Shown in pieces: positions 1-30,148 of a stretch of DNA of 30,148 nucleotides (position 1 is the stretch's first letter; each line of letters starts with the position of its first letter). The notes under the pieces are model-generated. The model searched no databases. It worked only from the letters and a program-made list of their open reading frames with translations, and was not told where the DNA came from. A program made the position numbers and the translations under genes. Source of the stretch: a virus. The stretch is from IMG/VR virus record IMGVR_UViG_3300032224_000128, positions 1 to 30,148 of that record, one strand, 5' to 3'.

Positions 1-123
1 AATGAATCCCTGCTTGCTGACATCTAGACCAAAGGTGCCTGCATTGGTCACTGGCAGTTGTGGATAATGACTGTTGTCAATTATATGCACACCAGTGTTG
101 CTAGGTATTAGTAATTGTTTGCG
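1..123. repeat. Terminal overlap, left copy (circular contig)
   Basis: Bases 1-123 are identical to 30026-30148. The overlap lies inside one continuous minus-strand reading frame, which stays in frame across the join. The simplest reading is a circular assembly whose ends were not trimmed, giving a unit of 30,025 bp. A true terminal repeat cannot be excluded from sequence alone, but one placed mid-gene would be unusual. Confidence 0.95.
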
Positions 124-837
124 GACACCAATCAATGCTGTCAGTGTAAAATGGCTGTCAAGGTTGGCAAGACCAGCGGCAGTTCTTGCAACCACTGTGA
201 CTTCACTGGCCACTGCGGCAAATGCTGAAGTGGCTCGGGCTGTTTTAGTTGCTTGGGTGTTTTGAACGAAATAACTGTTGAGGGTTGCTGAGAATCCCTC
301 TGTTTTCTTCACTGTGCTTGTGACAGTGAATGCACTGGATATGGTGCTGGATGCTAAGGCTGTTTTTCTTATTACTGCTGTCTGTGTGAATGCTGAGGCT
401 AGGCTTGAACTAAGTGTTCTTGTTCTCGCTGCCTGTGCATTAACATTGGCAATTGAAGAAAGTGTTACAGAACTTCTTGCAGTCTTGACACTGACTGTGG
501 CCATTGTGACTCTTGTGGTTACTGCTAATTGTCCAGTGGCTGTTTTTCTAGCAGTGGTAGAAACTGTAAATGCAGATGTTATTGAGGCTGTGGCTAATTG
601 TAATTTTCCACCACTGGCTGTGACTGTAAATTGACTTGATAATGAAGCACTAGCTGATGTATAGGCCTGACGTGTGAGAGTGGCTGATAAGGTAAAACGA
701 CCACCAGCAGTCTGCAGATAATCATTTTCAAAATATCCTTCAACAAGATATCCACTGAGGCTTAGGCCAGCATCAGCGGTATATGTGTGATAGTTGTCAG
801 CAATGTAATCACTGACATAATAGGTTATATCAGCCAC
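1..837 (-). CDS. Large repeat/LamG tail fibre, N-terminal part (continues at 30025)
   Basis: This is the first 279 codons of an 820-residue protein that starts with GTG at 837, runs off the left end and continues in frame from 30025 to a TAA at 28400. The start has a GGAG six bases upstream and sits 10 bp after the stop of the LamG gene. No stop occurs in the frame between 837 and 1. After a short N-terminal domain the segment is built of roughly eight Thr/Ser/Ala-rich repeats of about 25-30 residues, with a core like LTSAFTVT. Such repeats are typical of beta-structured phage fibres. A virion fibre or adhesin role is inferred from composition and neighbours; the receptor is unknown. Confidence 0.85.
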   Translation of the reverse strand, partial: MADITYYVSDYIADNYHTYTADAGLSLSGYLVEGYFENDYLQTAGGRFTLSATLTRQAYTSASASLSSQFTVTASGGKLQLATASITSAFTVSTTARKTATGQLAVTTRVTMATVSVKTARSSVTLSSIANVNAQAARTRTLSSSLASAFTQTAVIRKTALASSTISSAFTVTSTVKKTEGFSATLNSYFVQNTQATKTARATSAFAAVASEVTVVARTAAGLANLDSHFTLTALIGVRKQLLIPSNTGVHIIDNSHYPQLPVTNAGTFGLDVSKQGFI

Positions 838-847
838 TGATTACTCC

Positions 848-2212
848 TTAGGCGTTGTCGTCTAGAACTGCTGTTGAACCGTTGGTGCCTTCACAATGCA
901 ACAACATCACAGTATCACTGTCATTGGTAAAGGCTGTGGTGCTTGGAGTAAAGGTTGAACTATATCTAGCAACCTTACTCACACGGATTTCATCAAGATA
1001 ACCTTGCCAGAAATATCCACTGCTATATTTGCCAATATCCCAAGTTGAACCTAGTGTGCCTGTATATCCTGAACCACTGGTTACCTGCGAGCCATTGTGC
1101 CATACAGTGATTGTGCTACCACTGCGTTGGAATGCCACGTGATACCAAGTATTTTGTGACAATGAAACACTATATGACAAACTGACCTTACTGCCACCAG
1201 CATATACGTCATAGACATAGCCACTGTTCCAACCAATATAGAATAGAACGTTGCTGTTGATAAATGGTGTTAGTCCACCACCGTTAGGCAAGTTACCTGT
1301 GTTATACCACCAGAACTCAATGGTAAAGTCACTTAGGTCTAGTGTTGAGTTATTTCCAACCACTGCATAGTTTGTAGCGGTGCCTGGTTGATAGTAACTG
1401 CTTGAACCAATCTTGCTCTGTGCTGTGGATATTGTTGGACTACCAACTATGCTAATGCCTTGTCTAGATCTTGAACCTGCATCATCTGGGAATGAAGTTG
1501 AGCCTGATGTTCCATTCATATGCAATAGCAATAGAGTATTGCTGTCATTGACAAATGGGGTTGTTGCTGGAGTAAAGGTTGAACTGTATCTAGCAGTTTT
1601 ACTAATACGCAACTCATCTAGATAACCATTGTATCCAACATTATTAACCTGTCCAATGACAAATAGACCTGCTGAAGCATTGAACTGTGGAGTTCCTGCT
1701 ACTGAACCAGTGGCCACGCTGACACCATCTTTCCAAATGGTCATAGTTCCTGAAGTGCTATAGGTAAATGCTATATGATACCAAGTGCCTGTTGACATTG
1801 TGGATACTGTGGCTGATAGACGTTGTTGTGCACCATTAAAATAATAAAACACAAGAGTGGTTGAACTAGCAGGTCCAAAACTCCAAAGGTTTGTGTCTCC
1901 ACCTTGATTCATATTACCCACAATCAATGGATAGTTTGATGGACTTCCACCAATGGTAAAACTATTGGGATTAAACCAACATTCTACAGTATAACCTGTT
2001 GTTGAATTATTCCAAGTTCTTAGATCTGTGCTAGTAGCTGGTTGTAGATAATCACCGCTTCCATCAAATGTGCCACTGGCTCCTCCAAACTTGCTTTGTG
2101 TTGTTGATACCTGTGCATTACCATTTGTAGTAACAGTAACGGCACTTCTACCTGTGATTACTGCCGCAATATATTTGGCAATACTGTTAAGTTTAAAGGC
2201 TCCAATAGGCAT
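848..2212 (-). CDS. Tail fibre/adhesin with two LamG-like domains
   Basis: A 454-residue protein with two tandem concanavalin A-like/LamG domains, at about residues 40-205 and 265-415. Both end in nearly the same sequence (GYLDELRISK at 196-205, GYLDEIRVSK at 404-413), followed by a matching linker ARYSSTFTP and an LLH segment. This fold often binds carbohydrate, so host-surface glycan binding is the likely role. The start overlaps the preceding gene's stop as TAATG. The last 18 residues repeat the opening of the inter-domain linker and then stop, as if a third LamG unit had been lost at its boundary. The family is well supported; the precise ligand is unknown. Confidence 0.85.
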   Translation of the reverse strand: MPIGAFKLNSIAKYIAAVITGRSAVTVTTNGNAQVSTTQSKFGGASGTFDGSGDYLQPATSTDLRTWNNSTTGYTVECWFNPNSFTIGGSPSNYPLIVGNMNQGGDTNLWSFGPASSTTLVFYYFNGAQQRLSATVSTMSTGTWYHIAFTYSTSGTMTIWKDGVSVATGSVAGTPQFNASAGLFVIGQVNNVGYNGYLDELRISKTARYSSTFTPATTPFVNDSNTLLLLHMNGTSGSTSFPDDAGSRSRQGISIVGSPTISTAQSKIGSSSYYQPGTATNYAVVGNNSTLDLSDFTIEFWWYNTGNLPNGGGLTPFINSNVLFYIGWNSGYVYDVYAGGSKVSLSYSVSLSQNTWYHVAFQRSGSTITVWHNGSQVTSGSGYTGTLGSTWDIGKYSSGYFWQGYLDEIRVSKVARYSSTFTPSTTAFTNDSDTVMLLHCEGTNGSTAVLDDNA

Positions 2213-3084
2213 TATGCAAATCCTTTGCCCAATGAGGCATAATAGTTAGTGCCATCATAATACACTGACAAGATGTCAATACAACTGGCAGTGGCTGTTA
2301 GAGTTTTTGTTCCGCCTGCAAATTTCATTGTTGAAGTAATTGAAGTATAACTAGTTCCACCATTGATGATCAGTGTCAATGTCTGTCCTGCAACAGGATT
2401 GGTAAATGCGTTCAAAGTCAATGCAGAGTTTAGTGTGATTGACTGGACATTACCATTGGCAACATCAGGAGCAATCGTGCCACCTGTTGTGCCTAGTGAA
2501 TAAACACTACCTTCATTTGAATTCAATGAAGAAATCTTTGTTTTACCTGTGCCGTTTGGTGTGATTGTGATATTGCCATTTGATGCTGAGATAATTGAAT
2601 ATCCCATAACAGTTAGATTGCCACCTAGACTTGGATTTGTATCTGCATAAACTCCATCAATACCACCTGCGGCATTGACCCATTTGCTGGATGCTGATGA
2701 ATATTTTAAAAACTGTCCATTGCTTGGTGCTGAAATCAAAACATCAGTGGTCAATCCACTTAGTGATGTTCCACCTGCTGAACCATTGGCTGCGGCAGTG
2801 ATACGACCTTGTGCATCAACTGTGATATTGGCTGCGGTGTATGAACCTGCTGTGACTGCGGTGTTGGCAATGTTTACTGTGACAGTATTGGTTGTCATCG
2901 CAGTAGAAATACCAGTGCCACCTGCCACTGTGATAGTTCCGTTGAGGTCAATAGCCTGACTTGTGCCACTGCCACCAGCAACGGTTATGGTTGCATTTTG
3001 TAAGTTAGTAAAGTTTGCATCACCTTCAACGAATGTGAGTGCTGAGCCTTTACCTGCTCTTGTGACAATTGTTGGCTTGGCCAT
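2212..3084 (-). CDS. Tail fibre protein with shared anchor N-terminus
   Basis: A 290-residue fibre protein. Residues 1-35 match the N-terminus of the fibre at 3703-4341 (KPTI, RA, KG, ALT, DANF and NL in register), so the two probably attach to the same virion part. The middle is rich in Gly, Thr, Asn and Ser with beta-type repeats. The C-terminus (DILSVYYDGTNYYASLGKGF) is of a kind common at the ends of phage fibre proteins. A strong ribosome site (AAGGAGAG) precedes the ATG. The function is inferred from these features and from position in the fibre block. Confidence 0.8.
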   Translation of the reverse strand: MAKPTIVTRAGKGSALTFVEGDANFTNLQNATITVAGGSGTSQAIDLNGTITVAGGTGISTAMTTNTVTVNIANTAVTAGSYTAANITVDAQGRITAAANGSAGGTSLSGLTTDVLISAPSNGQFLKYSSASSKWVNAAGGIDGVYADTNPSLGGNLTVMGYSIISASNGNITITPNGTGKTKISSLNSNEGSVYSLGTTGGTIAPDVANGNVQSITLNSALTLNAFTNPVAGQTLTLIINGGTSYTSITSTMKFAGGTKTLTATASCIDILSVYYDGTNYYASLGKGFA

Positions 3085-3110
3085 CTATTTCTCTCCTTTG
3101 TAAGTAAAAT

Positions 3111-3136
3111 GAGGATGCTAGAACACTAACATCCTC
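3111..3136 (-). terminator. Possible weak terminator or intergenic hairpin
   Basis: GAGGATG (3111-3117) and CATCCTC (3130-3136) form a 7-bp stem with a 12-nt loop between the stop of the 3146-3574 gene and the start of the 3084 gene. On the minus strand it is followed by ATTTTAC, a short and interrupted U-tract, so termination would be partial at best. Confidence 0.4.
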
Positions 3137-3145
3137 TTAGGCCTA

Positions 3146-3574
3146 TTAGGCTAAAGCAACTGACAAGTTGCCAGAACTTACTTGGAATGTATCACCAGTT
3201 TGGATTGTCTTGCTTGTGGTAACTGCACCATAGAATAGAACGTTACCAGCGCCACGAGTAGCACCATCCATAATTGCCACGTGAGTGATTGTGCCCCAGT
3301 CTGCTGTGGCTGTATCAAATGTCACTGTTGCTGAGCTGGTGCTAGTGCCTGTAGAGGCTGCACCAAATGTAATGGTCTTGCGAGCATAGGCTGTGGAACC
3401 AGTTGTTGGAACTTCGTCAGTTAATGTGCCTGCTTCCAAGTTGGTAGCGGCATTGCCTGATGTGTTCAAGAACAGAGCCAAATATAGTGTAGATGGTGCT
3501 GTGAAAGGTGCTGTTGAATAGCGTAATACGTGGTCTAGAACTTTATTCTCTAGGTAATCTGAGGCTGCGGACAT
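3146..3574 (-). CDS. Small phage tail/fibre structural protein
   Basis: A 142-residue protein beginning with a helical segment (SDYLENKVLDHVLR), then an alternating beta-rich sequence containing LYLALF and VAIMDGATRGAGNVLFYGA. Proteins with this opening are widespread in phages and are usually annotated as tail fibre or minor structural proteins; I recall the family by pattern only. It lies between two fibre genes. The start has a strong AAGGAG site just downstream of a 10-bp hairpin (3591-3617). Its 5' region also holds an ACTAAATAC element, so it may head its own transcript. Confidence 0.7.
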   Translation of the reverse strand: MSAASDYLENKVLDHVLRYSTAPFTAPSTLYLALFLNTSGNAATNLEAGTLTDEVPTTGSTAYARKTITFGAASTGTSTSSATVTFDTATADWGTITHVAIMDGATRGAGNVLFYGAVTTSKTIQTGDTFQVSSGNLSVALA

Positions 3575-3590
3575 AATATCTCCTTGTTTA

Positions 3591-3617
3591 ATATGTTGTC
3601 TTGGTCAGACAACATAT
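3591..3617 (-). promoter_or_regulatory. Perfect 10-bp hairpin before ribosome site
   Basis: ATATGTTGTC (3591-3600) and GACAACATAT (3608-3617) form a perfect inverted repeat with a 7-nt spacer. It lies immediately upstream of the ribosome site of the 3146-3574 gene. No U-tract follows on either strand, so it is not a classic terminator. It may be an operator, a 5' stabilising stem or a processing site. Confidence 0.55.
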
Positions 3618-3645
3618 GGTTGTCTGTTGCGAGTCATCGCTACGA

Positions 3646-3654
3646 GTATTTAGT
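3646..3654 (-). promoter_or_regulatory. ACTAAATAC element, copy 1
   Basis: One of three exact copies of ACTAAATAC on the minus strand; the others are at 19980-19988 and 21763-21771. It lies in the 129-bp gap upstream of the 3146-3574 gene, about 30 nt after the 3687-3704 hairpin. A T4 late promoter (TATAAATA) looks similar, but no phage sigma factor is visible here. Confidence 0.4.
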
Positions 3655-3686
3655 GGAAACTTAGATAAACCTGTTTAAACCTTAAA

Positions 3687-3704
3687 AATCTTTGATAAAA
3701 GATT
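3687..3704 (-). terminator. Possible A+T-rich terminator
   Basis: AATCTTT and AAAGATT form a 7-bp stem with a 4-nt loop. It overlaps the stop codon of the 3703-4341 gene and is followed on the minus strand by TTTTAAGG. The stem holds only one G:C pair, so it is weak. Confidence 0.4.
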
Positions 3705-4341
3705 AAGTGTAATAAGGAATCCATCTAGTGCTTCCATTGATAATAACTTTAAGGTATCCAGTAGGCGTTGTTGTAGAAGAAGGACTTCCTGTTTGTGTTC
3801 CACTAAATTCTATACCACCATTATTTGAATATTCAAGTTTAACTGTTCCTCCACGAAGGCGAAGTGTTCCTGATCCAACTGCTAATAATCCATATCCATC
3901 TGGAAAATTGATATCGTCTCCCATATTCATATTACCACTAGCAGATGGATTGATTGTAAATCCATTGGTCAATAGATTTGCACCTAGTATAACTCTATTA
4001 GTTGCATCTGTATAAAGAATAGCAGTATCATCAACTGTGGTTCCTGTAGAAGGATAATAGGCAAAATTATACTGTGTTCCTGTTAAAACAGTTCCTGAAC
4101 CACTACCGCCACCACTTGATGTGATAGTGATAGTTTTAGCGGAGTTATCTCCTGATAAGGTAATATTTGATCCTGCTACCAAGGTAATAGTGCCATTTAG
4201 ATCTGCTGTGACTGCTGTTCCTCCACTGCCTGCTGTAATAGTTAGTGTGGCATCTTTGAGATTTTGAAAATTGGCATCTAGTTCGTCATAGGTCAGTGCG
4301 GCACCTTTTACTGCTCTTTTGGTTATAGTTGGCTTGGTCAT
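3703..4341 (-). CDS. Tail fibre protein, paralogous anchor
   Basis: A 212-residue fibre protein whose first ~35 residues are paralogous to the 2212-3084 protein. The central part is Gly/Ser/Thr-rich beta sequence. The C-terminus (TPTGYLKVIINGSTRWIPYY) is a type of end seen on many phage fibres. It opens the fibre block after the coiled-coil gene. The pair suggests duplication of a virion-attachment module followed by divergence of the distal part. Confidence 0.78.
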   Translation of the reverse strand: MTKPTITKRAVKGAALTYDELDANFQNLKDATLTITAGSGGTAVTADLNGTITLVAGSNITLSGDNSAKTITITSSGGGSGSGTVLTGTQYNFAYYPSTGTTVDDTAILYTDATNRVILGANLLTNGFTINPSASGNMNMGDDINFPDGYGLLAVGSGTLRLRGGTVKLEYSNNGGIEFSGTQTGSPSSTTTPTGYLKVIINGSTRWIPYYT

Positions 4342-4345
4342 AGTG

Positions 4346-4588
4346 TTATTTAACTTCCTTGAGTTTATCCATCACTGTTGACGCCATTTCACGCATCAAT
4401 AGCTCATTGGCCTTGTTTGAATTGTTAAGCCCTTCAATCAGTGTGTCAATGACCTGTTCTTGTTGAGCTACTTTTTCAGCAAGGCCATTATGTGCTAGAA
4501 TAAGATTTTTGAGATTTTGATCCAATTGAAGGATATTGTTATTCATTTGCATTATGGCATCATATGGATCAAATCCTGGATTAAACAC
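4346..4588 (-). CDS. Small coiled-coil protein, unknown function
   Basis: An 80-residue protein starting at a GTG with AAGGAG seven bases upstream. It overlaps the end of the 4581-4925 gene by 8 nt. Residues ~15-78 have heptad-like hydrophobic spacing with many Gln, Asn, Leu and Glu, predicting one long coiled coil. No membrane segment or catalytic motif is visible. Its position just before the fibre genes would suit a fibre assembly helper or a small structural trimer, but this is only inference. Confidence 0.65.
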   Translation of the reverse strand: MFNPGFDPYDAIMQMNNNILQLDQNLKNLILAHNGLAEKVAQQEQVIDTLIEGLNNSNKANELLMREMASTVMDKLKEVK

Positions 4589-4925
4589 GGGCTTTCTCCT
4601 TACGCTGTTTTCTCAATGCAAACTTACCTGTCTTGTCACGACTGCAGATCTGATAGTGTTCAAGACGAGTGACAACCTTGACATTGTCCAACTGCCAAGG
4701 TAAATCATATTTGTTGCGAACTAGACAGAAGTTTTCATTGCCACGACCTTTGTTTAGATAGCGATTGTTTTCACGCCATAAGGCAATATATTCATCTGGT
4801 GTTAGATGCCAAGTTTCACCTAGATAGTGTGCTTGTGCTCTGGCCTTGGCCCATTGACTGAATAATAAATTATCAACCACATCTGGATAACGTCTCACGT
4901 GTGGTCTTGGTCCTGATCTTGGCAT
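4581..4925 (-). CDS. Basic protein with weak HNH-like C-terminal pattern
   Basis: A 114-residue basic protein. The segment LVRNKYDLPWQLDNVKVVTR resembles the second half of phage HNH/AP2-type nucleases, where an R-D dyad is followed by G/W, then N and a V-T-R strand. The metal-binding histidines of a full HNH motif are not evident, so nuclease activity is doubtful. A DNA- or RNA-binding protein is plausible from the charge (RKQRKEKARV tail). It is part of the small-gene cluster and is followed by the overlapping coiled-coil gene. Confidence 0.6.
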   Translation of the reverse strand: MPRSGPRPHVRRYPDVVDNLLFSQWAKARAQAHYLGETWHLTPDEYIALWRENNRYLNKGRGNENFCLVRNKYDLPWQLDNVKVVTRLEHYQICSRDKTGKFALRKQRKEKARV

Positions 4926-4933
4926 AGTATTAT

Positions 4934-5104
4934 TTAATCCTCTTTAAAAAATTGAATGTTAAACAGACCCAACATAGTTAAAAACTCCGGTGTTGGGTCA
5001 TAGAATACGAATTCGTCTTGCATTGGATTGCCCCATTGTCTACAGGCAATGTATCTTTCAATCTTATAGAACTCCTCATTGGTTATTGTGGCTGATATTT
5101 TCAA
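4934..5104 (-). CDS. Small unknown protein, TTG start
   Basis: A 56-residue acidic protein. The TTG start at 5104 overlaps the preceding stop as TTGA, and a strong GGAGG lies seven bases upstream, which decides the start. The frame fills the gap between 4925 and 5101 exactly. It ends in NIQFFKED. Leu, Phe and Tyr are frequent and there is no membrane segment. Translational coupling suggests co-function with the upstream 231-residue protein. I do not recognise a family. Confidence 0.7.
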   Translation of the reverse strand: MKISATITNEEFYKIERYIACRQWGNPMQDEFVFYDPTPEFLTMLGLFNIQFFKED

Positions 5105-5796
5105 AATAGATCCTCCACATCTGGACTTTTAACAACTCCACTGCTAATATATGCCTGTGCTATTGCTCCCTGTTTACGCTGTTTGGCAGTAAGATCTTTG
5201 CCTGTCATCTGAAAGTAAACTGTGTCATTACCAACTATTACTGCTGCCAAATAATTTCCATCTTTAGGTAATGTAATCAACAATGCAGATAGTCTTTTAA
5301 CTGTGCGACCTTTAACTTTGTCACCTGTTATGTGAAATTTGCTTACAGAAACAGTATCTGCAGATTCTTTAGCATCTTGATATAATTGGATCAGTGTTTG
5401 ATAATGATTGTCTGCATAATCTTCATTGCTAAGTCCTCTTTTAAGATTACGAAATGGACCCATCATTGAAGCAGTAAACTGTTTGAACTTACCATCTTTG
5501 GCAGATTTAACTGACAGCGCCAATTTAAGTTTGCGTTTGCCAGCACGGATTTCTTCTACATCTGCATTGTCAAAAAGAGAAACTTTTGCGTAGGTCCAAA
5601 TCGCGGGCAAAGTTCCATTGTGGCTAACGCCACTCCCCAATGGGGAAGAAGGGCTCGCTGAAAGCGAAGCCAGTCCAGGGACGAAGTCCAATAGGTCACT
5701 ATCGTCGCCATTGGGCGAGATTATAATAGTGTTGTAATCGTCATCATTGTTATCATTGTAGTCATAGTTATTATAATCGTGCGGTTTTTTATTCAT
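5101..5796 (-). CDS. Unknown protein carrying a palindrome-rich insert
   Basis: A 231-residue protein with a GGAG site seven bases before its ATG. Residues 1-26 are Asn/Asp/Tyr-rich low complexity. Residues ~27-59 are Ser/Pro/Gly-rich and encoded by a cluster of five small palindromes (5620-5718). From ~66 a normal alpha/beta domain begins (TYAKVSLF, KLKLALSVKS, FKQFTASMMGPF, RLSALLITLP, YLAAVIVGNDTVYFQMTG). The C-terminus is acidic-aromatic (SPDVEDLF), like tails of single-strand-binding proteins or sliding-clamp-binding peptides. Together with its replication-less context, a DNA-binding role is conceivable but unproven. The start overlaps the stop of the CxxC protein gene as TAATG. Confidence 0.75.
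   Translation of the reverse strand: MNKKPHDYNNYDYNDNNDDDYNTIIISPNGDDSDLLDFVPGLASLSASPSSPLGSGVSHNGTLPAIWTYAKVSLFDNADVEEIRAGKRKLKLALSVKSAKDGKFKQFTASMMGPFRNLKRGLSNEDYADNHYQTLIQLYQDAKESADTVSVSKFHITGDKVKGRTVKRLSALLITLPKDGNYLAAVIVGNDTVYFQMTGKDLTAKQRKQGAIAQAYISSGVVKSPDVEDLF
5620..5718. repeat. Cluster of short palindromes inside a gene
   Basis: Five hairpin-forming palindromes lie nearly end to end: GTGGC/GCCAC (5620-5633), TCCCCA/TGGGGA (5634-5646), GGCT-CGCT/AGCG-AGCC with a GAA loop and one bulge (5652-5671), GGAC/GTCC with a GAA loop (5679-5689) and TCGCC/GGCGA (5705-5718). The stretch is richer in G+C than its flanks and stays in frame within the 5101-5796 gene. The style recalls palindromic elements inserted in coding genes, such as Rickettsia palindromic elements, but I cannot assign a family. 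Confidence 0.7.
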
Positions 5797-5954
5797 TAAA
5801 TTTCTCCAGATATTTTTTTAGTATCTTCAATTGATAACCATTGAATGTGTTTGTTGCAGGCTACACATCTGAGAGCCGCATAATGTTTGCTGCCGGGTTT
5901 AGTTAGATGGACACTGATCTTATGATCATCGTGTTTGTTTAGTTTGGTAATCAT
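5796..5954 (-). CDS. Small CxxC protein
   Basis: A 52-residue basic protein. Its ATG (5954) overlaps the upstream stop as ATGA and its own stop overlaps the next start as TAATG, so three genes are translationally coupled. The centre reads AALRCVACNKHIQWLS: a CxxC pair with nearby histidines, which could bind zinc or support a dimeric metal site. Small proteins of this look occur in aquatic phage genomes, to my recollection without assigned function. No membrane segment. The start and length rest on the tight overlaps on both sides. Confidence 0.75.
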   Translation of the reverse strand: MITKLNKHDDHKISVHLTKPGSKHYAALRCVACNKHIQWLSIEDTKKISGEI

Positions 5955-6322
5955 TCAAATAGATCTCCAAACTTGTCGCTGTCTTTCTTGCGATCTTCTT
6001 GTGCCCAAAAACGTTGTGCATCAATTAGAACTTCATCAATGGTGTCAGTTTCCCATTCAATTATAGGTTGGCTGTCAGCATTGATAATTGTCTGTCCTTT
6101 TTTAGTGAACTTATTGGTAGCATCTAGATTGCGTAAGACAAAGCCGTGATTGGCATTTCTTGTGATGTGAGACCAGTGAGCGGCATTCCTATTTGGTGTG
6201 TCCACATAGGTCACATACTCTCTGCGATCTTTGACGCCCACTAGAATCAGTGTGGTCATTGGTGTTCCCGCTATTTTGGAATAGCCAGGACGTTGTTCAA
6301 TTACAATATATGGTTGTTTCAT
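5951..6322 (-). CDS. Unknown protein, first gene of small-gene operon
   Basis: A 123-residue protein, the first main gene behind the promoter at 6390-6418, with AAGGA before its ATG. The N-terminal two thirds alternate beta strands (TTLILVGVKD, REYVTYVD, HGFVLRNL, QTIINADSQPIIEWET), compatible with a small barrel such as an OB fold, though I cannot show homology. An acidic helix follows and the protein ends in DKFGDLFE. That end resembles the DVEDLF end of the 5101-5796 protein encoded two genes later. A nucleic-acid-related role is a guess from these features and from the absence of any other replication gene. Confidence 0.7.
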   Translation of the reverse strand: MKQPYIVIEQRPGYSKIAGTPMTTLILVGVKDRREYVTYVDTPNRNAAHWSHITRNANHGFVLRNLDATNKFTKKGQTIINADSQPIIEWETDTIDEVLIDAQRFWAQEDRKKDSDKFGDLFE

Positions 6323-6365
6323 AATGTTTCCTTTTTAAAATAAGTTTTGCCATTCTATTCTCCGT

Positions 6366-6385
6366 CAATCTATTTATGTAGATTG
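6366..6385 (-). promoter_or_regulatory. Inverted repeat downstream of promoter
   Basis: CAATCTA (6366-6372) and TAGATTG (6379-6385) form a perfect 7-bp repeat with a 6-nt loop. It begins a few bases past the -10 box of the 6390-6418 promoter, so it covers the likely transcription start. It may be a repressor operator or a 5' stem on the mRNA. Confidence 0.5.
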
Positions 6386-6389
6386 TCTT

Positions 6390-6418
6390 ATATTAGCATA
6401 AAAGTGAATGTGATGCAA
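6390..6418 (-). promoter_or_regulatory. Sigma70-type promoter for small-gene operon
   Basis: On the minus strand TTGCAT (6413-6418) and TAATAT (6390-6395) are separated by 17 bp, matching a sigma70 promoter. It sits directly downstream of a terminator (6424-6451) and drives the coupled genes from 6322 down to about 4346. Confidence 0.75.
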
Positions 6419-6423
6419 TAGCC

Positions 6424-6451
6424 AAACGAAAGCCCCTCTTAAGGGGCTTTC
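6424..6451 (-). terminator. Rho-independent terminator
   Basis: GAAAGCCCC (6428-6436) and GGGGCTTTC (6443-6451) form a perfect 9-bp stem with a 6-nt loop. On the minus strand it is followed by GTTTGGCT, the same kind of tail as at three other terminators here. It ends the transcript of the zinc-ribbon gene (6558-7028). Confidence 0.8.
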
Positions 6452-6454
6452 TAA

Positions 6455-6551
6455 CAGAGCAATGATGAAGAGTAATGGCAAGAAAACCCTTCGTATGAGC
6501 CTATTTTCGGAGAATAGAATGAAACCTTTTTATGGAAACATTTTTGCTCTG
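6455..6551 (-). ncRNA. Candidate structured RNA in 3' UTR
   Basis: CAGAGCAA (6455-6462) and TTGCTCTG (6544-6551) close a 97-nt segment between the stop of the zinc-ribbon gene and the terminator at 6424-6451. Inside, further short stems are possible: CTATT/AATAG at 6501-6517 and a GGC/GCC-closed arm around 6472-6500. The arrangement looks like a 3'-UTR-derived small RNA with its own terminator. No known RNA family is recognised and it is not a tRNA. Confidence 0.4.
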
Positions 6552-6557
6552 CTGAAA

Positions 6558-7028
6558 TTATTTATCTGTTTGTTTTTTAGCCAGCTTATTTCTGAGGGTA
6601 TATTGACTCTTTGCCCAATTTAGAAATACCTGTGCCGCTGGACCTTGAGGCAGATCAAATTGACCTGTTTCCGGATGGCAGTAATTCTTGCATTGTTTAC
6701 AGCGAATTCTCTTGTGATTGATGTATCCAGGATTGTTGATATGAAATCTAATTTCCTGCACACGACCCTTTGGACAGAGTATGCCACAGTCTGGACAGAC
6801 TATTGATTGATTTTTTACACCAAGCAATTGAATATGATGTGTGGGATTTACACCATTAAAGATTTCAGCAAAGATTGCTTCGTGTTCTTCTTGATATTTT
6901 TCTTCATTGGTGCGACGCCCTTTGCCTCGTGCTTTGGCCTTGGCTTCCTTGACCTCATAGTCTTTGAGTTCAGGAATCTTCCAATCAGCCACTTCTGATA
7001 GTTTGTCTCTAAATGTTTTTTCGTCCAT
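6558..7028 (-). CDS. Zinc-ribbon protein, unknown function
   Basis: A 156-residue protein. The N-terminal half is a charged helical region (KEAKAKARGKGRR, EEKYQEEHEAIF). The C-terminal half holds CPDCGILC, then about 26 residues later CKQCKNYC, a four-to-six-cysteine pattern typical of a zinc ribbon. Charge and zinc fold suggest nucleic-acid binding, for instance a transcription regulator. No clear ribosome site precedes the ATG. The gene is isolated between two terminators (7129-7162 upstream, 6424-6451 downstream), so it forms its own transcript. Confidence 0.75.
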   Translation of the reverse strand: MDEKTFRDKLSEVADWKIPELKDYEVKEAKAKARGKGRRTNEEKYQEEHEAIFAEIFNGVNPTHHIQLLGVKNQSIVCPDCGILCPKGRVQEIRFHINNPGYINHKRIRCKQCKNYCHPETGQFDLPQGPAAQVFLNWAKSQYTLRNKLAKKQTDK

Positions 7029-7106
7029 ACTGTAATTTATTAAATGGGTCTAATTTAACAGTAGATTGTGAAAGGACTGGTCTATGTATATCTAGGTCTA
7101 CAAATA

Positions 7107-7122
7107 GAAAATTCTGATTTTC
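7107..7122 (-). promoter_or_regulatory. Inverted repeat after terminator
   Basis: GAAAAT (7107-7112) and ATTTTC (7117-7122) form a perfect 6-bp repeat with a 4-nt loop, just past the 7129-7162 terminator and upstream of the zinc-ribbon gene. It may be an operator for that gene. I see no convincing -35/-10 pair here, only a TATACA-like box near 7088. Confidence 0.35.
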
Positions 7123-7128
7123 AGCCAC

Positions 7129-7162
7129 AAAAAAACCTGCATAGCGACATCGCAAACGCAGG
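7129..7162 (-). terminator. Rho-independent terminator of tail operon
   Basis: On the minus strand CCTGC (7162-7158) pairs with GCAGG (7140-7136). An inner GCGA/TCGC stem sits between them, and seven T residues (7135-7129) follow, then GTGGCT. It ends the long neck-tail transcript just after the small membrane protein gene. Confidence 0.85.
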
Positions 7163-7191
7163 AATTTTCAGGGGTTTTTTTTAAATGGCTC

Positions 7192-7380
7192 TTAAATGTT
7201 CTTGACGAACTCTACAAGTGCTGGTAAAACTACTGCACCCACTAGAAGAATAAGAATGGCCCATACTCTGTTGTCCATCTTTTCCACTTTCTTTTCTACA
7301 CGATCAATATCCTGTGCCAAATGCACTAGGTGATTGTTCTTAATGGCGTCTATTTCAATGGCTAGTTCTTTGAGTGTCAT
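7192..7380 (-). CDS. Small coiled-coil membrane protein (XhlA/holin-like)
   Basis: A 62-residue protein. Residues 1-38 form a charged heptad helix (IDRVEKKVEKMDNR) and residues ~39-58 a hydrophobic segment (VWAILILLVGAVVLPALVEF). Soluble coiled coil plus one C-terminal membrane helix resembles haemolysin XhlA-type proteins linked to phage lysis. It is the last gene of the tail operon, a usual place for lysis genes, and the only plausible holin-class protein here apart from the lipoprotein at 20081. No endolysin lies beside it. The lysis role is inferred. Confidence 0.6.
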   Translation of the reverse strand: MTLKELAIEIDAIKNNHLVHLAQDIDRVEKKVEKMDNRVWAILILLVGAVVLPALVEFVKNI

Positions 7381-7381
7381 A

Positions 7382-7861
7382 TTATGTCGCCGTTGCTGTT
7401 AGTGTAAATCTTGTTGTTATAGCGGCTGAACTTGGTCCAACCTGTGTGCCCAAACGCACCACTTTCCAAATAGTTCCATTATAGACTGCAATACAGGGTC
7501 TACCACCATCACCATCTGTGACAAAACACAAATCACCTGCACTTGGGCTGGCAGTTCCTGCCATTGAACCCAGTTGCACAAACTGTATTTGACGTAGACG
7601 TAGAACATTTCTAAGACTGACAATGCCACTTGAAGGACTGATAGTTTGATCGCCTGTAACTGTTATTGTGCCTGGCAAATAGCCTGTATCAATTTTTGCA
7701 CCACCGTCTAATGTAAGGACTCCACTGGCAGCATTCACTGAAGCAATCAGTTGATTTACTGCTGTGATTAGATTATAGATATCAACACGGGCAAGGCTGG
7801 GATCTCCATCTGCTGAAGATACATTGTCTGTTGATATAGTTGTTCCTGTTGGAAATGTCAT
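7382..7861 (-). CDS. Small tail fibre-type protein
   Basis: A 159-residue protein. The N-terminus (SSADGDPSLARVDIYNLITAVNQLI) has a helix of a sort often seen at the start of phage fibre proteins. The middle is beta-rich with a YNGTIWKVV segment. The last residues (ITTRFTLTATAT) repeat the LTSxFTxT motif found in the next gene upstream and in the 820-residue fibre. GAGG precedes the ATG. It lies two genes after the J-like protein, so a tail-tip or fibre part is likely. Confidence 0.7.
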   Translation of the reverse strand: MTFPTGTTISTDNVSSADGDPSLARVDIYNLITAVNQLIASVNAASGVLTLDGGAKIDTGYLPGTITVTGDQTISPSSGIVSLRNVLRLRQIQFVQLGSMAGTASPSAGDLCFVTDGDGGRPCIAVYNGTIWKVVRLGTQVGPSSAAITTRFTLTATAT

Positions 7862-7886
7862 TTGTCTGTCCTCTTGATATTTATTG

Positions 7887-8720
7887 TTATGCTGTCACGA
7901 CCACCATATTACCATTCTGTAACACCTGTCTTGGCAGGCCTTTTAGTGAAATATCCACTATACCATCACGGGCCTGATTGTCTATGCCATACAAGGCAAA
8001 ACTAGCACCTGTTGACTGTTGGAAATAGTCATTGGCTATGTAACCTGTGGTAATGTAACTACCGCCTGATGTTTTAGAAATAATCACAGGTATCAGTAGT
8101 GAACTTGTGGCAGTATTACTCACATAAAGATCCACAGCATAACTGGTGGCTTTTGGAGTCACTGTCATTTCTGTGATTCTTGAAATAGGATTGTCTAAGG
8201 CCAAAAGTCTTGATGAACTTGTGCCAGCTAGTGTAGTTGTGTCAAGATCTCTATAGACATATTGAATAACTTCTTTGCTGGTAGTGATCTTCATAGAAGT
8301 AAATTCACGGCCTGTGCATTCTACAGTCACATAGACATATCTGCCATAGAATGCGGCAATGTTATCATTGTCACTGTCAAAATAGTATTCTGTTTCTTCA
8401 CCTAGAAAGGCACCTGTAGCACTTACATAGATTCTGTATTTTAGACTGCCTTCAAATATACTGGTAATGGCAATGGTAAAATAGTCCACTGAGCCTGTAT
8501 CAACACGACCACTGGTCCATTTAATTGGCAAGTATTTGGTGATGTAAGAACTAAATGAACTCCATTTGGTTCCACTTAGACTGCCCCAACGACTGTTACC
8601 AATGGCCTTGATTGAGCCTGTGGTTTGATCTAGATAGCCTTGACTGTATGGTTGAAAACCCACAGTAGGCGTAAAGGTAAATCTTGATGTTAGGTTTGCT
8701 GATGCTGTTTTAACTGTCAT
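7887..8720 (-). CDS. Tail-tip/fibre protein after J
   Basis: A 277-residue beta-rich protein directly downstream of the J-like gene. Residues 6-18 (ASANLTSRFTFTP) carry one unit of the repeat that makes up the 820-residue fibre. The rest is rich in Tyr, Thr and Ser with no catalytic motif visible. GGAG lies 10 bases before the ATG and overlaps the last codons of the J-like gene. I recognise no specific family; position suggests a tail-tip accessory or receptor-binding part. Confidence 0.65.
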   Translation of the reverse strand: MTVKTASANLTSRFTFTPTVGFQPYSQGYLDQTTGSIKAIGNSRWGSLSGTKWSSFSSYITKYLPIKWTSGRVDTGSVDYFTIAITSIFEGSLKYRIYVSATGAFLGEETEYYFDSDNDNIAAFYGRYVYVTVECTGREFTSMKITTSKEVIQYVYRDLDTTTLAGTSSSRLLALDNPISRITEMTVTPKATSYAVDLYVSNTATSSLLIPVIISKTSGGSYITTGYIANDYFQQSTGASFALYGIDNQARDGIVDISLKGLPRQVLQNGNMVVVTA

Positions 8721-8722
8721 TT

Positions 8723-11700
8723 TTAATAGACTCCATCACCGTTTTCTGGACCACTGAGATATTTCCAAGCACCTGGAGCATCCGAACTGGCTACTTTATA
8801 AGGAGGTCCATTGCTGGCATAAAGATTACCACCATTAAAACTTCCACCTGGAACAATCATAGCGGCATTGGCAATATTACCTCCACCACTGGCTGTAATG
8901 GCTTCGTTGATATTGCGTTTGTATCCTGCTGTATAAGGATTGTAATCACTGACATTGACCACAGTGGTGCGATTAACACCAAGATTAAATCCATTGGCAT
9001 CTTGAACATATCCTAGGCCACTGCTGGTGGTATTAAAATCTGTAAGTCTAGCGGCTTTAGTGCCTTCTACACCAGCATCTTTAATCACAAACAAGAATTC
9101 TGCATATTTGGTCTGTGAACTAGTTCCTAGCCAAGAAGTATTACCTGCACCATAGTATGGATAGACATCTGTTACATAGTTTGTGCCACTCCAAGTATAA
9201 GGCCATTTGCCAGAAGATCCATAGAATGTTTGGAATGCACCATTTGCGGGTGTGCCTGTATTAGGGAATAGACTAGGACTAAATGGACCACGTAGGTTCA
9301 ATAGATAGTAACCTGATGTCTTGGTCATTGAAGCTCTTGGAATCACTACCTTTTCCCAAGCACCAAGTCCATAATACTTTGGAACAGTTCCTCTAGGTGT
9401 AACATTGTCTGCGTGGCCTAGACTGTCAAATACACGTCTGTAGACCACAATGGCATCAAAGGTATCATTTGGTGTGGTGAATGCCATTTTGTAGTAGGTA
9501 TTCAATGCCCAACTTGAAACAACACCTGAAGTTTTTATTGCGTAGACTTCTGGTTGGCTGGCGCTTTCACCTACAACCTGTGTGCCGCCGCTGGCAAAAC
9601 TGTCACTGACATTATAGGCCTTGACCTGTCGTTTGGTCCAAGCCGCACCTGATCCACTTAGACCTATGGTTGGTATTGCGGCAAAGGCCGCTGATAAACT
9701 GCCTGTGATAGTCAGTGTGTCAACAGTTTGCCAATTGAATACATTGTTCAATAGATCTGTATAGAGATTATTAGTTCCAGGATCAACTTTGGCACGGCAG
9801 TATAAACTGTTGGTGGCTTCTTTAGTTGAGCCTGTTGCAGTATCAAAATACAATGCGGTAATGATCCAATCAAAGGTTTGACTTAGAACAAAGCCACCAC
9901 CATTGAGATTCCAAATTACATATCCACTTGCGGCATCAGCCAATGTGCCAACGTCATAGGAATAGGTTGTGGGATTGGCACCTGGAACATATGGGCGCCA
10001 ACGAACTTTAAAACCACTCCATTTGGTTGATGTAGGCACACGGAATAGCATTCTCAAAGTATTGCTGATGTTATCAGGTTGTTTGATAGCATTCGATGGA
10101 GCAAATGTAGGAATAATTTCTGCACCTGTGGCCACAGAGCCTTGTGGTGCTTGATCTGTAGTCTGTAGAACAAAGGTAGCAGGGATAGTAACCATTGGTG
10201 ATGATTCATTACTTGCAGTGATTGAAGGATCAATAGTGCCTACTGCTGAATAGGCAAAGATATTAAATGCTGTTAGTCCTAGGCCATTGACTTCAACACT
10301 GGGGCTTTGTGCATAATATTGTTTTTGTGCGGCTGTGCCATTTCTATAGTTTAGGCGAACAACAAAACTATATTTGCTATTGCCACTGCCTGTTGCACCA
10401 AAGTCTCCTGCTAGGTCCCAAGAAACTTGTGTGAAAGGTGTATAACCTGCCACATTGTCAAAGTTATAGTCTTCATAACTGTAATAGGTATCTGTTGACA
10501 GTTTGTAATAGATCCTAACACCCTGTATTAGGTTATTGGTAATGGCACTGGTAGCATAGGTAATCTGTGTCATCTTAACTGATACACGTCTACGACCACT
10601 TACTGTTTTAGGCAATAGTTGGAACTGGTCAATGGTATCATCATATCTAGGTGTGGTTACAACCAATGTGGCATCCGGTGCCCAACCATCTGTAATTTGA
10701 ACCACTGTTGGAGGTTGTGCAACACCTGTAAGACTTGTTGAACCTGAGTTCAAGGAAACAGTTGAATATAGAACTTTATTTGATCCACGTCCATCGCTGG
10801 CAAATGAACGGATGTAATAGGTAAACACACCATAGGTGCTGATAAAACTTACAGGAATGTCGCCACCACTACCTGGTAGTATATCCATACGCACCTGTGT
10901 CCAAGCAGAGTAGGCATTGGCACGCCAATACATTATGCTGTATTGATATAGACCATCTGTAGGTTGTGTAAACACAAGATTATAAGAAACTGTGCTGCCT
11001 TGTAGGATTGTGGCTGAACTAGATTTCAAACTTAGAACTGCTGAGAATGGCACAACAGGTGCAGGTGGTGTTGGTGTTACTGGTGCAGGTGGTGTTGGTG
11101 TTACTGGATTGTTAGGATCACTAGGTGGCGTTACTGGTGGCGGATTAGGCACACTTGGTGGTAATGTTGGAATCACTATTGGGAATGGTGCCTGTGTAGG
11201 CGGCACAAGTCCAATAGGATCTCCTCTATTCACACTTGATGGATAATAGATATCACTGCCTTTTGGCACATAGATCGCAGCCACTAGGTCTTCTTCATTG
11301 TAGCGAGCGTGTGGATAGATGTCATCAGGATTTTTAACCAGACCCAAGGTCACTGTCATATTGTCGTTGATTTTTACTGACACTACACGCCAAGGAATTA
11401 TTAGACTTGAGCTTGTGGTAAAGTCTAAAATGTTGCCCTGCACACGAATGTTGTCACCAGGCTCTAGTTCAAGACCTTCTGAACTTACAGTTATTGAAAT
11501 GGTTTCTTGACGACGTGATTTATAAAACAATAACTTGGCCATATCTTTGGCAATGGCATAGTTGGTAATGGTTGGGAACGTGGCTTCCATTTTGTTTTCA
11601 CGTCCGCCATCTTTGACAATATATTGTTGACGTTCTTCTTCTGTTTCAGGCCATACCACCTGTTGATTGCTCCATTTCTGATCTGGATCAACATAGGTCA

Positions 11701-12910
11701 CAACCACTGCAGAATACTTGTTGGATTTTTCAATACCTGTATAGGTGATACTGCCAACGATGTCACAGACATTGCCTGTGTATTGATTCTTGGGATATGG
11801 TTTGCTGGTAGCAGTCATTACCACAGTGGCTACACCACTTAGGATATCTGTGTCATTGCCAGCATCTTCAATCTTCAATTTGTATTTGCCTTGAACATAG
11901 GGCATATAACCACGGAAGCCCATTAATAGCGTTTTAGTGTTGGCAAATATTGTCTGTCCTGTAGACAACACAAAGTTAGAGGTTAAAATAGGACCTGCAT
12001 AACTCTGTCCAGTGATATAGGTCACTGTGGTATTACATTTGTTAGCTGATTTGATCCACGAATCCCAATGGATATCATCGTTGACTAGTCCCTTGCCATA
12101 GCGTGGATTGCGTAGATAGTCTAACAAGATCTCTGCTGGGTTTGTAGAATAACGAACTGGTGCTGAACCATATTCATAACTACTGCTATTGGCATCTAAG
12201 GCAGCAATACGGCGACCTAGCAGTTCAACTTGAACTTCTGGTATATTGCCCTTGAATGGATTGTTGTCAGCATCTGCTTGTGTTTTGATTTCTTTCCATT
12301 CATAACGAACTGCCAAACAGGCAAGGCCATTAAAATTCATTGTTTTGGTAAAACTAGGAGAGTCAGCAAATATGTTGGTCTTCCAATAGGTGCCAACTGT
12401 GCTGGCAGCGGGATTGGCATAATAAACACCTGGATTCCACATCATACGCACACGACCATTATAGCGATCAGCATTGACATCTACTACCTTACCTGCATTG
12501 ACATCTGCGGTCAACGACACTGGCAACTCCCAGTCATCAATGAATACCTTGCGAAGCCCTTCTACTACGCCTTCACTAAACACATAGACCACATAGAGAT
12601 ATTTGTTGTTGGTTGATCCAGTTTCAGCAAATACCACTGTGCCACCAACCTTGCGAAATCCATAGACCACAGGAATATCAATATTTGATCCTGTCTGCTG
12701 TATTAGAACACCCTGTTGACGATCTGCTTCCGCAGCCGCAGAGGGTGTGTCTGGCATTCCCCCTAGCATTCCTAGGAATGGTTGTGCCACAAAGTTGATA
12801 ACATCAGATACGACATTAACAACTGCCTTGACTACTGAACTTACTACATTGACAACTGCCTTGACAACACTAGATACCGCATTGCCAATGGCCTTAAAGA
12901 CTTTAGCCAT
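8723..12910 (-). CDS. Tail tip attachment / host specificity protein (J-like)
   Basis: At 1395 residues this is the largest protein. Residues 1-48 form an amphipathic helix with a perfect 11-residue duplication (SSVVKAVVNVV at 13-23 and 24-34). Then follows a hub region typical of lambda J-like proteins: DIPVVYGFRKVGG, KYLYVVYVFSEG and NPAEILLDYLRNPRYGKGL near residue 265. A Pro-rich hinge (~567-620), partly coded by a 24-bp tandem repeat, separates the hub from a long chain of Ig/fibronectin-like beta domains that should bind the receptor. A strong AAAGGAG precedes the ATG, and the start overlaps the GNAT gene's end. It follows the tape-measure and minor tail genes as in other siphophages. 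Confidence 0.88.
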   Translation of the reverse strand: MAKVFKAIGNAVSSVVKAVVNVVSSVVKAVVNVVSDVINFVAQPFLGMLGGMPDTPSAAAEADRQQGVLIQQTGSNIDIPVVYGFRKVGGTVVFAETGSTNNKYLYVVYVFSEGVVEGLRKVFIDDWELPVSLTADVNAGKVVDVNADRYNGRVRMMWNPGVYYANPAASTVGTYWKTNIFADSPSFTKTMNFNGLACLAVRYEWKEIKTQADADNNPFKGNIPEVQVELLGRRIAALDANSSSYEYGSAPVRYSTNPAEILLDYLRNPRYGKGLVNDDIHWDSWIKSANKCNTTVTYITGQSYAGPILTSNFVLSTGQTIFANTKTLLMGFRGYMPYVQGKYKLKIEDAGNDTDILSGVATVVMTATSKPYPKNQYTGNVCDIVGSITYTGIEKSNKYSAVVVTYVDPDQKWSNQQVVWPETEEERQQYIVKDGGRENKMEATFPTITNYAIAKDMAKLLFYKSRRQETISITVSSEGLELEPGDNIRVQGNILDFTTSSSLIIPWRVVSVKINDNMTVTLGLVKNPDDIYPHARYNEEDLVAAIYVPKGSDIYYPSSVNRGDPIGLVPPTQAPFPIVIPTLPPSVPNPPPVTPPSDPNNPVTPTPPAPVTPTPPAPVVPFSAVLSLKSSSATILQGSTVSYNLVFTQPTDGLYQYSIMYWRANAYSAWTQVRMDILPGSGGDIPVSFISTYGVFTYYIRSFASDGRGSNKVLYSTVSLNSGSTSLTGVAQPPTVVQITDGWAPDATLVVTTPRYDDTIDQFQLLPKTVSGRRRVSVKMTQITYATSAITNNLIQGVRIYYKLSTDTYYSYEDYNFDNVAGYTPFTQVSWDLAGDFGATGSGNSKYSFVVRLNYRNGTAAQKQYYAQSPSVEVNGLGLTAFNIFAYSAVGTIDPSITASNESSPMVTIPATFVLQTTDQAPQGSVATGAEIIPTFAPSNAIKQPDNISNTLRMLFRVPTSTKWSGFKVRWRPYVPGANPTTYSYDVGTLADAASGYVIWNLNGGGFVLSQTFDWIITALYFDTATGSTKEATNSLYCRAKVDPGTNNLYTDLLNNVFNWQTVDTLTITGSLSAAFAAIPTIGLSGSGAAWTKRQVKAYNVSDSFASGGTQVVGESASQPEVYAIKTSGVVSSWALNTYYKMAFTTPNDTFDAIVVYRRVFDSLGHADNVTPRGTVPKYYGLGAWEKVVIPRASMTKTSGYYLLNLRGPFSPSLFPNTGTPANGAFQTFYGSSGKWPYTWSGTNYVTDVYPYYGAGNTSWLGTSSQTKYAEFLFVIKDAGVEGTKAARLTDFNTTSSGLGYVQDANGFNLGVNRTTVVNVSDYNPYTAGYKRNINEAITASGGGNIANAAMIVPGGSFNGGNLYASNGPPYKVASSDAPGAWKYLSGPENGDGVY
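11058..11105. repeat. 24-bp tandem repeat in J-like gene
   Basis: Two exact copies of a 24-bp unit (11058-11081, 11082-11105) code for two copies of TPTPPAPV in the Pro-rich hinge. Such a repeat could change length by slippage and so alter hinge length. Confidence 0.85.
12809..12874. repeat. 33-bp imperfect repeat in J-like gene
   Basis: Two adjacent 33-bp units (12809-12841, 12842-12874) differ at several bases yet code for the same 11 residues, SSVVKAVVNVV. The protein duplication has therefore been kept while the DNA drifted. Confidence 0.75.
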
Positions 12911-13370
12911 TGATCAACTCCTTTTCTAACCATACACCTGGTTTGAAATCAAAATGTTCAAACAGTTTCCGTGTTCTTTCTGGATTGATGCCAATATCGC
13001 CTGCGGTCATTGATCGGGCTTTTATGGTCTTACTCCATTCTTCAAATTTGCTGATCAGTGTGCGGAAGTTATCCATATTTTTATGGCTGTCTAGCAAAAA
13101 GATAAAAGCAATATTGGCATCAATGAGTTCACTGTTCCAAGGACATTCACTTGCATATCCTGCAATGAATCCTACTGGACGCTGTCCCTCATAGGCATTG
13201 AACCAACAGTGATCCCACTTGCTGGCAAAATGTTTAATGGTTTTAATAACAGAGTTTTCATCATACTCATCTGCTATTCTTGGTAAGGATTCCACGGCTT
13301 CATCTCTGTAATAACCAAATAGGTTTACAGTGACATCAAACTCCTGTGGTATCATTTGTCTTACGATCAT
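12903..13370 (-). CDS. GNAT-family acetyltransferase
   Basis: A 155-residue protein with GNAT layout: an N-terminal strand-helix (IVRQMIPQEFDVTVNLF), a central strand (WFNAYEGQRPVGFIAGYAS) and a C-terminal NPERTRKLFEHFDFKPG segment before the last strand. The family moves an acetyl group from acetyl-CoA to an amine. The target is unknown and could be a virion or host protein. It sits between a minor tail gene and the J-like gene, where many siphophages have an NlpC/P60 peptidase. The start lies 1 bp past the upstream stop (TAATATG). Confidence 0.75.
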   Translation of the reverse strand: MIVRQMIPQEFDVTVNLFGYYRDEAVESLPRIADEYDENSVIKTIKHFASKWDHCWFNAYEGQRPVGFIAGYASECPWNSELIDANIAFIFLLDSHKNMDNFRTLISKFEEWSKTIKARSMTAGDIGINPERTRKLFEHFDFKPGVWLEKELING

Positions 13371-13371
13371 A

Positions 13372-13995
13372 TTATAGTCTACCCCATTTGAACTCTGTTT
13401 GTCCTACCCAACCTGCTTTGTCAAAACAGGTATCTGTTTTTGAACCTTGATAAAACCAGTTTGACCAGTTGTTGGTCTTGCGTCCCTGTGTTCTTTCAAA
13501 GTCTGCAAATAGACTGGAGCAGTCTATGTTTATTTGACAACTTTTATCACCTTCAACAATAGCAAAGTTATAGATGATGCCATCAAACATTAGTATAGGT
13601 GCTGCCGCCAATTGCAATTTGTCTGTGCCACCTGAACCAAAGTTTAAGAATGCCTTGTAAAGCACCACACGCTTGCCTTCAATCTCATTGTCCATTAGAT
13701 ATTGGACCTGTGTTCTATCAACGCCACTTAGAAAGATTGAGAACTTGCCAACTTTCACATCAAAGTCTTCTTGTAGACTGGTAAAGCCTATGAAACTGCC
13801 CTGTGCCGCATAGGTATTGGTTCCTGCTGTTGGAGCAGTGGCTGAGTCAAATGCTAGATCAGCACCACCACTACAAAGATACAAGGGCAAGTCTGCACCT
13901 GCATTGGTTTTTAAATGTAGTTCAACGCAGTCTATTGCAATGGTATGGTCGCGATAGTATTCATCACGATTGGCTGTAGAGGAAAAGTCCTTCAT
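13372..13995 (-). CDS. Minor tail protein (lambda L / DUF2163-like position)
   Basis: A 207-residue protein. The N-terminal part is beta-rich (TIAIDCVELHLKT, LPLYLCSGG, SLQEDFDVKVGKFSIFLSG). The C-terminal part has a compact Cys-bearing end with FERTQGRKTNNWSNWF and DTCFDKAGW. In order and character it fits the tail hub protein coded between the distal tail protein and J in lambda-like and GTA-like tails. The ATG follows the upstream TAA directly. Homology is suggested by position and motif style, not by a search. Confidence 0.68.
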   Translation of the reverse strand: MKDFSSTANRDEYYRDHTIAIDCVELHLKTNAGADLPLYLCSGGADLAFDSATAPTAGTNTYAAQGSFIGFTSLQEDFDVKVGKFSIFLSGVDRTQVQYLMDNEIEGKRVVLYKAFLNFGSGGTDKLQLAAAPILMFDGIIYNFAIVEGDKSCQINIDCSSLFADFERTQGRKTNNWSNWFYQGSKTDTCFDKAGWVGQTEFKWGRL

Positions 13996-14613
13996 TTACC
14001 ACACTTCCCTCATTTTAACTGACAAACTAGTCATACCACCATATCCAATGTCAAACGTCTGTGCATCTTCTTCACAGATTGCTGTAAATGGAACTGATGT
14101 GATTGTGAGGTTAGTGCCATTGGGAACTGCGGCTACCAATGGACAGGTAAAATAAAGCGTGGCCGCTCCTGCACCATCACTGTTACAAGGGCTTACTGCC
14201 ATATAGACTTTTGAATGATTGGCAAACTTGAAAAAGTCACCTGCGGCCAATACTGTTTTGTTAGCACCACAGTTGGTCAGTGATACTTGTTTTGCTCCCA
14301 GGGCGCCTGCGGCTGATGTTCTTGGTGTAGATGAAGTTTGATTTGTCAGTTTGCTATAGGATATCTTTGGCAATAGGATTTCAAAACTAAATGTCTGACC
14401 CAGTGTCTGTCCAAGATATCCTTGAACTGTGCCTGCATCAAGAGGCACTAGTTGTGGATATTTTACTTCCCAAGTGTAATAGGTAACGCCTAAAGACACA
14501 CGTCTCATCTTACCACTCATTGATACAGATGTCTGTGCTGGTGTAACTGTTTTAAAGTTTATACCTGTGAAACTGGGCGATGTGGGATATTGACTTCCTG
14601 TTATATCAGCCAT
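13996..14613 (-). CDS. Minor/distal tail protein
   Basis: A 205-residue beta-rich protein just after the tape-measure gene, with a TAATG overlap to it. This is where distal tail or minor tail (lambda M-like) genes lie. The C-terminus (FDIGYGGMTSLSVKMREVW) looks like the final strands of such proteins. Residues ~85-150 form a Ser/Thr/Ala-rich insert. The assembly role (joining tube end to tip) is inferred from order. Confidence 0.7.
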   Translation of the reverse strand: MADITGSQYPTSPSFTGINFKTVTPAQTSVSMSGKMRRVSLGVTYYTWEVKYPQLVPLDAGTVQGYLGQTLGQTFSFEILLPKISYSKLTNQTSSTPRTSAAGALGAKQVSLTNCGANKTVLAAGDFFKFANHSKVYMAVSPCNSDGAGAATLYFTCPLVAAVPNGTNLTITSVPFTAICEEDAQTFDIGYGGMTSLSVKMREVW

Positions 14614-17141
14614 TATACAATGCTCCTATGTCCTCTATCTAACATAGCGTCAGATATGATCTGTTGAATAACACCCTTGCGACTTGATAACAGTTGATCA
14701 AATCCTTCTGTGTCGTTGGCCACAATGGTAAAGTTCACATTAGTTACCCCACCACCACTCATCTTGTCATTAGGTGTGATTTGTCCACTTGATGCTGGTG
14801 TAAACATCTCTGGACCATTTTCACCAACAATGTATGGAGTGTTAGCACTAACACCACCACCAACTTTCTTACCACTATAACTTTGACTGCGAATAGCATT
14901 GACTTGAACCATACCAGCGGCCACTGCGGCAGCGGCTGCGATAAGACCAAATGGCCAAGGATATGTGGCCAATGCCTTGGTAGCACCCATATAGGTATTC
15001 ATTATGGCCTGTGCAATGTTTAAGGCCTTGCTGGCTTCAAATGCTTTTCTATTCTGTTGACCTAAGGATGAAAATAAATTTACCGCTTGATCAATACCAA
15101 ATTGTGTTTTTTCTAATGTTGATTTCTTTTCAAAGTCAGCGGCTTCTTTGGCCATTGCCTTTTGTGTTTCATAACCAAACTGTGTGCCAGTGGCCGCTTG
15201 GATCTCTTGAAGTTTCTTGGCTTCAAAGATTCTACTATTCAAAGCCATTAGTTCTTCAGCGTGAGCCTGTGCTCTTAGCAATTCACGATTTTCAAATTCA
15301 ATGTCTGCAATTTCTTTGGCATTGCGATATTCAACATCTAGATTGGTTTTAGCCGCAATCATAGCGGCATAACTATTTTCTAATCCTGAATTACGTTTGA
15401 GTTCTTCTTGTGCAATAGCATCATCAATGGCTTTCTTCTTGGTAGCATAATCCTGTGCCATTGCTAGACGTGGATCACTGGCAGCGATAACTCCAGTGGC
15501 AGTGGCAATACGCTCTGCTTTGGTCTGTGGGGTTGCCGCACCTGATAATAGATTACGTTGTTTTTCTGTTTCAAGTGCTTCTTTTGCCGCTTGATTATTG
15601 GCAATAGTGGCACGCAGAGTCTTTTCCATCTCTGCTGTAAAATCTTTACCTAAGGCATTGCGTTTCAATTGAACAGCAAGTTCTATTTCACGATTGTCAA
15701 GGTCTTGAACATTTAAAACATTCAATTGTGTTTGACTGTCTTTCAATGCACCTTTTAGAGCAACTAATTCTTTGTTGCGAGCAATTTGACTAAGAACAGT
15801 ATCAAGTTGTTGTTTCTGAGCATCAGACAATTGATATTCATACTGTTTGTTGATGTTATTGATTTCCATCCTACGCTGGTATTCAGCATTGGTCTCACCA
15901 ATAACTGCCGCTTGTGCTTTAAGGTCTCTTAGTGTTTCTTCATTAAACTTTTTGCTAACACCTAACATCTGGCCTGGTGCACCTATAGTAGCCTGTGCGT
16001 TTTTATTAGCATCTGCTAATATCTTAGCACCCTTGGTCTGTGTTTCAATGGCTTTCTTAGATTTATTATCAAAGTCTTCAACACTCTTGCTATAGGCAGT
16101 AAATGGATTTTCACCTTGGACCAAGGCCATCATCGCTGAACCAAGACCAACAACAGTTCTTACTAAACCACTAATAGCTGATTCAACTGCATCAACAACA
16201 GGTTTAAGTATTGGTCCTAATACATCTGCAAAATATAAGGCTGCGGCTGCAACGGCTGTAAATGTTGCAATTACTGGAGCAAAATAAAGTGCCAATCCCG
16301 CTATGACAACACCTAAGACTTTAATTACTGGTATTAGATTTTCACCGTTGTCTGAAATCTTTTGTGCAATATTAGCAAAGGTTTCTGCAATGCCTGTAGA
16401 ATTTAATATGGCCAATGCTGTGGTTGCAAAGGCATTTTGTATCACTGTCATTGACTGTTCAAGAGTCTTGCTAGTCTTGCCAGTCATACTATCTAATTCG
16501 CCCATTGAACGAACTAATGCATCTGTAAAGTCTTTACCAGCAACAAGCCCTTTTGTTTTAAACTGTTCAAATTGTTCACGAGTAATACCCATATTTGCAA
16601 TCAATTTGTTTAAGACATTACCTGACAGGTTTTCAGTCATAGTGACAAATTCGTCACCATTGAGTTTACCTTTGTTTAATACCTGACCAAATTGATACAA
16701 TGTGGACGCTGAACCTGCGGCACTGGCACCAGAAGCCTGTAAGGCTGTGGCCATTGCATTGGTCATTGTGATAACTTGGTCTTGACTATAACCAAGTTTG
16801 TCAGCATTCATTGCGGCCTTGGCATAGGTATCACCAACAGCCGTTAGGCTCATACCAGTTTTATCTGATATGGCCTTGATTGCTTCATTAGCCTTGTTGA
16901 ATTCTTCTGTAGAGTTTGTGGCAAGGCGAAGTTTGTTCTGCATATTCTGCAGATCATTGATCATACCAAGTAGACTGCCACCAGCCATACCTGCGGCCAA
17001 TGCACCCAAGGCCTGTTGCATACCTTGGAGACTGCGTTGAGCACTTTGAACAGATCGTTGAATACCACCAAGAGCACTTTCTACTTGATTGATGGCCCGT
17101 ATGGCACCTGAGGCATCACCTTCAAACTTTATAACGGCCAT
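14613..17141 (-). CDS. Tail tape measure protein
   Basis: An 842-residue protein. The N-terminal ~240 residues have the tape-measure domain (LRLATNSTEEFNKANEAIKA, GMSLTAVGDTYAKAA, LNGDEFVTMTENLSG). A hydrophobic stretch follows at about 265-305 (VLGVVIAGLALYFAPVIATF), then long Ala/Gln/Glu coiled coil, and near the end GENGPEMFTPASSGQITPN, a common tape-measure C-terminal motif. At about 0.15 nm per residue it would set a tail of roughly 125 nm. GGAG precedes the ATG. It follows the G/GT chaperone genes as expected. Confidence 0.92.
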   Translation of the reverse strand: MAVIKFEGDASGAIRAINQVESALGGIQRSVQSAQRSLQGMQQALGALAAGMAGGSLLGMINDLQNMQNKLRLATNSTEEFNKANEAIKAISDKTGMSLTAVGDTYAKAAMNADKLGYSQDQVITMTNAMATALQASGASAAGSASTLYQFGQVLNKGKLNGDEFVTMTENLSGNVLNKLIANMGITREQFEQFKTKGLVAGKDFTDALVRSMGELDSMTGKTSKTLEQSMTVIQNAFATTALAILNSTGIAETFANIAQKISDNGENLIPVIKVLGVVIAGLALYFAPVIATFTAVAAAALYFADVLGPILKPVVDAVESAISGLVRTVVGLGSAMMALVQGENPFTAYSKSVEDFDNKSKKAIETQTKGAKILADANKNAQATIGAPGQMLGVSKKFNEETLRDLKAQAAVIGETNAEYQRRMEINNINKQYEYQLSDAQKQQLDTVLSQIARNKELVALKGALKDSQTQLNVLNVQDLDNREIELAVQLKRNALGKDFTAEMEKTLRATIANNQAAKEALETEKQRNLLSGAATPQTKAERIATATGVIAASDPRLAMAQDYATKKKAIDDAIAQEELKRNSGLENSYAAMIAAKTNLDVEYRNAKEIADIEFENRELLRAQAHAEELMALNSRIFEAKKLQEIQAATGTQFGYETQKAMAKEAADFEKKSTLEKTQFGIDQAVNLFSSLGQQNRKAFEASKALNIAQAIMNTYMGATKALATYPWPFGLIAAAAAVAAGMVQVNAIRSQSYSGKKVGGGVSANTPYIVGENGPEMFTPASSGQITPNDKMSGGGVTNVNFTIVANDTEGFDQLLSSRKGVIQQIISDAMLDRGHRSIV

Positions 17142-17143
17142 CT

Positions 17144-17661
17144 TTATCTGCTCCTTGCTCTATTTTGTGCTTTTTCCATCTCTTCGTGTTCTATTTTGTA
17201 GAACGCGGCCCAACCTGCAAACTCCTGTATTGACATATCCAATACTTCTTCAACTGTGCGACCCAAATCTTTTGCCAATCTATAGGCAAACATCAAGTCT
17301 GGATCGCGCCTTAGTTTTTTTCCACTGTTGCCGTATCTAAATCTTCCTGTGAGGAATTGATATCGCCAACTACACGAATTAGAACTTTTGGATCTACTTC
17401 GTTTAGTAGTGTGCTTTTGTCAGCAACTGAAAACATTCTTGTTCCATCTTCATTACGAGCACGAACAATAAGGCTTTCAACCAGGGCTTCAACAGTTTTA
17501 CCCTGTTGACTTAGTTCAAGAATCTTACCTTCATCTCGTAGACTCACAGAACTTTTATAAAAAATTTTACAATCCCATTCTGGAACGTGGATTGAATTCA
17601 TTTCACCTGAAATCTGATTACGGAAGTGAGCCGTTGCTTTGTCTAATACTTTGTTTGTCAT
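17144..17661 (-). CDS. Tail assembly chaperone GT (-1 frameshift product)
   Basis: Reading 17661-17314 in frame 0, slipping -1 at A-AAA-AAC (17320-17314) and going on from CTA (17314-17312) to TAA (17146-17144) gives a 172-residue fusion. The extra 56 residues begin LRRDPDLMFAYRLAKDLGRT and contain FAGWAAFYKIE, the hallmark of the T part of lambda G/GT-type chaperones. The T part ends 2 bp before the tape-measure ATG and has no start of its own. The fusion is thought to bind the tape measure while the G part brings in tail-tube subunits. The frameshift itself is inferred from the site, the frame and family precedent. Confidence 0.88.
17311..17661 (-). CDS. Tail assembly chaperone G
   Basis: The 116-residue frame-0 product, ending in VEKN-stop right after the slippery heptamer. 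It is mixed alpha/beta with a Leu/Val-rich helix (GKTVEALVESLIVRA). It starts within an ATGA overlap with the gp10-like gene. In this family G is made in excess of GT, both guide tail-tube assembly on the tape measure, and neither remains in the virion. Confidence 0.85.
   Translation of the reverse strand: MTNKVLDKATAHFRNQISGEMNSIHVPEWDCKIFYKSSVSLRDEGKILELSQQGKTVEALVESLIVRARNEDGTRMFSVADKSTLLNEVDPKVLIRVVGDINSSQEDLDTATVEKN
17314..17320 (-). promoter_or_regulatory. -1 slippery site A AAA AAC
   Basis: The coding strand reads GAA AAA AAC TAA. A-AAA-AAC fits the X-XXY-YYZ rule, and the frame-0 stop comes directly after. The -1 frame opens the T domain. A GC-rich stretch (GGCGCGATCC) follows and may aid pausing. 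Confidence 0.85.
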
Positions 17662-17948
17662 TTATATTTTCCTTTTACTTGAGTTAAAGTAGGTCCAATG
17701 ATACCCTTGGGCGCCTGACGGCTCGCTCCTGCTTCAAGTCTTTCTATATAAGGAACCTTATTTTCTACTACGAAACCTGATTTACTATCTGTCTTTGTCC
17801 AACTTCTACGAGCACGACCAGACTTCACAGGTGTGTTCTGACGAGCATCAACAAGAGTTTCTGAACCTACTGCCCTTATGAGGTCATTTAGTTCACGCTC
17901 CATCTTGCCTGTTTCGCTATCAATCCCTGTGAAGTTGACTGTGATCAT
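17658..17948 (-). CDS. HK97 gp10-like neck/tail completion protein
   Basis: A 96-residue protein with the short pattern of HK97 gp10-type proteins: a helix with DARQNTPVKSGRARRSW near residues 34-50, then a VVENKVPYIERLEAGASRQAP segment and a basic end. These proteins sit between the connector and the tail. It overlaps the next gene as ATGA and lies between tail-tube and chaperone genes, slightly later than usual. Assignment is by motif and order. Confidence 0.75.
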   Translation of the reverse strand: MITVNFTGIDSETGKMERELNDLIRAVGSETLVDARQNTPVKSGRARRSWTKTDSKSGFVVENKVPYIERLEAGASRQAPKGIIGPTLTQVKGKYK

Positions 17949-17950
17949 TA

Positions 17951-18403
17951 TTATGAACTTGCTGGTGGGTTACTGTTGCCCACTGTATAAGTTGCTCCAC
18001 CTGTTCCCTGTAGGGAAATAGTTGCTTCAACCATACCATCCATTGATGCTTTAATACTATATCCAGTGACAATTACATCACCTTGAAAGTATAAGTCATT
18101 ACCTGCACCGTTGTCTGTATAGATCCAGAACTTGGCAGTAACACCTGCGGCACCAACTAATGAACTGGCATCAGTTGGATTCCAAGTGGTCATTTCTGCA
18201 GAACTGTTCCAGTCAGTGGTATCAAACAAAATATCTGCTGATCCACTAAATGAACTCAATCCTTTTACAAAAGTTCTTGCATCTACACCCATTGTGGTAG
18301 TTTCAATGGTGTCTGCTTTTAAATCAATTGTATATGATTTTACGGCAGCGGCTCTATAACCATTTACGGAAATAGCGCCATCATTACCTGTATATGTTGC
18401 CAT
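17951..18403 (-). CDS. Major tail (tube) protein, copy 2
   Basis: A 150-residue protein closely related to the neighbour at 18417-18836. Shared parts include VKSYTIDLKADTIETTTM, RTFVKGLSSFSGSADIL, and near the end VTGYSIKASMDGMVEATISL. Small beta-sandwich tube proteins polymerise as hexamer rings around the tape measure. It has its own ribosome site (AGGAG). The variable middle and C-terminal tail (GNSNPPASS) set it apart from copy 1, so it may form a special ring or the main tube. Confidence 0.82.
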   Translation of the reverse strand: MATYTGNDGAISVNGYRAAAVKSYTIDLKADTIETTTMGVDARTFVKGLSSFSGSADILFDTTDWNSSAEMTTWNPTDASSLVGAAGVTAKFWIYTDNGAGNDLYFQGDVIVTGYSIKASMDGMVEATISLQGTGGATYTVGNSNPPASS

Positions 18404-18416
18404 AGTAGTCTCCTAA

Positions 18417-18836
18417 TTAGGCTGTGTATGAGATTGAGCCAGTGCCTTGGAAAGATACTGTGCCCTCAACCATACCATCCATACTTGATTTAACTGAGAA
18501 ACCAGTTACAATGATATTACCACCAAAGTTTTTACCTGATGGGCTAGTCACTGAATCAAGATAACCTACAAATGCGCCATATGAATCGCCTACTGCACCA
18601 CCTGTGGTGATTAGAGCGGCAATAGCACTTGCGCCACCTGTCAAGTTTACTGTGTCAACTAATACGTCAGCAGAACCACTCCAAGAACTTAGTCCTTTGA
18701 CAAAGGTTCTTGTATCCACTTGCATTGTTGTTGTTTCAATTGTGTCACCTTTGATGTCTACAGTATAAGACTTGACGTTCTTTAACTCTGTTCCACCAAT
18801 AGTGATTTTTCCATTGTTACCTGTTATAACGGCCAT
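18417..18836 (-). CDS. Major tail (tube) protein, copy 1
   Basis: A 139-residue tube protein, paralogue of 17951-18403. Conserved strands: VKSYTVDIKGDTIETTTM, RTFVKGLSSWSGSADVL, VTGFSVKSSMDGMVEGTVSF. Tandem order and high similarity show gene duplication. The start overlaps the upstream gene's stop as TAATG with a GGAG site. Which copy is the bulk tube subunit cannot be told from sequence. Confidence 0.82.
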   Translation of the reverse strand: MAVITGNNGKITIGGTELKNVKSYTVDIKGDTIETTTMQVDTRTFVKGLSSWSGSADVLVDTVNLTGGASAIAALITTGGAVGDSYGAFVGYLDSVTSPSGKNFGGNIIVTGFSVKSSMDGMVEGTVSFQGTGSISYTA

Positions 18837-19024
18837 TATTCGTCTCCTTTATTTGCGTTGGCTTCGTCCAAGATTTTTGCGGTGTTCTTGGCTTTCACCG
18901 GGGGCTTGAGACGAATAACCTCTTCTCTAGCCTCTTCTACCACAGGCATCCATCCTGCGGCAGTATACTTTAGAAGTCTATCTTGAGGAACATCCTCAAC
19001 GACTCCATCCTTGGTCATATTCAT
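18836..19024 (-). CDS. Small neck/tail-region protein
   Basis: A 62-residue charged protein. The segment VEDVPQDRLLKYTAAGW looks like a short conserved phage element (a P-x-D-R-L-x-K-Y-x-A-A-G-W pattern), followed by a Lys/Glu-rich tail. It overlaps both neighbours as TAATG, so it is tightly coupled between the tail terminator and the tube genes. I do not know its role. Confidence 0.65.
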   Translation of the reverse strand: MNMTKDGVVEDVPQDRLLKYTAAGWMPVVEEAREEVIRLKPPVKAKNTAKILDEANANKGDE

Positions 19025-19470
19025 TAGGTTGATCCTCTTAGATAGTTGTATTTGACTTGAAACTCAAGACTGAACTCTGCTAATGGAGCCATTCTGTTTA
19101 TGATTTCAATTTGCGTGACCTGACTGTCAAGAACACCTGATGACTGTAGGCCTAGGTATCTGTCTGCATCTAGGCTTTCTTCAATGCGTTCTATAAAGTC
19201 ATTGCGGCGTGTGTCTAGTTCAACACCACGGACAAATCCGCGTATGGTCCAGGTGATAACACCTGCTCTGCGACCCGCTCCCGGGATACCCATCGTGACT
19301 GTTTCACGTTCTTCTTTGTCCATCTGCACTAAGAGTGCAGGGAACTGTGTTATGGCCAACTTGTCTGCTTCAAAAGGTTCTCTGTTCACCAGGATAGGAG
19401 TTGGATCCTCCATATTCCTAAGGATCTTGACCAGTTGGACTGCGATTTGTTCTCTGAGATTTTGTGCCAT
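19024..19470 (-). CDS. Tail terminator-type protein
   Basis: A 148-residue alpha/beta protein: N-terminal helix (REQIAVQLVKILRNM), strands FPALLVQMD and VITWTIRGFVRG, then helix FIERIEESLDAD and a final strand SLEFQVKYNYLRG. This order and its position between connector and tube proteins fit tail terminator proteins (lambda U-like), which cap the tube and join it to the head. Assignment rests on order and secondary structure. Confidence 0.65.
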   Translation of the reverse strand: MAQNLREQIAVQLVKILRNMEDPTPILVNREPFEADKLAITQFPALLVQMDKEERETVTMGIPGAGRRAGVITWTIRGFVRGVELDTRRNDFIERIEESLDADRYLGLQSSGVLDSQVTQIEIINRMAPLAEFSLEFQVKYNYLRGST

Positions 19471-19931
19471 TATCTGCGTATTCTCAAGTAAGTGTCAGGA
19501 AGTTTCTCAAAGGGTGCAATGGTGCCATCTTGGTTGATGTCATATTTGACACCTTCTCTTATGGCAAGATCCATTTCGTGTTCAAAGCGACCTTGATAGT
19601 AGTTCATCATTACTTGGAAACGATCTGTCTCTGGTGAAAACTGCGTGAGTTTTGGACAGATATGATAGGCTAGACAGTGATAGACTGTGGCCTGTGTCCA
19701 TTGGTCGCCATCTAGGCGCTGTGGATCCATAATGGCCATTTGACCAACGATTGTGATGTTTACTTTGAACTGTTTGGAATACTGAGGCCACCAACGAACT
19801 GATAATATGCGAATGACTTCAGTCTGTGATTTTGCCAGTTCTGCTTCCCAATCAAGGGCTCCGTATTCTTGGATATTTGGCTCATAGGCCAAAAGATTAT
19901 CAAGCGTGGCAAATGTATGGTTCAAAGACAT
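19470..19931 (-). CDS. Head-tail connector with EF-hand loop
   Basis: A 153-residue, mostly helical protein at the first neck position. Residues 131-142 (DINQDGTIAPFE) match a canonical 12-residue EF-hand calcium loop: D1, N3, D5, G6, I8, E12. The helical body (WEAELAKSQTEVIRILSVRW, DQWTQATVYHCLAYHIC) fits connector proteins that bind below the portal. GAAGGA precedes the ATG. It is the first gene after the accessory island and its terminator. The connector role comes from order; calcium binding is predicted from the motif. Confidence 0.7.
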   Translation of the reverse strand: MSLNHTFATLDNLLAYEPNIQEYGALDWEAELAKSQTEVIRILSVRWWPQYSKQFKVNITIVGQMAIMDPQRLDGDQWTQATVYHCLAYHICPKLTQFSPETDRFQVMMNYYQGRFEHEMDLAIREGVKYDINQDGTIAPFEKLPDTYLRIRR

Positions 19932-19979
19932 AGTTTTGAGTCCTTCTCAATCGTTGGTGCAGGTCCTTCCTGCGATGAT

Positions 19980-19988
19980 GTATTTAGT
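19980..19988 (-). promoter_or_regulatory. ACTAAATAC element, copy 2
   Basis: An exact ACTAAATAC on the minus strand, a few bases after the T-tract of the 19995-20030 terminator and ~50 nt before the connector ATG. No sigma70 promoter is visible in this gap, so this element is the best candidate for starting the neck-tail transcript. The alternative is readthrough from the island. Confidence 0.4.
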
Positions 19989-19994
19989 CGAGCC

Positions 19995-20030
19995 AAAAAG
20001 AAAGGCCTTTATATTGCTATAAAAGGCCTT
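19995..20030 (-). terminator. Rho-independent terminator of accessory island
   Basis: AAGGCCTTTATA (20002-20013) pairs with TATAAAAGGCCTT (20018-20030), with one bulged base and a 4-nt loop. On the minus strand TTTCTTTTTGGCT follows. It closes the island transcript before the connector gene. Confidence 0.85.
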
Positions 20031-20080
20031 CAAAACATCTACGATGTTTTAGTTTAAGGAATGTCAAATCACTGACAAAA

Positions 20081-20416
20081 TTATTTACCTTTACTAGTCT
20101 GTATCACGGCCTGAACACGGCCTGTAGTAGTATTAGGTATTACAAGATAGTTTCCTGTTGGCAAGATCACTGAATAAGGTTGTGTGCTAGGTCTTGCATC
20201 TGGTGCTAATTGTAGATCATTGTCCCAATGACTGCGACCTCTAGGACAGTTTTCCTTATTGCGATCTTCAAAAGCCACACTACCACCATACCAGGTAACG
20301 CAATCACGTGTCCACATTGTTGAACAGGCCGTCAAGTTCAAAGCCATTGTCACGAGGATCCATAACCTTACCCCAAAAGGTCCATAGTGTGAGGTTGTGT
20401 GCTTTAGCGGCTGCAT
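20081..20416 (-). CDS. Small predicted lipoprotein
   Basis: A 111-residue protein. After a basic start the segment RLWILVTMALNLTAC (about 17-31) is a lipoprotein signal with lipobox LTAC, predicting export and lipid attachment at C31. The mature part has further Cys, a Pro-rich stretch (LAPDARPSTQPYSVILP) and a beta end. The start overlaps another frame (20304-20450) and lacks a clear ribosome site, so it may rely on coupled translation. Phage lipoproteins include outer-membrane spanins (Rz1) and superinfection-exclusion proteins. No inner-membrane spanin partner is visible, so either is open. Confidence 0.65.
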   Translation of the reverse strand: MQPLKHTTSHYGPFGVRLWILVTMALNLTACSTMWTRDCVTWYGGSVAFEDRNKENCPRGRSHWDNDLQLAPDARPSTQPYSVILPTGNYLVIPNTTTGRVQAVIQTSKGK

Positions 20417-20552
20417 ATGAGTTAGGAAATAGACCTAGAGGAGTCCGCACTGGCAGAAGTTTCCTGCTGTGTCCTAGCCTTTCTGCGGAGTTCTTTGATT
20501 CTTTCAATTGCCGCCTGCGCTCGTTGGTGGTGTTTGATTTGTTCAAGTTCAT
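20304..20552 (-). CDS. Short DNA-binding-like protein (true start perhaps 20450)
   Basis: The useful part is PVRTPLGLFPNSYAAAKAHN plus LTLWTFWGKVMDP (about residues 34-66), a pattern seen in phage proteins and homing-endonuclease DNA-binding modules: TPLGxF, then AAxAH, then a second helix. The first ~34 residues run over the 20422-20592 coiled-coil gene in another frame and look like a shadow. A GTG at 20450 would give a 48-residue product holding the whole motif. The end overlaps the lipoprotein gene by 113 nt. Start and expression are uncertain, but the motif argues that the frame is real. Confidence 0.5.
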   Translation of the reverse strand: MNLNKSNTTNERRRQLKESKNSAERLGHSRKLLPVRTPLGLFPNSYAAAKAHNLTLWTFWGKVMDPRDNGFELDGLFNNVDT

Positions 20553-20592
20553 TCAACTGTTTGATATGTTTAGTTAGTTCATTGAAGTTCAT
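20422..20592 (-). CDS. Small coiled-coil protein
   Basis: A 56-residue protein whose ATG overlaps the stop of the 20592-21215 gene as TAATG, with GGAG eight bases upstream. Residues ~1-45 are a charged helix (LTKHIKQLNELEQIKHHQR, AIERIKELRRKAR) with heptad spacing, ending in a Ser-rich tail. The strong start and codon use favour this frame over the overlapping one at 20304-20552. Function unknown; the basic helix could bind nucleic acid or a partner. Confidence 0.68.
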   Translation of the reverse strand: MNFNELTKHIKQLNELEQIKHHQRAQAAIERIKELRRKARTQQETSASADSSRSIS

Positions 20593-21215
20593 TATGCTGT
20601 CTCCTTTAGTTTATACCAGCGATAGAGTTGGTTTTCATTTAAGATATCTACTGGCAATACTGTGGTTATACGAAAGCCAACATCAGGCACCCTAACAAAA
20701 TCTTTAGTATCAATATTCAGCAATATTCTGGATAAACTGTAACCTGTAACATAACCAATCAATAATGCTTTAGGATGATAAAGTTCTGTAGTATTGACTT
20801 TAACTAAACCTTTTAAGAATGCTTGGCTACCGTAATCTATCCAAGACATAATATCTGGTTTTGTTTGTTTATGTTCCCACCAGCGGCGAACTGCGTGTTC
20901 GCTGATAGTGATTGGTGCCACATTTTTGTATATGTGTCTATCTTTATATCCCATAATCTGAAGATTTACATCACTGCTTCTTTGCTCGTCAATACCAATG
21001 TCAAGTTGTTTTAGATAGCATTGGGAGGAAAAGTTTTTATGTAAAAGTTTATCAGGAGTTTTTTTACCAAAACGATTTGACTTAAAAATCCATCCTTCCC
21101 AAATACGCATTGTATAATCTTCATCCACAATGTTACTGATACCACAAGACTTTAACCAATCTTTATATGGTTTAGTGTTATCTGGTTTTGTAGAGATTAA
21201 AGGCAATACATTCAT
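20592..21215 (-). CDS. Unknown A+T-rich accessory protein
   Basis: A 207-residue protein I do not recognise. It has mixed alpha/beta character, many aromatic and Lys residues, and a segment ITISEHAVRRWWEHK (about 102-116) that looks like a recognition helix. There is no membrane segment. Codon use is more A+T-rich than in the neighbouring virion genes, consistent with late arrival. The start overlaps the upstream stop as ATGA. It lies in the island between capsid and connector genes, so a host-interaction role is plausible but unproven. Confidence 0.65.
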   Translation of the reverse strand: MNVLPLISTKPDNTKPYKDWLKSCGISNIVDEDYTMRIWEGWIFKSNRFGKKTPDKLLHKNFSSQCYLKQLDIGIDEQRSSDVNLQIMGYKDRHIYKNVAPITISEHAVRRWWEHKQTKPDIMSWIDYGSQAFLKGLVKVNTTELYHPKALLIGYVTGYSLSRILLNIDTKDFVRVPDVGFRITTVLPVDILNENQLYRWYKLKETA

Positions 21216-21430
21216 TCTACAGCCTCCACCAAATAATATTTTTTAGAAAGAGTTATTTTTGTCAGTGTAATTTTAGTCTGAGGATTTAATTCTTTACGCC
21301 AATCATCTAAGATATTATTAAATCTTTTAGAATCATCTGGCAGTAGACAAATTTCTTCAGATAAGATTTCCTCAAAAGGTTTTAATTTAAGACAATAAGT
21401 TCTTTTAAGATATCTTGTGGCTGTTTTCAT
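21212..21430 (-). CDS. Small unknown island protein
   Basis: A 72-residue Lys/Glu/Leu-rich protein, A+T-rich at DNA level, with AAGG before its ATG. It ends by ATGA overlap with the 20592-21215 gene, so the two are coupled. A 51-nt structured segment lies in its 5' leader (21466-21516). No motif is recognised. Confidence 0.6.
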   Translation of the reverse strand: MKTATRYLKRTYCLKLKPFEEILSEEICLLPDDSKRFNNILDDWRKELNPQTKITLTKITLSKKYYLVEAVE

Positions 21431-21465
21431 TCTGCGGCCTTTCTGTGTGTTTATAGTTTGAGGGT

Positions 21466-21516
21466 ATTGGCACCCACCCTCATAGGGCGAGGAGCAGGGT
21501 TTCCCCTGCTGCCAAT
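21466..21516 (-). ncRNA. Compact structured RNA leader (three-way junction candidate)
   Basis: ATTGGCA (21466-21472) and TGCCAAT (21510-21516) close a 51-nt element. It contains GCAGGG/CCCTGC (21494-21509) with a GAAA tetraloop on the minus strand, and a second hairpin CCCT/AGGG (21477-21487). It starts two bases after the stop of the 21518 gene and precedes the 21430 gene. Without a U-tract it is unlikely to be a terminator; a translational control or RNA processing element is more likely. Confidence 0.5.
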
Positions 21517-21517
21517 C

Positions 21518-21697
21518 TTATTTCATTTTTGCTTCTATCTTTTTAAGTGTGTTTTGTATTTCATATAAGTTCTCACCTATGAATGCTAACATATTAAAAC
21601 TTTCAGTATCAAATGCTGTTTGGCTGTTGTTGTCAATGCTGTCGCTGATTACTTCAATTGCTGATACTACTCTATCTACTTGGTCTTTTGAAATCAT
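21518..21697 (-). CDS. Small helical protein, first island gene
   Basis: A 59-residue acidic protein starting MISKDQVDRVVSAIEVISDS. An ATG ten codons upstream exists, but the strong GAGGAG seven bases before 21697 decides this start. Most residues fit two helices with a coiled-coil end (NTLKKIEAKMK). It is the first gene behind the 21746-21774 promoter. No family is recognised; a small regulator is one possibility. Confidence 0.65.
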   Translation of the reverse strand: MISKDQVDRVVSAIEVISDSIDNNSQTAFDTESFNMLAFIGENLYEIQNTLKKIEAKMK

Positions 21698-21720
21698 TTT
21701 ATTCTCCTCTGTTAAATGAT

Positions 21721-21739
21721 ATAGCATTTGTCTTGCTAT
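21721..21739 (-). promoter_or_regulatory. Inverted repeat at transcription start
   Basis: ATAGCA (21721-21726) and TGCTAT (21734-21739) form a perfect 6-bp repeat with a 7-nt spacer, beginning about where the 21746-21774 promoter should start transcription. It may be an operator or a protective 5' stem. Confidence 0.45.
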
Positions 21740-21745
21740 GTGTTT

Positions 21746-21774
21746 ATTATACGATGTCTATTGTATTTAGTCAA
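21746..21774 (-). promoter_or_regulatory. Strong sigma70 promoter of accessory island
   Basis: On the minus strand TTGACT (21769-21774) and TATAAT (21746-21751) are spaced by 17 bp, near the sigma70 ideal. The third ACTAAATAC copy (21763-21771) overlaps its -35 region. The promoter lies between the capsid terminator and the first island gene. Confidence 0.88.
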
Positions 21775-21799
21775 CACACAATCTTACCAAACGATAGCC

Positions 21800-21828
21800 A
21801 AAAGAAAAGGCGCTTGTGACGCCTCTTC
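21800..21828 (-). terminator. Rho-independent terminator after capsid gene
   Basis: On the minus strand GAAGAGGCG (21828-21820) pairs with CGCCTTTTC (21812-21804) through nine pairs, one of them G-U. TTTTGGCT follows. A second, 7-bp inverted repeat (AATCCAA/TTGGATT, 21832-21846) stands just before it after the capsid stop. Confidence 0.82.
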
Positions 21829-21854
21829 TCCAATCCAATTTGGATTATTTTGGT

Positions 21855-22757
21855 TTAGATCAAGCAGTCTGCTGTGATTGCAACACCAAATGTTCTTTGT
21901 AGAACCTGTGCACCTGCTACTGATTTCAATACCACATCAGTTGCGCGGTTAGCTGGCAAATACAGAGTGTTCATTTCTACTGAACCACGCATTGCGTGAC
22001 CTGTTGAACCAGGAGTGAATACCAATGCCTTGGCATCGTCACTACCGTCAACTGTCAATAATGCTGATTCAAAAATCTGAACACCAGCCAATGAGCCAAT
22101 GTAGAAACCACCTAGGATGTTTTCAGCAACAGAGTTCATTGCGGCACCACGGTTTTCTGCGAATGATGTTGAACTTGCAGTTGCGCCGTTGTAGGCAATA
22201 ACCTTAGTCATAGCATCTTTCAATGCGTATGCTTGTGCTGGGTGAACCACTGCATAGAAAGGACCTGTTAGTTTACGCTGACGTAAAGTTGCAGCCGCTT
22301 TCAAGATCAATGTAGGTGTTAGTTCATTACCTGCTGTGCCTAGGTCTGTGGAGAAACCATATGTGCCGTCAGCCATAGCGTCAAACACCTGCTTGTCCAT
22401 AGACTCAGCAATAGCACGACCACTTTGCTCACCAATCTGTGCGAAGACATTGCTGTAAGCAGAGTCTTTCAACTGATCAGTTACTTGATGGTAAACCACG
22501 TGTTCTTTCAAAGTGATTGTTGCTGAAGTTGTGTTTGTTGTCAATGCTGTTGCTGCCGCTTCATCAGCGATCAATGTAGCACTAACGCTAGACCAGATTG
22601 GAACTTGTAGGTTTAAACCTGCGTTCAATGGTGCGTCAAACACTGTTACTAGTTGACGAGCGATTGACTGCTCGTATGCGGCGAACTGAGCGGCTGTAAC
22701 AAGGTTTGCATACAGTTCGTTGTTGATATTGGTATTACTATTTGATGGGTAAGCCAT
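21855..22757 (-). CDS. Major capsid protein
   Basis: A 300-residue protein with HK97-type features: helix near the N-terminus (LYANLVTAAQFAAYEQSIAR), then VFDAPLNAGLNLQVPIWSS, the VVYHQVTDQLKDSAYSNVF region, spine helix ILKAAATLRQRKL, and the P-domain/A-domain strands FYAVVHPAQAYALKD and GVQIFESALL. AAAGGA precedes the ATG. It follows the scaffold gene and is closed by a terminator, as expected for the most abundant virion protein. Codon use is less A+T-rich than in the island. No separate protease gene is visible in the cluster. Confidence 0.88.
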   Translation of the reverse strand: MAYPSNSNTNINNELYANLVTAAQFAAYEQSIARQLVTVFDAPLNAGLNLQVPIWSSVSATLIADEAAATALTTNTTSATITLKEHVVYHQVTDQLKDSAYSNVFAQIGEQSGRAIAESMDKQVFDAMADGTYGFSTDLGTAGNELTPTLILKAAATLRQRKLTGPFYAVVHPAQAYALKDAMTKVIAYNGATASSTSFAENRGAAMNSVAENILGGFYIGSLAGVQIFESALLTVDGSDDAKALVFTPGSTGHAMRGSVEMNTLYLPANRATDVVLKSVAGAQVLQRTFGVAITADCLI

Positions 22758-22779
22758 AATATTTTCCTTTAAGGTTTAA

Positions 22780-23460
22780 TTATCTACCTTGATTGGATTT
22801 CCATTGTGCGTAGACCTTGCGATCTGCTGGCTTGGACATATCCAATTTGGTGACATCTATATTTTGAGATCCACCTCCAGAACCTATACTATTGCGTGTT
22901 TGTGTAGTTGCAGGGCCTGCTGCCACAAAATGTGGATTAGCATCTAAGAAGTTCTTTACAAGATCTTCAACTCCCCAGGCTTCCCCATTGTCTTTGTAAC
23001 GGGTCATACCATTTGTGTCAACTACTTCTACTTCACCATCTGGTGTCATTTTAATCTGATTACGCAACAATGCCTTGACCTGTTCAGGGGCTACGGCACG
23101 ATATTTGGCTGCGGTCTCAACTAAAGGACTATCCACACGATACTGTGCAATAATACTATCTCTTTTAGCGATCTCTGCGTCTTTTTTAGAAGCCATCTCT
23201 TTTAGAATCTGTTCAAAGTCTCCCTTGCCCTTGTGTTCTTCAAACTGTTTGTTTTCAAACTGTTCTTTTAGAGCACGAAGTTCATCTGGACTGCCTAGTT
23301 CAGCATAGGCTTTTACGGCCTTGCGTTCCACGGCTGCACGGGTTTTGGCCATTGCATCGTCAAATTCTTTCTGAGAATAAAACTTCTCTTGTGCCTGATC
23401 TTCACCTTGTTGGTCAGCGACAGTTGCTGGTTTTGTTGCCAATGTATTTTGTAAGTCCAT
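22780..23460 (-). CDS. Scaffolding protein
   Basis: A 226-residue Glu/Lys/Gln-rich protein from the ATG at 23460, which has AAGGAGG upstream. A GTG at 23511 would add 17 residues but lacks a ribosome site. The centre (~35-120) is coiled coil (KEFDDAMAKTRAAVERKAVK, LKEMASKKDAEIAKRDSII). The C-terminal part has a short domain (PEQVKALLRNQI, VEDLVKNFLDANPHF) and a basic tail (RKVYAQWKSNQGR), typical of capsid scaffold tails. It stands just before the capsid gene. It would guide procapsid assembly and then leave. Confidence 0.8.
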   Translation of the reverse strand: MDLQNTLATKPATVADQQGEDQAQEKFYSQKEFDDAMAKTRAAVERKAVKAYAELGSPDELRALKEQFENKQFEEHKGKGDFEQILKEMASKKDAEIAKRDSIIAQYRVDSPLVETAAKYRAVAPEQVKALLRNQIKMTPDGEVEVVDTNGMTRYKDNGEAWGVEDLVKNFLDANPHFVAAGPATTQTRNSIGSGGGSQNIDVTKLDMSKPADRKVYAQWKSNQGR

Positions 23461-23527
23461 TGTAGACTCTGCCTCCTTTGGAGTGTTTGTTTTAGAATAA
23501 TATTTAGCCACCTGGCTAAAATATCAT

Positions 23528-23698
23528 TTACTTATGCCCGTGTTTTTTGCCAGTATGGGTTTTTGAGCCTGTATAACCATTGGCATACATTGCTCGCATC
23601 TGGTTGACTGCACCAGCACGAGTGGGATAGACGTGACCACTGTTACCATACTTGTAGCCTGTGGCACCTGATTTAGTTTTCACTTTCATTATGGGCAT
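23528..23698 (-). CDS. Small basic Gly/Tyr-rich head-cluster protein
   Basis: A 56-residue basic protein with GAGG before its ATG. The segment ATGYKYGNSGHVYPTRAGAV is followed by NQMRAMYANGY and a Lys/His-rich end. Small basic proteins of this style recur in head-gene clusters of aquatic phages, to my recollection, without known function. It lies between the 52-residue protein and the scaffold gene. Its charge would suit DNA or capsid interior binding. Confidence 0.75.
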   Translation of the reverse strand: MPIMKVKTKSGATGYKYGNSGHVYPTRAGAVNQMRAMYANGYTGSKTHTGKKHGHK

Positions 23699-23709
23699 AT
23701 CAATACCTC

Positions 23710-23868
23710 TTAGGTGGTTTTATTGGTTTTTTCTTCTTCATTTTTCTGCTCCTTTTTACCAAATATTAGATCCCAGTTGGATTCAAACTGCGATTTATTT
23801 TCAGGTTCACGTTGTGTGTATTTGAGATCTCTCCAGCGGACCTCTGTGCTTGAATATCTTGCGTCCAT
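23710..23868 (-). CDS. Small charged head-cluster protein
   Basis: A 52-residue protein starting by TAATG overlap with the Dps-like gene's stop. It reads STEVRWRDLKYTQREPENKS, then QFESNWDLIFGKK, and ends in a Glu/Lys/Asn-rich tail. The aromatic/charged first half looks like a folded or binding peptide. It is the only frame that fits this gap with a coupled start. Function unknown. Confidence 0.7.
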   Translation of the reverse strand: MDARYSSTEVRWRDLKYTQREPENKSQFESNWDLIFGKKEQKNEEEKTNKTT

Positions 23869-24380
23869 TATAGTTTAGGTGTGGGTTCTTCTGGTATGCC
23901 CATTTCTTTATCAGCGGCCTTTTCAGCTTCAGCCACTGCTGGATCTTCCATTGACGCAGTCAACATCCATTTCAAATGTTCAGCTGCCTCTAGATAATCT
24001 GCTAGGATGTTTTGTAAGCCATAGACACCTTCTTTCTGGCAAAGGTCAAATGCCTTGGCCGCATCCATTCTAACTGTTTCAACGTCAGCGTATAGTTCCA
24101 TCCACATATCTTCAGGACAGGGCACCACTTTCTCATCAACGATTGTGGTCAATTCACGGATACGATCTATTGAGAATGGCACCACATCACCTAGTGTGCG
24201 TGAACCTTCTGCCAGGCGGTCAATGTATTCTTGAAAGTTCTGATAGATCTTTTCTAGGAACTGATGATTGGCATAAAATCCTTCACCTGTGACATTGACG
24301 TGGAATCCGTGACTTTTAGTATAGAGAGCAAAGTTATCCGCCCATAACTGTTTCATTGCTGTTGATAATTGTGTGCTCAT
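23868..24380 (-). CDS. Dps/ferritin-like protein
   Basis: A 170-residue helical protein with the Dps signature SHGFHVNVTGEGFYANHQF followed by YIDRLAEGSRTLG. The four ferroxidase ligands align with exact Dps spacing: H27, H39, D54, E58, equivalent to H51, H63, D78 and E82 of E. coli Dps. The Trp normally after the first His is Val here (H27-V28-N29). Helices ~110-155 complete a four-helix bundle; the tail is acidic and Pro-rich. Dps oxidises ferrous iron with peroxide and stores it in a 12-subunit shell. Here it sits between portal and scaffold, overlapping the portal stop as ATGA, where many phages have a protease. Confidence 0.82.
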   Translation of the reverse strand: MSTQLSTAMKQLWADNFALYTKSHGFHVNVTGEGFYANHQFLEKIYQNFQEYIDRLAEGSRTLGDVVPFSIDRIRELTTIVDEKVVPCPEDMWMELYADVETVRMDAAKAFDLCQKEGVYGLQNILADYLEAAEHLKWMLTASMEDPAVAEAEKAADKEMGIPEEPTPKL

Positions 24381-26260
24381 TGCTGTTGTCCTTGTTGTGT
24401 TGTGTTATCTGTGATGGGTCCACCTGCTACCCAAGCATCACAGGTTCTAGTAGACTTGCATTTGAAATCAAATGCTTCACAGTAGCCTAACTGACCACCA
24501 CCTACTGAATCCCATTCATCTCCTGTGGCTCCACCTGCTGCCAATCCTTGATCAATACAGTCTAGGATAGCAGTCTTCATATTAAAGAAACTGCAATTAC
24601 CACAGCGACTCTGTTTGACAGTGGCCACATCAGTTTTCCACATATCAGCCTTGGCAGCCCAGAATACTGTGTTAGGTAGTGCAGGGTTGAGTGGACCATA
24701 GTTGGCAGTATCTATGGCCTTTTGTCTGTTGGCCAGGTTGACGCCTATATCCTGCGTGGCCACGGGGCAGGAGGCGTTAGGAAAATTTCCAGGGGTTGCT
24801 CCAGGACTAGTTATAGTTGCATTACCTACTTGTGAGATACCTAAGGCCTGTTGTTGAACTTCATTGATCAAGCCTGATGCTACTGGTGCAGGCTCTTGAT
24901 AGGTCATTGGATCAGTTAGATAGTTATTGAAATCTTCATTGCCCAATGCTGTGGTCATAATCTCATAGTCCAACATCTTCTGATATTCAGGATTGGTTAC
25001 TGACTTACGAGCTTCTGTAAGGGCAGTGAGTTCATTTTTCTTGTCCTGGATGTTGAATGTGTCTGGATATTCTATTTCACCATCCCAGGTCTTGCCTTGA
25101 TAGGCACACCAGTAATACCAAATATTATCTTCACAGAGTTCAAGATTATCTGCTTTGTCACTGAGACGTGCATTCAACATTTGAAATTCTGTTTCCATAG
25201 CAATGCCTGACAGTGTGCTGGTCTTGGTAGCACGAGCTGATCCTAGGTTGGCCATACGATCAATGGCTTCAATACGATGCTTCATTGATTCATAGACTGC
25301 TGATACTGTGGCACCATTAGGCTGTAATAGGTATGGCTTCAAGCCTGGATCTAGATTGTCTTCTATCTGCACCACTGAACCAGCACCTGCTACCGCTTCT
25401 GTGCCTGCTGTTTTAACTAGGCTGGGGTGACCATTGATGCGTATGGTCTGTTCTACTTCTGAATATTCATTGTAGATGGCTCTTTGCAAGTCTGCGATGT
25501 CATCTACCGAGCTAACTCCCACGCCACGCTTGGGGCTACGCTGATCATAGCAGATGGTAATAGGAATATAACCAAGTCCATTGGCTTCAACGATGTGTTC
25601 TTTGATGGCTTGATCTTCTTTGTCCATCACTGATGTTTCAATGCGATCAGGGAACCATTCTTTGATAGTTATAATATGGCTGCGATCTGAATCTTCCATA
25701 TATTTGAAATACTTGAGGTGATACATACCAGCGGCTGAGCGTTCCCATTCCCAATCCAGTGCTGATAATGGAGTGATCATTGACACATAAGGTCTAGCAC
25801 CTACTGTCATTTCATCTGCACGGGTAACTGCGCCAACATTAGGCTTTGAAACAATCACCCAACAGTGACCAAACACACCTGAATAGGTAGAAACATCCTT
25901 CATAAATGAATCAAATGATTGCCCCTCTAATGTGCTATCATCTAGAAAGTCTTGTAGCATTACATCACCTTCTAGGCTGGCAAAGTCACGTGTTGGTGGC
26001 TTGCGGAACATAAAGGCATTATAGACTGCTAGAACACCTTTCACGTGATTGTCTAAGGGTGTGGTCCACATACGAGTGATGTAGTCCTGTTCACTTTCAT
26101 TGGCGTATCTGGTTAGATACTGTCCTTGACGATACATTTCACCGCCTAGAAAACTGTTTAGGAGGAATCTCCAACGTCCATTTAGGTTTTGATACTGTTC
26201 GTGTGTTCCCAGTAAGGCTTCATACTGTTTGCTGGAACCTACTCCTGTGTTTTGTGGCAT
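24377..26260 (-). CDS. Portal protein with Cys-rich C-terminal extension
   Basis: A 627-residue portal protein (SPP1/DUF4055-like style): clip/stem region with WTTPLDNHVKGVLAVYNAFM, SVDDIADLQRAIYNEYSEVE, a long helix YESMKHRIEAIDRM, and SGIAMETEFQMLNARLSDKA. It follows TerL, and GAGGAAG precedes the ATG. Unusually, residues ~550-616 form a separate Cys-rich end with C553, C556, C568, C594, C601 and C607 (CGNCSFF, GYCEAFDFKC, TCDAWVAGG). This recalls high-potential iron-sulphur proteins (CxxC...C...GWC/GYC). Portal assignment is firm from order and motifs; metal or Fe-S binding is a hypothesis. Confidence 0.85.
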   Translation of the reverse strand: MPQNTGVGSSKQYEALLGTHEQYQNLNGRWRFLLNSFLGGEMYRQGQYLTRYANESEQDYITRMWTTPLDNHVKGVLAVYNAFMFRKPPTRDFASLEGDVMLQDFLDDSTLEGQSFDSFMKDVSTYSGVFGHCWVIVSKPNVGAVTRADEMTVGARPYVSMITPLSALDWEWERSAAGMYHLKYFKYMEDSDRSHIITIKEWFPDRIETSVMDKEDQAIKEHIVEANGLGYIPITICYDQRSPKRGVGVSSVDDIADLQRAIYNEYSEVEQTIRINGHPSLVKTAGTEAVAGAGSVVQIEDNLDPGLKPYLLQPNGATVSAVYESMKHRIEAIDRMANLGSARATKTSTLSGIAMETEFQMLNARLSDKADNLELCEDNIWYYWCAYQGKTWDGEIEYPDTFNIQDKKNELTALTEARKSVTNPEYQKMLDYEIMTTALGNEDFNNYLTDPMTYQEPAPVASGLINEVQQQALGISQVGNATITSPGATPGNFPNASCPVATQDIGVNLANRQKAIDTANYGPLNPALPNTVFWAAKADMWKTDVATVKQSRCGNCSFFNMKTAILDCIDQGLAAGGATGDEWDSVGGGQLGYCEAFDFKCKSTRTCDAWVAGGPITDNTTQQGQQQ

Positions 26261-26270
26261 TTTTTCTTCC

Positions 26271-27569
26271 TCAATATCTGTAAGTTGTTGTTGTTCTTGC
26301 GGCGCTGGTATCTAGTGAATGTCCCCAGGTTGTAGGCTGAGCAACACCGCTGTGATCGCGACCAATGGGGAATAGATAGTCTACCATATAACCTAAGGCA
26401 TCCATCATATGATCATAGCCTGACTCTTTGTCTGGCTGACTGGTGCCTTCTTTGTAGGTCTGACGCTCTAGTCCCTCAATAGTGTATTTACAGCGCGGAT
26501 CTATAAAGAGGTGTCTAATGCCTGATGTTGAACACAATCTTGAGTTCACTGCATTGATACGATCTCGCACTGGTGTATGGCTGTGTGGTGCCTTTACGAC
26601 GAATCCTGCGTTTTGGAGGATTGTAATATCCGTGGAACCACCTGCTGATGTTTTTCTTTGTCGTGCCGCTGGATCTGGATATGCCCAGATTTTAGCACTT
26701 GGATATCTGCTTTTAACTTCATCCACTGCTTCTTGGGTGTTAGAAGAAAACATACGGATTTCATCAATGACATAGAGACTGTCTCCTGAACGAACTGCTA
26801 TGACCACACTCATAGGATCTATGTTAAAGTCCCATCCAGTGTAGAGAACCTGCTGTTTGATGTCTTTGAATGGTCCTTTAGGATCACTGAGATTACAGGC
26901 CACAACATTGTGAGCACGGTCAAAGCCATAGTAGATACGACCTGCAAAGGTTTCAAAGGTTGCTAGGTATTCTTGATTGAATGTTCTAGCATCTAGGTCT
27001 CTGCGTGCCTGTTGTATTTCTGTTTCAGGAACTTGTCCACCATCAATAGTGGTGAATGTATAACTGGCCCAGTGTTGGGGATCTTCTAGGGTATTCTGAT
27101 AGAGTTCATAGGCCCAGTTACCAATGCCCTTGGGTGTGCCAATAAACAGGGCACGGCCCTGCTTGTCTGATAGTGTAGGACGTAGTGTTTCAAACCAAGC
27201 ATCTGGGTCAATGTCAGCGAACTCGTCCAATACGATAAAGTCCAGCCCAACTCCACGCAGACTATCGTGATTATCAGCGCCTTTGAGAGATATAGTAGAT
27301 CCATTTTTGAGATGGATGGTAAGTTCAGTTTCATTTATTTTGTCTGCCCATTTTAGGTCTTGCAGTCTGTGTTTGAGTTTCTTCCAGGTGATGTTCTTTG
27401 ATTGTCTATATGAGGGACTCACATACCAAACATCTTTATTAGGTAAACGAGCGTGATAGCATAACTCTCTAATGGCCAGATGTGTTTTGCCAAACCTTCG
27501 TCCCGCTACGCAGACACGAAACCTAGTGTTATCTTTGGCTATTTTATTCTGGGCTGGAGTCAGTTTCAT
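26271..27569 (-). CDS. terL: Terminase large subunit
   Basis: A 432-residue packaging ATPase/nuclease from the ATG at 27569, chosen because GAGG lies six bases upstream; an ATG at 27626 would add 19 residues inside terS. Walker A is AGRRFGKT (22-29), Walker B IVLDE (112-116), and the coupling motif is GTP (144-146). The nuclease domain has acidic residues in GWDFNID (D247), YPDPAARQRK (D299) and YDHMMDALGY (D386, D390). It pumps DNA through the portal and cuts it. It overlaps terS by 26 bp and is followed by the portal gene. Confidence 0.95.
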   Translation of the reverse strand: MKLTPAQNKIAKDNTRFRVCVAGRRFGKTHLAIRELCYHARLPNKDVWYVSPSYRQSKNITWKKLKHRLQDLKWADKINETELTIHLKNGSTISLKGADNHDSLRGVGLDFIVLDEFADIDPDAWFETLRPTLSDKQGRALFIGTPKGIGNWAYELYQNTLEDPQHWASYTFTTIDGGQVPETEIQQARRDLDARTFNQEYLATFETFAGRIYYGFDRAHNVVACNLSDPKGPFKDIKQQVLYTGWDFNIDPMSVVIAVRSGDSLYVIDEIRMFSSNTQEAVDEVKSRYPSAKIWAYPDPAARQRKTSAGGSTDITILQNAGFVVKAPHSHTPVRDRINAVNSRLCSTSGIRHLFIDPRCKYTIEGLERQTYKEGTSQPDKESGYDHMMDALGYMVDYLFPIGRDHSGVAQPTTWGHSLDTSAARTTTTYRY

Positions 27570-28050
27570 CTTGGTCCTCACGCCACGGCAATGGCTGATT
27601 TTCTTGTGAGCTATTTGGATTGTCACTCATACCCAACATATTCTTAGATAACCATATCTGCATCACTGCATTGCCACCTAAGGCATTCTTCAACATAGCA
27701 CGTCTTAGGCTCATTTTGACATCCTCACGACCTTTTGCCAGGATCTCACTGAAATTCGTCTTTAGTGTGGTTTCTGCTACGTCAAACCAACGGGCTATTT
27801 CACTGTCATTGCAGCCTATTGCTGCCAGTTGGTAAACATCTTCAGGTGCCACTACCCTCTTGCGTAGTCCACGACCTACTTCATAGCCAAAGACTTCTAC
27901 TGCCACCAACTGCTTGGGTTTAGGTCCAGGCTTTGAAGGATCTCTAGGTGGGGCCTCAGGGTAGGGCACAATGATAAACTGCTCACCTTGGGGTTCTTTG
28001 CTAGGATCACTAGGTTCAAGCCCTAGTTCTAGTGCTTGTTCAGGGGTCAT
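27544..28050 (-). CDS. terS: Terminase small subunit
   Basis: A 168-residue protein. The first ~65 residues are Pro-rich and probably flexible. Then a helix-turn-helix: VYQLAAIGCNDSEIARWFDV (about 71-90), followed by TTLKTNFSEILAKGREDVK and the AMLKNALGGNAVMQIWLSKN helix typical of TerS oligomerisation regions. It binds phage DNA to start packaging and activates TerL. The start overlaps the upstream stop as TAATG. Confidence 0.87.
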   Translation of the reverse strand: MTPEQALELGLEPSDPSKEPQGEQFIIVPYPEAPPRDPSKPGPKPKQLVAVEVFGYEVGRGLRKRVVAPEDVYQLAAIGCNDSEIARWFDVAETTLKTNFSEILAKGREDVKMSLRRAMLKNALGGNAVMQIWLSKNMLGMSDNPNSSQENQPLPWREDQDETDSSPE

Positions 28051-28385
28051 TATAGACTGCGGTTCTCTATTTTAATTCTAAAATATCTACGATCAACAGA
28101 GCCATCATCTGTGGTAATAGCGGCTGTGATAGTGTAGATCTTGCCCACTGCTCCACCACTGAGTTTAACATAGGTAATCTTGTTGCCACCGAGTATGCCC
28201 TGTGTTTCACGGACCACTGGGGTGGGATCATTTGATCGTGTTTGGATTGTATAGGTCACAGCACTAAGACTTTGACCAGTGGCCAACCACTCTGTCCAAT
28301 CCATTGAATATGTCAGGACTGCTGATGCGTCCTTGGCTATCCAGGCGCCTTCATTGTCTTGTTTATATCCTGTAATGGTTGTCAT
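28050..28385 (-). CDS. Ig-like virion protein
   Basis: A 111-residue beta-sandwich protein: YSMDWTEWLATGQSLSAVTY, then GKIYTITAAITTDDG and a final RRYFRIKIENRSL. This layout matches small Ig-like phage head-decoration or fibre proteins. It lies between the 820-residue fibre and terS, with AAGGAC before the ATG. It may decorate the capsid or adapt the fibre to the virion; the family is clear in style but the exact place is unknown. Confidence 0.68.
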   Translation of the reverse strand: MTTITGYKQDNEGAWIAKDASAVLTYSMDWTEWLATGQSLSAVTYTIQTRSNDPTPVVRETQGILGGNKITYVKLSGGAVGKIYTITAAITTDDGSVDRRYFRIKIENRSL

Positions 28386-28399
28386 AATTTGTCCTTGTT

Positions 28400-30148
28400 T
28401 TACAATACACTATTTAAGTGATTTTCTTCTTCTATAGTCAATATGCGACTTTCTGCTAGAACCTTTTTGTATCTAGTCTCTTGTTCCACTTGATAACGTC
28501 TTGATTCTGCTAGAACCTGTTTGATTCTTGACTCTGCTGGCACTAAGATCTGTAGTTCAGGAGCAATGTTTATGATATCGCCCACTGTGAGTTCTGTCAC
28601 TATGGCAGAGAATTGTGCTGAACCTTGATAGCGAATGCCTGCTCTTGCTGAAACTGTGAAGCGGCTGGTTGTTCTAGAAATAATGCCTGTGATACCAGTG
28701 GCTATGAGTCTTGGTGTGGTAAACTGTGATGCGAGACCTATAGTGAACTGTTTGACTGTGCCAATATAAGGTGTCACAGTGAACTGTGATGTCAATGTGG
28801 CTGCACCTGGTCTAATTCTTGATATTGAACCTGTGACTGAGACACGACTGGTAACGCTTGCCGTAGTTCTTACCAATTTCTGTGCAGATGCTGTCACAGT
28901 GGCAAACGAGTTCACAGTCAACACTATGCGTTCAGTTGCTGTTGGTGTGGCTGTCAGACTAAACTGTGAGGTCAAAGGTATTTGACTGCCTCTAAAGCGT
29001 CTAGCAGTTGTGGTAGTGGTAAATGCTGACGTCATTGACGCAGAGTTTACAATGACCTTCTTGGCTGCGGCAGTGACTGTGGCGGCTGAGGCTAGATTTA
29101 CAGTAAATGTGCGAACCTTGACCAATGGTGCTGAGATACTAAACGCTGAGGATAGTGTAGAGGCTCCTCTTACTCGTTTACCTGCACTTATGGTTGTGGT
29201 AAAGGCTGTGTTTAATGATGCACTACCTGCAATAATTCTTGTGCCTGTGACTGTGACTGTGCTTGCTGAATATACAGTTAGACTGATGATCTTGACAGAC
29301 CAAGGCGTGGCAGTTAATGTGGCATAGGCACTGGCCAGAGGATACTCTAGTGCCACTAGACCAGCACGTTCACTGTTTTGATAGTTTTGGAATGCTACAC
29401 TGGTCCAAGGTGTGTTTAGATCATTATAAACACTAGGTGTAGGTAATAGATTGCCAACACCACGGCCATTTGAACCTAGATCTACATAACCATTGTCATA
29501 GAATAATTCTACAGGTGGTGTTAGAGGAACATATCCTCCTCCATAGTCATAATAGTTTAGACTGCCTATCCATACCTGTGCAATATCACCTGCAAAGGCA
29601 TAGTCATTGGTAGAATAGCCATTAGTTATAGTGCCTACAATTCTGGCTTCACCCAGGGTCATATTAACACTATTGCTAAAGCCAATGCCTATGGTGTAGG
29701 CTGTTCTTTGGCTGACAGCTGGCTTATAAACACCGTCTACATAGAGGCTCCATACCACTGCAGGATCACTGGTAGAATGTCCATAATAGGGATTGGCATA
29801 GACTAGATAATGATGCCAATTTGAATCTGTGGGAACTGCATCTGCCCAAGAAGGATTGGGCTCACCTGGATCATAGTTCCATCTCAGCGTGGCATCATTG
29901 CCCTTAAGACTGAAACTTACTCCACCACTAGCACTATTTGCCCATAAAGGTTGATATTGGTTGTCATCTTGATAACCTGAAAGAGTAGAACCTGTGATTG
30001 AAGTTCTACGAGCCCATATGCTGGCAATGAATCCCTGCTTGCTGACATCTAGACCAAAGGTGCCTGCATTGGTCACTGGCAGTTGTGGATAATGACTGTT
30101 GTCAATTATATGCACACCAGTGTTGCTAGGTATTAGTAATTGTTTGCG
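28400..30148 (-). CDS. Large repeat/LamG tail fibre, C-terminal part (starts at 837)
   Basis: Continuation of the 820-residue fibre; 28400-30025 codes for residues 280-820 (30026-30148 repeats 1-123). Residues ~265-430 form a LamG-like domain (GFIASIWARR, VWSLYVDGVYKP, FAGDIAQVWIG). About 500-745 are more Thr/Ala/Ser beta repeats (SMTSAFTTTT, ATLTSQFTVT). The last ~45 residues are a short repeat around KQVLAESRR and KKVLAESRI, possibly a trimerising end. The reading frame is open through the window end. A glycan-binding fibre is the likely role. Confidence 0.85.
   Translation of the reverse strand, partial: RKQLLIPSNTGVHIIDNSHYPQLPVTNAGTFGLDVSKQGFIASIWARRTSITGSTLSGYQDDNQYQPLWANSASGGVSFSLKGNDATLRWNYDPGEPNPSWADAVPTDSNWHHYLVYANPYYGHSTSDPAVVWSLYVDGVYKPAVSQRTAYTIGIGFSNSVNMTLGEARIVGTITNGYSTNDYAFAGDIAQVWIGSLNYYDYGGGYVPLTPPVELFYDNGYVDLGSNGRGVGNLLPTPSVYNDLNTPWTSVAFQNYQNSERAGLVALEYPLASAYATLTATPWSVKIISLTVYSASTVTVTGTRIIAGSASLNTAFTTTISAGKRVRGASTLSSAFSISAPLVKVRTFTVNLASAATVTAAAKKVIVNSASMTSAFTTTTTARRFRGSQIPLTSQFSLTATPTATERIVLTVNSFATVTASAQKLVRTTASVTSRVSVTGSISRIRPGAATLTSQFTVTPYIGTVKQFTIGLASQFTTPRLIATGITGIISRTTSRFTVSARAGIRYQGSAQFSAIVTELTVGDIINIAPELQILVPAESRIKQVLAESRRYQVEQETRYKKVLAESRILTIEEENHLNSVL
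30026..30148. repeat. Terminal overlap, right copy (circular contig)
   Basis: Identical to 1-123; see the left copy. Removing one copy gives the 30,025-bp circle. Features that fall in it should be counted once. Confidence 0.95.

Follow-up and report, generated by a model that had tools for sequence, protein, structure and literature searches.

The portal protein of an uncultured tailed phage appears to carry at its C-terminus a mobile, phage-specific accessory module resembling high-potential iron-sulphur proteins (HiPIPs), which probably binds one [4Fe-4S] cluster via C553, C556, C594 and C607 and would have a redox or iron-related role in the phage head. We hold this reading with moderate confidence, and it draws on the definition of a family, its conservation and predicted fold, its single copy per genome, its exchange between carrier proteins and its presence or absence beside near-identical portals.

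The module-bearing portal and its cysteines

The window analysed here is the entire virus record of 30,148 bases, and all of its features described below lie on the minus strand. The portal gene (24377..26260) is an open reading frame of 627 aa, identified by its match to the phrog_145 portal profile (E 1.3e-58, residues 19-423) and by its position after the gene for the terminase large subunit, which lies upstream (26271..27626, profile match). The portal stop codon is overlapped by the ATG of a Dps/ferritin-like gene (ATGA; 23868..24380; PF00210 E 7e-15, 55.6 bits against a cut-off of 24.5; phrog_3636 E 4.6e-27), followed downstream by the genes for a head scaffolding protein (22780..23511; phrog_206 E 1.2e-8) and the major capsid protein (21855..22757; PF25209 E 4e-9; phrog_267). 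Between the Dps and scaffold genes there is a 56-aa basic, glycine/lysine-rich ORF (MPIMKVKTKSGATGYKYGNSG...; 23528-23698), and small basic ORFs are also found close to the modules of two other loci, L008 and L012. Elsewhere in the window, proteins similar to tail fibre J (8723-12910), tape-measure (14613-17141) and baseplate-wedge (848-2212) proteins point to a long-tailed phage.

Family alignments and the predicted fold place the module at portal residues 496-617 (24410..24775). It contains seven cysteines, five of which are invariant: C553 (24602..24604) and C556 (24593..24595), predicted as the first and second cluster ligands within a CxNC motif; C594 (24479..24481), the predicted third ligand, within GYC-x2-F; C601 (24458..24460), the fifth family-wide cysteine; and C607 (24440..24442), the predicted fourth ligand, within C-x2-W. 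The remaining two, C498 (24767..24769, in the motif CPxxTQDI) and C568 (24557..24559), are characteristic of one subfamily. The first-pass annotation of this DNA had located C553, C556, C568, C594, C601 and C607 exactly, as the codons confirm, but its count of six missed C498, and its range of 24377-24726 gives way to the one above, which starts at about residue 496.

The five invariant cysteines were present in 176/176 family sequences examined, all of which follow the pattern C-x2-C-x(30-42)-C-x6-C-x5-C-x2-W, while the same five-cysteine pattern occurs in just 178 of the 7191 ORFs of the fetched loci and is thus far beyond chance. Two subfamilies could be aligned: subfamily A, to which the window module belongs, has seven conserved cysteines, and subfamily B, about 30% identical, has five. 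C498 and C568 are confined to subfamily A, being present or absent together by subfamily. With regard to selection, the module shares 86-88% amino acid identity with its nearest relatives, although fourfold-degenerate sites are just 37-60% identical, and it is therefore under strong purifying selection.

Predicted fold and ligand register

Sequence comparison did not by itself establish homology to HiPIPs. The PF01355 HIPIP profile gave the window module 12 bits, below the gathering score of 22, and although this was the family most often matched, it remained below the cut-off in all cases (13/72 and 15/83 members of two alignments, best E 0.028-0.13). Profile-profile comparison with hhalign yielded probabilities of 13% and 21%, confined to the CxNCxF stretch, and a sequence search of the PDB returned no HiPIP match. 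Moreover, the excess of the HiPIP-HMM score over shuffled sequences with fixed cysteines was gone once the shuffles also kept W, F, Y, G and N in place. A proof from sequence was thus abandoned, and the proposed homology rests on predicted structure.

Two models were obtained. For the window module, modelled from a 72-sequence alignment, the best model reached a pLDDT of 77.5 and the other four 47-60; a plain Foldseek search of the PDB returned no match, and in a second look with VIA-align every listed row at Z >=2 was a HiPIP (Z 2.5-3.5). This weak first model was improved on by turning to a more distant member with a deeper alignment: AlphaFold predicted a five-cysteine relative from subfamily B with a pLDDT of 88.5 and a pTM of 0.79, from 83 sequences with the window module included. 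The two models are not fully independent, since the second alignment contains most of the sequences of the first. In the PDB, Foldseek ranks 1-15 for the subfamily-B model were all HiPIPs (E 0.008-0.45, probability up to 1.00, TM by target length mostly 0.5-0.64), and the first unrelated match had an E of 4.3. VIA-align listed 13 HiPIP entries at Z 4.1-5.5, and its only other matches at Z >=2 were chains of benzylsuccinate synthase, 2y8n and methylalkylsuccinate synthase. For the accessory subunits of these glycyl radical enzymes, a HiPIP-like fold and the binding of [4Fe-4S] clusters have been reported (PMC12358834; PMC12590467).

The main support for a HiPIP-like fold is how specific these matches are for each of two different proteins. 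The fold is found in the predicted models, at VIA-align Z values that are modest both for the relative (4-5.5) and for the window module (2.5-3.5), and by itself it does not demonstrate iron. Neither the unrelated fold nor the non-conserved cysteines that the first-pass annotation had named as contrary evidence were found, as the structure matches are to HiPIPs and the core cysteines are invariant.

The ligand register had to be inferred, because the aligner prints no residue pairs. Residues 1-107 of the subfamily-B model align with residues 1-85 of 1hip, and since residue 107 aligns with residue 85, C99 of the model (equivalent to C607 of the window) would fall on C77 of the HiPIP if the C-terminal stretch is ungapped. 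Likewise, C594-x2-F appears to match C63-x2-F of the HiPIP, and C607-x2-W to match C77-x2-W/Y. The best register thus has C553, C556, C594 and C607 as putative cluster ligands, with about 20 inserted residues, which include a helix, between the CxxC and the predicted third ligand. The original HiPIP-like reading is upheld by the predicted fold and the conserved cysteines, but not in its ligand register, in which C568 was third and the cysteine of GYC (C594) was last; this register was rejected, as the whole of subfamily B is without C568.

Distribution, carriers and gain of the module

Two viral scans found at least 571 and at least 512 relatives of the module, and since the best 80 by similarity were kept, the sample is a biased one. 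In a prokaryote genome collection the module was seen at 8 loci only, all on MAG contigs, and none was found on plasmids; a cellular origin was rejected on these grounds. No Pfam, PHROG or NCBIfam model for the family was found. In GenBank, some phage homologues already bear the name "high potential iron-sulfur protein" (DSL-LC01 WJZ48512, Manatee Spring MW202xxx); they belong to the same family, being 30-54% identical with conserved core cysteines, but are annotated as separate proteins, whereas the window module is fused to a portal. Searches for literature on phage HiPIP-like proteins or on these named homologues, and for virion proteomics of module-bearing phages, returned nothing. Among isolates, Roseobacter phage CRP-13 has the five-cysteine core, with a shorter middle spacer, in gp68 (L203:2861-3181), a hypothetical protein of 106 aa encoded close to the terminase genes.

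Exactly one module was present in each of 36/36 module-bearing records tested (24-137 kb), on a variety of carriers. Portal fusions occur in the window, L008, L013 and L015-L019, which represent several separate portal lineages. Fusions to Dps are found in L014 and L050. In L014 (1463-2329) a module-less portal is directly followed by a Dps-module fusion, 289 residues from stop to stop, with a Dps part 32% and a module 87% identical to those of the window, and in L050 (2222-4168) ferritin, module and DUF5824 are combined in one protein. Prohead proteases of the XkdF (S78_2) and S78 types carry the module in L020, L023, L028 and L048, a further carrier is an HNH/head-morphogenesis-like protein, and a 1067-aa stop-to-stop ORF in L100 (723-3923) joins the module to DUF5824, an S78 prohead protease and an HK97-type capsid protein. 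Additionally, there are many standalone copies of roughly 130-170 aa, among whose neighbours are genes for terminase, scaffold, capsid and protease. A single copy per genome on interchangeable carriers suggests that the module itself is what is kept.

A second four-cysteine motif with HiPIP spacing (e.g. CGNCVFWEAPNGCEIISHETEEGGLCRFA) was observed on the module's own polypeptide, in several cases in DUF5824-type proteins (L029:1512-2594, L034, L035, L041, L045/L047/L051, L055, L062, L065, L070 and identical loci, L071 and L092:8165-10771), and in DSL-LC01 such a motif sits in the neighbouring capsid-protease ORF.

The closest relative of the window portal, in L001, is 95% identical over residues 1-468 and ends at 481 aa with Dps directly after it, having no module. 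The difference is an in-frame segment of 432 nt (144 codons; 24414..24845 by BLASTN/MAFFT, boundaries approximate) that is absent from the portal-Dps region of L001, and the DNA flanking it is 88.3% and 87.5% identical between the two. No module was found in five portals about 77% identical (L003, L005, L006, L009 and L010), nor elsewhere in the genomes of two module-less window relatives tested. The phrog_145-like portals of Pelagibacter phages HTVC026P/111P/202P and of Phage DSL-LC06, whose bodies are 41-44% identical to that of the window, also end without a module, unlike the window portal. In a portal-body tree the window is the sole module carrier in a ten-row group (support 99/99), its nesting among module-less portals has 100/99 support, and more distant portals (L008, L013, L015, L016, L017/L019) have the module at the same place. 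The expectation that portals normally lack such a domain is thus borne out by the close relatives, but the fusion is not unique, as several portal lineages have it.

A recent gain of the module by the window portal is the simplest reading, repeated loss being possible. In a check for lateral transfer, fourfold-site identities were 50 v 34% for L008 and 60 v 44% for L014; transfer is argued for from presence/absence and from the portal tree. Relatives without the module have retained a portal and Dps that are almost the same, so the module is dispensable for portal function.

The proposed link with Dps finds support in the fusions of L014 and L050 and in the adjacency of the two in the window, but most module phages are without a detectable ferritin. 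A ferritin-like gene was detected in 13/36 module-bearing A-type records and in 0/20 B-type records, and it is present in both module-less window relatives tested. An obligate partnership was rejected on these counts and cooperation with Dps is not general; Dps often accompanies the module but is not required.

Possible roles and relation to known systems

The preferred reading is that phages keep a single copy of the module on whichever head protein is available, be it portal, Dps, prohead protease or protease-capsid polyprotein, or as a free protein. In the window lineage, the portal would have started out without a module and gained one, in frame, where its glutamine-rich tail borders on the Dps gene that follows. 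A portal ring would accordingly have twelve copies. In structurally known portals the C-termini face the capsid lumen, so the twelve predicted clusters would lie inside the head, near the DNA, and Dps is the product of the next gene, which overlaps that of the portal. The likeliest job would be that of a redox- or iron-responsive cluster in the procapsid or virion, which may hold or exchange electrons near the packaged DNA, whether or not Dps takes part. The redox or metal site at the packaging vertex that the first-pass annotation had suggested is likewise putative. A stronger version, in which a redox-active ring of twelve [4Fe-4S] copies on the portal's lumenal face acts as a sensor or buffer of redox state and controls genome packaging, retention or ejection, or protects DNA together with Dps, coupling infection to host iron or oxygen, strikes us as quite improbable.

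Two other accounts of the module were weighed and appear unlikely. A cysteine-rich domain of HiPIP-like shape could be stabilised by structural zinc or by disulphides and have no Fe-S cluster, which would suit five invariant cysteines rather than four and the subfamily-specific pair C498/C568, and would agree with sub-threshold zinc-finger matches in one or two members. However, all structure matches at Z >=2 are HiPIPs or enzyme chains with HiPIP-like [4Fe-4S] subunits, PF01355 is the most frequently matched family even if below its cut-off, and disulphides are unlikely to form during assembly in the reducing cytoplasm. Much the same low likelihood is given to a module that is mainly a docking tag, binding a capsid or scaffold surface and carrying its fusion partner (Dps, protease or enzyme) into the prohead, with a cluster that is only structural. 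Fusion to interchangeable head proteins and to two Dps is indeed tag-like, and HiPIP-like [4Fe-4S] subunits can be structural, as in the case of BSS-gamma, which promotes solubility and has no known catalytic role (PMC12590467). Nonetheless, a portal and a protease need no recruiting, the many standalone copies have no partner to bring, and one copy per genome fits a component better than a reusable tag.

That the portal fusion arose as a chimera of the assembly, or by a recent, neutral insertion devoid of function, is very unlikely and was already disfavoured. The record is a metagenomic virus contig whose nearest relative is entirely without the module, but the 432-nt difference is in frame with both flanks matching that same relative at 88%, the same fusion recurs in L008, L013 and L015-L019, a BFVD portal model of 618 aa has 89% module identity, and amino acids are conserved where silent sites have strongly diverged.

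With the HiPIP-like cluster module retained as the preferred reading, its occurrence as a single copy in hundreds of environmental phages, on varied head proteins or alone, suggests that phage heads may carry an Fe-S cluster. If the cluster is real, the heads of many environmental phages would be built with a [4Fe-4S] protein in or next to them. This would cost iron and place a redox site at the vertex used for packaging, neither of which, to our knowledge, figures in any account of how phages assemble. As the module occurs once per genome and moves between carriers, its function can be tested in an isolate, for instance through gp68 of Roseobacter phage CRP-13.

Compared with HiPIPs (PF01355; PDB 1hip, 1eyt, 1hlq), the module shares the predicted fold, the CxNCxF motif, a third cysteine followed by x2-F and a last cysteine followed by x2-W/Y, and the gap between the third and fourth ligands is similar (12 residues against 13 in the HiPIP alignment). 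It differs in the distance from the CxxC to the third cysteine, which at 30-42 residues is about 20 longer than the short spacing of the HiPIP alignment, in one to three extra conserved cysteines and in scoring below the Pfam cut-off. Furthermore, HiPIPs are free, exported (periplasmic) electron carriers, whereas the window module is the C-terminal part of a portal. The [4Fe-4S] subunits of glycyl radical enzymes (BSS-beta/gamma, HPAD-gamma, MASS-beta/gamma) resemble it in having the HiPIP-like fold as an accessory module, but the window module is fused to a portal, and no glycyl radical enzyme was matched among the window proteins scanned, a subset of its ORFs. With regard to phages, a domain of the lambda tail-tip protein gpL holds a [4Fe-4S] cluster of unknown function (PMC10721106) and, compared by description only, sets a precedent for Fe-S in a phage structural protein. 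It is located at the tail tip, and its ligands (Cys173/182/205/212) are arranged differently from those predicted for the module, which, if its own cluster is real, would be a further Fe-S site in a virion alongside that of gpL.
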